A program made the position numbers and the translations under genes. From Atopobium sp. oral taxon 810 str. F0209 (GTDB lineage: Bacteria > Actinomycetota > Coriobacteriia > Coriobacteriales > Atopobiaceae): a stretch of DNA of 58,455 nt. Positions within the stretch are counted from its first letter, which is position 1. The number at the start of each line of letters is the position of its first letter. The DNA lies in assembly GCF_000466405.1 (NCBI RefSeq), contig NZ_KE952953.1, forward strand, positions 1-58,455. The letters run 5' to 3'. Below the pieces are notes generated by a model that ran no database searches, was not told the origin of the DNA, and was given only the letters and a program-made list of their open reading frames with translations. Positions 1 to 58,455 of the stretch are shown piece after piece.

Positions 1-22
1 AAGTACGCCATGCTCGGCGCAC

Positions 23-60
23 CAAAAAAGAACCCCGCAGCTCTTTGAACTGCGGGGTTC
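23..60 (-). terminator. Rho-independent terminator of the rplK-rplA transcript
   Basis: A perfect 10-bp stem (GAACCCCGCA at 30-39 pairing with 51-60) is followed on the minus strand by a run of six U (plus-strand A at 24-29). It lies about 27 bp beyond the rplA stop codon, as expected for the end of this operon. Confidence 0.9.
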
Positions 61-87
61 TAAAGGTCGCAAATACGAAGCCGAGAC

Positions 88-795
88 TTAGGCCTCGAGG
101 AAATCGCGCGTGATAGAAGAGTCAATCTTGACGCCAGGGCCCATGGTGGAAGAAACCACAACGGACTTGACATAACGACCCTTTGCAGAAGAGGGCTTCA
201 CGCGCAGGAGCTCGGTGAGAAGAGCACCATAATTCTCTGCAAGCTTGGAAGCATCAAAGGAAACTTTACCCATAGCAACGTGGCAGATGCCATAACGGTC
301 TGCACGATACTCAACACGACCAGCCTTGAGCTCGCCCACCATCTTTGCAACGTCCATAGTAACGGTGCCAAGCTTGGGGTTGGGCATCAGGCCACGGGGG
401 CCAAGGATACGACCGAGACGGCCAACCTTACCCATCATGTTGGGGGTAGCGATAACAGCATCAAAATCGATGTTGCCCTTTTGAACCTCAGCAACAAGGT
501 CATCAGCACCGACGATATCAGCGCCGGCCTCCTGAGCCTCACGGGCTTTCTCGCCCTCAGCAAAAACAGCAACGCGAACGGTCTTACCAGTGCCGTGAGG
601 AAGACTGATGGAGCCACGAACGTTCTGGTCGGCCTTACGGGTGTCAACGCCCAGACGGATTGCAACGTCAACAGTCTCATCAAACTTTGCGACAGAAAGC
701 TCTTTCACAAGCTCCATCGCCTGCATGGGGGTATACAACTTGCTCTGATCGAGCTTTGCTGCGGCCTCGTTGTACTTCTTTCCGTGCTTTGCCAT
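88..795 (-). CDS. rplA: 50S ribosomal protein L1
   Basis: L1 of the large ribosomal subunit forms the L1 stalk at the E site and is often a translational autoregulator of the L11-L1 mRNA. The 235-residue product has the usual family length. It shows the L1 N-terminal pattern ([10 protein letters not shown]), the segment [20 protein letters not shown] near residues 121-140 typical of bacterial L1, and the C-terminal [11 protein letters not shown]. An AGGAGG site lies 5 bp before the ATG. It is last in the minus-strand order secE-nusG-rplK-rplA and ends just before a strong terminator. Confidence 0.98.
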
Positions 796-893
796 TGTTC
801 CTCCTTGTGGTCAACGGGCGGCGTGCCCTCCCACATCTACACTCGCTTTGCGGCGAATCCGCATGCGAGAAAACTACAAACTAACAAACAGAA

Positions 894-1322
894 CTACTCA
901 GCGATAGTGACACCCATGGAACGAGCGGTACCAGCGACAATCTTCTTTGCCGCCTCAATGTCATTTGCATTGAGGTCGGGCATCTTGATCTCAGCGATCT
1001 TGGTGACCTGCTCATCGGTGAGCTGACCAACCTTGTCGCGCTGAGGCACAGCCGATGCACTCTTGAGACCAAGCTCCTTCTTGATGAGGAAGGCTGCGGG
1101 AGGAGTCTTGAGAACAAACTCAAAGGTGCGATCCTCATAAACAGTGATCTCAACGGGGACAACGTCGCCCATCTTGTCCTTGGTCTGTGCATTAAATGCC
1201 TGGCAGAACTGCATAATGTTGACCTGAGCAGCACCCAGAGCAGGGCCTACGGGAGGTGCAGGGTTTGCCTGACCAGCAGGAATCTGGAGCTTAATAAAGT
1301 GTGTAACCTTCTTCTTGGGCAT
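894..1322 (-). CDS. rplK: 50S ribosomal protein L11
   Basis: L11 binds the GTPase-associated region of 23S rRNA and is needed for translation-factor and RelA responses. The product is 142 residues, full length. It starts [30 protein letters not shown], with the proline-rich linker and the C-terminal rRNA-binding domain ending [10 protein letters not shown]. An AGGAGG stands 6 bp before the ATG. It sits between nusG and rplA in the conserved order. The roughly 95-bp nusG-rplK and rplK-rplA gaps could hold the L1 autoregulatory site, but no definite L1-binding motif was identified. Confidence 0.98.
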
Positions 1323-1417
1323 TGGATGCCTCCTGTATAAGTCTCGAACTTGCTATCTGCAAACGGGTACCGAGAAGCAATCCTCACCGATGTCGGACCC
1401 GCATTGAAGCCAAACTA

Positions 1418-1966
1418 CTAATTAATCGAAGCAACCTGATCCATGGTGAGCTCGACGGGTGTCTCGCGACCAAAGATAGTAAGCATTACCTTGATCTTGC
1501 CAGACTCAGGCATAATCTCAGAAACTGTACCGTCAAAATCAGCCAAAGGACCAGAGACAACGTGGATGGATTGACCCACCTCAATGTCGGTGGTCGTAAT
1601 CTTGGCGGGAGCAGAAGAATCGCTGCGAGGATTGACGCGGCGCATAATCTTGTCGTACTCGCTACGGCGCAAGGGTGTAGGCTTGCCGCCAATGCCAGCA
1701 AAACCCGTTACGCCAGGAGTATTGCGGACAACAGCCCACGTGTTGTCATCAATCTCCATACGCACAAGGACATAGCCAGGAAAGACCTTCTCGTCCTTGG
1801 TGATACGCTCGCCACCTTCCTTAAGCTTGGTAACCTCCTCCATAGGAATCTGGATATCAACAATCTGATCCCTCATGTTGTAGGTATCGATACGATGCTC
1901 AAGGTCAGTTTTGACTTTGTTTTCGTAGCCTGAATAGGTGTGAACGACATACCAACGCTTTGCCAT
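1418..1966 (-). CDS. nusG: Transcription termination/antitermination protein NusG
   Basis: NusG binds RNA polymerase, modulates pausing and links transcription to Rho or the ribosome. The 182-residue product carries the NGN domain from the start (RWYVVHTYSGYENKVK; later FPGYVLVRM and VRNTPGVTGF) and the C-terminal KOW domain (GPLADFDGTV, near residues 139-148). GAGGGGG precedes the ATG by 5 bp, and the gene starts 2 bp after the secE stop, so the two are likely translationally coupled. Confidence 0.97.
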   Translation of the reverse strand: MAKRWYVVHTYSGYENKVKTDLEHRIDTYNMRDQIVDIQIPMEEVTKLKEGGERITKDEKVFPGYVLVRMEIDDNTWAVVRNTPGVTGFAGIGGKPTPLRRSEYDKIMRRVNPRSDSSAPAKITTTDIEVGQSIHVVSGPLADFDGTVSEIMPESGKIKVMLTIFGRETPVELTMDQVASIN

Positions 1967-1968
1967 GA

Positions 1969-2337
1969 CTACCCCCTCAGACCTGTAAAGCCAACCAATA
2001 TGGAGACAAAGCCCATATCAACAAGCCAGACGCAAATACCAAAGATAACTAATGCAACGATAACGCCGAGAGACCAATTGCGCAGCTCGTCCTTAGAAGG
2101 CCAAGTAACACGATGCATCTCAGACTTGACATCGGCAAAGTAGTTGCGAATACGACCAAAGAAACCGGTCTTTTTCGCTTTGGCGGGTTTTGCAGCCTTG
2201 GAAGACGAAGACTTGGCAAGATGCTGCTTTGCCTTGGGCTCCTCGGTGCTTGCCGCAGCCTGAGCCTCGGCAACCCTCTCACGCTCTGCGGCGCGGGCTT
2301 TACGGGCGCTTCTCTTGTTACGATCTTTGTTCGACAT
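1969..2337 (-). CDS. secE: Preprotein translocase subunit SecE
   Basis: SecE stabilises SecY in the SecYEG channel. The 122-residue product has an Ala/Lys/Arg-rich, probably disordered N-terminal half (about 1-60). The conserved SecE core follows (FADVKSEMHRVTWPSKDEL), then a single membrane helix (GVIVALVIFGICVWLVDMGF). This is the usual one-helix form with a long charged N-terminal extension, common in actinobacteria. GGAAGAGG precedes the ATG. It lies downstream of tRNA-Trp and immediately upstream of nusG. Confidence 0.96.
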   Translation of the reverse strand: MSNKDRNKRSARKARAAERERVAEAQAAASTEEPKAKQHLAKSSSSKAAKPAKAKKTGFFGRIRNYFADVKSEMHRVTWPSKDELRNWSLGVIVALVIFGICVWLVDMGFVSILVGFTGLRG

Positions 2338-2389
2338 TCGCGAACCTCTTCCGGGCTCTCATGGGTAAAACTTCGTCTTTATCATGCAA

Positions 2390-2420
2390 ACCGGCTAGCA
2401 CCCAAGGGGTGATAGCCGGT
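2390..2420 (-). other. Stable hairpin between tRNA-Trp and secE
   Basis: A near-perfect stem (ACCGGCTA with TAGCCGGT, inner CACCC with GGGTG, tiny loop) lies between the 3' end of tRNA-Trp and the secE start. Only a short U stretch follows on the minus strand, so it is more likely a processing or partial-termination element than a full terminator. Confidence 0.5.
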
Positions 2421-2428
2421 GGTGTTTC

Positions 2429-2504
2429 TGGCAGGCCAGGAAGGACTCGAACCCTCGACATACGGTTTTGGAGACCGTCGCTCTACCAACTGAACTACTG
2501 GCCT
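2429..2504 (-). tRNA. tRNA-Trp (anticodon CCA)
   Basis: A cloverleaf can be folded on the minus strand: acceptor AGGCCAG/CTGGCCT, D-arm AGTTCAGTTGGTAGAGC, anticodon loop CTCCAAA and T-arm GGGTTCGAGTCC. Discriminator G is followed by an encoded CCA (2431-2429). The position between rpmG and secE is the classical place for tRNA-Trp. Confidence 0.97.
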
Positions 2505-2519
2505 ATGTATGACCCTATT

Positions 2520-2669
2520 TTAGCGGGTCTCCCTGTGAAGGGTATGCTTGTGGCACCACGGGCAATACTTCTTCATCTCAAGACGATCAGGGTTGTTCGA
2601 CTTGTTCTTCTTGGTGGTGTAGTTGCGACGCTTGCACTCGGTGCAGGCGAGAGTAACCAGTGTACGCAT
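2520..2669 (-). CDS. rpmG: 50S ribosomal protein L33
   Basis: This 49-residue L33 starts at the ATG at 2669 ([20 protein letters not shown]), chosen because AGGAGG lies 4 bp upstream. Longer upstream starts have no such site. Two CxxC knuckles (CTEC near residue 9, CPWC near residue 37) mark the zinc-binding C+ form. It is the first gene of the rpmG-tRNA-Trp-secE-nusG-rplK-rplA order and has a good promoter upstream. Confidence 0.96.
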
Positions 2670-2722
2670 AACTCCTCCTATTACAAAGCCACAAACGTGA
2701 CTCGTTAGTGACGCGGTTGAAA

Positions 2723-2752
2723 ACATTAGCAGCTTATGCAGCATTTTGTCAA
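2723..2752 (-). promoter_or_regulatory. Sigma-70-type promoter for rpmG and downstream genes
   Basis: On the minus strand a consensus -35 TTGACA (plus 2747-2752) is followed after 18 bp by TAATGT (plus 2723-2728). It lies about 50 bp upstream of the rpmG start codon. Assignment rests on sequence match only. Confidence 0.6.
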
Positions 2753-2869
2753 GAAATGATTACTCTGCTTGCATACATCACAGAATTATCAAAGCTTGGA
2801 AGTGTCCAAATGCCCTTGTAGGGGGCCACATGAGGTTTAAGCCGAACTCTTACACGGGAAATTTTGGGC

Positions 2870-2948
2870 CCTAGATAGATCTGCTTTCCTACAGATAGAT
2901 CCGCTTCCCTAAGATCTGCTTCCTACGGATAGATCTGCTTTCCCACTC
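2870..2948. repeat. Short degenerate tandem repeat downstream of tuf
   Basis: About four units of a 16-20 bp sequence, consensus near AGATAGATCTGCTTTCC, run head to tail between rpmG and the tuf terminator. The rest of 2753-2869 holds nothing else I can recognise. Confidence 0.75.
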
Positions 2949-2954
2949 TGGCAC

Positions 2955-2988
2955 AAAAAAACCCGGCACCACTGGGATGCCGGGTTGC
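2955..2988 (-). terminator. Rho-independent terminator of tuf
   Basis: The 9-bp stem AACCCGGCA (2962-2970) pairs with 2980-2988. Minus-strand U follow (plus A run 2956-2963). It is 18 bp past the tuf stop codon. Confidence 0.88.
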
Positions 2989-3005
2989 GACTATCTACAA
3001 AAGTA

Positions 3006-4220
3006 CTAGTCGATGATGGTGGAAACACGACCGTCGCCGACGGTGTGGCCGCCCTCGCGGATAGCGAACTTGAGGCCAGGCTCCATAGCGATGGGGTGAA
3101 TCAGGTCAGCCTTGATGGTGACGTGGTCGCCAGGCATAGCCATCTCAACCTTGGTGCCGTTGGCGTCGGTGAGCTCCTGGATGTCGCCCGTGACGTCGGT
3201 GGTACGGAAGTAGAACTGAGGACGGTAGCCAGAGAAGAACGGCGTGTGACGGCCACCCTCGTCCTTGGTCAGAACGTAGATCTCACCGGTGAATGCGTGG
3301 TGAGGAGTAACGCTGCCGGGCTTGCAGAGGACCTGACCGCGCTCGATGTCCTCGCGCTTGACACCACGGAGCAGGATACCGACGTTGTCGCCAGCCTCGC
3401 AGAAGTCCATGGTCTTGCGGAACATCTCGATGCCAGTAGCAACAGACTTCTGGGTCTCCTTGATACCAACGATCTCAACAGGCTCGTTGAGCTTGAGCTC
3501 GCCGCGCTCGACACGACCGGTAGCAACGGTACCACGGCCGGAAATGGTCATGACGTCCTCAATAGCCATCAGGAAGGGCTTCTCGTTGTCACGAGCAGGC
3601 GTGGGGATGTAGGAATCGACTGCATCCATGAGCTCCCAGATGCACTTGTACTCAGGAGCATCGGGATCGGTGCTGGTGGACTCAAGAGCCTTGAGAGCAG
3701 AACCACGGACGATGGGCAGATCGTCTCCGGGGAAGTCATACTCGGAGAGGAGGTCACGTGTCTCCATCTCAACGAGCTCGATGAGCTCGTCGTCGTCAAC
3801 CATGTCGCACTTGTTCAGGAAGACGATGATGTAAGGAACGCCGACCTGACGGGCGAGCAGGATGTGCTCACGAGTCTGAGCCATGGGGCCGTCGGTTGCT
3901 GCGATGACGAGGATTGCACCGTCCATCTGAGCAGCACCAGAAATCATGTTCTTGATGTAGTCAGCGTGGCCAGGGCAGTCAACGTGGGCATAGTGACGGC
4001 TCTCGGTCTGGTACTCAACGTGAGCAACAGAAATGGTGATACCACGCTCGCGCTCCTCGGGAGCCTTGTCGATCTGATCGAAGGCCTCAAACTTAGCCCA
4101 GCCCTTGAGGGAGAGGACCTTGGTGATGGCGGCCGTGGTGGTCGTCTTACCGTGGTCAACGTGACCGATGGTGCCGATGTTTACGTGTGGCTTACTACGA
4201 TCGAACTTCTCCTTGGCCAT
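3006..4220 (-). CDS. tuf: Elongation factor Tu
   Basis: EF-Tu is the GTPase that brings aminoacyl-tRNA to the ribosome. The product from the ATG at 4220 is 404 residues, a full three-domain protein: G1 GHVDHGKT near residues 19-26, switch I ERGITI, G3 DCPGH, G4 NKCD, and C-terminal [10 protein letters not shown]. Two in-frame ATGs occur (4226 and 4220). The second is chosen because GGAGG abuts the first ATG but is 6 bp from the second. tRNA-Met, -Thr and -Tyr lie upstream on the same strand and a terminator follows, giving a tRNA-tuf unit. Confidence 0.98.
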
Positions 4221-4312
4221 TGCCATCCTCCTTCGGGAAACAGCCTTTTGGCCGCCCTTCTAAAACCTGACCTGCTTATGTCATGCGGCGGAAGAAACCA
4301 CCGCTTGAACTC

Positions 4313-4389
4313 TGGTACCGGTGACTGGATTCGAACCAGTGACATCGCGGGTATGAGCCGCGTGCTCTAACCAGCTGAGCTACACCGGC
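4313..4389 (-). tRNA. tRNA-Met (anticodon CAT, elongator type)
   Basis: On the minus strand: acceptor GCCGGTG/CACCGGT, D-arm AGCTCAGCTGGTTAGAGC, anticodon loop CTCATAC, T-arm TGGTTCGAATCC, discriminator A and an encoded CCA. It lacks the mismatched first pair and the GGG/CCC anticodon stem of an initiator. A CAT tRNA could instead be tRNA-Ile2 (lysidine), which sequence reading alone does not settle. Confidence 0.93.
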
Positions 4390-4426
4390 ATTTCGACGAA
4401 ACCGCCGTCATGCTTGAAAACAGAAA

Positions 4427-4502
4427 TGGAGCCCGCGACCGGATTTGAACCGGTGACCTCTTCGTTACCAACGAAGTGCTCTACCGACTGAGCTACACGG
4501 GC
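4427..4502 (-). tRNA. tRNA-Thr (anticodon GGT)
   Basis: Minus-strand cloverleaf with acceptor GCCCGTG/CGCGGGC, anticodon loop TTGGTAA, T-arm GGTTCAAATCC, discriminator T and encoded CCA. It sits 4 bp downstream of tRNA-Tyr and upstream of tRNA-Met, in one cluster before tuf. Confidence 0.96.
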
Positions 4503-4505
4503 ACA

Positions 4506-4589
4506 TGGTGGGGATGTCTGGACTCGAACCAGAGAACCCATAGGGAGCGGATTTACAGTCCGCCGCAGTTGCCGCTGTGCCACATCCCC
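4506..4589 (-). tRNA. tRNA-Tyr (anticodon GTA)
   Basis: Minus-strand class II tRNA of 84 nt with a long variable arm. Acceptor GGGGATG/CATCCCC, anticodon loop CTGTAAA, discriminator A and encoded CCA. It is first of the Tyr-Thr-Met-tuf order. Confidence 0.96.
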
Positions 4590-4648
4590 ATTCCGTTTTC
4601 AATTGCTTCCGTGCTCGCACGAATGCATTAATCACGTTAGCGGAAGAA

Positions 4649-4677
4649 ATACTACGGTTCAATGCTTTTCTTGTCAA
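4649..4677 (-). promoter_or_regulatory. Sigma-70-type promoter of the tRNA-Tyr-Thr-Met-tuf unit
   Basis: On the minus strand TTGACA (plus 4672-4677) and TAGTAT (plus 4649-4654) are separated by exactly 17 bp, about 60 bp upstream of tRNA-Tyr. Confidence 0.75.
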
Positions 4678-4679
4678 AC

Positions 4680-5034
4680 AAAAAATATCCATTCCACGGT
4701 ACCGGGCGTTTCCATATGGGGCGATTGGAGTCAGGCTGGGGTTGCATTACGGATATATTAATAGAGGTAAGATTGCCTTTAAGCTGCAGTTTTATCTTCC
4801 AAAGCATTAGGCTTCTAGGTGCCGGTCCCCTATCTGGGTATTGAGATACTTCTTTCACAAGCAGTTCACAAAGCTTCTTTCTGCAGGCGCCCGCAATAAC
4901 ATCGAGGTCCCAAGCCCCCTGCGGCAGATGCAAAACGCCTCCAGCCCTCGTAAACGCTTCACACGCGTCACTGGATCCTCGTAGAGGATGGCAAAAGTAC
5001 CCCAAAGCCCTGCTCAATTTTTTACTGCGGGTGC
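4680..5034. other. Gene-poor intergenic stretch
   Basis: No gene is supported here. A minus-strand open frame of 121 codons covers 4652-5017 but has no good ribosome-binding site and overlaps the tRNA promoter, and I do not recognise its product. It may be a decayed gene. Confidence 0.4.
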
Positions 5035-5430
5035 TTTATGAACCCTCTGCAAGCAAAAAGGTGTTTCTTGAACCCGTTGTCTTCCATTTAATACAGGCGG
5101 TTCAAAACCGTACCAAATGGCTCGAGAAATCCCAGATAAAAATTTCTGCAAGGGCGCATTGTGAACCCGATATGGGCTAAAAAGTGCTTCTTGAACCCGT
5201 TGTAGCCATTTTTCCACAGAGGGTTCAAGACCGTACCAAGTGCACAAGAAAAGGGCAGGTAAAAATTGGCACAAGGATGCTTATTGAACCCGATGTGAGT
5301 AAAAGGGCGCATATTGAACCCGATGTGGGAAAAGGTGTGGGCGAAAGGGTGCATTGTGAACCGCCTGTGGGGGAGCGCGGGTAAAAGGATGCACGCAGAA
5401 GGATACATTGGAAACCGCCTGCAGCTAAAG
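5035..5430. repeat. Cluster of GAACCC/GAACCG-containing repeats, left of the GalNAc cluster
   Basis: At least nine copies of a degenerate 25-35 bp unit, consensus near GGGTGCATATTGAACCCGAT, occur here. The GAACCC/GAACCG core recurs in direct or inverted order with no spacer regularity. A 47-bp stretch (5069-5115) reappears inverted at 15064-15110 with two mismatches. No gene is supported in this stretch. Confidence 0.85.
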
Positions 5431-5489
5431 GCTGCTATCGTTCACAGCATGAAAAAAGGCCAGAGCCGAAACCCTGACCTTGTGTTTTC

Positions 5490-5564
5490 TGGAGCCAGCA
5501 GAGGGAGTCGAACCCCCAACCCACGGTTTACAAAACCGTTGCTCTGCCATTGAGCCATGCTGGC
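5490..5564 (-). tRNA. tRNA-Thr (anticodon TGT)
   Basis: Minus-strand cloverleaf with acceptor GCCAGCA/TGCTGGC, D-arm TGGCTCAATGGCAGAGCA, anticodon loop TTTGTAA, T-arm GGGGTTCGACTCCC, discriminator T and encoded CCA. It stands at the left edge of the accessory sugar cluster, a typical position for island boundaries. Confidence 0.95.
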
Positions 5565-5639
5565 TTGCGTCGCACATTATGCCATAAGCCGCCCCAGTGC
5601 GTTGCTCGATATAACGAAGAGTCCATATTCCAAGAAAAA

Positions 5640-6572
5640 CTACGCAAGACATTCAATCTGAGTTTGCTTTGCCAGCTCCATAGCCACGGCAAGCTCAAAA
5701 TGCCCCGTCTCGGGCGTAAGGCAGTTCGCCGTAGCGCAGGCCATCGCAAATCGCAGCTGTTCGGATGGCACGTCCCCCCGTGCAATAGCAACATCAAACG
5801 CACCAATCATCGTATCACCAGAACCCACCGGGTTTACTAGCTCGATAGCAGGCGGAGTACCCTTAAACACGCCCTCATCAGAACACATCACTGCTCCGCG
5901 AGAACCCAACGACACTACAACCTCTTCTATTCCTCGTGCATGTAACTCGCGCGCAGCTGCAACCACCTCGTCAAGCGAGCAGGGCTTGTGACCCAAAATA
6001 GCTGCAATTTCATCGGTGTTTGGTTTAATCAAGAAGGGCTTCCCTTCAATACCGCGCACCAAATAGTTCCCTGAGGTATCCAAAACCGCGCGCGCACCCA
6101 TTTTGCGCACAATACGCACTAGTACGGCATACACGTCATCCGCAACCCCAGCGGGAGCTGAACCCGAAAATGATATGACATTGCATTTTGCAGCAATTTC
6201 GCGAAGTTTCTCTTTTAAGCGTTCAAGCTCAGCAACATTTATAGAACGCCCAGGCTCGAGAAACTCGGTTGAACGCTTATTAGGCTCAAGAATATTAATA
6301 CAGCAACGAGTCTCTGCCTCAACACGAACGAAGTCTTCTTCTACCCCATCTGCCGCAAGCAACTCACAAAGCAAGCGTCCGTTGTTACCCCCTACAAACC
6401 CTGTCGCAATAACTTTTTCGCCACATGTATGCACGGAGTGCGCAGCATTAAGCCCCTTTCCACCTGCAGTATCAATACACGTCGCAACACGCTGCACCTC
6501 TCCCACGCTTATAGGCGCCTCGAGGGTATACGCCTTATCAATTGAAGTATTAAGTGTGACCGCTGCGATCAT
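5640..6572 (-). CDS. PfkB-family phosphosugar kinase (tagatose-6-phosphate / fructose-1-phosphate type)
   Basis: Cytoplasmic ATP-dependent kinase of the LacC/FruK branch of PfkB. The product is 310 residues, usual length. It shows the sugar-binding GGKG (residues 37-40), the KPNTDE segment near 183-188 and the anion-hole/catalytic GSGD (250-253, Asp253 the likely base). The start at 6572 is chosen because AAGGAG lies 9 bp upstream; the 15-residue longer frame lacks a site. It is divergent from the PTS genes. Given the AgaS, NagA and aldolase neighbours, phosphorylation of tagatose-6-P to tagatose-1,6-bisP is the likely role. 1-phosphofructokinase is the alternative. Confidence 0.88.
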   Translation of the reverse strand: MIAAVTLNTSIDKAYTLEAPISVGEVQRVATCIDTAGGKGLNAAHSVHTCGEKVIATGFVGGNNGRLLCELLAADGVEEDFVRVEAETRCCINILEPNKRSTEFLEPGRSINVAELERLKEKLREIAAKCNVISFSGSAPAGVADDVYAVLVRIVRKMGARAVLDTSGNYLVRGIEGKPFLIKPNTDEIAAILGHKPCSLDEVVAAARELHARGIEEVVVSLGSRGAVMCSDEGVFKGTPPAIELVNPVGSGDTMIGAFDVAIARGDVPSEQLRFAMACATANCLTPETGHFELAVAMELAKQTQIECLA

Positions 6573-6855
6573 TACAAGCTTCTCCTTACCGCATTGTGTC
6601 CATACACACTGCGCCATACGTGATGTCTATTGGCACCGCATGCATACAGCGTCCATACACATCGCGTACACACACAATCTCGCGCGTATATCACAAAACC
6701 TTATTTCCCATGGCGAACATTTTTTGAGATTTGATACCACCTGGGCTGCCATTAAGTACCAAAATTGCAAGCAATCTTCCAATAATGCCGATAAAACCTA
6801 CACCGCTAATAAAAGACGATGTACATTATTCTCGTTAAACACATCATCTTGCAAT

Positions 6856-7017
6856 GTGGTAGCTATAAAAAATACCAGTTTACCTGCATATTTACCGCGA
6901 ACGGTCAAACATGACCGCTCACAGTAATGAGCTGGTTCTTTTTTTCAAAACCCAGATTGAAGTGAGAGTCCACTGGTTCTATTTTTGTTGCAGTGGAAAT
7001 GTGGTACCTACCAGTTT
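6856..7017. promoter_or_regulatory. Candidate operators in the kinase/PTS divergent region
   Basis: Two dyads share the arms GTGGTA and TACCAGTTT, with an 11-bp spacer at 6856-6881 and a 2-bp spacer at 7001-7017. The tighter one contains TGGTACCTACCA, which resembles GntR/HutC (NagR/DasR-type) sites. Two CTGGTTCT half-sites (near 6931 and 6973) lie between. The rest of 6573-7124 holds no gene. Confidence 0.55.
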
Positions 7018-7124
7018 TCACAGGTTTTTCTACATAACTGCCATATTACGGGCACAGATACTGTATCTGCTCTCCCCAGTTTGCACATAAGACGATGGCA
7101 TAGGAACAAATGAAAGGTGACGTA

Positions 7125-7565
7125 ATGGTCGGTTGCATCCTTACTGGACACGGCGAGTTCGCGAGTGGTCTTGGTAGCGCAGTTGAAATGGTTGCTGGCC
7201 CCCAGGACAACCTAACGGTTGTAACTTTCCGTGAATCTGAGGCAGGCGACTACACAGCTCGTATCGCTAGCACTATTAAAGATTCCGTCACAAATTATGG
7301 CAACACGGTAGTTTTTTGTGATCTCATGGGTGGCACGCCTTTCAACCAAGCAATGCTTGTCTCTCAAGAAGTCCCCGGCGTAGATGTAGTTACCGGCACA
7401 AATCTACCCATGCTGCTTGAGTGCCTTACATCCATTAGTAATGAAACCACAGCACCAGAGCTCGCTGCCCTCGCACTTGAGGTCGGTCAAGAAGGCATTG
7501 CAAATCCTGTACTTGGTGTTGGTGCTGCTGATGATACGTACGACACAGAAGAGGACGGCATCTAA
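7125..7565 (+). CDS. PTS mannose-family EIIA component
   Basis: Cytoplasmic EIIA of the mannose/fructose/sorbose PTS class, which accepts phosphate from HPr-P and passes it to EIIB. The 146-residue product has the phosphorylated His9 in ILTGHGEFASG and the typical CDLMGGTPFNQA segment. The ATG at 7125 is preferred (AAGGTG 5-6 bp upstream, family-like start MVGCILTGHG); an ATG at 7110 would add five residues. It is first in the order EIIA-YajC-EIIB-EIID remnant, and its stop overlaps the next start (TAATG). Confidence 0.93.
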   Translation: MVGCILTGHGEFASGLGSAVEMVAGPQDNLTVVTFRESEAGDYTARIASTIKDSVTNYGNTVVFCDLMGGTPFNQAMLVSQEVPGVDVVTGTNLPMLLECLTSISNETTAPELAALALEVGQEGIANPVLGVGAADDTYDTEEDGI

Positions 7566-7858
7566 TGACTAGCAGCTTCTGGCAGCAGGTTCTTTCTTCA
7601 TCCGTCGCTCTTCTTATCCTCTTTGCCATTATTACGCTGGTCTATGCCCTTGTGAGCTACAGCAAAGGTCGCAAGCAACGCAATTACTACAAAGAGCTTC
7701 ACAGCAAACTCAAAGTGGGCCAGCAGGTTGTTTTTGCTGGTGGCTTGATTGGTGTTGTAACACGCGTAGGTAATGAAACCTGTGACATTCGTCTTAAGTC
7801 CAATGCAGAGGTCGAAGTTTCTCGCTTTTCTATTCAGCAGATTGACGGAGTGAAATAA
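7565..7858 (+). CDS. YajC-like membrane protein in a PTS operon
   Basis: The 97-residue product has one N-terminal membrane helix (about residues 8-28), a basic stretch (SKGRKQRNYY) and a small soluble domain. The domain pattern LKVGQQVVFAGGLIGVV then a conserved hydrophobic C-terminal strand set is that of YajC (SecDF accessory). Its start overlaps the EIIA stop. Small yajC-family genes are known inside some Gram-positive glycosaminoglycan/aminosugar PTS operons, so this is probably an operon-specific paralogue and not the housekeeping yajC. Its role there is unknown. Confidence 0.8.
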   Translation: MTSSFWQQVLSSSVALLILFAIITLVYALVSYSKGRKQRNYYKELHSKLKVGQQVVFAGGLIGVVTRVGNETCDIRLKSNAEVEVSRFSIQQIDGVK

Positions 7859-7917
7859 CTCCGCGTGGTCACACAGCTCATCAAAAGTCTGCAGTAGCAG
7901 ACGGAAAGGGGCGCATA

Positions 7918-8400
7918 ATGGCAGAGCCCAACATCGTATTGGTTCGTATTGATAATCGCCTTATTCATGGACAGGTCGCCACCCAGTGGACTGGCAGCGT
8001 TGGAGCAAATCTCCTCCTTGTTGCCAATGACGAAATTGCCACCAACAAGATGCGTCAAAATCTCATGAATATGGCAGCGCTCGCAGGTGTTGCTACGCGT
8101 TATTTCTCTATTCAAAAGACTATTGATGTCATCCATAAGGCTGCGCCTCGTCAACACATCTTTATCATCGTTGAAAATCCTCAGGATGCCCTACGCCTTG
8201 TCAAAGGCGGTGTCCCTATCAAAAAGCTCAACATTGGCAATATGCATATGTCCAGCGGCAAGCGACAGGTTGCAACCTCTATCGCGGTTGATGATGCGGA
8301 TGTTGCTGCTTTTAAAGAACTTCAGGATGCGGGTGTTGAGCTCTGGATTCAGCGTGTCCCCAGCATTCCCGCTGAAAACACTGACAAGCTCTTTAAGTAA
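7918..8400 (+). CDS. PTS mannose-family EIIB component
   Basis: EIIB of the mannose/sorbose class takes phosphate from EIIA on a histidine and gives it to the sugar. The 160-residue product is full length with the active His17 in IDNRLIHGQVATQW. AAAGGGG lies before the ATG. EIIC would be expected next. Instead the sequence passes within about 60 bp into the middle of an EIID gene, so this EIIB has no visible partner channel in this locus. Confidence 0.93.
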   Translation: MAEPNIVLVRIDNRLIHGQVATQWTGSVGANLLLVANDEIATNKMRQNLMNMAALAGVATRYFSIQKTIDVIHKAAPRQHIFIIVENPQDALRLVKGGVPIKKLNIGNMHMSSGKRQVATSIAVDDADVAAFKELQDAGVELWIQRVPSIPAENTDKLFK

Positions 8401-9167
8401 GCAAGTCTTACGAACAGCTTTTTGCACTTAGCCACACGTTGGCACTTGTGCACAACTTATTTTGGTCATTCTGCCTGACGAGGGCCCCGGCAGGCATTTG
8501 CTCCAATATGGCCACTAGCGGCAATGTCTTTGGTCCTATTCTCTTCCTCATCATCTTTAACTTGGTTCAGTTTGCTCTGCGCTTTGGTTTGATGAACTGG
8601 TCCTACAAGATGGGCATGTCTGCGCTTGATAGCCTCATGGCAAATATGCAGGCCTTCACCCGCGCGGCTTCCATCCTCGGTGTTTTTGTAGTTGGCTGCC
8701 TTACCGTCACCATGGGCGGCACTCAAATCAATGCTGTTATCCCCAATGGCACCACTCAAGCATATGTTGCGCACACCGCAACCGTTGCTAACGACGAGGT
8801 AGCAAACTTCGAGGTCATCAAGACCAACGATAGGGGTGTCACACTCTCTGGTATGAATGACAAGGATGGCAATCCCCTCTCTGGTACCGACGCAAACGGC
8901 AACCCCGCCACTGCAGGCGCTGTTGATCTTGGCAATGGCATGAGTGAAGTTACCTATATGGAGATGGTGGAATCCTCCGTCAACATTGACATTGCAAACA
9001 TCCTTGACAGCATCTGCCCCAAGCTTGCTCCAATGGCAATCGTTATGCTGCTCTATTACTTGTTCTCCAAGAAGAACTTCACGCCTATGAAGGGTATCGT
9101 GCTCGTACTCATCATCGGCATCTTGGGCGCTGGTCCCTTTGGCCTCTGGCCAAGCATTTGGGGCTAG
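8401..9167 (+). pseudogene. N-terminally truncated PTS mannose-family EIID (EIIC missing)
   Basis: The frame open from 8401 to 9167 matches only the C-terminal half of EIID. Recognisable homology starts about 8460 (LFWSF, then SGNVFGPILFLIIFNLVQFALRFG) and runs to the usual last helices (ending GPFGLWPSIWG). The roughly 120 N-terminal residues of EIID and the whole EIIC gene are absent. The only start codons are non-ATG without ribosome-binding sites or internal ATGs, so it is called a pseudogene. A deletion between the EIIB stop and mid-EIID explains it. The remnant also carries a long Asn/Asp/Gly-rich extracytoplasmic loop not usual in EIID. Confidence 0.82.
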
Positions 9168-9189
9168 GCTTTCCTAGCACGTCCCCGCA

Positions 9190-9230
9190 GGACGCACGAG
9201 CATATCTTGTTCGTGCGTCCCCTTTTTTCT
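9190..9230 (+). terminator. Rho-independent terminator after the PTS genes
   Basis: GGACGCACGA (9190-9199) pairs with TCGTGCGTCC (9211-9220), followed by CCTTTTTTCT. It ends the EIIA-YajC-EIIB-EIID transcript before the GntR gene. Confidence 0.92.
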
Positions 9231-9293
9231 TGAACCCATGCCGAAATATTTTTGCTATTACTTGTACATAGCCCACCTGAAAGGAGGAGAAAG

Positions 9294-10022
9294 GTGACTA
9301 TCGCCTCTCGCAAACAGCCTCTCTATGACCAATTAGTTGATATCCTCAAAGAGAAGATTGAAAACGATTTGGAACCTGGCGACCTTCTTCCTTCTGAACG
9401 TGAGCTTTCCCTACGTTACGGTTTATCTCGCACAACAGTGCGTCAAGCAATGGGTGAACTTGAGGCCTTAGGCTTGGTAACACGTGTGCACGGGCGTGGC
9501 ACCTTTGTTGCCCATTCCGAAACTGAGGTAACCAATCTTTCTGCTACATACAGCTTCACCGACCAGATGCGTCGCGCTGGCCGTAATCCCCAAACCAAAA
9601 TCTTGGAATTCAAGCTGGCAGAGGCGCCCAAGCAGGTTGCAGAAAAGCTTGGTCTCCGCCTAGGAGAGCACATCTACCAACTCCAGCGCCTAAGGTTGGC
9701 TGATGGTATCCCCATGATGCTGGAACGCACGTATCTGCCTGCAACACAGTTTATAGGCTTGAGCTACGATGAGGTCTCTACAAGGGCGTTGTACGAAGTA
9801 ATGGAGCAAGAATACCACCAGACAATTCGCCTGGCCCAAGAGGACTTTAGTGCAAGCATTGCTCGTTCGGATGCAGCTATCTACCTAGACATCCCTGAAG
9901 GATCGGCAATTTTAAAGCTCGTACGAATCACTTTTAATGAGAAGAACGTACCCATTGAATTTACCCGTAGCGTTGCCCGTGCTGATCAATTCAAATACCG
10001 CATCACTCATTTCAGAGGCTAA
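9294..10022 (+). CDS. GntR family (HutC/NagR-type) transcriptional regulator
   Basis: The 242-residue product has an N-terminal winged helix (LYDQLVDILKEKIENDLEPGDLLPSE, then LSRTTVRQAMGELEALGLV) and a UbiC-like ligand domain that in HutC/NagR/DasR members binds sugar phosphates. The GTG at 9294 is chosen because AGGAGG lies 6 bp upstream; the longer ATG-initiated frame has no site. Position between the PTS and agaS genes suggests it regulates this cluster, perhaps through the TGGTA/TACCA dyads at 6856-7017 (inference). Confidence 0.93.
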   Translation: MTIASRKQPLYDQLVDILKEKIENDLEPGDLLPSERELSLRYGLSRTTVRQAMGELEALGLVTRVHGRGTFVAHSETEVTNLSATYSFTDQMRRAGRNPQTKILEFKLAEAPKQVAEKLGLRLGEHIYQLQRLRLADGIPMMLERTYLPATQFIGLSYDEVSTRALYEVMEQEYHQTIRLAQEDFSASIARSDAAIYLDIPEGSAILKLVRITFNEKNVPIEFTRSVARADQFKYRITHFRG

Positions 10023-10154
10023 GCAAAAATCGGGCTAAGCAAAATCGCTGTTGAGATTTCAAAGCTATGCAAATCCTGGCTTTGCTTGTCCTCTCTCTAA
10101 TCCCTAAGACAGAAAAAATAGCCAGCTTTGCTGGACTAAAGGAAGCGTGATTAC

Positions 10155-11319
10155 ATGTACAAAAAATCGATTGATGAGCTCACCGCTCTCGGGGCTGACA
10201 TCACGACTCAAGAAATTGTGCAACAGCCCGAACTTTGGGAAGACACGCTCTCCATTTATGACAACAACATTGAGACTATTGCTAAATTTGTTGCCAGAGC
10301 AAAGACTCTAGGTGGAGACCGTCACACCCATGTTATCTTTGCAGGCGCTGGAACTTCTGCTTATGCAGGCGATACCCTTGTCCCCTATCTACGCCGTCAG
10401 GGCGACAACGATAAATTCATCTTCCAGGCATTGGCAACCACTGATATTGTTTCTGCACCTCGCGATTTCCTGCGCCCTGAGGACCCTACGGTGCTTGTCT
10501 CGTTTGCTCGTAGTGGCAACAGCCCCGAAAGCCTAGCAGCAATTGAGCGTGCTGGCCAAGTTGTTGAGAATATCCTCTACCTCAATATCACCTGCGCACC
10601 CGATGGCAAACTTGCCGTACAGTTTGCAGAGCGTAGCGATGGTCTCACGCTGCTGATTCCTCGTGCTAACGATCGGGGTTTCGCCATGACTGGTAGCTAC
10701 AGCTGCATGACTTTGCTTGCTGCCCTGATTTTTGACACCTCCTCTTATGAGGACAAGGCTGCTTGGATTGCACAGGCCGCCAAGATGGGTCGTGAGGTTA
10801 TCGAGCGTGAAGATGAGATTTGCAGTTGGCTTGAGGGCGACTTTACTCGCATTACCTACCTAGGCTCTGGTGCGCTTGGTGCAATGACTCGTGAAGCCCA
10901 GCTCAAGATTTTGGAGCTAACCGCTGGAAAAATTGCAACCTCGTTTGATACTTCTATGGGCTATCGTCACGGACCCAAATCCTTTGTTAATGAAAAAACA
11001 CTGGTCTTTGACTTTGTCAGCTCCGAACCTTACACCCGCCAGTATGATCTCGATATTCTCAACGAGATTGGTGGCGACGGCATCGCGCAACACACTGTTG
11101 CCATCCAGCAGCAAAGCAAACTACGCGGGCGAGTCTTTTGACTTCGAAGACGACCATCTCATGCCTGAGTTATATCTGGGACTGCCCTACATCTTGTTTG
11201 CACAGACCGTTGCACTCAACACCTCAATCAAGGTTGGCAATACTCCTGATACACCTTCCCCTACTGGCACTGTCAACCGTGTCGTGAAAGGCGTGAGCAT
11301 TCATCCGTTTGAGTCCTAA
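10155..11319 (+). pseudogene. agaS: AgaS-type sugar-phosphate isomerase/deaminase, frameshifted
   Basis: AgaS converts galactosamine-6-P to tagatose-6-P with loss of ammonia. The first frame (10155-11141) gives 328 residues with two SIS domains: FAGAGTSAYAGD near 62-73, SFARSGNSPES and GYRHGPKSF near 270-278. It then reads into KLRGRVF and stops. The next frame continues exactly where AgaS should, with NYAGESFDFEDDHLMPELYLGLPY and GNTPDTPSPTGTVNRVV, to 11319. The shift lies near 11113-11130 and equals one extra base (or two missing). Joined, the protein would be about 388 residues, the normal AgaS length. It is either a real inactivating mutation or a sequencing error. Confidence 0.88.
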
Positions 11320-11343
11320 GCAACTTGCTCTTATACCGTTTGC

Positions 11344-11388
11344 AGACCCGCGTTGCTTCGGCTCTCGCATCGGAGCCGCGGGTCTTTT
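11344..11388 (+). terminator. Rho-independent terminator after agaS
   Basis: AGACCCGCG (11344-11352) pairs with CGCGGGTCT (11377-11385), with a second small hairpin inside, followed by TTTT. It separates agaS from the deacetylase gene. Confidence 0.85.
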
Positions 11389-11445
11389 ACCCTAGTGTGG
11401 ATGTAACTAATTCCCTAGTCTCTGGTGAGACAGAAATGAGGCGTT

Positions 11446-12615
11446 ATGAGTACTTATGCCATTTACGCTGATAAGTTTGTGTTGGCAGGAAGGCTGGTGG
11501 GGCCTGGTTATTTGCCCGTGGTTGAAGGCAAATTTGGCAACTTTACTTACGAGAAGCCTGCGTGCGAAATTTTGGACAAGACGGGCAAGTGGATCGCTCC
11601 TGGTCTCGTGGACATCCATATCCATGGTTTTTATGGTCACGCAACAACTGATATAGATCCTGATGGTATCAACGAATCCAGTCTTGGCTTGGCAAAGTTT
11701 GGTACGACGGCTTGGTGCCCAACCACTTTTACCAACCCTGTAGAAACCATCGGTCGCGAGGTGGCCGCCATTGCCGAAGCCAATCACAAGCGAGACACCA
11801 ACTTCTTGGGTGCACGCATTGCTGGCATCTTCCTCGAAGGGCCTTTCTTTACCATGAAGCACGTGGGTGCTCAAAATCCCGACTATCTTATTGATCCTAA
11901 ATACGAGATTTTTGCCGATTGGCAAGAAAAAGCTGATGGTCTTATTGTCCGCAGCGGCCTCGCTCCTGAGCGTAAGGGCTCGGTTGAGTATATCTCCCGT
12001 CTGTCTGCCGAGAGTGTCGCTTGTGCCATTGGCCATTCTGACGCGACGCACGAACAATGTCTCCAAGCTGTTGATGCGGGTTGCACAACCTTCTTGCATA
12101 CCTACAACGGAATGCGAGGTCTACACCACCGCGAGCCAGGCGTTGTAGGTGCGGCAATGACCACTCCAGATACTTTTGCCGAGGTCATTGGTGACGGTAA
12201 GCATGTGAACCCTGTCTCTATCAAGGTGCTGATTGAAACCAAGGGCTGGCAGCATACGCCTCTTATTACCGACTGCTTGGGTTGTGGAGGCCTACCAGAA
12301 GGCCACTATATGAGCGGTGGCCTACCCGTTGAAATGCGCGGCGGTGCCTGCTATCTCACTGAAGGCCATAATGCTGGTAGTTTGGCCGGTAGCGTGGCTC
12401 GTCTTATTGATGTAGTTAAAAACCTATATGACTGGAATTTGGTGACAGCTGAACAAGCTATTCGCATGGCATCCGAAGTCCCCGCTCGCGCAACACGCGT
12501 AGATCACAAGGTTGGCTTTATCATGCCTGGTCGCAATGCTGATTTCATCGCGCTTAATCCAGATATGACGCTTGATGCAACCTATATCGGTGGCGCACTT
12601 GTTCCTGTAGAGTAG
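11446..12615 (+). CDS. nagA: N-acetylhexosamine-6-phosphate deacetylase (NagA/AgaA family)
   Basis: Metal-dependent amidohydrolase removing acetate from GlcNAc-6-P or GalNAc-6-P. The 389-residue product has HIHG (58-61), the metal Glu131 in FLEGPF, His197 (AIGHSDA), His218 (FLHTYNGM) and the catalytic Asp276 (LITDCLGCGG). Family length is about 380. GAGG lies 4 bp before the ATG. Neighbouring agaS and the tagatose-bisphosphate-type aldolase point to GalNAc-6-P as substrate in this context, but GlcNAc-6-P activity cannot be excluded, so the symbol nagA is family-level. Confidence 0.92.
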   Translation: MSTYAIYADKFVLAGRLVGPGYLPVVEGKFGNFTYEKPACEILDKTGKWIAPGLVDIHIHGFYGHATTDIDPDGINESSLGLAKFGTTAWCPTTFTNPVETIGREVAAIAEANHKRDTNFLGARIAGIFLEGPFFTMKHVGAQNPDYLIDPKYEIFADWQEKADGLIVRSGLAPERKGSVEYISRLSAESVACAIGHSDATHEQCLQAVDAGCTTFLHTYNGMRGLHHREPGVVGAAMTTPDTFAEVIGDGKHVNPVSIKVLIETKGWQHTPLITDCLGCGGLPEGHYMSGGLPVEMRGGACYLTEGHNAGSLAGSVARLIDVVKNLYDWNLVTAEQAIRMASEVPARATRVDHKVGFIMPGRNADFIALNPDMTLDATYIGGALVPVE

Positions 12616-12715
12616 ACGATGCGTTAGCATGTGCGGTTTTCGGTAGCGCACGACCAATGATGTGAGGCACCCTCGTGTCCGCGGAATAATTCCCCCCATT
12701 CTGCGGTCGCGTGCC

Positions 12716-12752
12716 AAAAGCTCCAATGCTTCTGCATTGGAGCTTTTCTTTG
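12716..12752 (+). terminator. Rho-independent terminator after the deacetylase gene
   Basis: AAAAGCTCCAATGC (12716-12729) pairs with GCATTGGAGCTTTT (12734-12747), then CTTTG. The flanking A and T runs would let it act on both strands, serving also the aldolase gene that converges from the right. Confidence 0.9.
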
Positions 12753-12880
12753 TTACGCAGGGCTCAAGGCTCATGTTTTCTTTACAACGTAAGAGCTGCG
12801 CGAGTTGCTATGTAAGGACTACGCAAAACACTATGCACAAGGACTTCACCAAGCACTACGCGCAATAACTTCACCAAACA

Positions 12881-13732
12881 CTACGCCTTATTGGTAGAGC
12901 CTAAGTTGTCCATATGACTCATGACAACTGCTTTGATGTTTTCCATACCAGGAGCTGCAGGTTTTTTGGGATCAAAGTTGGCTGGATTGGTAGCCATGTA
13001 ATCCATAAAGCCTTTGGAGTAAGCTTGGCGAAGTTCGGTAGCATAGTTCACTTTGCAGATGCCGTTTTGAATGGCCTCGGCAACTTGATCGTCAGGTACG
13101 CCAGAAGTACCGTGCAAAACTAGGGGGATCTCCAAACGGCTGCGAATAGCCTTAAGCACGTCTTGCTCAATATGTGGGATGCCTTGATAAACGCCATGTG
13201 CCGTACCCACCCCTACCGCAAGGCTCGTGCAATGGGTACGCGCAACAAACTCCTCAGCCTCATCGGGATCGGTATAAGGATTCTCGCCCGCAACCATAGG
13301 GCCATCGTCTTCCTTGCCGCCGACTTTGCCAAGTTCTGCTTCAACAGGAAGCTGGATTGCTTGGGCAATCTTAGTAACAGAAGCAGTCAAAGCAATGTTG
13401 TCCTCAAAGGGAACGTGGCTGCCATCAATCATAACCGAGGTATAACCAGCGCGAATGGCTTGGGCACAGCGATCAAAGCCATCCCCATGATCAAGATGCA
13501 GCGCAACGGGAACACTTGCGGCCTCAGCAGCAGTGCGCGCCATAGCAACAAAGTAATCAAGGCTCGCATATTTCACAGAACCAGGCGTGGTCTGCATGAT
13601 AACTGGCGAGCGCTTCTCCTCTGCCGCTGCTACAACCGCCATAACAAACTCGAGATTTTCGACATTAAACGCACCAACTGCATAATGACCAGATTGTGCC
13701 TCGAGCAACATTTGCTTGGTATCAACAAACAT
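12881..13732 (-). CDS. Class II aldolase, tagatose-1,6-bisphosphate type (GatY/KbaY family)
   Basis: Zinc-dependent aldolase cleaving tagatose-1,6-bisP (or fructose-1,6-bisP) to DHAP and glyceraldehyde-3-P. The 283-residue product has LHLDHGD (Asp81 catalytic, His82 metal), GTAHGVYQG (His179 metal), HGTSGV (His207 metal) and KVNYATELRQAY. GTAHG and the short length fit GatY/KbaY better than glycolytic FbaA. AAAGGT precedes the ATG. It is divergent from the DeoR gene, with which it shares a 340-bp AT-rich control region. It would catalyse the last step of the GalNAc route. Confidence 0.9.
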   Translation of the reverse strand: MFVDTKQMLLEAQSGHYAVGAFNVENLEFVMAVVAAAEEKRSPVIMQTTPGSVKYASLDYFVAMARTAAEAASVPVALHLDHGDGFDRCAQAIRAGYTSVMIDGSHVPFEDNIALTASVTKIAQAIQLPVEAELGKVGGKEDDGPMVAGENPYTDPDEAEEFVARTHCTSLAVGVGTAHGVYQGIPHIEQDVLKAIRSRLEIPLVLHGTSGVPDDQVAEAIQNGICKVNYATELRQAYSKGFMDYMATNPANFDPKKPAAPGMENIKAVVMSHMDNLGSTNKA

Positions 13733-13788
13733 GGGGTACCTTTCTTTTTCGAAATGAGCTTGCTTTATACTTTCGATATCGCAAGATC

Positions 13789-14040
13789 TGCTTTCTTATT
13801 TATGAAATAGACAAGCAAAACCATTGCTTTTCTCTTAAGAGCTAAGCCCATTCTACGATGTTTTGTTTTTAATTTTTGACTGTATTTATGCAGGTATATA
13901 GCCTAATTTAGCCATATTTGAAATGCTCTGATAGGTATTTGCTTTCTTTTATATACCGCGGAATGATTTGCCTGAGTTTTTTGTCTTAATGCAATAAAAG
14001 AAAAGTTATAAACTTATTTTGAGAAAGCAAAGCGAAAGCA
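13789..14040. promoter_or_regulatory. Repeated GCTTTC/GAAAGC motifs between aldolase and DeoR genes
   Basis: TGCTTTCTT (13789-13797), TTTGCTTTCTTTT (13938-13950) and the inverted, doubled GAAAGCAAAGCGAAAGCA (14023-14040) recur in this divergent AT-rich region. DeoR-family regulators such as AgaR bind clustered CTTTC-type motifs, so these are candidate operators. No gene lies in 13733-14072. Confidence 0.5.
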
Positions 14041-14072
14041 TATCTTCTTCATACTTGTAAAGAGGAAAGCAC

Positions 14073-14879
14073 ATGACAGAGCACCTAGCGAAAAACACAA
14101 CGCCTACTAGGCTTTCTTTCGTCGAAGACCGTCGCGCCGAAATCATGAATACTATCGAGCAAAAAGGAAAGGTTCGCGTTGATCAGCTTGCGGAACTATT
14201 TGGTGTTTCGCGCGTGACTATTCGCGGGGATCTTGATACGTTGAGCCACGATGGACGTCTCAAACGCACGCATGGAGGGGCAGTTGCCTTTTCAAAAACC
14301 GTAACCACTTCGGTGCAGGAGCAACGCATCAACATTAATGCCGAAGCAAAACGTCGCATTGCTCTCCGAGCGGCACAGCTCGTACCTAATGGGAGCTCAA
14401 TTTTGCTTGATTCTGGTACCACTGCGATTGAACTTGTACGTGCATTGAACAATCACAAGGATCTGACTGTGGTCACCAATGATCTCAGCGTTGCAGATTT
14501 GGTGGACCGCTCAATGCCTGCAGCCGATGTGATTTTTCTTGGTGGGCTGCTGCGCAAAGGGCACCGCTACGTCAGCGGTCCTCTTACTTTACGCTCGCTC
14601 GATTCGCTGCGTCCCGATATTGCTTTTGTGTGCCCTACTTCCTTTGTCCCCCAGCGTGGATTTATGACAAACAACCAAGCAATGGCCGCCCTCAAGGAAG
14701 CGTTTTGCCACTGTGCAGACAAGACCTATATTTTGATGGACTCCAGCAAGCTCGGTGCAACAGGGCTACTACGTTTTGGAGATGTCGGCGATGTCGATGC
14801 TATCGTTACTGAAGCAGACCCTGCTGGCCTCATTGCTGCTGCAGCTGAAAATGGAGGCGCTCAACTTATTGTGGCATAG
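14073..14879 (+). CDS. DeoR family transcriptional regulator (AgaR-like)
   Basis: The 268-residue product has a 13-residue N-terminal tail, then the DeoR helix-turn-helix (RRAEIMNTIEQKGKVRVDQLAELFGVSRVTIRGDLDTL, with the recognition helix in SRVTIRGDL). A DeoR C-terminal sensor domain with ILLDSGTTAIELVRAL, the phosphosugar-binding pattern, follows. GAGGAAAG lies upstream. It is divergent from the aldolase gene and closes the cluster, so it probably controls the aldolase and itself in response to a phosphorylated intermediate. Confidence 0.93.
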   Translation: MTEHLAKNTTPTRLSFVEDRRAEIMNTIEQKGKVRVDQLAELFGVSRVTIRGDLDTLSHDGRLKRTHGGAVAFSKTVTTSVQEQRININAEAKRRIALRAAQLVPNGSSILLDSGTTAIELVRALNNHKDLTVVTNDLSVADLVDRSMPAADVIFLGGLLRKGHRYVSGPLTLRSLDSLRPDIAFVCPTSFVPQRGFMTNNQAMAALKEAFCHCADKTYILMDSSKLGATGLLRFGDVGDVDAIVTEADPAGLIAAAAENGGAQLIVA

Positions 14880-14944
14880 CTGTGATATAGCGCTTTTGGT
14901 GCGGCGCCCTAGTAGGCAATCCATACCTTTCCCCGCAGGTAGTT

Positions 14945-15280
14945 CACGTTGCACCCTTTTGACTGTGCTCTCCTCACAGACGGTTCAATAAGCACCTTTT
15001 TGCCCGCATCGGGTTCAAAATGCGCCCTTGCACCAATTTTTACCTGGGCATTCTTCGGCGGTTTGGTACGGTTTTGAACCGTCTGCATTAAATGGAAGAC
15101 AACGGGTTCACAATGCACCCTTTTTCTTGCAGAGGGTTCAAAATGCACCCTCGGAAGAAAATTTACCTGCACTTTTGTGAAAGCAGAGCGACGGTTTTGA
15201 ACCGTTTGTATGGGTTGCGGACACTTTCGAACCGTCTGCGGGAACGCGCGACGCTATTGAACCGCCTACAACTACTGCAC
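14945..15280. repeat. Cluster of GAACCC/GAACCG-containing repeats, right of the GalNAc cluster
   Basis: Ten or so copies of the GGTTCAAAATGCACCC-like unit and GAACCGTCTGC variants, mostly inverted relative to the cluster at 5035-5430. The block 15064-15110 is an inverted copy of 5069-5115 (45 of 47 identical). The stretch 14880-15311 holds no gene. Confidence 0.85.
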
Positions 15281-15311
15281 CTGAAGGCCGCGAAGAGCGA
15301 CGGCGGCAACG

Positions 15312-15911
15312 CTACTCGCGACCGAGCAAGGCATTAAGTTTGGCACGCGTCTCAGGGTCCAAGCGGTCTTCAACAGTCATGCGAGCGTGCGTACGCGCGT
15401 CGAGTTCACGCGCAACTTCATGATCAACGCGTTCCATTTCTTGCACAAGCAAAGCGCTCGAAATCTTGGTAACTGACGATGCATAAGGGCCCAGTCCAGC
15501 CGTCGAACGAATGGCCCTATCGGAAGTCACCAACGCAACATCCCTGCCCGCCCGACGCGCCTGCGAGCAATAACGTTCAATTACTGAATCGGCACTTTCG
15601 CCTTGCTCGGAAAATACGATTTTGACACCTGCAGCTTTTAATATTGGACGCTCGGGCGAGAGATTTTGCGCACCGTCATACACAATAACAGCCTCGTAGC
15701 TACCTTGTGCATACGCAGCAACATCGGCAAGCAAAGCTTCGCGTGCACGCTCAAAAGGGTCCACAGCAATCGAGCCGCCACCCGCTGCACGTCCGCTACC
15801 ACCAGCAGACATGTGTACAGGATTGCCATCCTCGTCTATCAAATCTTCGTAGCGTGGAGTTGCACGCAACACGTTATAGCCATCAACAACAAGCAGGGCT
15901 TTTCTTGCCAC
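15312..15911 (-). CDS. yacP: YacP-like NYN domain RNase
   Basis: Predicted PIN/NYN-fold endoribonuclease; Bacillus YacP (Rae1) cleaves mRNA at the ribosome. The 199-residue product starts at GTG 15911 (VARKALLVVDGYNVLRATP), with GGAGG 9 bp upstream inside the end of rlmB. It has the NYN motif VVDGYNVL, VIVYDGAQN and VALVTSDRAI (acidic active-site residues). It is last in cysS-rlmB-yacP, the order also known from Firmicutes. The insertion MSAGGSGRAAGGGS near residues 34-47 is low-complexity. Confidence 0.88.
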   Translation of the reverse strand: MARKALLVVDGYNVLRATPRYEDLIDEDGNPVHMSAGGSGRAAGGGSIAVDPFERAREALLADVAAYAQGSYEAVIVYDGAQNLSPERPILKAAGVKIVFSEQGESADSVIERYCSQARRAGRDVALVTSDRAIRSTAGLGPYASSVTKISSALLVQEMERVDHEVARELDARTHARMTVEDRLDPETRAKLNALLGRE

Positions 15912-15912
15912 G

Positions 15913-16809
15913 CTACTCAGCCTCCGAAACACGACGAAGCCACTCGTAGCACATCACGGTTGCCGCCTGCGCCACGTTGAGTGACTCAATACGTCCACGC
16001 TGAGGCAGTTTACAGCCAAAATCACAGTGCTCCATCACAAGACGGGATACACCGTCGCCCTCGGACCCCATAACTAATGTAAGGCGCCCTCCCATAGGAG
16101 CAGACCACACGCTATCCTCGGCATGCTCGGTCGCAGCACAGGCCCAAAAACCCACTTCTTTAAGTTTATCGAGCACTGCAGGCAGATTGGCTACCTGTAC
16201 TACGGGAATATGCATAACAGCACCAGCAGAGGTTTTATATGCGCCAACACCTACACCAGCCGCACGTACCTTAGGGATGATGACACCAGCAGCTCCCACC
16301 ACTTCGGCAGATCGGACAATAGCGCCAAGATTTCCCTGGTCAGTGACATGATCTAGCACCACGATAAGAGCGTCCCCATCGCCTGCGCGTTCAATCACAT
16401 CGGACAATGAGGCATAACGATAAGGCGCCACCTGACAAGCGATGCCCTGATGTGCACCATGTGATGACACCACATCCAGGCGGTCGCGCGAAACTTCCTC
16501 AACAGGAATACCTGCAGCCGACAATCGCTTGACAAGACTTCCTAATGACGCATCGCCTGTAGCAACCAACGCCCGTTTCAGAGGAACCCCCGCTTCAAGC
16601 GCTTCAGCGCAAGCACGACGGCCCTCGATATAGTCTGCACCTGAACGACGCTCACTAGGGCGGCGCGCACTTGCATGACGATTGTCACCACGATGCTCAT
16701 TGGGACGTCTGCCACTAGCATTGCGCATATTGCCACGCCGCGAATCGTTCTGCTTGTTCGGACGAGACGAGCTATGACCAGCGGCTTTTCTTGGCTGCTT
16801 GTTATTCAA
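15913..16809 (-). CDS. rlmB: 23S rRNA (guanosine-2'-O-)-methyltransferase RlmB / TrmH family
   Basis: SpoU-class 2'-O-methyltransferase with a trefoil knot; RlmB acts on G2251 of 23S rRNA. The 298-residue product has a highly basic, low-complexity N-terminal tail (about 1-55, rich in Arg, Asn, Ser), the substrate-binding domain, then the SpoU motifs: DHVTDQGNLGAIVRSAE, LVMGSEGDGVS and LPQRGRIESLNVAQAATVMCYE. The start is TTG at 16809 with GAGGTGG about 9 bp upstream. Its stop is one base before the yacP start. Confidence 0.93.
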   Translation of the reverse strand: MNNKQPRKAAGHSSSRPNKQNDSRRGNMRNASGRRPNEHRGDNRHASARRPSERRSGADYIEGRRACAEALEAGVPLKRALVATGDASLGSLVKRLSAAGIPVEEVSRDRLDVVSSHGAHQGIACQVAPYRYASLSDVIERAGDGDALIVVLDHVTDQGNLGAIVRSAEVVGAAGVIIPKVRAAGVGVGAYKTSAGAVMHIPVVQVANLPAVLDKLKEVGFWACAATEHAEDSVWSAPMGGRLTLVMGSEGDGVSRLVMEHCDFGCKLPQRGRIESLNVAQAATVMCYEWLRRVSEAE

Positions 16810-16851
16810 AATCTACACCCCACCTCTAAGCGTATAACGCCAGAGAGTCGA

Positions 16852-18324
16852 TTAATTCTTTGTGCGAAGACGAGCACCGGCTGCTGTGTCTTCAACTGCT
16901 AGTCCGAGCGCGGCAATACCATCGCGAATAGCGTCAGCGGTGCCCCAGTTTTTCTGAGCGCGCGCAACTTGGCGAGCAGCCAGCAGTGCTTCAGCCGCCT
17001 CAGCCGCAGAATCACCAACATAGCCCGCCTGCTCACGTGCAAGATCGATGAGACCTGCAGGCAGCTCTTCCTCATCGCGGGAAAGCTCGATACCCAACAC
17101 CTCGGCAAGCTCGATAATGGCATCGGAAGCACGCAGCGCCAGTGCAGTCGAAATCTCAGCACCCGCAGCATCAAGATAGCTATTTGCAGCGGTAACCAGC
17201 GCAAAGATTGCCGCTAAACCACCAGCAGTGTTAAAGTCATCATCCATTTGGGTGACAAATTCGCTATGAGCCTCATCAATAGCAGCACCAAGAGCGCGAT
17301 CTTGCTGGGTCAACGTACCATCCTGAGGAGCATTCTGTGCTGCCCAACGTAGATTTTTAACGCAAGTCTGTAAGCGCTCAAGCGTACCTACAGCACCATC
17401 CAAGCGCTCAAAAGAAAAGTCCAATGGCGAGCGGTAGTGAGTTTGCAACATCAATAGACGCACTGCACCTGCAGGATACTTGTCCAAAACTTCCTTGAGC
17501 GTGTAGAAATTGCCCAAGCTCTTGGACATCTTTTCGCCCTCAACGCGTAACATGCCCGTATGCATCCAAGTATTTGCCAAGGGTTGACCCCAAGCGCAAT
17601 ACGCCTGAGCAGTCTCGTTTTCGTGATGCGGGAACACGAGGTCTGCACCGCCACCGTGAATATCGATAGGCGTGCCCAAGTAATGATGAATCATTGCACA
17701 GCATTCGGTATGCCAACCTGGACGACCCTCACCCCAAGGCGATGGCCATGAGGGCTCGCCTGGCTTTGCGGCCTTCCACAGTGCAAAATCCAAAGGATCA
17801 CGCTTGTCGGTATTTTCCTCGACACGCGCTCCCACCTGCAGTTGATCGATGTTGCGACCAGATACAACGCCATAGCGATCGTCACTTCGTACAGAGAAAT
17901 ACACATCTCCCGATTCGACCTCGTAGGCATGACCGCCTTCAATCAAGGTTGAAATCATGTCCTGCATGGCGGCAATCTCACGCGTTGCACGGGGACGGAT
18001 ATCCGGATCGAGCACACCTAAACGATGCATCTGCTCGATAAAGGCGCAAGAATATTCCTCAGCAACCTCAGCAGCAGTGCGGCCCTGCTCATTTGCCCGA
18101 TTAATAATCTTGTCATCCACATCGGTAAGGTTCTGCGCAAAGGTAACTTCGTAGCCTTTGTAGGTGAGATAGCGACGAATCACGTCAAAAGCAAGAAATG
18201 TGCGGCCATTACCAATGTGAATCTGATCGTAGACAGTAGGACCACAAACATACATGCGCAGCTTGCCGGGCTCGATAGTCTTGAGTTCTTCTTTGCGGTG
18301 ATTTTGGCTGTTGTAGACGAGCAT
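16852..18324 (-). CDS. cysS: Cysteinyl-tRNA synthetase
   Basis: Class I aminoacyl-tRNA synthetase for cysteine. The 490-residue product has the zinc Cys in YVCGPTVYDQIHIGNGRTF (HIGH-like motif HIGN), WHTECCAMIHHYLG, the zinc-site region FPHHENETAQ and the KMSKS motif (GEKMSKSLGNF). The C-terminal DALR/anticodon domain is present. GAGGAG precedes the ATG by 6 bp. It stands between ispF and rlmB in a minus-strand run beginning at disA. Confidence 0.97.
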   Translation of the reverse strand: MLVYNSQNHRKEELKTIEPGKLRMYVCGPTVYDQIHIGNGRTFLAFDVIRRYLTYKGYEVTFAQNLTDVDDKIINRANEQGRTAAEVAEEYSCAFIEQMHRLGVLDPDIRPRATREIAAMQDMISTLIEGGHAYEVESGDVYFSVRSDDRYGVVSGRNIDQLQVGARVEENTDKRDPLDFALWKAAKPGEPSWPSPWGEGRPGWHTECCAMIHHYLGTPIDIHGGGADLVFPHHENETAQAYCAWGQPLANTWMHTGMLRVEGEKMSKSLGNFYTLKEVLDKYPAGAVRLLMLQTHYRSPLDFSFERLDGAVGTLERLQTCVKNLRWAAQNAPQDGTLTQQDRALGAAIDEAHSEFVTQMDDDFNTAGGLAAIFALVTAANSYLDAAGAEISTALALRASDAIIELAEVLGIELSRDEEELPAGLIDLAREQAGYVGDSAAEAAEALLAARQVARAQKNWGTADAIRDGIAALGLAVEDTAAGARLRTKN

Positions 18325-18358
18325 AAAAACTCCTCGATAGTAGTCGTGTGTGCTGATT

Positions 18359-18883
18359 TTAACGCGCCTGTGTGACAGGCGGATTCAAGACCTGCTTTTC
18401 TTCAAGCAAAACCACAGCCCATGCGGCAATTCCTTCGCTTCGACCCACAAAACCCAGATGCTCAGTCGTGGTAGCCTTGACGCCTACCTGCTGCAAATCC
18501 AAATGCATCGCAGTAGCCAGACGTTTGCGCATCATCTGACGATAAGGTGCCAGGCGCGGCGCTTGGGCAGCAACCGTACAGTCTGCGTCCATAATCTGCC
18601 AGCCATTGTCGCAAAGCAAAGCACATACGCGTTGGAGCAGCACAATCGAGTCCGCATCTTTATATGCAGGATCGTTATCGGGAAACATCTGTCCAATATC
18701 GCCAGCGCCTTCGATACGAGCAGCGCCAAGCAGGGCATCCATCAGGGCATGCGTTAATACATCGGCATCTGAGTGTCCTGCAAGTCCACGGTCAGACTCC
18801 ACCGTAACGCCACCCAAAATACAGGGACGTCCTGCCGTCGCATCAGCAAAAGCATGCACATCAAAGCCATGCCCAATACGCAT
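18359..18883 (-). CDS. ispF: 2-C-methyl-D-erythritol 2,4-cyclodiphosphate synthase
   Basis: MEP-pathway enzyme forming MEcPP. The 174-residue product starts at ATG 18883 (MRIGHGFDVHAF), chosen by AAAGGA 6 bp upstream; a 9-residue longer frame exists. The metal site DVH (8-10) and the typical LAGHSDADVLTHALMDALLGA and GNDPAYKDADS-like segment (FPDNDPAYKDADS) are visible. It follows ispD directly. Confidence 0.96.
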   Translation of the reverse strand: MRIGHGFDVHAFADATAGRPCILGGVTVESDRGLAGHSDADVLTHALMDALLGAARIEGAGDIGQMFPDNDPAYKDADSIVLLQRVCALLCDNGWQIMDADCTVAAQAPRLAPYRQMMRKRLATAMHLDLQQVGVKATTTEHLGFVGRSEGIAAWAVVLLEEKQVLNPPVTQAR

Positions 18884-18925
18884 ATACTGTCCTTTCAAAG
18901 CCGACATCAAGCCAGCCTGATCCCC

Positions 18926-19729
18926 TTAAAAGCCACAACCTTCTTGTGACAAGCGCTGCTCAAGTAGTGCCTCTGCCAAAAGTGCATCTTCGGGAAGCGT
19001 CACTTTGAGGTTGTTATTTCCGCAGTTTACACACGCAACACGCCCGCCTTGTCGCTCAACAAGGGATGCATCATCGGTGCCTACAAATCCCTCCTGCGCT
19101 GCCAAACGATATGCCTCAAGCAGAGCAGTCCGATGAAAAATTTGAGGCGTCTGAGCGCACCAATAAAAGCTTCTGTCAGGAGTCGAGATAACCGTTGTCC
19201 CTTCCACAAGCTTGAGCGTATCAATTGAAGGGCTGGCAGCAATCGCACCAGCAAGCGTAGCATCTTGCTGCAGCTGATCAATACAGGCCTCGAATGCCTC
19301 AGGTCGTGCAAGCGGCCGCGCTCCATCATGCACTGCAATCAGTTTGCAATGAGCGGGAATACGGCTCAGGCCATGTGTAACCGACTCCTGACGAGTCGTC
19401 CCACCTTCGACATAGCAAATGGGATGGATGAGAGTCAGCGTATCTTCGATGAGCTGTTGGGTCTGTGCAATATATCCTTTGGGTACCACAACAACAAGTG
19501 AACGTACCGAAGCGGTGCGGTCAGCCGCAAGGACCGACCAACACAAGACGGGCATACCGGCCAGCGATACGTACTGCTTGCCTGCAGGGTTACCAAAGCG
19601 CTGACCTAGACCTCCCGCAACGATGATTGCACAGGTAGACCTATCAGCGTTGCAATCGCCTTGGCGCTGCGCCTGTGCAGCGTTTGCGACCTGCACGTCC
19701 TGACGGCAAAGCTCATCGCAGCAACTCAT
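18926..19729 (-). CDS. ispD: 2-C-methyl-D-erythritol 4-phosphate cytidylyltransferase
   Basis: MEP-pathway enzyme joining CTP and MEP. The 267-residue product has an unusual 32-residue N-terminal extension, then the nucleotide-binding CAIIVAGGLGQRFG, GKQYVSLAG, VHDGARPLARPEAF and QTPQIF motifs. The start at 19729 overlaps the disA stop by 4 bp (ATGA) with AAGGGA upstream, so the extension is likely translated; an internal start would have no site. Confidence 0.94.
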   Translation of the reverse strand: MSCCDELCRQDVQVANAAQAQRQGDCNADRSTCAIIVAGGLGQRFGNPAGKQYVSLAGMPVLCWSVLAADRTASVRSLVVVVPKGYIAQTQQLIEDTLTLIHPICYVEGGTTRQESVTHGLSRIPAHCKLIAVHDGARPLARPEAFEACIDQLQQDATLAGAIAASPSIDTLKLVEGTTVISTPDRSFYWCAQTPQIFHRTALLEAYRLAAQEGFVGTDDASLVERQGGRVACVNCGNNNLKVTLPEDALLAEALLEQRLSQEGCGF

Positions 19730-20802
19730 ACACGGTTCCCTTGCATACGCTGCAGCGTATCAAGCAAAATATTGGGATTGCGAACACCCAAATCGCCAAC
19801 ATGTTCGGGATGCGCTGCAATAGCGTCAATCAAACGACGCAGTGATCCATACTCATTGACCAGCTTGTCAGCTACACCATCGCGCACAACCGAAACATTG
19901 CTCAGCGTGCGCAGGCCCAAAGGCGTAAGCGGTGAATCTTCGCTACGATCTTCAAAGCCCAAAGCCGCGGCAACTGTCTTTGCAGAACGCATTTCCCCAT
20001 TGCGCATCTCATGGAAAGCGCGACGTATTGCGCGGGCATTTTCCTCAGTAGAATCAGCCGCATAGTCACGAATCATCAGCGTGTACGTCTCGTCCATGTC
20101 GCCCACAAACTCGTCACGCTGCATCGCAATGGTGCGCCCCTCCGAACCAAGCTCCATGATCACACCGCTAAGCTCCTGCGACTCGGTCATCAGCACTTCA
20201 AAGAGGTAGAGCACATCCGTAACATCACGTATGGTGACGTAATCATCAAGCTCAAGCGTTGTCAGGCGAAGCAGACCATGATCAAGCTGCATACGAGTAT
20301 TTTGCATCGAAACCAGCAGCTGGTTGACCATACCCATCAATTCGGGCACGGTGCGCATTTGAGTGCCGCGGCCATCGATAAAAAAGTTGACAACCTGACG
20401 ACGCTGAGACACAGAAATCACCAGTGCCTTGGTCAATAAGCTCATACGCGCGGCCGTGCGGTGACGCATGCCTGTCTCGGATGTTGGCAGAGATGGATCG
20501 GGATTGAGGTGATAATTGGCACGCAAAATCCTTGTGAGATCCTTGTCCACCACGATGGCGCCGTCCATCTTTGAGAGTTCAAAGAGGCGGTTTGCCGTAA
20601 ACGAGATATCCAGCTTAAAGCCATCATCGCCAGCAGCGATAACATTTTCCACATCACCGATACAGATAAGCGCACCAAGATGAGCGGCAATAATCATGTC
20701 AAGCGCATGGCGAAGAGCTGTGCCAGGAGCAGCTTGGCGTATTGCTTCCTCAAAACGCTCGGCGGTAGTTTTTTCGTTATCAGCTGGCGCGAGTATGTCC
20801 AT
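19726..20802 (-). CDS. disA: DNA integrity scanning diadenylate cyclase
   Basis: DisA makes c-di-AMP and scans DNA for branched structures. The 358-residue product has the DAC domain with DGAIVVD (about residues 80-86) and the RHR motif in TGMRHRTAARMS, then a linker and a C-terminal helix-hairpin-helix DNA-binding region (LGLRTLSNVSVVRDGVADKLV). It heads the disA-ispD-ispF-cysS-rlmB-yacP run and overlaps ispD by 4 bp. Confidence 0.96.
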   Translation of the reverse strand: MDILAPADNEKTTAERFEEAIRQAAPGTALRHALDMIIAAHLGALICIGDVENVIAAGDDGFKLDISFTANRLFELSKMDGAIVVDKDLTRILRANYHLNPDPSLPTSETGMRHRTAARMSLLTKALVISVSQRRQVVNFFIDGRGTQMRTVPELMGMVNQLLVSMQNTRMQLDHGLLRLTTLELDDYVTIRDVTDVLYLFEVLMTESQELSGVIMELGSEGRTIAMQRDEFVGDMDETYTLMIRDYAADSTEENARAIRRAFHEMRNGEMRSAKTVAAALGFEDRSEDSPLTPLGLRTLSNVSVVRDGVADKLVNEYGSLRRLIDAIAAHPEHVGDLGVRNPNILLDTLQRMQGNRV

Positions 20803-20960
20803 GCATTACCTCCATATGCGAAGACGGGCTGCGTCGATTCTGTCCTGTACCCTTACCCTTACCAGTATAAGGCGGTCGCGCGTCTCTAACAGTATTCTCC
20901 TCGTCTTTCTCGTTTCTCCTCCTCTTTCTCGTTTTCTTGTCACGGTATTTTTTCTTCTTC

Positions 20961-21022
20961 ATCTCAACCCAGATATCTTCTCTATCTCAACCCAGATATC
21001 TTCTCTATCTCAACCCAGATAT
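20961..21022. repeat. 23-bp tandem repeat, 2.7 units, upstream of disA
   Basis: The unit ATCTCAACCCAGATATCTTC plus TCT starts at 20961, 20984 and 21007 with no mismatch. The preceding 20890-20960 is a pyrimidine-rich tract. The stretch 20803-21146 otherwise holds only the promoters of the two divergent genes. Confidence 0.9.
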
Positions 21023-21109
21023 AAACAGTAAACATTCCTATTTATGGAGAAACTATAGTGAGAACGCTTCCTATTAATCTTCTCCTCTATTCGGGGTATA
21101 ACACTTATC

Positions 21110-21122
21110 AGTAACTGTTACT
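21110..21122. promoter_or_regulatory. Candidate Fur/PerR-type operator
   Basis: AGTAACTGTTACT is a perfect 6-bp-arm dyad about 25 bp upstream of the Fur-family start codon, just after a TATAAC -10-like box (near 21098). Autoregulation is the usual arrangement in this family; the assignment is inference. Confidence 0.45.
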
Positions 21123-21146
21123 ACTTATTATCGGAGAGGAGTTGAG

Positions 21147-21548
21147 ATGAGATATAGCAAGCAGCGTGAGGCAATTCGAGCTTTTGTGATAAAGAGCCAC
21201 GATCATCCAACTGCGCAGGATGTGTACCAGGGGGTACAGGCTGAGTTTCCCAATATTAGTCTCGGAACAGTCTATCGTAACCTCGTGCAACTTGCGGAAA
21301 ACGGCGATATTTGTACGGTGAATGTAAGTGATGGGAGTACCCACTTTGATGGGCATACCACTGCTCATCAACACTTTACCTGTGTTCGCTGCGGGAAGAT
21401 TTTTGACGTGAACTCCCCTCACGTGGAGGAGATTCAGAGTCTGTTGGCAAAAAATCTCCCGGGTCAGTTGAGTTCATTTGAGTTGACACTCCGCGGTATT
21501 TGCACCTCTTGTCTCGCCAAAGAACAACAGAGAAGCAGCCGTTCATAA
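21147..21548 (+). CDS. Fur family transcriptional regulator (PerR-like)
   Basis: Metal-dependent repressor of peroxide or iron responses. The 133-residue product has the winged helix (HPTAQDVYQGVQAEFPNISLGTVYRNLVQL), metal ligands HFDGHTTAHQHF and two CxxC structural zinc sites (CVRC near residue 78, CTSC near 122). The length and direct linkage to a Dps gene favour a PerR-type peroxide sensor. GGAGAGGAG lies before the ATG. Confidence 0.93.
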   Translation: MRYSKQREAIRAFVIKSHDHPTAQDVYQGVQAEFPNISLGTVYRNLVQLAENGDICTVNVSDGSTHFDGHTTAHQHFTCVRCGKIFDVNSPHVEEIQSLLAKNLPGQLSSFELTLRGICTSCLAKEQQRSSRS

Positions 21549-21587
21549 GCACTAAACGTGCCATTGAGCTGCAAGAAAGGAATCATC

Positions 21588-22019
21588 ATGCTGAACGACA
21601 AACTTAATACTCTTCTTGCTGATTGGGCAGTTGCGCATCGCAAGATTCAAAATCTCCACTGGTACGTAAAGGGTCACGCCTTCTTCCAAGTCCATGCCAA
21701 ACTTGAGGAGTATTACGATCAGGCAAATGAAGCAGTTGATGAGGTCGCTGAAACCATTTTGATGAATGGCGGCAAGCCTCTTTCAACCATGAGCGAGTTT
21801 CTCGACGCTTCACACATTGTTGAGCGCGAGTCTGATTTCATTAGCGTTCCCGAAGCATTCGAGACCGTTAAGGCTGACTATCAGACAATTCTCGCAGATG
21901 TTATGGATGTTAAGACCACTGCAGAAGAGGAGGGTAACGTACTGGTCTCTAATGCAATGGACGAGTATGTCGCTACCATCTCCAAGAACCTGTGGATGAT
22001 TGGTCAATCTTCCCGCTAA
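21588..22019 (+). CDS. dps: Dps family ferritin-like protein
   Basis: Dps dodecamers store iron and protect DNA against peroxide. The 143-residue product (ATG 21588, GAAAGGA upstream; a 10-residue longer frame is unlikely) has the Dps ferroxidase signature at the subunit interface: NLHWYVKGHAFFQVHAKLEEYYDQANEAVDEVAE, with His, Asp and Glu ligands. It lies 40 bp after the Fur-family gene and is probably its main target, in one transcript ended by a terminator. Confidence 0.93.
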   Translation: MLNDKLNTLLADWAVAHRKIQNLHWYVKGHAFFQVHAKLEEYYDQANEAVDEVAETILMNGGKPLSTMSEFLDASHIVERESDFISVPEAFETVKADYQTILADVMDVKTTAEEEGNVLVSNAMDEYVATISKNLWMIGQSSR

Positions 22020-22053
22020 ACCAGCGCATCCTAACACTGCGTATATATAAAAG

Positions 22054-22090
22054 CCCTGCGTCTAAATTCCCCATTATTCGCAGGGTTTTT
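22054..22090 (+). terminator. Rho-independent terminator after dps
   Basis: CCCTGCG (22054-22060) pairs with CGCAGGG (22079-22085), followed by TTTTT. Confidence 0.85.
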
Positions 22091-22114
22091 GCTTGTAAAC
22101 GTATACATCACAGC

Positions 22115-22165
22115 ACTCTCATCACTAAAGGGTTCAAAAGTACTCTCATTACTAAGGGTTCAAAA
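22115..22165. repeat. Two direct repeats ending AGGGTTCAAAA
   Basis: ACTCTCATCACTAAAGGGTT plus CAAAA (22115-22139) recurs at 22142-22165 with one substitution and one missing base. The GGGTTCAAAA core is like the units at 5035-5430 and 14945-15280. Confidence 0.7.
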
Positions 22166-22195
22166 AGCATCCTTGAAATTGCAAATCAGGTCAGA

Positions 22196-22344
22196 TTTTC
22201 TCGAAGTTCGAAACATGAACCATCTAGGGAAGAAGAAGCAGAAAGATGAACCATCTATCGAAATTTATCTAAATTTTGGCTTTTGATAAGCAGCAGGAAC
22301 GGTTATCCCATACGAAAGGGTTCCTCATTCTCTTTTAGGGCTAC
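22196..22344. repeat. Left flanking repeat of the argGH segment
   Basis: The 31 bp at 22196-22226 are identical to 25919-25949. The following AACCATCTATCGAAAT...GCAGGAACG part (about 22249-22301) matches 25941-25990 with a few changes. The 30 bp at 22315-22344 (AAAGGGTTCC to GGGCTAC) match 26356-26385 with one mismatch. All are in direct orientation. Confidence 0.85.
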
Positions 22345-22408
22345 TGAATTGGGTTCCTGATTCTCTTTTGGCACAAAATTGACCAGGCGACGCCCCGCCC
22401 ATCTCTGG

Positions 22409-22499
22409 AGAGATGTTCGATGGAACCAGCCGGAACCTAGCACTAGCACTGTGCGCTTTGAGTTCATTGGAGAGAGATGTCCGATGGAACCAGCCGGAG
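22409..22499. repeat. Two direct repeats of about 26 bp upstream of argG
   Basis: Copies near 22409-22434 and 22474-22499 share the core CGATGGAACCAGCCGGA. The region 22345-22908 is GC-richer than the sequence to its left and holds no gene I can support; open frames there lack start sites and known motifs. Confidence 0.7.
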
Positions 22500-22830
22500 C
22501 CTTACGCGAGACATCACGCGGCCTCATGCACACAATCTCCCCACATCGAGTTTTCCCTCTCCCCAGATACAGCGTTTTTGTTTCCAAAAGAAGTAATATC
22601 CGCGAGAGTGCATACGTCAGAGGTAAAGTCTCATACCAATACACTAGGACGGCACAGCAGCACGCCAGGACGGCACAGTCGCCACACACGTAGGGAGGGG
22701 GCAGACATGAGGGGAAGCATCGTCGTAGCTATGCTCGGCCTCCGACGCCAGAATCGACGTACCTCGCCCGCATGCCGTGCGTACCTTCTGGTTAGCTAAG
22801 AGAGAGCCACAGGAAATCAAGCCAGTCGAC

Positions 22831-22853
22831 GCCCGGCATGACCGGGCTTTTTC
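22831..22853 (+). terminator. Terminator-like hairpin in the argG leader
   Basis: GCCCGG (22831-22836) and CCGGGC (22842-22847) with a 5-base loop are followed by TTTTTC. It ends 56 bp before the argG ATG. A second small hairpin TGCCGC/GCGGCA follows at about 22855-22870. Either an upstream transcript ends here, or it is an attenuator of argG. Confidence 0.65.
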
Positions 22854-22908
22854 TTGCCGCGGATGCGGCAGTGACTCCGTCTACCAACTCGTGTGAGGGG
22901 AGAAGAGC

Positions 22909-24171
22909 ATGAGTGCAGCAGCAGCTTCCACCAAGGAAAGGGTCGTCCTCGCATATTCGGGCGGCCTCGACACGTCGGTTATGGTCAAGTGGCTCCAGTT
23001 GGAGAGGGACCTCGACGTCATCGCCATCTGCGCGAACGTCGGCCAAGACGCAGAGGACCTCGAGTGGGTCAAGCAGAAGGCCCTCGACATGGACGCGATC
23101 TACTCTGATGCTGTCGACCTGCGCAAACCCTATGCCAGCCGCATCCTCAAGAAGGCCGTCCAGGCCAACGCCCTGTACGAGAACACCTACCCGTTGCTCT
23201 CCGCGCTGTCTCGCCCCATGATCGCCAAGTACCTCGTCGATTATGCGCACAAGCATGGCGCGCGCTACATCGCCCATGGCTGTACGGGCAAGGGCAACGA
23301 CCAGGTGCGCTTCGAAACCTGCATCCACGCCCTCGACCCCGAGATCGAGATCATCGCCCCCGTCCGCGAGTGGGACCTGCTGACGCGCGAGCAGGAGATG
23401 GCGTGGGCCTCCGAGCACAACGTCCCTGTTCCCACCACTGCCGCCAAGCCCTACTCCATCGATGACAACCTCTGGGGGCGTGCCATCGAGTGCGGAGTGC
23501 TTGAGGACCCGTGGAACGAGCCTCCTGCAGACATCTGGACCATGACGGTCGATCCCAAGGACGCCCCCGACGAGCCCGAGTATCTCACCATCGGCTTCGA
23601 GAGGGGTGTGCCCGTTTCCGTCAACGGCGAGAGGATGAAGTACCTGCCGCTCATCATCAAGGTAAACGAGATCTGCGGCAAGCATGGCTTTGGCCGCATC
23701 GACATGGTCGAGAATCGCCTCGTCGGCATCAAGAGCCACGAGTGCTACGAGTGCCCCGCGTCGCTTGCCCTCATAAGGGTGCATCAGGCCCTTGAGCAGC
23801 TCTGCCTCGACCGCGACACCCAGCACTTCAAGCATCAGATCGACCAGCGCTGGGCCACGCTCGTCTACGACGGCCTGTGGTTCTCGCAGCTCAAGGAGGC
23901 CCTCGACGCCTTCGTGGAGTCCACGCAGGAATTCGTGACGGGCGAGGTTCGCGCCAAGCTGTACAAGGGCAGCCTCACCGTCGTTGGCCGCAGGAGCGAT
24001 TACGCCATCTACGACTATGGTCTGGCTACCTACAGCGAGGGCGATACCTTCGACCGCGCCAGCTCCCATGGCTTCATTGAGCTTCACAGCCTTCAGAGCA
24101 AGACGTGGTCCAGGAAGCAGGGGCCGGGTGCGCGCCGCGCCGCCGAGGGACACGACTTTGAACAGTTCTAG
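22909..24171 (+). CDS. argG: Argininosuccinate synthase
   Basis: Joins citrulline and aspartate with ATP in arginine synthesis. The 420-residue product has the N-type ATP pyrophosphatase loop AYSGGLDTSV (15-24), the HGCTGKGNDQVRFE segment and the SDYAIYDYGLATY C-terminal part. GGGGAG is 6 bp before the ATG. Codons end overwhelmingly in C or G, unlike nearly all neighbours, and the pair argG-argH sits between directly repeated sequences, suggesting acquisition from a GC-richer relative. No other arginine genes are in the window. Confidence 0.97.
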   Translation: MSAAAASTKERVVLAYSGGLDTSVMVKWLQLERDLDVIAICANVGQDAEDLEWVKQKALDMDAIYSDAVDLRKPYASRILKKAVQANALYENTYPLLSALSRPMIAKYLVDYAHKHGARYIAHGCTGKGNDQVRFETCIHALDPEIEIIAPVREWDLLTREQEMAWASEHNVPVPTTAAKPYSIDDNLWGRAIECGVLEDPWNEPPADIWTMTVDPKDAPDEPEYLTIGFERGVPVSVNGERMKYLPLIIKVNEICGKHGFGRIDMVENRLVGIKSHECYECPASLALIRVHQALEQLCLDRDTQHFKHQIDQRWATLVYDGLWFSQLKEALDAFVESTQEFVTGEVRAKLYKGSLTVVGRRSDYAIYDYGLATYSEGDTFDRASSHGFIELHSLQSKTWSRKQGPGARRAAEGHDFEQF

Positions 24172-24251
24172 GATAGAATGGACAGACGCTTTCGGACAGC
24201 TCTCACAGGGGCTGTCCCTCGGCTTCAGGAATGTTTGGACGAGGAGAGCAC

Positions 24252-25673
24252 ATGGCACTGTGGTCAGGCAGGTTCGAGCAGAGCGTCGACGAGTTCACGA
24301 TGCGATTCGGTGCGTCCCTGCCCATCGACAAACGCATGTATCGCGAGGACATCCATGGGTCGATCGCCCATGCCCGCATGCTCTCTGAGCGGGGCATCAT
24401 CAGTCGTGGAGACTTCGAGCGCATCGAGGTGGGTCTGCTTGAGATAGAAAACCAGATCAGGCAGAAGCGCTTTCGCTACGGAGCGGAGGACGAAGACATC
24501 CACATGGCTGTCGAGGGCGAGCTGATCGAGGACGTTGGCATCGCGGGCGCGCGTCTCCACACCGGTCGCTCACGCAACGACCAGGTCGCTGCCGACACCC
24601 GTCTGCTCGCAAAGAACCTGCTCGTCGACCTTATGGCCGAAAACTTCTCGCTGCGCCGCGTGGTCACGCGTGCCGCACGCAAGAACATGGGTGTTGTCAT
24701 GCCGGGCTACACCCACATGCAGCACGCCCAGCCAGTGCTCTTCTCGCACCACCTGCTCGCATACTTCTGGATGTTCACGCGCGATTTCAAGCGCCTCCAC
24801 AATGCCTTCGTCGCTGCGGATGCCAATCCGCTGGGTGCCGCCGCGCTCGCCGGCACCACCTATCCGCTCGATCGGCATCGCACGAGCGAGCTTCTTGGCT
24901 TCGACCATCCGATCCCCAACTCAATGGATGCCGTCTCCGATCGCGACTTCCTCCTTGACCTTGAGTACGCCTGCTCGGTCTCGATGATGCACCTCTCCCG
25001 TTTGTGCGAGGAAATCGTGGTCTGGGGCACCACGGAGTTTGGCTTCATCACCCTCTCGGACTCCTATTCCACCGGCAGCTCGATCATGCCACAGAAGAAG
25101 AACCCGGACTTTGCCGAGCTCACGCGAGGAAAGATGGGTCGAGTCGTGGGCGACCTGGTGGGCCTTCTCGTCACCATGAAGGCCTTGCCGCTTGCATACA
25201 ACAAGGATCTGCAGGAGTGCAAGGAGGGCGCCATCGATGCCGCCGACACGCTGCGCGACTGCATGATCTGCGTCGAGGGCATGATCGACACATGGGAGGT
25301 CCATGCCGACGCCATGCGCACGGAGGCCGGGCTTGGCTTCACCGCCGCGACCGACGTTGCCGACTACCTGGCGAAGCGCGGCATGCCCTTCCGAAAGGCC
25401 CACGAGGTCGTTGGCCAGCTCGTTCTGTATTGTGAAAAGAGCGGGAAGGCCCTCGAAGACCTCACCCTCGAAGAGTTTCGCACGGCCTCGCCGCTCTTTG
25501 GCAACGACATTGTGGGCGAGTTGGATCCCGAAGGGATCGTCTCCGCTCGCACCACGTATGGCGGCACGGCCCCCGACACGGTTCGCGACCAGCTGAGAGA
25601 GGCGAGCCGTACCCTCAAGAGGGATCGTCGCCAGGTGAAGCTGATCCGCGAACAATCCGTCATGAAGGTGTGA
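24252..25673 (+). CDS. argH: Argininosuccinate lyase
   Basis: Cleaves argininosuccinate to arginine and fumarate. The 473-residue product starts at ATG 24252 (MALWSGRFEQ), chosen by GAGGAG 5 bp upstream; a 7-residue longer frame exists. It has TGRSRNDQVA (104-113), the catalytic-region TGSSIMPQKKNPD (274-286) and HMQHAQP (155-161). It lies 80 bp after argG, with a small GGACAGC/GCTGTCC hairpin (24194-24217) between them that lacks a U run. Base composition is GC-rich like argG. Confidence 0.97.
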   Translation: MALWSGRFEQSVDEFTMRFGASLPIDKRMYREDIHGSIAHARMLSERGIISRGDFERIEVGLLEIENQIRQKRFRYGAEDEDIHMAVEGELIEDVGIAGARLHTGRSRNDQVAADTRLLAKNLLVDLMAENFSLRRVVTRAARKNMGVVMPGYTHMQHAQPVLFSHHLLAYFWMFTRDFKRLHNAFVAADANPLGAAALAGTTYPLDRHRTSELLGFDHPIPNSMDAVSDRDFLLDLEYACSVSMMHLSRLCEEIVVWGTTEFGFITLSDSYSTGSSIMPQKKNPDFAELTRGKMGRVVGDLVGLLVTMKALPLAYNKDLQECKEGAIDAADTLRDCMICVEGMIDTWEVHADAMRTEAGLGFTAATDVADYLAKRGMPFRKAHEVVGQLVLYCEKSGKALEDLTLEEFRTASPLFGNDIVGELDPEGIVSARTTYGGTAPDTVRDQLREASRTLKRDRRQVKLIREQSVMKV

Positions 25674-25741
25674 GGGCGGCCGTCCTTGTGCCGGAGCCTT
25701 CCCCACGCAATTCATGCACGCAGATCGTGCGGTTACAGAAA

Positions 25742-25838
25742 GAGTCGCCCATGCCATCGCTTGCGCTTGGAGACCTGTTGGTTACTGCATAAGGGAGGTA
25801 TTGAGAGCCGCCCACGCCGTCGCTTGTGCTTGGGAACC
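25742..25838. repeat. Imperfect direct repeat downstream of argH
   Basis: The unit AGTCGCCCATGCCATCGCTT... (25742-25774) recurs at 25806-25838 as AGCCGCCCACGCCGTCGCTT..., about 33 bp each with several transitions. This is the GC-rich right edge of the argGH segment. Confidence 0.7.
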
Positions 25839-25918
25839 CTGCCCATCGAGTATAAGTAGAACGCAAACCACAAATGGTTCAAGTTTCGAGGTAAGTAAGC
25901 GTAAATGGGCAGGTCATT

Positions 25919-25990
25919 TTTTCTCGAAGTTCGAAACATGAACCATCTATCGAAATCTATTCAAATTTTGACGTTTGACAAGCAGGAACG
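25919..25990. repeat. Right flanking repeat of the argGH segment
   Basis: Direct copy of 22196-22301: the first 31 bp are identical, the rest is similar but shorter, because the left copy has an extra GGGAAGAAGAAGCAGAAAGA-like insertion. The sequence returns to AT-rich composition here. Confidence 0.85.
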
Positions 25991-26070
25991 CGTTGAATCA
26001 TCCCCAAGTGCCAAACAAACCTAAAGGACGCATGAAACAATCTGTGGCTTGTGGCATTTAACCTTCTTGT

Positions 26071-26300
26071 ACCCCTCTTCGCTCTCACGCACGATATGCG
26101 CCATTCGTTGAAATTTGTATTGCAGCATTTATGCTGGTAGATGCACTGATTTTTAAGACAGGTGCTTTCCCGGGTTTTGTCCTGACTTTTTGTATTCATA
26201 AAAGCACTGGTAGTTGGGCTGACATCAAAAGAAATGTAGTAATAATTAAACAAAACTACCTATGAATTGGCGTATATCGTACGTGAGAGCGAAGAGGGGT
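26071..26300. mobile_element. 230-bp MITE-like element, copy A
   Basis: It begins ACCCCTCTTCGCTCTCACG and ends with the near-perfect inverted complement, giving terminal inverted repeats of about 38 bp. It contains GACAGGTGCTTTCCCGGGTT, also conserved in the two copies at 34020 and 35638, and has exactly the same length of 230 bp although diverged from them. It encodes no protein. It splits the right-hand argGH flanking repeat. Confidence 0.82.
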
Positions 26301-26355
26301 CATCGTTGCGGGGTCTTCCACTCAAAAAAGGTTCCTAATTCTTCTCAGATAACGA

Positions 26356-26460
26356 AAAGGGTTCCTAATTCTCTTTTAGGGCTACAAATGCGCAGGTAAT
26401 TTTTTCGTCTGTGATGCTTTAGGAACCCTTTTCAGACGAGATGATGAATTAGGAACCCTT
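26356..26460. repeat. GGGTTCCTAATTC-type repeats before clpC
   Basis: AAAGGGTTCCTAATTCTCTT...GGGCTAC (26356-26385) matches 22315-22344 with one mismatch. Inverted versions TTTAGGAACCCTTTTC (26418-26433) and ATTAGGAACCCTTTTC (26447-26462) follow, and a further forward copy lies near 26329. No gene lies in 25674-26643. Confidence 0.8.
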
Positions 26461-26643
26461 TTCGCATGGGGATGATGAGCACTTGATAAGCAGAACTGCG
26501 CTGCTTGAAAGAATGCGTGGTCTTTGGCAAGCGCAACGATGTTAATTGAAACAGTTTGTGACGTTTGGCAGACGGAGTGGCATGGAAGCAGGTCGATACC
26601 ACGTTTTCTCGTATGCCGATTTGTCCAGATACATGACATGCCA

Positions 26644-26675
26644 CAAAAAAGGGACCTGGCAAAACCAAGGTCCCT
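26644..26675 (-). terminator. Rho-independent terminator of clpC
   Basis: AGGGACCTGG and CCAAGGTCCCT form a stem (26650-26675) with loop CAAAA, followed on the minus strand by a U run (plus A at 26644-26650). Confidence 0.9.
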
Positions 26676-26698
26676 AGTTTTGCTTTACACAAAAGTAC

Positions 26699-29317
26699 TT
26701 ACCCAGCCGAACCTTCGAGGCTACCTCCGTTTACAGGTGTACGACTCGCAGCATCACTGCCCGCGCCTAAATTCCAGCGTTCACGGGCGCGCGGCGCGTC
26801 TAGGTGGACTCTTTCTTCAAACTTAGGAATCTCCCCCTGACGCTTAGAAAAGACCACTTTCTCTTCGCCGTCAACTTCGGCAGTATCCACGCAAATAATA
26901 TCGCCTGCAGCATAATTGCCTTGTAGCAAAGCCTCAGCCAAAGGATCTTCGATGAGTGTCTGAATCGCGCGACGCAGGGGACGAGCACCATAAATCTTAT
27001 CCGTACCCTTACGGGCCACAAAATCAGCTGCCGCGTCGCTCAGCTCAATAGACATGCCTTGACCCACCAGACGCCTGCGCAAATCACCAACCAACAGTTC
27101 AACAATCTGACGCAATTGCTCACTGGTAAGCGACTTGAAGACCACGATTTCATCAACGCGATTAAGGAACTCAGGGCGGAAGAGCTTCTTGAGTTCACCT
27201 TCAACGCGGCTGCGAATTTCTTTGTCCGACAATCCGCCATCACCCTGGCTAGTAAAGCCCATCGGAGACGTATGAGCTATCTCACGCGCACCAATGTTAG
27301 AGGTCATGATGATAACGGTATTGGAGAAGTCCACATGACGACCTTGTCCATCGGTCAGACGACCTTCATCAAGAATCTGAAGCAAAACATTGAAAACGTC
27401 AGGGTGAGCCTTCTCGATTTCGTCAAAAAGTACAACCGAATACGGGCGGCGGCGCACCGCCTTGGTAAGCTCGCCACCTTCGTCGTAGCCAACATATCCA
27501 GGAGGAGCACCAACTAGCTTGGAAACAGTATGCTTCTCCATAAACTCACTCATGTCAAAGGAAATCAATGCATCTTCGCTACCAAAGAGAAACTCTGCGA
27601 GCGACTTCGCTAACTCGGTTTTGCCTACGCCCGAAGGACCTAAGAAGATGAATGAACCGCCAGGCCTGCGAGGATCCTTAAGCGGCGAGCGTGAGCGACG
27701 AATGGCACGGCTCACGGCACTAATTGCCTCATCTTGACCAATAACGCGCTGGTGCAGAGCGCCCTCACACCGCAAAAGCTTCGCGGCCTCCGCCTCAGTA
27801 AGGTTGGATACAGGCACACCCGTGATATCAGATACCACATCAGCGATGGCCTGCTCATCAACTGTTACTACATTGAGAGCCTGCTTGGCATGCCACTCTT
27901 CTTCAAGCTGATTACGCTTGGTAGTAAGACTTTTTTCCTCATCGCGCAGACGAGCAGCTTCCTCGTACTCCTGCGCATCTGCTGCCTCATCTTTTTTTGC
28001 AGCTAGTTGAGCAAGCTCCTCATCAACACGAGCAAGCTCGGGCGGCAACGACATCTTGTGCACACGAGTACGAGCGCCTGCCTCATCAATGACGTCGATG
28101 GCCTTGTCGGGCAAAAAACGATCCTGGATGTAGCGGTCGGACAACGTTACTGCAGCGTTGAGAGCTTTTTCTGTATAGCGCACATGGTGGTGTTTTTCAT
28201 AACTACTACGCAGGCCAGAAAGAATCTCCAACGTATCAGAAATACTCGGCTCACCGATGTAAACAGGCTGGAAACGACGCTCAAAGGCGGAGTCCTTCTC
28301 AATATGCTTGCGATACTCCTCCGCAGTTGTCGCGCCAATAACCTGAATTTCACCACGTGACAGAGGCGGCTTCATAATGGATGCAGCATCCATTGAGCCT
28401 TCGGCCGAGCCAGCACCCAACACCGTATGAATTTCGTCGATGAACAAGATTATGTCGTCAGAAGATTCCACCTCAGCGATAACCTTCTTGAGGCGCTCTT
28501 CAAACTCACCGCGATATTTTGAACCCGCGACCATGGCAGCCATATCAAGTGTCCAGATTTGCTTGCCACGTAAAATATCAGGCACGTTGCCCGCAGCAAC
28601 TAACTGAGCTAAACCTTCAACGACAGCAGTCTTGCCAACACCAGGGTCACCCAAAATAAGAGGATTATTCTTTTGACGACGAGCTAGTACCTGCATCACA
28701 CGCTCGGTCTCGCGATCGCGACCAATCACGGGATCAAGCTTGCCTTCAGCGGCGAGCTTGGTAAGGTTGCGACCAAAACGCTCTAGCAACGAATCATCAT
28801 CGTCTTCATCAGGACGCTGACCTGCAAACATTTGTCCAAAACTCACGGGAGCAGACTGATGATGCGACTCGTGAGGTTTGTCTTTGTTAACGAGCTCTGC
28901 CACTGCATTGCGCACAGCATCAGCCGAAATACCCATACGACCCAACGCGATCATCGCAATACCGTCACCCTCGCTCACGATACCCAGCAAGAGATGCTCA
29001 GTTGCAATATACGTCTGTCCGTGTGCCATGGTTTCGCGATAGGCATTTTCTAGCACGCGCTTGGCACGCGGGGTAAAGGGAATGTGTCCACCGGAACCTG
29101 GCTGCAAATCCTCGCTAGAAATCTGACGAATAGTTGCCAAAGTTTCCTCATAGGTCACATCTAGTGACGCAAGAGCCTTGGCCGCAATGCCATCGCCCTC
29201 TTTAATCAGCGCGAGCAGCAAATGCTCCGTGCCAACATACATTTTGCCCAGACGTTGAGCTTCGTCTTGGGCGAGGCTCATAACTTTCCGAGCTCGATCG
29301 GTAAATTTTTCGAACAT
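26699..29317 (-). CDS. clpC: ATP-dependent Clp protease ATP-binding subunit ClpC
   Basis: Hsp100 unfoldase partner of ClpP and regulator of protein quality control. The 872-residue product starts at MFEKFTDRARKVMSLAQDEA (ATG 29317, AAGGGC upstream; a 13-residue longer frame exists). It has two Clp N-repeats, AAA1 with GDPGVGKTAVVEG, a UVR-type coiled linker (EYEEAARLRDEEK), and AAA2 with GPSGVGKTELAK and VVLFDEIEKAH. The C-terminal tail after GKIYGARPLRRAIQ-like RPLRRAIQ extends about 75 residues. No mcsA/mcsB or ctsR neighbours are seen. Confidence 0.97.
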   Translation of the reverse strand: MFEKFTDRARKVMSLAQDEAQRLGKMYVGTEHLLLALIKEGDGIAAKALASLDVTYEETLATIRQISSEDLQPGSGGHIPFTPRAKRVLENAYRETMAHGQTYIATEHLLLGIVSEGDGIAMIALGRMGISADAVRNAVAELVNKDKPHESHHQSAPVSFGQMFAGQRPDEDDDDSLLERFGRNLTKLAAEGKLDPVIGRDRETERVMQVLARRQKNNPLILGDPGVGKTAVVEGLAQLVAAGNVPDILRGKQIWTLDMAAMVAGSKYRGEFEERLKKVIAEVESSDDIILFIDEIHTVLGAGSAEGSMDAASIMKPPLSRGEIQVIGATTAEEYRKHIEKDSAFERRFQPVYIGEPSISDTLEILSGLRSSYEKHHHVRYTEKALNAAVTLSDRYIQDRFLPDKAIDVIDEAGARTRVHKMSLPPELARVDEELAQLAAKKDEAADAQEYEEAARLRDEEKSLTTKRNQLEEEWHAKQALNVVTVDEQAIADVVSDITGVPVSNLTEAEAAKLLRCEGALHQRVIGQDEAISAVSRAIRRSRSPLKDPRRPGGSFIFLGPSGVGKTELAKSLAEFLFGSEDALISFDMSEFMEKHTVSKLVGAPPGYVGYDEGGELTKAVRRRPYSVVLFDEIEKAHPDVFNVLLQILDEGRLTDGQGRHVDFSNTVIIMTSNIGAREIAHTSPMGFTSQGDGGLSDKEIRSRVEGELKKLFRPEFLNRVDEIVVFKSLTSEQLRQIVELLVGDLRRRLVGQGMSIELSDAAADFVARKGTDKIYGARPLRRAIQTLIEDPLAEALLQGNYAAGDIICVDTAEVDGEEKVVFSKRQGEIPKFEERVHLDAPRARERWNLGAGSDAASRTPVNGGSLEGSAG

Positions 29318-29448
29318 GCTCACACTGCCCTTCTGCGCCGCCATTCGCAACGCCATGCTGCCGTGATGGTAGCGTCAGCTTCTTACTGGTAGTCTGTTCA
29401 CGTTTACCCACATAAGCAGCTGAATAAACACTGCTCTGCACTTTGTAT

Positions 29449-29483
29449 CAAAAAGACGGGCGCCATCCCTGACGTCCGTCTTT
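29449..29483 (-). terminator. Rho-independent terminator of the HD-domain gene
   Basis: AAAGACGG (29452-29459) pairs with CCGTCTTT (29476-29483), with U-rich sequence following on the minus strand. It lies between the HD-domain gene and clpC. Confidence 0.75.
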
Positions 29484-29547
29484 AATTCCGCTTCGTAGTA
29501 AAGCAACGCAGCACATACTAGCAACCATATACGTGCATTCTGGCTGC

Positions 29548-30141
29548 CTAGTTAAAGGCCTCGCTAGTTTCTACAAGCTCCTGCTCGGCTGCAATGACGC
29601 TCGCAAACAGCTCGTCGAGCGTAATGTCATTGAGTTCGGCACCGTGTGCAATAACATCACGATCGCAGCCAGCAGCAAATTTTTTGTTCTTGAATTTCTT
29701 CTTAAGGCTCTTAACTTCAAAATCAGTCACAGAGCCCGAGGGGCGCATACGAATACAAGCATTAATCAGACCGCTAAGCTCATCAACTGCATAGAGCACG
29801 CGCTCCATCTTGAGCTCGGGTGCAGGCAGTTCAGGATTGATGTCATAGTTGTGGGTCTGAATAGAGTGCGCTAGCGCGGGATTGGCACCTGCCTCGGCAA
29901 GCAACTCGGCCGTCTTGATTGTGTGGAGCATATCGTCTTGCCACTTCTCCCAATCAAGGTCATGAAGCAAACCAACCTGACCCCAGAAATCAACATTTTC
30001 AGGATCGTACTTCTCGGCGTAATAGCGCATCAGGGCCTCGACCTGCTGGCCATGCAAAATATGATATTCATCTTCGTTGTACTGCTTAAGCAGGTCAAAC
30101 GCCTGCTCGCGAGTCAGTCCGCTCTCAAGTTTGTCTGCCAT
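29548..30141 (-). CDS. HD-domain hydrolase of unknown substrate
   Basis: The 197-residue product is an HD-superfamily metal hydrolase. HILHGQQVEALMRYYA (first His), GLLHDLDWEK (the HD pair) and HSIQTHNYD (His ligands) fit the short HD proteins often called predicted hydrolases (HDIG type, COG2316-like). No membrane segment or second domain. AAAAGGGGG precedes the ATG. It lies alone between lysS and clpC with its own terminator. Substrate cannot be told from sequence. Confidence 0.85.
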   Translation of the reverse strand: MADKLESGLTREQAFDLLKQYNEDEYHILHGQQVEALMRYYAEKYDPENVDFWGQVGLLHDLDWEKWQDDMLHTIKTAELLAEAGANPALAHSIQTHNYDINPELPAPELKMERVLYAVDELSGLINACIRMRPSGSVTDFEVKSLKKKFKNKKFAAGCDRDVIAHGAELNDITLDELFASVIAAEQELVETSEAFN

Positions 30142-30268
30142 ACTTCCCCCTTTTACTTTGGAACCCTGCAGCTAACGTTTTGTGGCAGCTGCAAGGTTCC
30201 CAGTTTTGCTTAAGTATAAACGCGAGCACAGAGCAGACAAGGCTACTGTGCTGCACTGTTGCGGCAAT

Positions 30269-31780
30269 TTAACGATTCTCTGGCTTCATATGCGGGAAGA
30301 GAAGCACGTCACGAATCGAAGGCTGATTGGTCAAAAGCATAACCGTGCGGTCGATACCAATGCCAATACCACCCGCAGGGGGCATGCCATACTCGAGCGC
30401 ACGCACGTAGTCGTAATCGTACTCCATGGCCTCATCATCACCCGCGGCTTTTGCCGCCACCTGCGCCTGGAAGCGACTTTCCTGATCAATGGGGTCATTG
30501 AGCTCGGAAAAAGCGTTGGCATACTCGTGACCAGCAATCACCAGCTCAAAACGGTCGGTCAAACGTGGATCATCATCTTTGCGCTTTGCCAGCGGTGAGA
30601 CCTCAACGGGATAATCACAGACAAAGGTTGGATTGACAATCTGACTTTCGCAGAACTCATCATAAAGAGTAAAGATGAGCTTACCGGCACCCCAGCTTGG
30701 CTCCCATTCGAGACCGTTTTTCTCAAGAAGCTCACGCAAATGTTCAATGGGTGTGTCAATACTGATCTGCTCGCCCACGCGCTCAGAGACAAGTTCATTC
30801 ATGGGAGCAGATCGCCACTCACCTGAAAGATCGATGGTGTAATCACCGTAGGGAATTTGCTCACTCTCGTTGACAGCGGCGTTACCCGCCTTAATGAAGC
30901 CTTCCGCGAGACGCTTCATCCCCTCAAGATCGCTATAAGCGCAGTAGGCCTCCATACTGGTGAACTCAGGGTTGTGGGTGAGGTCCATGCCTTCATTGCG
31001 GAACTGGCGACCCATCTCCCAGACGCGCTCCATACCACCTACAATGAGGCGCTTGAGGTGGAGCTCGGTAGCAATGCGCAGGTAGACTTCCTGATCAAGC
31101 GCATTGAAATGTGTGGTAAAAGGACGAGCGTTAGCGCCGCCGAGGGTTTCCTGCAAGATGGGAGTCTCAACCTCAAGATAGCCCTGCTCCAACATATAGC
31201 TGCGGAAAGCAGACAGGATGCGCGAGCGCTTGACAAAAACATCCTTTACCTCGGGGTTCATGATAAGGTCTACATAGCGCTGACGATAGCGAACTTCTTT
31301 GTCAGTAAGACCGTGGAACTTCTCGGGCAGCGGACGGCAAGCCTTGGAAAGAATCGTGATGTTGGTCGGCGAGACAGAGAGCTGGCCACGACGGGTACGC
31401 ACAACGGTGCCGGTAGCCTCGATTACGTCGCCCAAGTCGAGCATGTCAAGGATGTCCCACTTATCCTCGCCTAGCACATTAATGCGGCAAAATAGCTGCA
31501 TTTGACCAGTGCAATCCTCGATTACGATGAAGGAAACTTTACCTTGTCCACGCTTTGCTCGAACGCGACCGCCAAGGGTTACAACGTCATCCGTATCGCT
31601 ACCATCTTCAAGGTCGACGTAACGCTCCTCAAGCTCAGCAGCATGTGCAGTGATATGACTTTGAATAGGATAAGGATTGATACCCTGATCAAGAAGAGCC
31701 TGACGTCGTGCGCGGCGTTGAGCTCTCTCGTCGTTTACGGATGGGGCGGCCTGTTCGGTGGTGGCGTCCTGCTCTGCCAT
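30269..31780 (-). CDS. lysS: Lysyl-tRNA synthetase (class II)
   Basis: Charges tRNA-Lys. The 503-residue product from ATG 31780 (MAEQDATTEQ; GAGAGGA 8 bp upstream, a 19-residue longer frame is unlikely) has the N-terminal OB-fold anticodon domain (VVTLGGRVRAKRGQGKVSFI) and class II motifs 1-3: motif 2 FRNEGMDLTHNPEFTSMEAY and motif 3 GMPPAGGIGIGIDRTVMLL near the C terminus. It follows greA on the same strand, but a terminator-like hairpin ends only about 25 nt before its ATG. Confidence 0.97.
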   Translation of the reverse strand: MAEQDATTEQAAPSVNDERAQRRARRQALLDQGINPYPIQSHITAHAAELEERYVDLEDGSDTDDVVTLGGRVRAKRGQGKVSFIVIEDCTGQMQLFCRINVLGEDKWDILDMLDLGDVIEATGTVVRTRRGQLSVSPTNITILSKACRPLPEKFHGLTDKEVRYRQRYVDLIMNPEVKDVFVKRSRILSAFRSYMLEQGYLEVETPILQETLGGANARPFTTHFNALDQEVYLRIATELHLKRLIVGGMERVWEMGRQFRNEGMDLTHNPEFTSMEAYCAYSDLEGMKRLAEGFIKAGNAAVNESEQIPYGDYTIDLSGEWRSAPMNELVSERVGEQISIDTPIEHLRELLEKNGLEWEPSWGAGKLIFTLYDEFCESQIVNPTFVCDYPVEVSPLAKRKDDDPRLTDRFELVIAGHEYANAFSELNDPIDQESRFQAQVAAKAAGDDEAMEYDYDYVRALEYGMPPAGGIGIGIDRTVMLLTNQPSIRDVLLFPHMKPENR

Positions 31781-31796
31781 GTGAGCGTTCCTCTCG

Positions 31797-31844
31797 TAAA
31801 AATAAAGGCCCACCTGCGTGGTATTTATGCAGGTCAAAGGCCTT
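31797..31844 (-). terminator. Terminator or attenuator between greA and lysS
   Basis: Nested stems AAGGCC/GGCCTT (31805-31810 with 31839-31844) and ACCTGC/GCAGGT (31812-31817 with 31829-31834) are followed on the minus strand by UUUAUUUUU. Only about 20 nt separate its end from the lysS start codon. Confidence 0.75.
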
Positions 31845-31924
31845 GGCTTTACCTTTAATGCAGTATATAACGCGCTGTCAGCCCAGGTCTATGAGCTGCC
31901 AGCGCGTGAAGATGCGTCGATGTG

Positions 31925-32398
31925 TTAGCGAGTAATGTTGGTAATGGTAAGATCACGTGTCTTACCGGAGGGGGTAACATAGCTAATCTTGTCACCCACA
32001 AGGTGACCCATACTAGCTGCACCAACAGGGGATTCGTTGGAAATCTTATTCTCAAGGGAGTTGGTCTCGGTAGTACCAACGATGGTGAAAGAGGTCTTTT
32101 TGCCCTTGGAATCCTCGAGCTCAACCGTGCAGCCCAGCGACACAGACAACTCGCCAGCACCAATCTCAACCACGCGGGCAGTCGAAAGAATCTGACGAAT
32201 CTCGTTGATACGAGCAGCATTTTTGGCCTGCTCTTCCTTGGCGGCGTCATACTCAGCGTTCTCGGAAAGGTCTCCCTGTGCGCGAGCCTCCTTGATTGCC
32301 TCGATGATCTCGGTGTTCTTGTCGCCCTCGCGATACTCGAGCTCCTCAACCAGCTTGTTGCGGCCCTCGGGGGTGAGCGTCATCTCAGTCTTTGCCAT
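31925..32398 (-). CDS. greA: Transcription elongation factor GreA
   Basis: GreA rescues backtracked RNA polymerase by stimulating transcript cleavage. The 157-residue product has the N-terminal coiled-coil (MTLTPEGRNKLVEELEY, tip acidic residues in EAIKEARAQGDLSENAEYDAAKEEQ) and the FKBP-like C-terminal domain (ISNESPVGAASMGHLVGDKI). It is slightly short but complete. It precedes lysS, a gene order widely shared in actinobacteria and Firmicutes. Confidence 0.97.
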   Translation of the reverse strand: MAKTEMTLTPEGRNKLVEELEYREGDKNTEIIEAIKEARAQGDLSENAEYDAAKEEQAKNAARINEIRQILSTARVVEIGAGELSVSLGCTVELEDSKGKKTSFTIVGTTETNSLENKISNESPVGAASMGHLVGDKISYVTPSGKTRDLTITNITR

Positions 32399-32561
32399 GT
32401 GCTGCCTTCTATGTGTCGAAATGGGTGGTACTAGCTGATAAAATAGGTGATATTAGCTGATATTTTATGATTACCACGGGAATAAAACTTAACAGAGCAA
32501 AACGCAGCCGCTCGGCCTCAACCGAGCAGTTGCACATACACGACGGCTGACCGCCGATATC

Positions 32562-32762
32562 TTACTCGGTATCCTTGGTATCCTTGTCGTCAGTCTTTTC
32601 GGCATCAGACTCAGAGCTTTCGCCCTCTTCCATGCCCTCGCGGACATTTTTGACGGTCTTGCCTAGTGCAGAACCAAGTTTCGGAAGGTTCTTGGGCCCA
32701 AAGATGACCAATGCAATGCCGAGAATCAAGAGTAGCTCGGGAACGCCCATACCAAGTATCAT
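32562..32762 (-). CDS. tatA: Sec-independent protein translocase protein TatA
   Basis: Small pore-forming subunit of the Tat pathway. The 66-residue product has one N-terminal membrane helix (VPELLLILGIALVIF), the hinge FGPKNLPKLG, an amphipathic helix (SALGKTVKNVREGM) and a strongly acidic tail (SDAEKTDDKDTKDTE). GGAGG is 6 bp before the ATG. No tatC is in the window, so the partner must be elsewhere. Confidence 0.93.
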   Translation of the reverse strand: MILGMGVPELLLILGIALVIFGPKNLPKLGSALGKTVKNVREGMEEGESSESDAEKTDDKDTKDTE

Positions 32763-32866
32763 GTTTAACCTCCGTGGGTGCGACCACCGCGTTTGCGATG
32801 TGTTTGCAAGCGTGTAGTATACCGCATATCTTTATATACTCACAATTTCTCTGGGGGTGGATTTGC

Positions 32867-33829
32867 ATGCCAACGCTGCTTGTGGCACTGATTGTGGTTG
32901 TGGGCGCGTTAGATATATTCATCCTGTGTCTGCCATGGTTACTGAAAAAGCGTGGGGTTTGGTTGTGGTGGCGAACCAAATTTGGGCCAGCGCTGGTATT
33001 TGATTCGCAAGATGATGATGGGAGGACCGTACGCCTACTAAATGTGCGGGGGAAATACCAGTCGGTGGGCTATGTGGATCCTGAGCTACGCTGGGAGCTA
33101 GCCTGCATTTATCACAAGTATTTTGCGGAAATTGTCGATATTGTGAATCTAACGAGGGATTCATGCATCACTGAATCTAAAGATCAGGCGGAAAATGATG
33201 CAGATCGTCAGTCCCTTTTAAACTCTGGGCACTGCTCTTCTCCCTATCTCAACCAAGTGTCTCCTTCGGATTACTCATGCCAGATTTCTTCAGCGCTCAA
33301 ACCAACTGCTGTGGTTATTGGTGGCGGCGGATACTCCTTTCCCAAATGGCTGGTTGCACATTGCCCATGTTTGCATACGGTAGTTGTAGAAATTGACCCA
33401 GCAATTACCAAGATTGCGCGTGAACATTTTTTTCTTAATGAGCTCCTGGAGGAATTTCCCAATAACGCACCCGAGCTCATTTATGATGATGGCTGGACAT
33501 GGCTGAGGAGCTGTAATCGAAGTTTTGACTTAATAGTTAACGATGCCTTTAGCGGAAAACATCCGCTAGGTCCTCTTGGAACGGCTGAAGGTGCACAATT
33601 AATACATCAGCATTTGAGGAGTCAAGGTATTTACCTTGCTAACGTTATTGCACCACTTGAAGGCAAGGGTTCTAGGCATTTGCGGGATACATGCCAAACA
33701 TTTTGTGCTGAATTCAAATATGTGTGGCTGATTCCGGAGGATGAGGAAGACCCGACCATTGTTGCTGACAATTGTCTTGTCGCCAGCGATCATCCTTGGC
33801 CCATCTCCCATCGCTACCGCCTGTCTTAG
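32867..33829 (+). CDS. Membrane-anchored spermidine-synthase-like methyltransferase-fold protein
   Basis: The 320-residue product from ATG 32867 (GGGGGTGG upstream) has an N-terminal membrane helix (LLVALIVVVGALDIFILCLPWLL). A SpeE-like Rossmann domain follows: AVVIGGGGYSFPKWL (residues about 146-160), VVVEIDPAITKIAREHF and DLIVNDAFSGKHPLG. This matches the spermidine synthase/putrescine aminopropyltransferase fold, but several actinobacterial relatives are not known to make polyamines, so the reaction is uncertain. It is divergent from tatA, sharing a 104-bp control region. Confidence 0.8.
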   Translation: MPTLLVALIVVVGALDIFILCLPWLLKKRGVWLWWRTKFGPALVFDSQDDDGRTVRLLNVRGKYQSVGYVDPELRWELACIYHKYFAEIVDIVNLTRDSCITESKDQAENDADRQSLLNSGHCSSPYLNQVSPSDYSCQISSALKPTAVVIGGGGYSFPKWLVAHCPCLHTVVVEIDPAITKIAREHFFLNELLEEFPNNAPELIYDDGWTWLRSCNRSFDLIVNDAFSGKHPLGPLGTAEGAQLIHQHLRSQGIYLANVIAPLEGKGSRHLRDTCQTFCAEFKYVWLIPEDEEDPTIVADNCLVASDHPWPISHRYRLS

Positions 33830-34019
33830 GTAACCCCGTTCTATCTAAGACAATTTCAGCCTCATCACTAAATCAGCTTTGATCTTCCCATCCGGCTTTA
33901 CTCCACTCACGCCACTCAAACCAGAACCAGCTTCCGTCTCATCATCTAAATCAGCTTCGGTCCTACCACCTAGGTCCTCTTTTGCCTCACTCACTAAGCC
34001 ACATTCCTGAGTTTTAATG
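33830..34019. other. Intergenic stretch with short repeats
   Basis: No gene is visible. CTAAATCAGCTT recurs twice within similar contexts (CATCACTAAATCAGCTT near 33862 and CATCATCTAAATCAGCTT near 33939). The pyrimidine-rich plus strand has no other recognisable signal. Confidence 0.5.
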
Positions 34020-34249
34020 ACCCCTATTCGCTCTAAATGACGATATGCGCCATTGCCTAGTTTTTAGCAAGTGATGTTTTTGCAGGTAGATTGACCGAAA
34101 TATAAGGCAGGTGTTTTCCCGGGTTTTGACGTGCCTCAGGCTATATGCAAAGCCGCTGGTAGATGGCTGTACTGTGGAGAATCTATATCAAATATTAAAT
34201 AAAAATGACTGCTAAATGGCGCACATCGAACGTCAGAGCGAATAGGGGT
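34020..34249. mobile_element. 230-bp MITE-like element, copy B
   Basis: It begins ACCCCTATTCGCTCT and ends AGAGCGAATAGGGGT (15-bp perfect terminal inverted repeats, about 39 bp imperfect). It is identical over 230 bp, by eye, to copy C (35638-35867) in inverted orientation. It encodes no protein. The flanks show no clear target duplication. Confidence 0.88.
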
Positions 34250-34261
34250 CTATTTTTATCC

Positions 34262-34310
34262 TCTGCCCATACAATAAGCGCCATTCAGTGAAATTGTTAG
34301 GTTTGATTTT
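34262..34310. repeat. Relic of a 230-bp element end
   Basis: The stretch CAATAAGCGCCATTCAGTGA and the bases after it resemble the left inner end of copy A (CGATATGCGCCATTCGTTGA...). It appears to be a truncated older copy next to copy B. Confidence 0.5.
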
Positions 34311-34370
34311 TGGCTTGGATGGGTATGGTCTGCGTATAAGCTTTCAGTTTGAACACAAAGAGGTTATCTA

Positions 34371-35588
34371 TTGCAGCCGCCACAGCAGCCGCATATTGTT
34401 CTCTCGCACACAAGCGCCTTGTGGTACCACCGCCTGGCCGCTGTAGGAATATTTTCTCCGGCCCTTTCGTGTAATTACAAGACTCTTGAATTGGCAGAGG
34501 ATTGTTTATCCAAGGTGCCTCATTTAGACAAGTCTTGGTCCCACATTTCAACAGCGGATCTTGCCGCTCGATCTATCTATATTCAGAAAGATGTCGAGAA
34601 TTTTTTATTAGAGCATCCTCATGAAGACCCATGGGCCGCGTTGGCTGCTTCTTCTCTACTACCTCATAATTTTCAGCTACTAAAGAAAATAGAGCTCCTT
34701 TGCAATTCATCAGCTCATCGCCATTGGCGCAACAATGTGGCCGTCCACCGCTACTCTACAGCGCTCCCTAAGGGATCGGTTTTGCGAGCTGGAGTCGGTT
34801 TGTACGTAGTGTCCCCAGAATTTACGATTTTCCAGATGGCGCGTTATCTCAAGGATGTGCACCTATTAGCAGCACTTATTACCGAATTTTCTGGGTCTTA
34901 CGCATTGTTACCTCAAGGGCTATTGTGCTGTTCGCGCTATACAGCCGAAGGGAAGGCACCGATACAAAATGGCCGTTTGATTGGAGATGGCTATGTTGAA
35001 TGCACACCGCTCATCTCAGTAGATAATCTCAAACATCTTCTAAGCAAATATCCAGGATTGCCTGGAAGTACACTTGTTGAAAAAGCCCTTAAAGCCAGTG
35101 GTAATGGCAGTGAATCTCCTTTTGAAACTGCAGTAAGCGTTGAGTTGCAGCTCATTCGAAGTCGTGGTGGTGCAGGCGCAGGCTCGGCACGATTAAATGA
35201 AAAAATACCTTTTAATGAGATAGAACAACAAATGGCAAATGGCCGCAGTCACGCTCGTGCAGATATCTTGTTTGTTCGCCCTGATTGCAAACGAATAGAC
35301 GTTGAACCTGGAGGAGCATTCGGACACTCAGGTAAAAAGGCGATGGACTTAGATAGGCGTCGACGCCATGCACTTGAACATGCTGGCGTAGAAGTTATTG
35401 ACATCACATGGGATGAATATGTCAATAAGGATGTGTGGGAAACAATTTGTCGACGAATAACGAATCATCTTGGAAAACGCTTTCACGTGCCATCATTATC
35501 GATACAAAATAAACAACAACTGGTTCATGATGATTTCTGTAATTGGAATTGCATGCGGATATTCCCGCCAGATGCATGGCGGAGATAG
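34371..35588 (+). CDS. Predicted nuclease-fold protein (DUF559/AbiEi-like architecture)
   Basis: The 405-residue product starts at TTG 34371 with AAAGAGG 7 bp upstream; no ATG fits. The N-terminal part (VLSHTSALWYHR; later GSVLRAGVGLYVVSPEFTIFQMARYL and ITEFSGSYALLP) resembles AbiEi-like and Coriobacteriia hypothetical proteins. The C-terminal 140 residues have a PD-(D/E)XK-like pattern: SPFETAVSVEL, RADILF (Asp), RIDVEPGG (Glu) and GVEVIDITWDEY, as in DUF559/Vsr-like nucleases. It may act in defence or in DNA handling of a mobile cassette. It is framed by inverted identical 230-bp elements, which supports mobility. Function is not established. Confidence 0.7.
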   Translation: MQPPQQPHIVLSHTSALWYHRLAAVGIFSPALSCNYKTLELAEDCLSKVPHLDKSWSHISTADLAARSIYIQKDVENFLLEHPHEDPWAALAASSLLPHNFQLLKKIELLCNSSAHRHWRNNVAVHRYSTALPKGSVLRAGVGLYVVSPEFTIFQMARYLKDVHLLAALITEFSGSYALLPQGLLCCSRYTAEGKAPIQNGRLIGDGYVECTPLISVDNLKHLLSKYPGLPGSTLVEKALKASGNGSESPFETAVSVELQLIRSRGGAGAGSARLNEKIPFNEIEQQMANGRSHARADILFVRPDCKRIDVEPGGAFGHSGKKAMDLDRRRRHALEHAGVEVIDITWDEYVNKDVWETICRRITNHLGKRFHVPSLSIQNKQQLVHDDFCNWNCMRIFPPDAWRR

Positions 35589-35637
35589 CACCTAGCTTAA
35601 ACTCCGATTCAAATGGGCTGAACACAGGCTGACTGAA

Positions 35638-35867
35638 ACCCCTATTCGCTCTGACGTTCGATGTGCGCCATTTAGCAGTCATTTTTATTTAATATTTGAT
35701 ATAGATTCTCCACAGTACAGCCATCTACCAGCGGCTTTGCATATAGCCTGAGGCACGTCAAAACCCGGGAAAACACCTGCCTTATATTTCGGTCAATCTA
35801 CCTGCAAAAACATCACTTGCTAAAAACTAGGCAATGGCGCATATCGTCATTTAGAGCGAATAGGGGT
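35638..35867. mobile_element. 230-bp MITE-like element, copy C
   Basis: Inverted, apparently identical copy of the element at 34020-34249. Its right end (AATAGGGGT) continues into a longer hairpin with downstream sequence (35859-35893). Confidence 0.88.
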
Positions 35868-35893
35868 GGCCGGCTGGGCCGGCCACCCCTATT
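35859..35893. terminator. Strong 15-bp hairpin at the edge of copy C
   Basis: AATAGGGGTGGCCGG (35859-35873) pairs perfectly with CCGGCCACCCCTATT (35879-35893). A short T run follows on the plus strand. It stands between copy C and the convergent DUF389 gene and may terminate either transcript; half of the stem is the element's terminal repeat. Confidence 0.6.
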
Positions 35894-35911
35894 TTGTAAA
35901 AAGATTGGGAA

Positions 35912-37120
35912 TCATTTTGTGGCTGAGCCACCGGTTGTTGATGAAGGAGCTGAGGCTGCATCATTAGGTTTTGCAACATCAGCCTCTTTTGCAGCATCGG
36001 TCTCTGAGGGTGCATCTGTAACAGTTGCAGCCTCCCCGTCTTTCGCCTCAACCTCAAATCGCAACTCATCAAGTTGCTTGATATGCACGTGCACCAAGCC
36101 TCTTATCTCAGATTTCTTAAAACTATCCAACTCATCCGTTGTCTTGAGAGTCGCAACCAAACGCTGAGATAGTGCGCCCGATTTGCTGTCATACGCATTA
36201 ACCGCACCAACCCTATATGACACAAAGCCTGGACAAATGGCCTCCAACTCCAGCGTTGTCTGTTTTACCTCATAACTATCTTGCACAATAAATGCCTCAC
36301 CCGAGTTTTGTGCCATCGTCTCATTTACCGCATGAACCGTCAGTAGCACACAAGGGATAAGAAAGATTACCGTGCCAATCGCTACGCGCCGACGCAACAC
36401 CATTGACCTGTGCATTGCCGCTTCGTTCTCTGCAGTATTCACCGCTTCGTCCCCATTTAAATCTCGTTTGAGGGGAACTTTCAACAGCATCATTACCAGC
36501 TGGGCCGACACCGCAATAAACACCACATTCAGCAGAAACTCATAAAAAGCGCCAGCAAATAGCGTGAACTTTGCCATCGCAATACCATAGCCAGCAGCGC
36601 ATAAAGGCGGCATTAGTGCAGTCGCTACTGCAACGCCCGAAAGCAACGTACTCGGTTCTTGATTGCGCGAAATTCCAAGTCCACCCGCAAAACCTCCCGC
36701 CAAAGCAATCAGCACATCCCAGATATTTGGATTGGAATTAGTCAGCAGCTCAGAAGTCTCATTTGAGATAGGAGAGATCACGAAGTACAAAGTTGACGTA
36801 ATCAGGCAAATAATCACCTGCACCACAAAACCAAACAGCAGCTCACGCAACATACGCGAGTCAGCGGTCGCCACCGCATAGGCAAAACCCATAACTGAAC
36901 CCATTAATGGACAGATAAGCATGGCACCAACAACTGCTTCGGTTGAATCCATATTAAGACCCACCGACGCTATCAGCATCGCCACAATTAACAAGCACAG
37001 ATGGGGTCCATCAATTCGCGCGCCAGCCTGCACGCGGCGACGAATCACTTGGTAACTAGCTCGCCCATCGCGTACATTTACGAATTCCCGGAGAAGCCGC
37101 GTGAGATTTGTCGCAACCAC
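35912..37120 (-). CDS. DUF389 family membrane protein
   Basis: The 402-residue product has a soluble N-terminal stretch, then six or so membrane segments. They include the DUF389 pattern LIVAMLIASVGLNMDSTEAVVGAMLICPLMGSVMG (about 44-78), GGFAGGLGISRNQ and LLSGVAVATALMPPLCAAGYG. A C-terminal soluble part ends in a low-complexity Ala/Ser/Thr/Asp tail. GTG 37120 is chosen because AAAGGAG lies 5 bp upstream; an ATG at 37165 would add 15 residues. The function of DUF389 proteins is unknown. Confidence 0.9.
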   Translation of the reverse strand: MVATNLTRLLREFVNVRDGRASYQVIRRRVQAGARIDGPHLCLLIVAMLIASVGLNMDSTEAVVGAMLICPLMGSVMGFAYAVATADSRMLRELLFGFVVQVIICLITSTLYFVISPISNETSELLTNSNPNIWDVLIALAGGFAGGLGISRNQEPSTLLSGVAVATALMPPLCAAGYGIAMAKFTLFAGAFYEFLLNVVFIAVSAQLVMMLLKVPLKRDLNGDEAVNTAENEAAMHRSMVLRRRVAIGTVIFLIPCVLLTVHAVNETMAQNSGEAFIVQDSYEVKQTTLELEAICPGFVSYRVGAVNAYDSKSGALSQRLVATLKTTDELDSFKKSEIRGLVHVHIKQLDELRFEVEAKDGEAATVTDAPSETDAAKEADVAKPNDAASAPSSTTGGSATK

Positions 37121-37266
37121 GCCATCTCCTTTCGTTGATTTTAAAATAGGGCAATCTTGCTGCAACCATGTTCAATTGTAGGCGTAGTCTACGAGGTCTA
37201 AAATCTTTGATGAGTTGGTAACGCATCAAAATCGCAGAGCGCAAACCCGCAACTGAAAGTACGCCC

Positions 37267-38061
37267 ATGCCCTTTACAAGAAGAACCTCTTGGTTTCACC
37301 CAGTCCTTATTTGCCTTCTCAGCATCTCAATTGCCAGCACTATCATCGGGTGCGGCACCGTGCATAAAACACCCGATGACTCAACAGCTACAAGCGGCAC
37401 ACCGCAAGCACAGGGCTCCATGGCCCAGACTGCACCTTCTCCCGCCGTTCCGAGCGCTACAGAACTCCGTGCAAAACTCAACATCAGCGAAGACTTCCGT
37501 AGCGCGTTTGACCATGGTCCAAAGCCCATCTCCAGCCAACTCTATATCGTGATGCACGACACTGAAACCGACACCGATGCAACTGGGGTTGTGAATTCTT
37601 GGGCAGCCAGTGGCAACCTCGTTGCAGCACATTTTGTTGTCAACAAAGACGGCTCCATCATCCAATGCGTCCCACTTGACCGCATTGCGCATCATGCAGG
37701 GTTTGGCGACACAGGACATAACGAGCATTTTGGCACCACAGACGAAAGTCGTGATGACAAAGCGGGGACCCAGCCCATTGGTTCTTGGGCTTCAGACTAT
37801 GGCATGAATTCGTATTCAATTGGCATTGAAATGGTACACATCAGCACTCATGGCGAAGAATATCCAGAAGCCCAACTTGTGGCAGTTGACCAGCTCATTG
37901 CCTATATCGATGCATATTTTGCTGCAGAAGGTCAAACGACACCAAGCAAAATTATCGACCACAAGGCTTGGCGTTCGGGCAATTCAGACACCTCACCTGA
38001 ATTCGCAACATACCTCAAAAATCTCCAGACGACTCGTACTCACGATGGCTACACACGCTAG
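37267..38061 (+). CDS. Lipoprotein N-acetylmuramoyl-L-alanine amidase (Amidase_2)
   Basis: Zinc amidase that cuts the bond between muramic acid and the stem peptide. The 264-residue product has a signal peptide with a lipobox-like STIIGC near residue 29, a Ser/Thr/Pro-rich linker, then the Amidase_2 domain. Zinc or catalytic residues lie in YIVMHDTE (His), RIAHHAGFG and IDHKAWRSGNSD (His and Asp). It acts outside the membrane. It diverges from the DUF389 gene. It could be a housekeeping or recycling enzyme; no phage genes are nearby. Confidence 0.9.
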   Translation: MPFTRRTSWFHPVLICLLSISIASTIIGCGTVHKTPDDSTATSGTPQAQGSMAQTAPSPAVPSATELRAKLNISEDFRSAFDHGPKPISSQLYIVMHDTETDTDATGVVNSWAASGNLVAAHFVVNKDGSIIQCVPLDRIAHHAGFGDTGHNEHFGTTDESRDDKAGTQPIGSWASDYGMNSYSIGIEMVHISTHGEEYPEAQLVAVDQLIAYIDAYFAAEGQTTPSKIIDHKAWRSGNSDTSPEFATYLKNLQTTRTHDGYTR

Positions 38062-38126
38062 GGCCGCTCTAAACCCACTCAAAACTCACGCTAAACTCAG
38101 GCCAAATTTTTACCTAGGTTCTTTCT

Positions 38127-39176
38127 TTATTTCTTTGTCGGTTGCGCCTTGGGATACAGCGCGTTGAACTCCTCAAAGTACTTATTTTTGTTATTTGAGT
38201 CATACACTGACTTAAGTACCTCTTTAATTTCATCATCGTGATCTTTGGAATTGGCACCATAGGAATTCGCCTTTGACCACGCACGGTTGATAACATGAAT
38301 ACGCTGGTACAAATCCTCCGCAAGCGTAGTCATATTCTTAAAATCGTCGCTATAGGGCGAGTCACGAGGCACAGCCAATGCCTCAATATCATTTTTCAAC
38401 TGAATCAAATCCGCCTCAATGGTGGCGGCAGAATTTGCAAACTCATTGCGCTTGCTCATGTCAGGCTTGAGATAGTTTTCGTTAAAATCACTCGAGCAAA
38501 GCCTTACTGCATCATCATATCCACCAATGCTTATATAGATTTCACTCAGTTTCTTATAGTAATCCAAAGCGGGCACCGAAGGCTCGTCTTTGCTTGTATC
38601 AGGTTTTATTTCAGGTGTCTCAGTTTTTGCATCCTTAGCATCTGTCTTTGGCGCGGCAGGAGCAGGTTTTTCTACGGGAGGCTGAACTACACTCTCATTG
38701 GGTTTTTCGCTGGGCCAAAATATAATCGCCAACACAGCGCAGGTAGCAAGTACAATCACAGCTATGGCTACCGCAGCAATAATCGTATTGCGGTCACGAC
38801 GCGGAGTCGCAGCTTGACGGACTACCACAGGAGAGACGGGCGCATTTGCCGCCACAGGTATATACTCTGTCGGCGCATTATCTTCCATCAAAAAGGTCTC
38901 ATCCAAGTTTGTGGTATCTACAAAAAGACCTAAATCATCCTGGCCATCCGCCGCTTCTTGAGCAGCAAAAGCTTCGTGATTGCCCTCAAGTATTTGCTTG
39001 CTTTCATCGCGAGACAAAGGCTGCGTAAGGTCATTGGACGTGGCGGGCTTAGACGCAGGGTTGACAGGATTTGCCACAGCCTGAACAGCAAAATCAACGG
39101 CCACCCGTGTGCCACAGTTAGGACAGAACTTTGCTTGCTCATCAAGCAGAGCATCACAGTTTGTGCAATACATCAT
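38127..39176 (-). CDS. Zinc-ribbon membrane protein of unknown function
   Basis: The 349-residue product begins with a zinc ribbon (YCTNCDALLDEQAKFCPNCG, residues 3-22, four Cys). A low-complexity linker follows, then one membrane helix (TIIAAVAIAVIVLATCAVLAIIFW, about 130-153), a Pro/Lys/Asp-rich linker and an alpha-helical extracytoplasmic C-terminal domain. GAGGGGG precedes the ATG. Such zinc_ribbon_2 plus single-helix proteins are common in Coriobacteriia and Firmicutes, with unknown function. Confidence 0.82.
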   Translation of the reverse strand: MMYCTNCDALLDEQAKFCPNCGTRVAVDFAVQAVANPVNPASKPATSNDLTQPLSRDESKQILEGNHEAFAAQEAADGQDDLGLFVDTTNLDETFLMEDNAPTEYIPVAANAPVSPVVVRQAATPRRDRNTIIAAVAIAVIVLATCAVLAIIFWPSEKPNESVVQPPVEKPAPAAPKTDAKDAKTETPEIKPDTSKDEPSVPALDYYKKLSEIYISIGGYDDAVRLCSSDFNENYLKPDMSKRNEFANSAATIEADLIQLKNDIEALAVPRDSPYSDDFKNMTTLAEDLYQRIHVINRAWSKANSYGANSKDHDDEIKEVLKSVYDSNNKNKYFEEFNALYPKAQPTKK

Positions 39177-39292
39177 GCCCCCTCACCTACCACCAGTCCA
39201 TCCCAGCTTATCGCAATGCAAAACTGATAGCCAAAACAAGAATGGGGAGCGGTGCAGCAACCGTAATCACACCATTCAATCCTGCCAGAGTC

Positions 39293-40129
39293 TTACGAGA
39301 GTTTCTTCTTTCGAAATACCAAGTAAGTATTGAGGTTTCCTGTACGTCCGTCAGCTGAAAAACACTCTTGTAGTTCCGCAAGATCAGAAGAAGCATTCAC
39401 AAGTGCGGCAATTTCATCCGCATCAAAATGGTGACAATAGCGCCAGACATGAGGGCACTCCTGCCATCCCAGCAGAAAATCGTTAGACTCTAAATCGGCC
39501 TGCGATATACCCAGTTTGTCCAACGCCTCAGCAGTAGTTTCTTGAGCACGACTAGCAAGCTTGGGACTATTCATAAATTGCCAAAATGATATGGCGCAGG
39601 TGCCACCTGGACGCGTAGCCCCAAGCAACTCTTGAATAAGGGCAATACGAGCGGCTTGGGTGGACACGTGATGCATAAACCCAAAGCAAAGTGACAAATC
39701 AACGGCCGGAAAGGTTGACTCCAGCAGACCAGATGTATTCTTACTTATAAGCTCTTCAACGATATCTATTTGTGTAAATTCAACATCCCAAGGAAGCAAA
39801 AAAGCGCTCTGACGTGCGAGGGACACGCAGTTGTCTACCGCATAGTATGCAACGGAGGTATGTGGTTCTGCCACATCAGCACTTTTCTCAGACGCACAGG
39901 ACATCTTTAATGTATGCGCGAGAAAATCCCCAAAGCGCAAATTGCCACATGCCACATCCAATACGGATAACGTCCGCAAGTCGTAAGAAGATATACCCGC
40001 AAGCTCGACGACTTTTTTCCACCCCTGCCAAGGTGCCTGGCGCGTTTGTGAGAATGCAGCAGCCTGAGCTTGGTAAAACTCTGTATTCAAGCGGTTCAGC
40101 CGTCGCGCAATTTCAATATTCACTGACAC
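39293..40129 (-). CDS. Trm9-like SAM-dependent tRNA methyltransferase
   Basis: Class I SAM methyltransferase of 278 residues. N-terminal FYQAQAAAFSQTRQAPWQGW matches the tR-x-x-P-W segment of Trm9/ABH8-type enzymes. Motif I is VLDVACGNLRFGDF (about 55-68), and post-motif regions include LCFGFMHHVSTQAAR and LLGATRPGGTCAISFWQF, again the Trm9 HHhsT and vRPGG-x-x-W pattern. In eukaryotes Trm9 methylates cm5U34 made by Elongator. Here the gene diverges from elp3 by 125 bp, so a shared wobble-uridine pathway is likely by inference. The start GTG 40129 is tentative. A general methyltransferase is the alternative. Confidence 0.72.
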   Translation of the reverse strand: MSVNIEIARRLNRLNTEFYQAQAAAFSQTRQAPWQGWKKVVELAGISSYDLRTLSVLDVACGNLRFGDFLAHTLKMSCASEKSADVAEPHTSVAYYAVDNCVSLARQSAFLLPWDVEFTQIDIVEELISKNTSGLLESTFPAVDLSLCFGFMHHVSTQAARIALIQELLGATRPGGTCAISFWQFMNSPKLASRAQETTAEALDKLGISQADLESNDFLLGWQECPHVWRYCHHFDADEIAALVNASSDLAELQECFSADGRTGNLNTYLVFRKKKLS

Positions 40130-40254
40130 ATCCCCGCCTCAGAGTAAAAATAAACGACCAAATCCAATGTACGGTACATGCTAGCGCGAAATTCGCGTTT
40201 ATCTTGCCTTGCTTATAATTGCATCTCAAACAGACTGAAGTGCGGGAGAGATGC

Positions 40255-42111
40255 ATGGAAGAACTCTTGCTGGACATACTTGAACACCTACGCGCACTGC
40301 CAGCAGAGCGCTCGGACGATGCGTTAACTCGGTCTGAGTTAGATGCTCTTTGGCGCAAACATAACCGCGGAGTGCGCAACAACGAAAAACACCTCTCGAA
40401 GCGCTTCATCTTGCCTTTTTATCAAAAAATAAAGCAGGAGGATCCTGGTCGCTGGGTGCGCTGGGATATTGATAGCACGCTTGAAAGACGCCTTATTCGT
40501 ACCATCCAGATGAAGCCCCATCGCACGGGATCAGGTGTGGCAACCATCACTGTTATTACGCGCCCCCAAACTTGCTCGAGTAATTGCTTGTACTGCCCCT
40601 GCGACCTGCGTATGCCCAAAAGTTATCTTGCTAACGAGCCTGCTTGCCAACGAGCAGAGCATAACTTTTTTGACCCATATCTGCAGGTTGCCGCTCGTCT
40701 ATGCGCGCTATCGCAAATGGGACATTCTATCGATAAAATCGAGCTCATTGTACTTGGCGGGACATGGAGCGACTATCCGCGCGGTTATCAAATTTGGTTT
40801 ATTCGCGAGCTATTCCGCGCCCTCAACGACTGGCCCATCACCAAAGAAACCTTACGCCAACGCTATGACCGCTACCGTAAGTTGGGTCTTGCGAATAGTC
40901 CTGCTCAACTAAGCCAATTTGTAGAGACGCAGCAACTTTTAGTTAATCAGGGCAAAAAAAGCTTCAACGACGCATTTCATGATTTATATCAAAAAAGCGA
41001 GGCTCATCAAACCGCCTCAAAATATATGAATGCGCATATGGATGAGCTGGTAGCCGAGCAACTACGCAATGAAAGTGCACAACATCGTGTAGTAGGACTT
41101 GTTATCGAAACGCGTCCCGATACCATTGCCCCGCAAAATCTCACGCTATTTCGTCAGATGGGCTGCACGAAGATTCAGATGGGCATACAAAGCACCCGGC
41201 AAGAAATCCTTGATGCCAATCAGCGTTACACCAGCTTGGAACAGATTCGCAGGGCCTTTAACCTTATTAGGCTTTTTGGTTTCAAAATTCATGCGCACCT
41301 GATGGTGAATTTGTTGGGATCTACGCCAGAGTCAGACAAGCAGGACTTTCAAGCATTTGTAAATAGTCCCAGTTTTCTGCCTGACGAAATTAAACTTTAT
41401 CCCTGCGCGCTGGTAGAGGGAACAAAGCTGGTAGAGCATTTCAGGGATGGCTCGTGGCGTCCATATAGTCGAGAAGAGCTTGTTGATGTGCTCGTGAGCG
41501 ATGTGCTTGCAACACCACCTTACATTCGCATTTCTCGTATGATTCGTGACATTAGTGCAGATGACATCCTTGTGGGAAACAAGCATACCAACCTGCGCCA
41601 AATGGTAGAAAACGACATCCGGAGTGCAGGCGCAGCGGGCCTAGTACAAGAAATTCGTTTTAGAGAAATCTCCCTAGACAAGATTAACTTTGCTGAACTA
41701 ACGCTGGATGATTTCGCCTATGAAACTACCGTTTCGAACGAGCACTTTTTGCAATGGGTTACCCCTGAGGGCCGAATCGCAGGTTTTTGCCGTCTATCTC
41801 TTCCTAAATGGGAGCTACTTTGTGACGGGCATGTCAATGTCAGAGCGGATGAGCTGCCCACCGCACCAGGACAGGCAATGATTCGTGAAGTACATGTCTA
41901 TGGTCAAGCAGTACGTCTTGGTCGAGCGGATGCTGCCGCGCAGCACAAAGGCTTGGGTCGCCAGCTAGTTGAACGTGCATGCGACATCGCCCGCAACGCA
42001 GGCTACAGCAGCATCAACGTCATTAGCTCAGTAGGCACCCGCGCCTACTATCGACGCCTCGGTTTTGAGGATGCAGGGCTCTACCAGCACCGAGAGTTTA
42101 CGGCAGATTAG
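40255..42111 (+). CDS. Elp3 family tRNA uridine(34) acetyltransferase-like radical SAM enzyme
   Basis: Elp3 joins a radical SAM domain and a GNAT domain to put carboxymethyl on U34 of tRNA. The 618-residue product from ATG 40255 (GGGAGAG upstream) has the cluster cysteines C107, C111, C114 in TCSSNCLYCP. Hallmarks follow: PKSYLANEPACQRA (about 121-134), LGGTWSDYP, VGLVIETRPD, and GCTKIQMGIQST. The GNAT part is REVHVYGQAVRLG, GLGRQLVERA and SVGTRAYYRRLGFE. The CxxxCxxC spacing is one residue different from what I recall for many homologues. Bacterial Elp3 is known from few lineages. Confidence 0.92.
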   Translation: MEELLLDILEHLRALPAERSDDALTRSELDALWRKHNRGVRNNEKHLSKRFILPFYQKIKQEDPGRWVRWDIDSTLERRLIRTIQMKPHRTGSGVATITVITRPQTCSSNCLYCPCDLRMPKSYLANEPACQRAEHNFFDPYLQVAARLCALSQMGHSIDKIELIVLGGTWSDYPRGYQIWFIRELFRALNDWPITKETLRQRYDRYRKLGLANSPAQLSQFVETQQLLVNQGKKSFNDAFHDLYQKSEAHQTASKYMNAHMDELVAEQLRNESAQHRVVGLVIETRPDTIAPQNLTLFRQMGCTKIQMGIQSTRQEILDANQRYTSLEQIRRAFNLIRLFGFKIHAHLMVNLLGSTPESDKQDFQAFVNSPSFLPDEIKLYPCALVEGTKLVEHFRDGSWRPYSREELVDVLVSDVLATPPYIRISRMIRDISADDILVGNKHTNLRQMVENDIRSAGAAGLVQEIRFREISLDKINFAELTLDDFAYETTVSNEHFLQWVTPEGRIAGFCRLSLPKWELLCDGHVNVRADELPTAPGQAMIREVHVYGQAVRLGRADAAAQHKGLGRQLVERACDIARNAGYSSINVISSVGTRAYYRRLGFEDAGLYQHREFTAD

Positions 42112-42289
42112 CAAAGGCAACACACTGCGACATTGCCTGTGCAATTAGCAGCTCAATGCGACAGCTTCCCTGCATTTGGGCGGGTAAAAATTCTACAAAT
42201 GTCGTACGGCGCTCCTTTTTGCACAGGCAGCGCCACGGGTGTTTGTAGCCAAGCGTAACTCTCCAACTTGCCGTCTCCATGAATCCCAA
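42098..42289 (-). CDS. Possible small ORF, unrecognised
   Basis: A 63-codon frame (MGFMETASWRVTLGYKHPWRCLCKKE at its start) lies just after the membrane-protein gene on the same strand and overlaps the end of elp3 by 14 bp. It has three Cys and a basic centre, no recognisable domain and no clear ribosome-binding site. It may be spurious or a remnant. Confidence 0.25.
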   Translation of the reverse strand: MGFMETASWRVTLGYKHPWRCLCKKERRTTFVEFLPAQMQGSCRIELLIAQAMSQCVAFANLP

Positions 42290-42292
42290 CGT

Positions 42293-42892
42293 TTAGGACT
42301 TCTTGCCAAATGGTTTAAATGCGAGACCCTGTATTGTACGTGTTACTTCAACATATCTTGGATGAATCCTGTTCTCAAGTTGTCGCACAACTGGCTCTAG
42401 ACTTGGCGTATAGCACATAACTATGGTAGGAACGATACCGATAGATTTTCCTGGATTTCTTTGTGTCGAGTCATAGGTCACAAAGACAAACGTTCCTTTC
42501 GCAGGACTTACTCCCACCACATCTTCAATAATTACTTGTTTAAAAAACACCTCTTCATTAATGAATATGTGTAAATGAAATTCACGTGGGGTATGTTGTC
42601 CAAGTATAATATCGCGTCGATTAGGTAACAACTGCACATCTTCTATTCTTGCAAGAGCAATCTTTCCGTGGCGTACCATGAGTGCCACGGAAAGATCTTC
42701 AAGATGCCGCACGAGAAAATGCATGAGCATATACCCTGCAACCAGCAGGACCAAGGCATAGATTACTCCAGCAAACGTATAGCCATTTGCAGCATTAACT
42801 ACTGGGCCAAACCCAAAAAAAGTTATAACTGCAATAGCAATAAATACCACGCTGGTAATGATATGCGTCCGAATTCTAGCTGTCTCGTACAT
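42293..42892 (-). CDS. Membrane protein of unknown function, end of PTS operon
   Basis: The 199-residue product has two membrane helices in its first 65 residues (IITSVVFIAIAVITFFGF and GVIYALVLLVAGYMLMHFLV) and a soluble beta-rich remainder of about 130 residues (ALARIEDVQLLPNRRDIILG; later VGVSPAKGTFVFVTYDS). GGAGAAG precedes the ATG. It starts 23 bp after the SIS-domain gene, on the same strand, so it may be cotranscribed. I do not recognise the family. Confidence 0.65.
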   Translation of the reverse strand: MYETARIRTHIITSVVFIAIAVITFFGFGPVVNAANGYTFAGVIYALVLLVAGYMLMHFLVRHLEDLSVALMVRHGKIALARIEDVQLLPNRRDIILGQHTPREFHLHIFINEEVFFKQVIIEDVVGVSPAKGTFVFVTYDSTQRNPGKSIGIVPTIVMCYTPSLEPVVRQLENRIHPRYVEVTRTIQGLAFKPFGKKS

Positions 42893-42915
42893 ACTTCTCC
42901 ATCGTAGTCCCAGTA

Positions 42916-44028
42916 TTAGTGATCCATTGGCATTACTTTATCGATGGCTGGCGTCTTTGATGTAATGCGATTACGGAACTCCTTGAACACGGGATGCTGC
43001 TTCCAGCAACCAATATCATCAGTTACCTTGAAAGCAATAGTTTGATAAAAAGGCAAAACATAAAGCGGCATTAAACGTGGTTCACGCATATCAAAAGGTA
43101 AGCGTACAGCGCGCGAATCGTCTATCTGAGGATTATTGGTCACAGCAAAACACCGATCAGTGACAGCGTTTGTTGCATAAAAAATCTGATAAAGACGATC
43201 GCTACCATTTTCAAAATCATCTATAAAAAAAACTGTATAGTTAGGAGTTAGTTGTAAATTGGGACCGTGAATGTATTCTTCAGCCTCATAGGCAAAACTC
43301 GGTACCTTAATTGTCTCACCTAACTTGAGAGCACCTTCACAAGCGACACCATAACCCTGAGCAAAACCACAGTGATATGCAACTGTCATAGATGTAAGCA
43401 TCGCCCGATTGCGGTTATAAAAATCCAATGACGCCTCTTGGACAACCTTGTGCCGAGAGGGCACCTCAGCCATCTCGTTGCGGACCTTCTGGTAGACAAC
43501 GCTGTCAATCCTGCCGGAAGCATAAGCTGCTTCTAGTGCAAAAAGCATCAGAAACTCAGCCAAAGTTGCAACACCTTTGGTTACATAACCAATTAGCTCT
43601 GAGCCCACGCCATAATCTACAAGTATGTCTGCGTGGTCTTTAAAATCGCTCTGCAGGTTGCCTGTAAGACCTATTGCGGTATAACCCAGTTCATGTATTT
43701 TATCTAACGCCTTAATAGAATTAGTAGAGCAGCCGCTTTGGGAGATTGTGAATACAAAGTCATCATCCCTCAGGAGATTTTTATAAAACAGAAAGGAGGC
43801 GGGAGGTAAAACCTGCACGTCGACATCCAGATACTTCATCATGAATGGTTTCGCACACTGTGCGGCATTGAAACTCGAGCCGCATGCAATAATCCACACA
43901 TGGTGATAAGAGCCTGCACGCCATGCATCCACTAAAGAACGTGTGAGACAAGTTGAATGCTCTAAATTGAGTGCTAATTGATCTGGCGTCTCTTGTACAT
44001 AGGTAAGCATTGTTGTAGCGTCACTCAT
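42916..44028 (-). CDS. SIS-domain sugar-phosphate deglycase-like protein (GfrE-like)
   Basis: The 370-residue product has two SIS domains. The first shows IIACGSSFNAAQCAKPFMMK (about 47-66) and FTISQSGCSTNSIKAL; the second GVACEGALKLGETIKVPSFAYEAEEYIHGP. This is the GlmS/AgaS-like family that includes deglycases for glucoselysine-6-P and fructoselysine-6-P. Together with the second SIS protein and the PTS genes it recalls the gfr operon of Salmonella. It lies 10 bp after EIIA. Substrate assignment is inference; an aminosugar-phosphate isomerase is possible. Confidence 0.72.
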   Translation of the reverse strand: MSDATTMLTYVQETPDQLALNLEHSTCLTRSLVDAWRAGSYHHVWIIACGSSFNAAQCAKPFMMKYLDVDVQVLPPASFLFYKNLLRDDDFVFTISQSGCSTNSIKALDKIHELGYTAIGLTGNLQSDFKDHADILVDYGVGSELIGYVTKGVATLAEFLMLFALEAAYASGRIDSVVYQKVRNEMAEVPSRHKVVQEASLDFYNRNRAMLTSMTVAYHCGFAQGYGVACEGALKLGETIKVPSFAYEAEEYIHGPNLQLTPNYTVFFIDDFENGSDRLYQIFYATNAVTDRCFAVTNNPQIDDSRAVRLPFDMREPRLMPLYVLPFYQTIAFKVTDDIGCWKQHPVFKEFRNRITSKTPAIDKVMPMDH

Positions 44029-44037
44029 AATAATCTC

Positions 44038-44466
44038 TCAAATCCCATCTACTTCAGATTCATCCTCAACATCTGTCAGCTTGAATTCCACTAATGATCG
44101 ATGCCCTGCGTCTAATATTGTTTCGATGAAATTATCTGCACGCACATGATCATCACGTTCCAAAACTGCAGTAAGCAATACCGCCACACTTGTACCCGCA
44201 ATAACATGGACGTCATCGCGATTTGCAGCAAGAGTGGCAGCAATTTTAAATGGAGATCCACCAATAATATCCGTGCAGACTATGATGTTTTCACAACCCG
44301 CCAATCTGTCAAAAGCAGCAATTATTTTTTCAGCAAGGCGATCAGTTGAATCACCATCCTCAAAGTCAACGAGTTCAAACGCCTCCTGCTCACCTGCGAG
44401 TAGGCGCACCGCAGACCCCATGCCTGTAGCAAAGTGCCCGTGTCCCGTTATGAGAATTCCTAGCAT
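44038..44466 (-). CDS. PTS mannose-family EIIA component (second PTS)
   Basis: The 142-residue product has the phospho-acceptor His9 in LITGHGHFATGMGSAV and the VCTDIIGGSPFKIAAT segment of mannose-class EIIA. It starts directly at the end of the kinase-HAD gene (TAGATG) and precedes the SIS gene. It would pass phosphate from HPr to the EIIB encoded at 48750-49223. Confidence 0.93.
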   Translation of the reverse strand: MLGILITGHGHFATGMGSAVRLLAGEQEAFELVDFEDGDSTDRLAEKIIAAFDRLAGCENIIVCTDIIGGSPFKIAATLAANRDDVHVIAGTSVAVLLTAVLERDDHVRADNFIETILDAGHRSLVEFKLTDVEDESEVDGI

Positions 44467-45966
44467 CTAAATCCCCAATCTATCTGTCAGATATCGCTTA
44501 ATCTGCTTATGATTGTCAAAGGCGAAATTTGCCGCCGTAAGGTCTATATTGACGCCAGGCGTATGTAACGCTAATACCTCAGCACCGGCACGTAACCCAG
44601 CTTCGATTCCATACTGCGAATCCTCAATTACGACGGTTCGACTGGGATCTGCTCCTAACTCACTAATCACATACGTATAAATGGCTGGATTCGGTTTACT
44701 TTCTTCAAAGCATTCCCCTGATGCAACCACATCAAAGGCACCTTCAAGTCCAAGCTCACTGATAACTTTTTTAAGGTCGCGCATGGGACTTGATGAAGCA
44801 ATTCCCACCCTAATTCCCTGCTCCTTCAGCCAGCAAATGAGCTTGGCGGCGTTAGGTATCTGAATATCTGCAAAATTAATTGTGTGGCTCATGAAGTATT
44901 CTGCGATAACACACTGCGCATGAGGAACATCCATACCGAGATAGGATCCTATTATCTTTGCTTGGTGCTCATCTGAAGCCCCACGAAGCGCCGATACGTC
45001 AGAGGCGCTCATTTCTTTCCCGTATTTCCGAACAAGTTGTTGGCAAAGTTCTGCATAGAGTGGCTCTGTATCTACAATGACACCATCATTGTCAAATATA
45101 ACGGCATCTGGACGCGAGAAGTCAGTACCATGCCCGAATGCTCCACGCTCTTGACACATTCGTTCAGCGTGAGTAGCAGCATCTATAAGAGCTTGGGTAC
45201 AGGCTTCCTGATCGGGAAGTTTCCCTTTATATTTCCAGCCACGCTTAACCAAGCCGACGGTCAGAGCTGTAATAAAAGAGTCACCAGCACCTAAGGTATC
45301 TAAAGGTTGCTTATCTGCTTCAATACCAAAAGCTCTCAAAGCACCATCGCTAAAAAGTATGGGAGCCTTTGGACCACGAGTCACGAGAACGGGGCATGTA
45401 AGATCTAAGGCAGCATAAAAGTCGGCTGCCTCGTTCACGGTAATACCCTCACAGCTAAATTGAGCCAAGTCAATATAAGGAGCCACACGTTTGAGATAAT
45501 CAGATGTCCAATATTTTTCTTTCTCACCAAAGTCAAAAGAAAGAATATTTCTATAGCCCGCAAGGCGTGGAAGGTCATCTTCGACATGTGCGTTACAGCT
45601 CGTAAGGATTACATCTGCATCGCAAACAGCTTTAAGTTGGTTCTCATTGAGGGCGAAATAGTCCGGCCAATTTTTTCCTAATTCATTACGAAGCCAACGA
45701 TGACTTGCTCCGCAAGGCTCGCTAATGCATCGTTTGGTGGTACCACCAGCAACTATCCGACAAGCAGAAAAATCAACCCGTTCAGCTCGAAGCGCAGCCA
45801 TAATGGCACGGCCCCATTTATCATCAGCAATAGAACCCAAGTACACACCTTCACAGCCCAAACGTGTTGCCGAAACTGCAACATTTACAGCGTTGCCGCC
45901 TGGGTAACCGTAATCCGTTCCACCCCAGAGGTCGAAGACGTTATCTCCCAAACCTACAATTTTCAT
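44467..45966 (-). CDS. PfkB sugar kinase - HAD phosphatase fusion (FrlD-like kinase domain)
   Basis: One 499-residue frame carries two enzymes. Residues 1-275 are a PfkB kinase close to fructoselysine kinase FrlD: start MKIVGLGDNVFD, PGGNAVNVAV (22-31) and catalytic DTLGAGDSF (223-231). Residues 287-499 are a HAD phosphatase/beta-phosphoglucomutase-like unit: nucleophile and acid D292 and D294 in FDNDGVIVDTE, Ser391 region ASSS, K424 in ESKPNP, acidic ED (448-449). All motifs look intact. It overlaps the FrlB-like gene by TGATG and abuts EIIA. A kinase and a phosphatase in one chain, inside a PTS operon that should already phosphorylate the sugar, is unusual. Confidence 0.88.
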   Translation of the reverse strand: MKIVGLGDNVFDLWGGTDYGYPGGNAVNVAVSATRLGCEGVYLGSIADDKWGRAIMAALRAERVDFSACRIVAGGTTKRCISEPCGASHRWLRNELGKNWPDYFALNENQLKAVCDADVILTSCNAHVEDDLPRLAGYRNILSFDFGEKEKYWTSDYLKRVAPYIDLAQFSCEGITVNEAADFYAALDLTCPVLVTRGPKAPILFSDGALRAFGIEADKQPLDTLGAGDSFITALTVGLVKRGWKYKGKLPDQEACTQALIDAATHAERMCQERGAFGHGTDFSRPDAVIFDNDGVIVDTEPLYAELCQQLVRKYGKEMSASDVSALRGASDEHQAKIIGSYLGMDVPHAQCVIAEYFMSHTINFADIQIPNAAKLICWLKEQGIRVGIASSSPMRDLKKVISELGLEGAFDVVASGECFEESKPNPAIYTYVISELGADPSRTVVIEDSQYGIEAGLRAGAEVLALHTPGVNIDLTAANFAFDNHKQIKRYLTDRLGI

Positions 45967-46973
45967 CAGTAGACCTCTTTACGGTAGTAACGACGCGTAT
46001 CCAACGAGTGCTGACAGACCACCTCAAGATTCTTCGAAATCCGTTGAAGAGCTGCGTTTATAAGCACGGGCCCCAATAGAACACGCCAACGCTCAAGCAC
46101 ACTTGGAAGCGCAAAATCAGCAGCATCAATGATTGTCAATTTGTCTGTATGGTTTGCGGCAAAACGAGCTACTCGTAAATCGAGCTCACGTGTAGGTCCT
46201 TCTCCAATTAGTAATGTGAGAGGCACGCTAGGACCAAGCAGTTCAAGAGTGCCATGGAAAAATTCCGCACTTGTTACTGATTTAGTACGAATCCAAAGGC
46301 TCTCTTCAAGCACACACATAGCATAGGAGTAGCAAACTGGCCACAGATCACCCGAAGCTACCCAAATATGGTAGGGCTCTGCACAATACGCATGTGCATA
46401 AGCCCGAGCACGTTCATCAAACTGCTTGCGAACTGCATTAAGAGCTTCGCCCAGCATTTCGAGAGCTGATGCAAAATTTTCATAACCTTTGAACTCGCTG
46501 CGGTTAGCAAGAATCCTGCCAACAAAGAAGTAAAAGGGAAATTCAAGCGGACGGCCATCACCAAAATGGAAGGCATAATCGGAAAGATTAGCTAAAGGCG
46601 AGGCGTCGGGTCCCGTGGACGAAAAAATCTTCGCTCCTCTTTTATGTAACCACTGAGCTGCTTTTACCGTCTCTATTGTGTCACCCGATTTGCTGGCCAT
46701 AAGCACCAAAGTACCAGGGCCCACCATATTGCAACCACTAGTAATTAGATCAGCCGCCTGCACACTATACACTGGCAACACACTCATATGATCAATCATG
46801 GATCCAAAGGGATCTATGGTAGCCTGCGAGCCACCGACTGAACAGATAAGTACGTTCTGAATGCCACAACCACAAGCTTTATCGGCCAACTTTTCAATAT
46901 GAGTACGCTGAGAGTAGATGTGTTCTGCTCTATCTAGAAAATCCTTCTCGTCAAAATTTGCCATCTGAACCAT
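45966..46973 (-). CDS. SIS-domain deglycase, FrlB/GfrF-like
   Basis: Predicted fructoselysine-6-phosphate deglycase releasing an amino acid and glucose-6-P. From ATG 46973 (AAGGGGG 9 bp upstream; a 29-residue longer frame exists) the product is 335 residues. SIS 1 has CSVGGSQATIDPFGS and MASKSGDTIETVKAAQ; SIS 2 ends with AEFFHGTLELLGPSVPLTLLIG and the C-terminal RRYYRKEVY, closely like E. coli FrlB (FRHGPLEIVEPGVP, RRYYGGLVEY, as recalled). The downstream kinase gene overlaps it. The exact Amadori substrate is not determined. Confidence 0.8.
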   Translation of the reverse strand: MVQMANFDEKDFLDRAEHIYSQRTHIEKLADKACGCGIQNVLICSVGGSQATIDPFGSMIDHMSVLPVYSVQAADLITSGCNMVGPGTLVLMASKSGDTIETVKAAQWLHKRGAKIFSSTGPDASPLANLSDYAFHFGDGRPLEFPFYFFVGRILANRSEFKGYENFASALEMLGEALNAVRKQFDERARAYAHAYCAEPYHIWVASGDLWPVCYSYAMCVLEESLWIRTKSVTSAEFFHGTLELLGPSVPLTLLIGEGPTRELDLRVARFAANHTDKLTIIDAADFALPSVLERWRVLLGPVLINAALQRISKNLEVVCQHSLDTRRYYRKEVY

Positions 46974-47089
46974 GCGGTGAAGCCCCCTTCTTATTGCATT
47001 ATTCAGAAAATGACATGTTTTATAAACTGGGCGATGAGTTATCGCAAGCTCACCGCCCATTTATAATCAGACGCGGGGTATAAATCCTT

Positions 47090-47890
47090 CTACATCCATC
47101 CAAGCAGTGCCATAAGGATGCCAAAGACAATAATGCCTAGAATTACCACTAGGACGTTAGCATCTTTACGGAAGAGCCAGTAAGTCAGAAAAACAAAGCC
47201 TAGGGGCAACATGTTGGGAAGGATCCCATCAAAAACGCTCTGAACTGTCGTGCCACCGATACCGAAAACAAGAGTATCGCTAAAGGCCAAACTGACATAA
47301 GAAGGGATAAGGCCGCCCACAACCATCATGCCCAAGATGCCAGCCGCTTCGGTAAGATACTTTGTGCTCTCGCCAATATTCTCGACAAACTTTTGACCAA
47401 CGGTATAGCCCAGCTCAGCAAACCACATGCGGGAAATTGCCGCAACAAACCAAATTCCCATGTAAAGCAAAGGTCCTAATACAGAGCCTTCTTGTGCCAA
47501 AGAGCAACAGATGGCTGCAGAAATTGGCAAAAGAGTGAACCAAAAGATAGCATCTCCTAGACCTGCAAAAGGCCCGAAGAGACCATTGCGAATACCAGCA
47601 ATAAGATTGCGATCCTCGCGACGTTCTTCCATTGAAATAATGAGGCCCATGAGAAAAGCACCCATATGCATTTCGGTGTTCATAAACTGCATGTTATAAG
47701 TCATGAACTCGCTAAGATCTTTCTCAGAGTCCCCATAGAGCTTCTGAAATGTAGGTAACATCGACATGGTAAAACCAGGCGCCTGCATACGCTCAAAAGA
47801 GAAACCGCCCTGCATGCCAATGGATAGCAAGCCCATGCGATGAATATCTTTCTTACTAAGTTTACGCTCTGTATTCTCATTAGATGCCAT
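47090..47890 (-). CDS. PTS mannose-family EIID component
   Basis: Integral membrane subunit that with EIIC forms the sugar channel. The 266-residue product from ATG 47890 begins MASNENTERKLSKKDIHRMG and has the EIID hallmarks SIGMQGGFSFERMQAPGF, GLFGPFAGLGDAIFWFTLLP and C-terminal helices ending LLGWM. A longer frame to 48007 overlaps EIIC deeply and is not used. It overlaps EIIC by 11 bp. It is a useful intact reference for the truncated EIID at 8401-9167. Confidence 0.93.
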   Translation of the reverse strand: MASNENTERKLSKKDIHRMGLLSIGMQGGFSFERMQAPGFTMSMLPTFQKLYGDSEKDLSEFMTYNMQFMNTEMHMGAFLMGLIISMEERREDRNLIAGIRNGLFGPFAGLGDAIFWFTLLPISAAICCSLAQEGSVLGPLLYMGIWFVAAISRMWFAELGYTVGQKFVENIGESTKYLTEAAGILGMMVVGGLIPSYVSLAFSDTLVFGIGGTTVQSVFDGILPNMLPLGFVFLTYWLFRKDANVLVVILGIIVFGILMALLGWM

Positions 47891-48674
47891 CAATCTCACC
47901 ACCCTCATTTGCTGCCTCAATGGAAACTTTTGCCTCATCAATCTTCTTTTCATGCGCATAATTGATGTAAGCAAGGGCAGCAGCGGTAATAGCAACCGGC
48001 AAAACATTGGGTAACGCGAGGAATGTTGCCATCACAAAACCTAAGAACAGATAAGCCAAGTTTTCTTTCTTGAGCATAACCATAAGCAACATACCAAGAC
48101 CAACGGCAGGAAGTAGGCCGCCTGCAATCTCAAATCCATGAACCAGCCAAGTGGGAAAAGTATTCACAAAAGATTGGATTGGACCTTGTAGTGCAAAAGA
48201 GCAAAGGAAGGCAACTAGAGCCACTACAGCAGCCTTGAAGATTACTGCAAACCACACCAAGTTAAAGAGCCCCTTAGCATCTGCCTTAGCAGCATACTCA
48301 TCGCATTTATGAGCAATTACTACATAGCCAGTATTAAAACCAATACCAACCCACTGAGCTAGAAGGGCAAACGGGAGCGACAAGCCAACCGCAGCCTCTG
48401 GACTTTGACCCGTAGTATGAGCAAGTACCACAGTCATAATGCCTGCCATCAGAGGATCGGGTGGAACCGTTCCACCAACCGTCAGTAAACCAAGGTAGGA
48501 CAACTCGGTAACTGCACCACACTTAACACCAAGCGTAACGTCACCAAGTGCAAGACCGGTCAGGAAGCCTACAACCATGGGGCGAAACCAATAGAAGGCC
48601 TCGAAGGTCTGATCCATTGCGCAGATAAACGCAACGAGCAGAATCAACAGGCCTTGCAATAGGGTAATTTCCAT
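47880..48674 (-). CDS. PTS mannose/sorbose-family EIIC component
   Basis: The 264-residue membrane protein has the EIIC-sorbose pattern: N-terminal LLQGLLILLVAFICAMDQ, GLALGDVTLGVKCGAVTELSYLGL, GGTVPPDP and several further helices. GGAAAGG precedes the ATG. It is between EIIB and EIID in the usual order. With EIID it transports the sugar while EIIB phosphorylates it. Confidence 0.94.
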   Translation of the reverse strand: MEITLLQGLLILLVAFICAMDQTFEAFYWFRPMVVGFLTGLALGDVTLGVKCGAVTELSYLGLLTVGGTVPPDPLMAGIMTVVLAHTTGQSPEAAVGLSLPFALLAQWVGIGFNTGYVVIAHKCDEYAAKADAKGLFNLVWFAVIFKAAVVALVAFLCSFALQGPIQSFVNTFPTWLVHGFEIAGGLLPAVGLGMLLMVMLKKENLAYLFLGFVMATFLALPNVLPVAITAAALAYINYAHEKKIDEAKVSIEAANEGGEIDGI

Positions 48675-48749
48675 TTTTTTCCTTTCCCTATTTGCGTGTG
48701 GACCATACCGACAGGGGTAGAAGTTATCCCTGTTAATCCCTCCTTCCTG

Positions 48750-49223
48750 TTAGATATCGTATTTTCTTGAATTAGGAAGTACTTGGATATAAAGATTTAC
48801 TCCCTTGGCTTTCATTGCATCAAAATCAGCAATATCCTCGTCATCCACATAGACATGAGCTTCACAGTATTTCTTTTTGCCTGGTTGCTCGTGCATGTTA
48901 CCAACATTTACCTCATGTATAGGCACTCCACCGTCAATTAGGGTGCGCATATCTTGGGGGGTTTTGACAACAAGAAAGATATGCTGTCTCGGGCTAGCTT
49001 TTGCAATAACATCAATGGTCTTCTGAAGTGTGAAAAAACGAATGCCCACGCCCGACGAGTCTGCGGTCATTTTCATTAACGATTTCTGCATAGCATCATT
49101 TGCCGCAACATCATCTGCTACGACAATAAGATTGGCACCAGAAGCGCCCACCCAAGAATTACCGACCTGCCCATGTACCAAACGATTATCAATACGTGCC
49201 AAAACAATATCGGGTTCAGCCAT
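48750..49223 (-). CDS. PTS mannose-family EIIB component (second PTS)
   Basis: The 157-residue product has the active His17 in RIDNRLVHGQVGNSW, like the EIIB at 7918. AGAGG precedes the ATG. It heads the operon EIIB-EIIC-EIID-SIS-kinase/HAD-EIIA-SIS-membrane protein. The 230 bp between it and the GntR gene contain the likely promoter, but no definite boxes are called. Confidence 0.93.
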   Translation of the reverse strand: MAEPDIVLARIDNRLVHGQVGNSWVGASGANLIVVADDVAANDAMQKSLMKMTADSSGVGIRFFTLQKTIDVIAKASPRQHIFLVVKTPQDMRTLIDGGVPIHEVNVGNMHEQPGKKKYCEAHVYVDDEDIADFDAMKAKGVNLYIQVLPNSRKYDI

Positions 49224-49452
49224 CTTTTTACCTCTACTTTCTCGGACCCTATAATTGCGGCGTGCGCTGGGGCGGCGCCCATATCTTTTGGCTCATGCGC
49301 GATGCATCGGCCGCCCCAGGCGACAACATCGCACATGAGCCTCTAGACAATCACTAGAGTACAACGGTGGTACTTTCATATTGTCAATTACATCATTAAC
49401 AATTGGCTAATCGGCGCTATTTTTTCTGTAAAAGGTCTTTACATATTTACAC

Positions 49453-50157
49453 TTACTTCACAGGCTCTTCATCCACAGTAAGTTCGCCAGAATAATATGA
49501 GCGTGTAAATTCAACCTTTACGCCGTCTATATCCCGAGATACTTGTAAATACCTAAAAAGAGGATCCCCTTCATGTTTATCTAAAAGAGCTGCAATCGTA
49601 TCGTTAGCAAGTACTGCACTCATCTTCGAACTTGCAGAAGCAACACTCTTTCCGCACTGACTCATTGCGCGATATAGACTCTCCGTATTGAAATCATAGG
49701 TATCAAGCCCTGGATATAAATAACATGGAATATATGTTTCTAAGAAAAAGGATGGCACCCCATCCGTATAACGCAGTCGAACCAACTTATAGACTTCTTC
49801 ATCCTCAAGTAGGCCAAAAGTTTCATTGACCTCCTGTGGTGCTAAACATCGCTGGAAAACGATAACTTTTGTTGTAACGACTTTGCCCATATCTTGCATT
49901 TCATCAACATAGCTTCGCAATTCATGATGAAAATGCTGAGCTACATCAGGCTGACACACCACTGTTCCGCGGCGACGCCGGCGCTCAAGATAGCCCGCAT
50001 CTACTAGAAGCTGAAGTGCTTGTCGCACAGTGGGTCGGCTTGCAGAGTATTGCCTAGCAAGTTGGGTTTCAGTGGGGATTAAATCACCCTCCTGGTAGAT
50101 GCCATCCTCAATTTGCTTGAGCAAGTCATCCTTGATTTTTCCATAGAGAGTACCCAT
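49453..50157 (-). CDS. GntR family (HutC-type) regulator of the second PTS operon
   Basis: The 234-residue product (ATG 50157; a GTG two codons upstream at 50163 is possible) has a winged helix (LLKQIEDGIYQEGDLIPTETQLARQ; SASRPTVRQALQLLVDAGYLERR) and the UbiC-like effector domain (LVRLRYTDGVPSFFLETYIPC). Such regulators of sugar operons sense the phosphorylated substrate; FrlR/GfrR-type regulators are of this class. It lies upstream of the operon on the same strand. Confidence 0.9.
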   Translation of the reverse strand: MGTLYGKIKDDLLKQIEDGIYQEGDLIPTETQLARQYSASRPTVRQALQLLVDAGYLERRRRRGTVVCQPDVAQHFHHELRSYVDEMQDMGKVVTTKVIVFQRCLAPQEVNETFGLLEDEEVYKLVRLRYTDGVPSFFLETYIPCYLYPGLDTYDFNTESLYRAMSQCGKSVASASSKMSAVLANDTIAALLDKHEGDPLFRYLQVSRDIDGVKVEFTRSYYSGELTVDEEPVK

Positions 50158-50328
50158 GCTCACATCCCACTACTCTTTCACTGATTGCTATATCGTAGGC
50201 TATTGTATGAATTCCAAATTTTTTAGTATGGCATTCAGATTCGAATAATATGTACTTACAATTATAACTTAGGACTTACAATATATAACAAACGAGTCAT
50301 ACCAATCACTTTTCCGGAAGGGGTATCC

Positions 50329-51039
50329 ATGGCTTCCTACACGCTTGATAATTTAGCACGTCTGATTGATCACACAAACCTACATGCAGATGCAACCGAG
50401 GTAGATATGCACAAGCTCTGTGAAGAGGCTAAGCACTATCACTTTAAGATGGTTGCCATCAATCAAGTACAGGCATCCTTCTGTGCAAAGGAACTTAAGG
50501 GAACCGATATTGACACGGGTGCAGCTATCGCCTTTCCCCTAGGCCAGACTTCCATTGCTGCTAAAGTTTTTGAAACTCGCGATGCCATCAACAATGGCGC
50601 AAATGAAATCGATTACGTAGTTAACCTCACACAAGTAAAAGCTCACAACTGGAACTATGTCGCAGATGAAATGTGTCAGATTGTATCTGTCTGTCACAAA
50701 GTCGATGCTCCTTGCAAAGCAATCTTTGAAAACTGCTACCTTACGGAAGAAGAAAAAATCGAGCTCTGTCACATAGCCTCCGAAATTAAACCCGACTTTA
50801 TCAAAACTTCTACAGGTTTTGGGAATGGTGGCGCAACGATAAAAGACGTGTGGCTCATGCGAAACAATGTGAGTTCTGATATCCAAGTTAAGGCAGCGGG
50901 AGGTATCCGCACTGCTGATTTTTTCCTCGATCTAATCCGTGCTGGAGCAACGCGTATTGGTTGTTCCGCTGGTATACCTATTATCGAAGAAATTCGCAGA
51001 CGTATGGAAGCTTCTGGCATAAACGTTATCGAACTATAG
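50329..51039 (+). CDS. deoC: Deoxyribose-phosphate aldolase
   Basis: Class I aldolase splitting 2-deoxyribose-5-P to acetaldehyde and glyceraldehyde-3-P. The 236-residue product has [19 protein letters not shown] (Asp of the active site) and the Schiff-base lysine in [10 protein letters not shown], then KAAGGIR (second Lys). GGAAGGGG precedes the ATG. It diverges from the GntR gene. In the 170-bp gap ACTTACAAT occurs twice (near 50253 and 50274), perhaps binding sites. The link to the PTS operon is unclear; it may serve nucleoside breakdown. Confidence 0.94.
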
Positions 51040-51062
51040 CTCGTTATTATTAAATAACTGAT

Positions 51063-51419
51063 TTATTTAAGGCTTAATCTCTTTTTCTCTCTGTGATATG
51101 ACACTACATGCCATGTCACCATCAAGGGATGATGCCATAACATCCGTGGTCCAGAGAAACGCATAACTGCACGTATTCTCTCGCGCATCTGCGGCTTGTA
51201 GCAATGCACTTTACAGTTCGAGCAGAAGGTCTTTGTCTTCATAAACGGACAGCGCCGGCTTCTTTCCTGTGCATAATTGAGCAACTCGTTACATTCGGGA
51301 CAGAGCTCTTCTTCCTTCGTGCCGTGATTTTTATGGCAATACAGCTTAATCATTTCCGAGACTAGTGCCATCTCACGCTGACGCTTTTGTTCAACAGCAG
51401 TGTTAGACATATCACGCAT
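51063..51419 (-). CDS. YgbA-family (nitrous-oxide/NO-responsive) cysteine-rich protein
   Basis: The 118-residue product has the Cys pattern of the YgbA_NO family: MIKLYCHKNHG, LCPECNELLNYAQERSRRCPF and FCSNCKVHCYKPQMRERIRAVMRFSGPRM. The last segment is very typical of YgbA. In E. coli ygbA is NO-induced via NsrR and affects recovery from NO. The start ATG at 51419 overlaps the ABC stop (TGATG) without its own strong ribosome-binding site, pointing to translational coupling. An ATG at 51410 is also possible. Confidence 0.85.
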   Translation of the reverse strand: MRDMSNTAVEQKRQREMALVSEMIKLYCHKNHGTKEEELCPECNELLNYAQERSRRCPFMKTKTFCSNCKVHCYKPQMRERIRAVMRFSGPRMLWHHPLMVTWHVVSYHREKKRLSLK

Positions 51420-53077
51420 CAGGACAGCCGGCCATTCTCAACAGAGTAGATATCATCGGCAATCCGCAGGGTGGATGCCCGGTGAGAAACGAGCGCTATC
51501 GCCTTGCCATCAGACGACTCCTTGAGCGCCTTGAGAACGACCGCTTCATTCAGGCTGTCTAAATTGCTCGTCGGTTCATCAAGAAGAACAAACGGCGCAT
51601 CATGCAAAAATACCCGCGCAAGCCCAATCCGTTGCCGTTCCCCACCCGACAGGGTACTTCCCAGCTCACCGACCAGCGTGTCATATCCTTCAGGCAACAT
51701 CATAATGAACTCATCAAGTGCGGCCTTTCGGCACGCCTCCCGAACCTCTTCGTCTGTTGCATCAAGCCGTGCAATACGGACATTGTTCATAATCGAGTCA
51801 TGGAATAGATCTGTATCTTGTGTCATGTAACTCTCCATGGCACGCAAATCCTTGGTATTTATCTTGTTGATGTTCCTACCCGAAACGCTTACTGCGCCAC
51901 CATCTGCTTCGTAAAAACGCATCAGCAATTTGAGTAGCGTGGACTTGCCACTCCCACTCTTGCCGATAATGCCTACGATCTTACCTGGCTCGAAACTCAT
52001 CGATATGTCCTTAAGCACCTGCGTTCCACCATACGAGAAGGACAGTTTGTCGCACCGCGCTTCGGTAAACGATGTGGATTCCTCTCCCGCAACGTCTACG
52101 GTCTCTGGAACCTCATCGAGAATATCCAACACCCTGCTACCAGCTGCAACCGTACTCTGAAGGGTTGTCCCCAAACCAGCCAATGCTGCAACAGGTCCAT
52201 AGGAGGAAAGCAGGGCGAGGACAGAAATTACAACACCAGAGAAATCTAAAGCACCTGTGTCATATAGATAAAGAGAACTGATAAGCATGAGCACGTCAAA
52301 GATCAAAATTACCGTATAAGAAATAGCTGTATTGCAACCAGTAAGCTTACTCAACGTTCCTTGAGCTGCTGCCAGTTCATCACTCATCGCATCCATCTGC
52401 GCTCGGCGTCGTTTACCCTCACCAAATTGAATTGTCTCATCAAGGCCACGGATGCTCTCAAACACAAACGATGACAGCTCACCAGATTGATAGCGGATGT
52501 CATCGCCGATAGCGCCACTGATCTTGGAGACAACAGCGGGCACCAGCACTCCAACCGCTAGAAACGCAACAAGTGCCAGTAGTCCCAGCAAAGGATTGAA
52601 GCTACCAATGAATAGGCACATTACAGTCTCAGTCAGAATGGCAATACATATCGGTGAGATGGTGTGTGCATAGAAAACCTCTAGAAGCTCCACATCGGAG
52701 GTGATAAGTGAAACAAGGTCACCCTTATCTCTACCCTCAAGTTTTGCGGGGCATAGCCTCCTCAACGCTTGGAACACTTTGTCTCGTATGATCGCAAGTA
52801 GCGTAAAGGCAATGTAGTGATTCGTCTTTTGCTCGATATAGCGCAAAACGGCACGGAAAAGCACCAGCAAGGGCAGAAGCACGAATATCGTGCCAAGGGG
52901 AAAGGGTGTTTTGTAACCAAGTGCGGCGAGTAGCGCATAGCCACCAAGCACTGGTATAAATTGCACCGCTAAGAACGCAAATGTTCCCGCAACTACAGCA
53001 AGACACATATGTCCCGTCAATGGTCTTACCAGGCCAAGCATCTGTAGGAGAACCCCAACTTTGCTTCTCTTTTTCAT
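51419..53077 (-). CDS. ABC transporter, fused permease/ATPase (CydC-like half)
   Basis: The 552-residue product has a six-helix exporter domain (about 1-310) and an ATPase with Walker A GKSGSGKSTLLKLL, Q-loop YMTQDTD, signature LSGGERQRIGLARV and Walker B VLLDEPTS. It is the second half of a pair, overlapping the first by 4 bp (ATGA). The architecture and gene order are like CydDC, the thiol exporters needed for cytochrome bd assembly, but no cyd oxidase genes are in the window. A drug exporter is possible. Confidence 0.86.
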   Translation of the reverse strand: MKKRSKVGVLLQMLGLVRPLTGHMCLAVVAGTFAFLAVQFIPVLGGYALLAALGYKTPFPLGTIFVLLPLLVLFRAVLRYIEQKTNHYIAFTLLAIIRDKVFQALRRLCPAKLEGRDKGDLVSLITSDVELLEVFYAHTISPICIAILTETVMCLFIGSFNPLLGLLALVAFLAVGVLVPAVVSKISGAIGDDIRYQSGELSSFVFESIRGLDETIQFGEGKRRRAQMDAMSDELAAAQGTLSKLTGCNTAISYTVILIFDVLMLISSLYLYDTGALDFSGVVISVLALLSSYGPVAALAGLGTTLQSTVAAGSRVLDILDEVPETVDVAGEESTSFTEARCDKLSFSYGGTQVLKDISMSFEPGKIVGIIGKSGSGKSTLLKLLMRFYEADGGAVSVSGRNINKINTKDLRAMESYMTQDTDLFHDSIMNNVRIARLDATDEEVREACRKAALDEFIMMLPEGYDTLVGELGSTLSGGERQRIGLARVFLHDAPFVLLDEPTSNLDSLNEAVVLKALKESSDGKAIALVSHRASTLRIADDIYSVENGRLS

Positions 53078-54810
53078 TGTGCGGCCTCCAATCCATAGGA
53101 TTCGAGTTCTAGTTGGGTACGCCAGAGATGTTCATAGACATCGCATGTCTTTATAAGCTTTTCATGAGTACCCGAGCCGACAAGATTTCCGCCGTCCAGT
53201 ACGTAGATGCAATCAGCATGTTTGATATTTGCAAGTCGATGAGAAATCATGATGATGGTCTTGGTGTTCCGCATCGCAAAAACGCGTGACAAAACCACCT
53301 GTTCGCTTTCGATATCAATGCTGCTAGTTGCCTCATCAAGTACCAAAACTGGCGCGTCATGCAATATTGCTCGCGCAAGGGCAAGCCTTTGGCGCTGTCC
53401 ACCGGAAAGATTCTTTGCTTCCTCAAGAATGAGTGTGTCCAAGCCCTGCTCACCTAAAAGAAAGTCCTTGAGTTCGCATTCCTCGAGCACTTGCCACAAT
53501 TCTGTGTCGGTTGCGGTACGTTTGGCCACAAGAAGATTCTCTCGAACACTACCCTTGAACAACCTGCTGCTATGGCTAATGTACGTTAGGGTGTTCATAA
53601 GTGACGGGGTCACCACGTCAGTCACAACTGTGTCCCCAACCGTCACGCTTCCTGTTTGAGGCACTGCTCGCCCCATCAACAGCGCCGCAAGCGTCGACTT
53701 TCCGGAGCCGCTCTCACCCACAATGCCAATAAAGCTGTTCTCAGGTGCGCGTAGACTAACCCCATGAAGAACTTCTCGCTCTGTGTTGTAGGAGAAATGT
53801 ACCTTGTCAAAGACGACGGTATAGTCTTCACCGATTGTCTTTTCCGCCTGCTCGGGCTCGGGCAGATCTAGGAAATGAAAGATCTTGTCGCTTGCAGCAA
53901 GTCCATTCATCGCCACGTGAAAGTAGCTGCCCAACCTACGCATGGGAAGAAAAAAGTCCGCGGAGAGCAGAATCATAAAGAGACAGCTTGCCAATCCAAT
54001 GCTGCCAGCCACGAATGCACGACAGGCGACGAGTATTCCAAGTGCTGCACCACCATACGCAAAGAAATCCATGATGATAATGGAGTTCAGCTGCATACTG
54101 AGCACTTTCATCGTTACAAAACGAAAGTGTTCGGACTCCTTGTTCATCTCCTGATTTTTGAACTCGTCAGCTTGATAGACTTTGAGCGTGGTCATGCCCT
54201 GTAAGTTCTCAAGAAAGGTGTTGCCAAGCTGCGTATACTGTCCCCAGTACTTGGCAAGAAGCTTTTTTGCCAGCTTCTGCACCATCACGATGGCTCCAGG
54301 AATCAGCGGTACGCACACAAGAAGGACTGTCGCCGCATACCAACTGCCTGCAAAACCAAACAGAAAGAACAGCGTGATTGGTGCGAGAAAGGCATAAAAG
54401 AACTGCGGCATGTACCGACCAAAATAGCTCTCCAACTGGTCAACACCCTCTACGGACTCTTGGACTATCTCTGCAGTGCTCACCTGTTCTGCATAGCGAC
54501 TGCCCAGCCTCAACAGCTTGTCATAGATAAGGTCACGCAACCTGCGCTTAACTGTCTTTGATGCACACCAACTTGCCTCTTCGGCAAGCTTGTCTGTAAA
54601 GAAACGCACAACAATGGTCACCGTGATAAGCACAAGAGCTCTGGGCAGCGCCGCCATCCCCCACTCGTGTGTGTAAAAGCGCTCAATCGTAACCGCAAAA
54701 ACAGCAATCATCACAGCATTGCAAACCAAGGTCACCCACTGAAGCAGTACGTTAGCTACGATGTGTTTTCGACTCTCAGGACAAAGCTCAATCAATCTCT
54801 TATCGAACAT
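53074..54810 (-). CDS. ABC transporter, fused permease/ATPase (CydD-like half)
   Basis: From ATG 54810 (AAAAGG 5 bp upstream; a GTG at 54816 is possible) the product has 578 residues. The membrane domain shows CydD-like YFGRYMPQFFYAFLAPITLF and FLENLQGMTTLKVYQADE. The ATPase has GESGSGKSTLAALL, LSGGQRQRLALAR and VLVLDEATSSID. It opens the operon ABC-ABC-YgbA. A catalytically complete site is visible in both halves. The substrate is unknown. Confidence 0.87.
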   Translation of the reverse strand: MFDKRLIELCPESRKHIVANVLLQWVTLVCNAVMIAVFAVTIERFYTHEWGMAALPRALVLITVTIVVRFFTDKLAEEASWCASKTVKRRLRDLIYDKLLRLGSRYAEQVSTAEIVQESVEGVDQLESYFGRYMPQFFYAFLAPITLFFLFGFAGSWYAATVLLVCVPLIPGAIVMVQKLAKKLLAKYWGQYTQLGNTFLENLQGMTTLKVYQADEFKNQEMNKESEHFRFVTMKVLSMQLNSIIIMDFFAYGGAALGILVACRAFVAGSIGLASCLFMILLSADFFLPMRRLGSYFHVAMNGLAASDKIFHFLDLPEPEQAEKTIGEDYTVVFDKVHFSYNTEREVLHGVSLRAPENSFIGIVGESGSGKSTLAALLMGRAVPQTGSVTVGDTVVTDVVTPSLMNTLTYISHSSRLFKGSVRENLLVAKRTATDTELWQVLEECELKDFLLGEQGLDTLILEEAKNLSGGQRQRLALARAILHDAPVLVLDEATSSIDIESEQVVLSRVFAMRNTKTIIMISHRLANIKHADCIYVLDGGNLVGSGTHEKLIKTCDVYEHLWRTQLELESYGLEAAQ

Positions 54811-55182
54811 ACACACCTTTTCCTATGCCAGCTTCAGTGAACTGTTAACTTTATCTAACCAATGAATGCTATCACACTGTCATTAATTTTCTTCCGCCTT
54901 AAAAGAGGCATCGTGCGAGACAGACCGCGCGAAAAGCACCACGCAACACTCGTAGAATTTTTAGGAAGCAATTCTTGTATGTCTTCTGCATGCAGAGGAT
55001 ATGGGCGGTTCAACAACTTTATTACTGCATAAAGCACAGATCAGACGAGGTCTCCACCACTCGCCTATGGCTCCTTGACATCTTTCTCGAACACTGCAGA
55101 GAATGGGAGAGTACCTATCTACCAGTCCCCATCCATCCGCGCAAACGAATGCTTGCACGATGGCACGAGAGGAAGGATGAGC
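54811..55182. promoter_or_regulatory. Divergent control region of ABC operon and hydrolase
   Basis: On the plus strand TTGACA (55075-55080) and GAGAAT (55099-55104), 18 bp apart, form a candidate promoter for the hydrolase. No definite minus-strand promoter is called for the ABC genes. No other gene is visible in this stretch. Confidence 0.5.
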
Positions 55183-55998
55183 ATGGCAACATTCACCACA
55201 AACGACGGCGTCAGCATCTATTACGAGGTCACAGGGTCGGGACCTGCGCTTTTCATGCTGCCGGGCTGGACCTGCAGCACAAAGTTCTGGATGCACAATG
55301 TGCCTGAGCTCTCAAAGCACTTCACCGTCGTGACCATGGATATGCGCGGGCACGGCGAGTCCGAGAAAGTCATGCACAGCCACCGTATCTCTCGCTATGC
55401 AATGGACGTAAAGAACTTGCTCGACCACCTCGATATCGACGACGTTACCGTGCTCGGTTGGTCGATGGGAGCCTCAATCCTGTGGAGTTATATCGAGCTT
55501 TTCGGTAACTACCGCCTCAAGGGCCTCATCTGCGTCGACCAGTCGCCCGCGCAGTACACTGATCCCGACTGGCAGTGGGGTCAAAAAGGCTGCTACGACG
55601 TCGAGATGTTCATCCGCACCTGCATGGCAGCACAATATGATCCCAAGGGCGCTGCAGCAGGTCTGGTTGACGCCTGCCTTAACGGCACCGCCTCAGGCGA
55701 AGATGCTGCTCTTCTTACCTCGGAGATCTGCAAGTGCCCGCCCTACGTGCGTATCGAGATCATGCGCGACCACACCAATCTTGACTGGCGCGACTTCATT
55801 CCTCAGATTAAGCTACCCACAATGGTTTGCGTCGCGCGTAAAAGCAACGTGTTCGACTGGCACGGCAGTGCATGGGTCGGTGAAAACATCCCAGGCGCTA
55901 AGACCGTGTTTTTCGAAGAATCAGGTCACATGCTCTTCTGGATGGAGTCCGAGAAATTCAACACAACAGTAACCGAATTTGTGAAGTCAATTCAATAG
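55183..55998 (+). CDS. Alpha/beta hydrolase
   Basis: The 271-residue product from ATG 55183 (GGAAGG 6 bp upstream; a second ATG at 55177 and longer frames exist) has the alpha/beta hydrolase fold: MLPGWTCSTKFW (oxyanion region), VTMDMRGHGESE, nucleophile Ser in VLGWSMGAS (about residue 91) and catalytic His in ESGHMLFW (about residue 249). It resembles non-haem chloroperoxidase/esterase-type enzymes. Its codons are richer in C/G ends than the ABC genes, perhaps of foreign origin. Substrate unknown. A terminator follows at 56153. Confidence 0.88.
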   Translation: MATFTTNDGVSIYYEVTGSGPALFMLPGWTCSTKFWMHNVPELSKHFTVVTMDMRGHGESEKVMHSHRISRYAMDVKNLLDHLDIDDVTVLGWSMGASILWSYIELFGNYRLKGLICVDQSPAQYTDPDWQWGQKGCYDVEMFIRTCMAAQYDPKGAAAGLVDACLNGTASGEDAALLTSEICKCPPYVRIEIMRDHTNLDWRDFIPQIKLPTMVCVARKSNVFDWHGSAWVGENIPGAKTVFFEESGHMLFWMESEKFNTTVTEFVKSIQ

Positions 55999-56152
55999 CA
56001 CCGTAGCGTGGCTTGTATCGTTCTTGTGCTTGAGCATGACGAGGAAATGTGCTTGGGCCAAGTTTTCTGGCAAAGACCACACCCACGCCAGCTTCGCCAC
56101 TCACAGAAAGTCTAGGTCGACGGAATACTATAGACAGTTCCAGTCGCCACGT

Positions 56153-56194
56153 AAACCAGGGATCAAAGCGCATGTGCTCTGATCCCTGGTTTCT
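56153..56194 (+). terminator. Rho-independent terminator after the hydrolase gene
   Basis: A 13-bp perfect stem AAACCAGGGATCA (56153-56165) with TGATCCCTGGTTT (56180-56192), then CTTG. It lies about 155 bp after the hydrolase stop. Confidence 0.75.
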
Positions 56195-56289
56195 TGTCAG
56201 GTCGATTAAATTTCTATGAAGTACGTACGCAAAGCGTCTGGAGTTTTGTCGCAAAGTCAGCAACCACTCGATCCTAAGGCCAAGGAGAA

Positions 56290-56523
56290 TATATTTCGAC
56301 TCAAGCAGTGTGTCCGCATGTCCCGCGCTCGATTGGTATCATCGTTTCGCGAGTGAACCCAAGAGGACATGAGGCCGCCATGAGAATCGAACGGGCGGAA
56401 GGTTGCGCGAGGCGCCTCCTTTTATATACCGAGCACCACCTCGTCGCTCTGAACCACCACAACCGGGCGTGCCTTGCTGGCATAGCTGTCATCACGAAGC
56501 ATCCACACCTCTCCCCGTCTCAC
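56290..56523 (-). pseudogene. Decayed MazF/PemK-type toxin
   Basis: The start GTG at 56523 overlaps the antitoxin stop (GTGA). The first 33 codons read VRRGEVWMLRDDSYASKARP and VVVVQSDEV, the normal MazF opening, then a stop at 56422. In another frame downstream, residues like SRNDDT recur where MazF has its core. So the gene is interrupted by at least one frameshift and has lost function. No gene is supported between 55999 and this remnant apart from the terminator. Confidence 0.72.
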
Positions 56524-56762
56524 CTCATCGCCTCCAAAGCCATGCGCGTGGCAAAGTCTGTCGCCTCGGTCTCATCCTCGAACGGCTCCACCGAAACGGG
56601 ATCACGGAGACGGACATCGTAGGGAAAGCCGCCGCATTCATTGAAGCTATAGATGAATACGCGGATGGCATCCGCCGGCGTGGTTCCCAGCCTGCGCGTG
56701 GTCTCGCGGAAGATCTCTGCTTGGTCGTCCTCGACCCGGGTTGCGAACTGCGTGCGTTCCAT
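56520..56762 (-). CDS. RelB/DinJ- or RHH-type antitoxin
   Basis: The 80-residue product begins TQFATRVEDDQAEIFRETTR and continues LGTTPADAIRVFIYSFNECGGFPYDV, the RelB/DinJ ribbon-helix-helix pattern (LG-x-T-x-x-x-A-x-x-x-F). AGGAG lies 5 bp before the ATG. Its stop overlaps the start of a MazF-like toxin remnant, so it is an antitoxin left without an intact toxin, or a swapped RelB-MazF pairing. Confidence 0.82.
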   Translation of the reverse strand: MERTQFATRVEDDQAEIFRETTRRLGTTPADAIRVFIYSFNECGGFPYDVRLRDPVSVEPFEDETEATDFATRMALEAMR

Positions 56763-56775
56763 CTTCTCTCCTCAA

Positions 56776-56804
56776 CAATATTCAACATATTGCTTAGTAT
56801 TATA
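56776..56804 (-). promoter_or_regulatory. Promoter and operator of the RelB-like antitoxin
   Basis: On the minus strand TATAAT (plus 56799-56804) lies above the dyad CAATATGTTGAATATTG (plus 56776-56792; 6-bp arms, 5-bp spacer), between -10 box and ribosome-binding site. This is a usual place for antitoxin autoregulation. Confidence 0.6.
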
Positions 56805-57097
56805 CCATTATGCCAACTCTTGCTGCCTCATAAACTCCCTCTGTGACGTGTTGTTATCCTTTTGCTGTTCGTTGAGGAGACTCATCTTTAGTGTTTGGCA
56901 CTACAACTTTTTAGGATCACGCACACAATCTAATGTCAGGAAAACTAGTTTTAAACTGGTATTTTTTGGCTTTTAGCTTAACTTGACAAAGGAGTCTTTG
57001 AGTTTGAAATTCAACCATGTAAATTTGGTTTAATGACAAGCAAGCTACTGGTAAGAAGTGATGCTGCTACGCATATCCCTTACATCATACGTTATGT

Positions 57098-57131
57098 AGC
57101 ACCACCCCAAGCTCACACCTGGGGTGGTGCT
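57098..57131. other. Perfect 12-bp hairpin
   Basis: AGCACCACCCCA (57098-57109) pairs with TGGGGTGGTGCT (57120-57131). It is downstream of the AbrB-type gene but lacks a U run on either strand. The remaining bases of 56805-57212 hold nothing I can recognise. Confidence 0.55.
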
Positions 57132-57212
57132 GTAGCTAGACATAGACATAATCCACAAGAAGGCAATCTCTGCTTGAATTATCTCTCATCAAAGCTATAC
57201 GACGTAACAACC

Positions 57213-57491
57213 CTACAACAGGTCATACTTTGACCTCATGCGCATTACAAGATCTGATGCATCACGGAACTCTCCGCGCGCAAAAGCTTCATCCGCTTCT
57301 AAAACGCGGGCGCGAAAATCTTTCTCCGAACCAAGTGTAAGCGGGTCTTTTGGCACAGCAACGATCTCAACACGCTTGCCATCTGACAGGAAACTTACCT
57401 GTTCCCCCACTCCAACACCAAGAATATCTCTCATGACTTTTGGCAATGTGACCTGCCCTGTTTGTGTGATGGTGGTCGATGCAATTGGCAT
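57213..57491 (-). CDS. AbrB/MazE-type DNA-binding protein
   Basis: The 92-residue product has the swapped-hairpin AbrB fold in its first 50 residues (TTITQTGQVTLPKVMRDILGVGVGEQVSFL) and a charged helical tail (DEAFARGEFRDASDLVMRMRSKY). Such proteins are antitoxins (MazE/VapB-like) or transition-state regulators. No toxin gene follows on this strand, so it is an orphan. A perfect 32-bp palindrome lies just upstream. Confidence 0.85.
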   Translation of the reverse strand: MPIASTTITQTGQVTLPKVMRDILGVGVGEQVSFLSDGKRVEIVAVPKDPLTLGSEKDFRARVLEADEAFARGEFRDASDLVMRMRSKYDLL

Positions 57492-57522
57492 GATTTTCTC
57501 ACTTCCTCACAGCAATGGGGTG

Positions 57523-57554
57523 ACACCTCACTATTAATATTAATAGTGAGGTGT
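57523..57554. promoter_or_regulatory. 32-bp perfect palindrome upstream of the AbrB-type gene
   Basis: The left arm ACACCTCACTATTAAT is followed without spacer by its exact complement. It starts 32 bp upstream of the ATG at 57491. It is a strong operator candidate for autoregulation. The rest of 57555-57805 holds no gene. Confidence 0.7.
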
Positions 57555-57805
57555 ATTCAGAGCACCCAGAAAGGTGCCAAATCTTGGTATTTGCACAGAC
57601 TGCACAGCCTTTAACGTCAATCGTAATGCTCCCTGTTAGACCAGATTTAACGCAGAGCATATTCTTAGCTAAAAAATATCTGACCCTACTTGCATAGTGT
57701 TTAACGACCTCCGAAAAACGTAGCAAGTTCTAAACTCTAAACCGCCATAGCGTCCCACATACGTGGTACACTTGATAGACAGCCATTGCATCATAAGGGG
57801 GCGTT

Positions 57806-58075
57806 ATGACTACCTGCATACCTATGAGGGCACTAAAAAATACAGCACAGTTTGCACAAACAGTACAAGACGCTGCTGAGCCAGTAATCATCACAAATAA
57901 CGGGCGCGAGACAATGATAGTCATGACGCCCGAGTACTATGAGGCACTAAAAATGGAATCCGCTCGCACCGAGCTCTACCAAAACATTGCCCTCGCTGAA
58001 GCTGATATCGCCGCTGGTAAAGTGAGCGACGCGCAAGAGTCTCTCTCTACCCTAAGGCTTCATTATGGCTTGTAA
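57806..58075 (+). CDS. Phd/YefM-type antitoxin
   Basis: The 89-residue product has the Phd/YefM pattern: IPMRALKNTAQFAQTVQDAAEPVIITNNGRETMIVMTPEYYEAL (residues about 5-48), with a C-terminal toxin-binding helix region. AAGGGGG precedes the ATG. Its end overlaps the next gene by 11 bp, giving a classic two-gene module. Confidence 0.9.
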   Translation: MTTCIPMRALKNTAQFAQTVQDAAEPVIITNNGRETMIVMTPEYYEALKMESARTELYQNIALAEADIAAGKVSDAQESLSTLRLHYGL

Positions 58076-58370
58076 GGTCTATTTTACTCACGAAGCTGAA
58101 ATGGATATCGAAAGTATCGTACGCTATATGCTGCATAGCCTCGCCAGTTCAGCTGCTGCCAGTGATTTTCTCAACAAACTAGACACTGTGGTAGAACAAA
58201 TCGCGGAGCATCCACTGATGTATCCCCTGTCTACCGAGCCACGTCTAACTGCAATGGGATACCACAAAGCGCTCATTAATCGATATATCTTGCTTTATCG
58301 CATGAACGGCAATGACGTGGTAGTTGCTCATGTTTTTCATAGCAGTCAAAACTATGCAAAGTTGGTTTAA
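58065..58370 (+). CDS. RelE/ParE-type toxin
   Basis: The 101-residue product has a RelE/ParE fold: VYFTHEAEMDIESIVRYM at the N terminus, AEHPLMYPLS in the middle and YHKALINRYILLYRMNGNDVVVAHVFHSSQNY at the C terminus (the conserved R-x-x-Y-x-v-x-Y and hsrq-like end). It is intact and overlaps the antitoxin. ParE-like (gyrase) or RelE-like (mRNA) action cannot be told from sequence. Confidence 0.9.
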   Translation: MACKVYFTHEAEMDIESIVRYMLHSLASSAAASDFLNKLDTVVEQIAEHPLMYPLSTEPRLTAMGYHKALINRYILLYRMNGNDVVVAHVFHSSQNYAKLV

Positions 58371-58455
58371 CGACGAGCAAGCTGTTGACAAGGAGCGAGT
58401 CACACTTGAGCTACTAACAATGTGACAAAAGCCACAAACTTCTTCAAGCAGCACG

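Follow-up and report, generated by a model that had tools for sequence, protein, structure and literature searches.

The window, as we call the whole 58,455-nucleotide stretch of Atopobium sp. oral taxon 810 str. F0209 that was analysed (contig NZ_KE952953.1), carries two genes in head-to-head orientation: a plus-strand gene encoding Elp3, a protein with radical SAM and GNAT domains (40255..42111; ATG start, 618 residues, intact), and a minus-strand gene encoding a Trm9-like class I SAM methyltransferase (39293..40129; GTG start at 40129, 278 residues). The 125-bp intergenic region common to both genes (40130..40254) is expected to contain divergent promoters; a promoter and terminator scan of this region returned signals at the level of shuffled sequences. 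A preliminary description of the locus, made from sequence alone, had reported an intact Elp3 lying 125 bp from a divergent methyltransferase, which held exactly, and had read the pair as a possible bacterial pathway for mcm5U34 in tRNA. In eukaryotes, Elp3 together with Trm9 (ABH8 in animals) constitutes the route to mcm5U34.

The elp3 gene is present and its catalytic residues are intact. The protein matches TIGR01211 over its full length (392 bits against a curated cut-off of 350), a PDB search matched it to solved bacterial, archaeal and eukaryotic Elp3 proteins (E down to 6e-74), and its AF2 model reached a pLDDT of 89.9. The ATG at 40255 is preceded by GGGAGAG, a ribosome site of the GGGAG type, whereas the mechanical ORF call begins at the TTG at 40219. 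The Fe-S cysteines C107, C111 and C114 (CX3CX2C; 40573..40596, plus strand) are invariant in 73 of 73 sequences, and the GNAT/KAT domain (41707..42108, plus strand; Acetyltransf_1 match over residues 491-604) retains the conserved residues E545, H547 and Y598. Residues K161, K344, H547 and Y598 correspond to K150, K266, H463 and Y517 of MinElp3, which have been tested experimentally (PMC6367351), and are invariant wherever they are present among the 73 sequences. The position of MinElp3 Q461 is occupied by E, as in the Elp3 of Dehalococcoides (DmcElp3), a bacterial enzyme whose structure has been solved (5l7j) and which the window Elp3 matches at E 6e-74. DmcElp3 has been described as a rare bacterial Elp3, and direct evidence for derived U34 nucleosides is lacking (PMC6367351, PMC7663514).

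Two features set the window Elp3 apart. The zinc-knuckle cysteines common to bacterial and archaeal Elp3s (PMC6367351) are gone, and a Coriobacteriia-specific helical insertion of 76 residues (193-268; 40831..41058, plus strand) follows the radical SAM domain's first half and is predicted to form helices with pLDDT above 90. This insertion is mostly about 70-115 residues long across Coriobacteriia Elp3s and 9 residues long in the Elp3s of other Actinomycetota. It could conceivably dock the tRNA or the methyltransferase, which is a guess. That the window Elp3 forms cm5U34 is likewise inferred, in the absence of biochemistry.

The preliminary description had also recognized a Trm9 pattern by eye in the neighboring methyltransferase, and the motifs FSQTRQAPW, FMHHVST and TRPGG..SFW are all indeed found in it. 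The nearest relative found, from Olegusella massiliensis, is 84% identical, and when 42 relatives from Coriobacteriia (33-83% identity with the window protein) are aligned, the invariant columns include D58, G62, R65, D99, H153, H154, R161, W183, W222, R230, H233, N267 and Y269. The window protein passed no curated family cut-off of Pfam or NCBIfam, the latter having no model for it, and as a single-sequence query against the PDB it gave chance matches only, without matching Trm9. Structure prediction, a check that the preliminary description had proposed, yielded an AF2 model (pLDDT 93.8) with a class I SAM methyltransferase fold. In Foldseek, Trm9 (5cm2_Z) ranks third (E 1.6e-9, TM 0.72 on target), while in VIA-align METTL6 ranks best (Z 20.0, rmsd 3.1, 226 aligned residues, 15% identity), many other class I folds follow close behind and Trm9 (5cm2) is not in the 50 rows listed. 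Since these rankings are mixed, the fold does not decide the function of the methyltransferase.

The best VIA-align score would be compatible with an anticodon-loop base methyltransferase resembling METTL6 (m3C32) and linked to Elp3 through action on the same stem-loop. We consider this very unlikely. Neither profile described below has a METTL6 chain among its sequence matches, and in both Trm9 comes first. Class I methyltransferases differ little in Z, and the Z of Trm9 is lowered by its incomplete deposited chain (184 modelled residues). Moreover, no strict dependency between Elp3 and METTL6 is known to us.

The relationship to Trm9 emerges from profiles and from less diverged homologs. A profile of the Coriobacteriia methyltransferases searched against the PDB found Trm9 of Yarrowia lipolytica (5cm2) first, with an E-value of 2.4e-8 against 3.5e-4 for the next match. 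Homologs from other Actinomycetota (see below) are less diverged than those of Coriobacteriia and were needed, along with the profiles, to detect the link: one of them as a single sequence has Trm9 (5cm2) as its top PDB match (E 1e-17, over 26-218 including RYYH), as does their profile (E 3e-20). In the reverse search with the yeast Trm9 chain as query, the elp3-linked homolog was the best match in six of six genomes from other Actinomycetota (E 1e-14 to 1e-18; next match 9e-6). In Coriobacteriia, the elp3-linked methyltransferase was the best but a weak match in six genomes and not the best in two, and the yeast query had no match at E 0.1 in the window's own genome. Against a control set of E. 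coli methyltransferases (BioC, CmoA, CmoB, CmoM, UbiE, UbiG and Tam), the Coriobacteriia profile scored Trm9 at 36.6 bits versus 21.5 for the best control, and the profile of the other homologs scored it at 72.3 versus 35.2. In a tree, Trm9 nests within the clade of other-Actinomycetota homologs (support 98/97); the node joining Coriobacteriia, the other homologs and Trm9 is weak (57/81), with a long Coriobacteriia branch. Thus, the window methyltransferase is tied to Trm9 through profile similarity, synteny with Elp3 and shared residues, not through direct pairwise similarity. It is best described as a divergent Trm9-related enzyme; strictly, it does not belong to the Trm9-Trm112 holoenzyme of eukaryotes.

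The residues that matter for Trm9 function speak to the same relationship. In yeast Trm9, the substitutions R29A, H115A, R241A, Y243A and N271A impair tRNA binding and catalysis (PMC5372719), and four of these five residues are conserved in the window methyltransferase, the exception being Y243. R30, in the FSQTR motif (residues 25-30; 40040..40057, minus strand; aligned to NTRYKPWP of Trm9), corresponds to R29. H153, in the HH motif (residues 153-154; 39668..39673, minus strand; aligned to VIHHFST), corresponds to H115. R230, in the RYCH motif (residues 230-233; 39431..39442, minus strand), corresponds to R241, the motif being aligned to Trm9 RYYH by way of the other-Actinomycetota homologs. 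R30, H153, R230 and H233 are invariant in 73 of 73 sequences. The position of Y243 is held by C232, a cysteine in 69 of the 73. Because Y, F or C occurs there in the other-Actinomycetota homologs, Y243 is probably not family-defining. N267 (39329..39331, minus strand), an asparagine in each of the 68 sequences long enough to include it, is the expected counterpart of N271 in the yeast C-terminus; this mapping is tentative because the 5cm2 match stops before that residue.

The near-perfect co-occurrence and adjacency of the two genes ties the methyltransferase to Elp3. Of 248 Coriobacteriia genomes, 140 have Elp3, and 138 of these also encode the methyltransferase; none of the 108 genomes without Elp3 does. 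This co-occurrence rules out chance adjacency. Among 137 located pairs, 131 lie within 6 kb of each other: 123 are divergent (84 of them within 1 kb), seven codirectional and one convergent. Four of the remaining pairs are on different contigs and two are far apart, at 78 and 242 kb. Co-occurrence thus outlives adjacency, and the link is not only positional. The two Elp3 genomes that lack the methyltransferase have Elp3 near a contig end and no match elsewhere in the genome; in another genome Elp3 is truncated, and all that is left of the methyltransferase next to it is a short fragment. Within one genus, some members have both genes and one has neither, implying that both were probably lost together. 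Divergent orientation also prevails at the named loci (76 of 80), which are the highest-scoring of the contig scan and nearly all from Coriobacteriia. The distance matrices of the two genes agree as well (r 0.64; 0 of 2000 permutations as high), an observation to which we give little weight because vertical inheritance alone would produce such agreement between any two genes.

Some members of the class carry other genes between or near the pair. NifS-type cysteine desulfurase genes lie between the pair in Senegalimassilia and one more member of the Eggerthellaceae, and another genome has a desulfurase-MnmA pair at a distance of about 5 kb from Elp3; these neighbors lend modest support to a wobble-uridine pathway. 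In Collinsella, the pair is separated by two ORFs that encode an HTH protein and a DUF4097 protein, neither of them a tRNA-modification gene.

The linkage is not confined to Coriobacteriia. When the methyltransferase profile was run against the phylum, it revealed three clear homologs outside the class (E about 1e-22 to 1e-24), all three in genomes with Elp3, and a wider Elp3 search added three Elp3 genomes, each of which has the homolog. All six Elp3-bearing genomes from other Actinomycetota families therefore encode it; in four the two genes are divergent neighbors, and in the other two Elp3 lies at a contig end. The survey of the elp3 neighborhood that the preliminary description had proposed for Coriobacteriia thus showed near-perfect linkage there and beyond. 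Near the single archaeal Elp3 examined, on a Natrinema plasmid, nothing matched the methyltransferase profile; a methyltransferase 6.5 kb from that Elp3 was considered as a Trm9 counterpart and rejected, since it is not Trm9-like by score.

These data bear on the possibility that the window protein is an unrelated small-molecule or protein methyltransferase that merely happens to be a conserved neighbor of elp3. In its favor, class I methyltransferases resemble one another and no Pfam or NCBIfam cut-off was passed. Against it, the methyltransferase is present or absent together with Elp3 in Coriobacteriia and in other families, the two distant pairs show the dependency without proximity, and profile searches, reverse search and control scores all point to Trm9. 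We regard this explanation, too, as very unlikely.

We also asked which other U34 functions are encoded in these genomes. MnmG, which is needed for the main bacterial xm5U34 route, is absent from 247 of 248 Coriobacteriia genomes, the single genome that has it lacking Elp3. The six genomes from other Actinomycetota families in which Elp3 occurs do not have MnmG either. The 2-thiolase MnmA (s2U34) is present in 30 of 30 genomes tested, so that some tRNAs may end up with mcm5s2U34. The 108 Coriobacteriia genomes without Elp3 and the methyltransferase also lack MnmG but for one, so the class can dispense with these U34 side chains. For Trm112 (PF03966), the best match in the window's genome scores 19 bits, below the cut-off of 22, and lies inside a 784-residue ORF, whereas the control search finds Trm112 in Haloferax volcanii and Sulfolobus acidocaldarius. 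The suggestion that the pair comes without Trm112 therefore held for this genome at the Pfam cut-off. The accompanying claim that Elongator subunits are missing held only in that Elp3 stands alone at the locus, the genome not having been searched for other subunits. Because yeast Trm9, when purified by itself, shows no activity unless Trm112 is present (PMC6382703), the window methyltransferase would have to be self-sufficient.

In the pathway that we propose, Elp3 would use its radical SAM cluster and acetyl-CoA to place a carboxymethyl group on C5 of U34 (cm5U34), and the Trm9-like enzyme would then use SAM to methyl-esterify the carboxylate. The product would be mcm5U34 or, where MnmA thiolates the tRNA as well, mcm5s2U34. 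The pathway would apparently need neither Trm112 nor the scaffold subunits of Elongator and would run in bacteria without MnmG. We consider it likely, with a probability of roughly 0.77, that Elp3 and the methyltransferase form such a Trm112-free bacterial mcm5(s2)U34 pathway; the substrate, the product and the independence from Trm112 are inferred. Counting against this reading are the lack of a direct match to Trm9, the Cys at the Y243 position, the weak join in the tree, the best Z for METTL6, the third rank of Trm9 in Foldseek, the requirement of yeast Trm9 for Trm112 and the dispensability of the modification in the class.

The most serious rival accepts that the pair acts on U34 and holds that the methyltransferase yields some other nucleoside that depends on Elp3; it might, for instance, methylate another group of cm5U-tRNA or a further-processed side chain, and the end product would then not be mcm5U. 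Strict coupling to Elp3 constrains the pathway and not the exact atom, and both the long Coriobacteriia branch and the Cys at the Y243 position leave room for such a change. Against it, the residues retained at the positions of R29, H115, R241 and N271 are those proposed to position the cm5U34 substrate in yeast Trm9 (PMC5372719). Moreover, E. coli CmoM demonstrates that bacteria can methyl-esterify a carboxylate on U34. On balance we find this rival unlikely and favor mcm5(s2)U34.

Several known systems resemble the proposed pathway. The eukaryotic Elongator and Trm9-Trm112 system shares the Fe-S and KAT residues of Elp3, and eukaryotic Trm9, the closest solved structure by sequence profile, shares FSxTR, HH, RY-H and the C-terminal N. 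Both systems include a 2-thiolase, with bacterial thiolation expected to be performed by MnmA and not by Urm1/Ncs6. By contrast, the window's genome has no Trm112 over the cut-off, Elp3 is alone at the locus and carries the 76-residue helical insert, Y243 is replaced by Cys and the genes are adjacent and divergent. In archaea (Haloferax volcanii, Sulfolobus), Elp3 without other Elongator subunits likewise occurs with a Trm9 homolog, but thiolation is attributed to Tuc1, and Trm112 is found in H. volcanii and S. acidocaldarius. Like the proposed window enzyme, E. coli CmoM is a bacterial SAM enzyme that esterifies a carboxylate on C5 of U34, but its substrate is cmo5U made by CmoA and CmoB, not by Elp3. 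Identity with CmoM was rejected, because the two profiles give CmoM only 9.1 and 19.2 bits (36.6 and 72.3 for Trm9), less than CmoA/UbiG and UbiE, and CmoM is no more similar than other methyltransferases. The bacterial MnmE-MnmG (MnmC/MnmL/MnmM) xm5U34 pathway acts at the same position and has the same general role in decoding A/G-ending codons; it differs in depending on MnmG, which the Elp3-bearing genomes lack.

The suggestion that a bacterial pairing of these two steps would be new held in part. A pairing of Elp3 with Trm9 in archaea was put forward in 2008, the genes being clustered in Sulfolobus (S. solfataricus; PMC2584109), and mcm5U34 has been reported in Haloferax volcanii (PMC7663514; see also PMC5372719). 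For bacteria, Trm9-type mcm5U was stated to be exclusive to eukaryotes (PMC6382703), bacterial homologs of Trm112-dependent methyltransferases were stated to be undetectable (PMC5372719), and xcm5U34 nucleosides derived in Elp3-bearing bacteria are without direct evidence (PMC7663514). We found no report of an Elp3-Trm9-like pair in bacteria in the open-access literature searched. What is new here is a bacterial form of a known pathway, in which the methyltransferase, by inference, probably works like Trm9; the reading as a bacterial cm5U/mcm5U pathway is supported, with the product chemistry inferred.

A bolder reading, on which we would not wager either way, holds that the pair is a complete Trm112-independent Elp3-to-Trm9 mcm5(s2)U34 pathway in MnmG-less bacteria, a bacterium-specific design with a single-subunit Trm9-like enzyme, in which the Coriobacteriia Elp3 insertion would be able to fill the tRNA- or partner-docking roles of Elongator subunits or Trm112. 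It would apply to more than half of the Coriobacteriia sampled and to several further families of Actinomycetota. The pair occurs in culturable gut and oral bacteria, including Collinsella aerofaciens, Slackia, Lancefieldella, Senegalimassilia and Olegusella, and a downstream enzyme beside Elp3 in such organisms makes the product of a bacterial Elp3 directly testable. If the proposed pathway is borne out, it would provide a simple model, with only two proteins, of a pathway that is connected to human disease, and it suggests how bacteria without MnmE/MnmG may decorate U34.

MnmG, the enzyme of the usual bacterial xm5U34 route, is present in only one of the 248 Coriobacteriia genomes (G071), and that genome carries neither Elp3 nor the methyltransferase. 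Elp3 itself contains a helical insertion of about 76 residues (window 40831-41058) that is specific to Coriobacteriia and is not found in the other Actinomycetota Elp3 proteins compared. Some genomes hold a second copy or fragment of the methyltransferase gene apart from elp3 (loci L039 in genome G058, L096 and L101, and G230:C1:2492994-2493476). The methyltransferase-Elp3 pair also occurs at L071, a locus from a metagenome-assembled genome (MAG) named Propionibacteriaceae, with sequences resembling those of Coriobacteriia; this record is likely mislabelled or contaminated.

Elsewhere in the window, a run of PTS-like and SIS-domain genes (42916-48674) includes a 499-residue ORF on the minus strand (44467-45966) that appears to fuse a PfkB-type sugar kinase to a HAD/beta-phosphoglucomutase-like domain. 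Both the ORF and the run were judged by eye only, and the run might represent an operon for the utilisation of fructosamine or a similar amino sugar.

Extra genes can separate the methyltransferase from Elp3. One Coriobacteriia MAG encodes a further radical SAM protein of 313 residues there (L072, 4626-5567). Two lineages, Senegalimassilia and one more Eggerthellaceae, harbor a NifS-type cysteine desulfurase (L053, 3227-4420; L082, 4718-5911), which suggests a connection with tRNA 2-thiolation.
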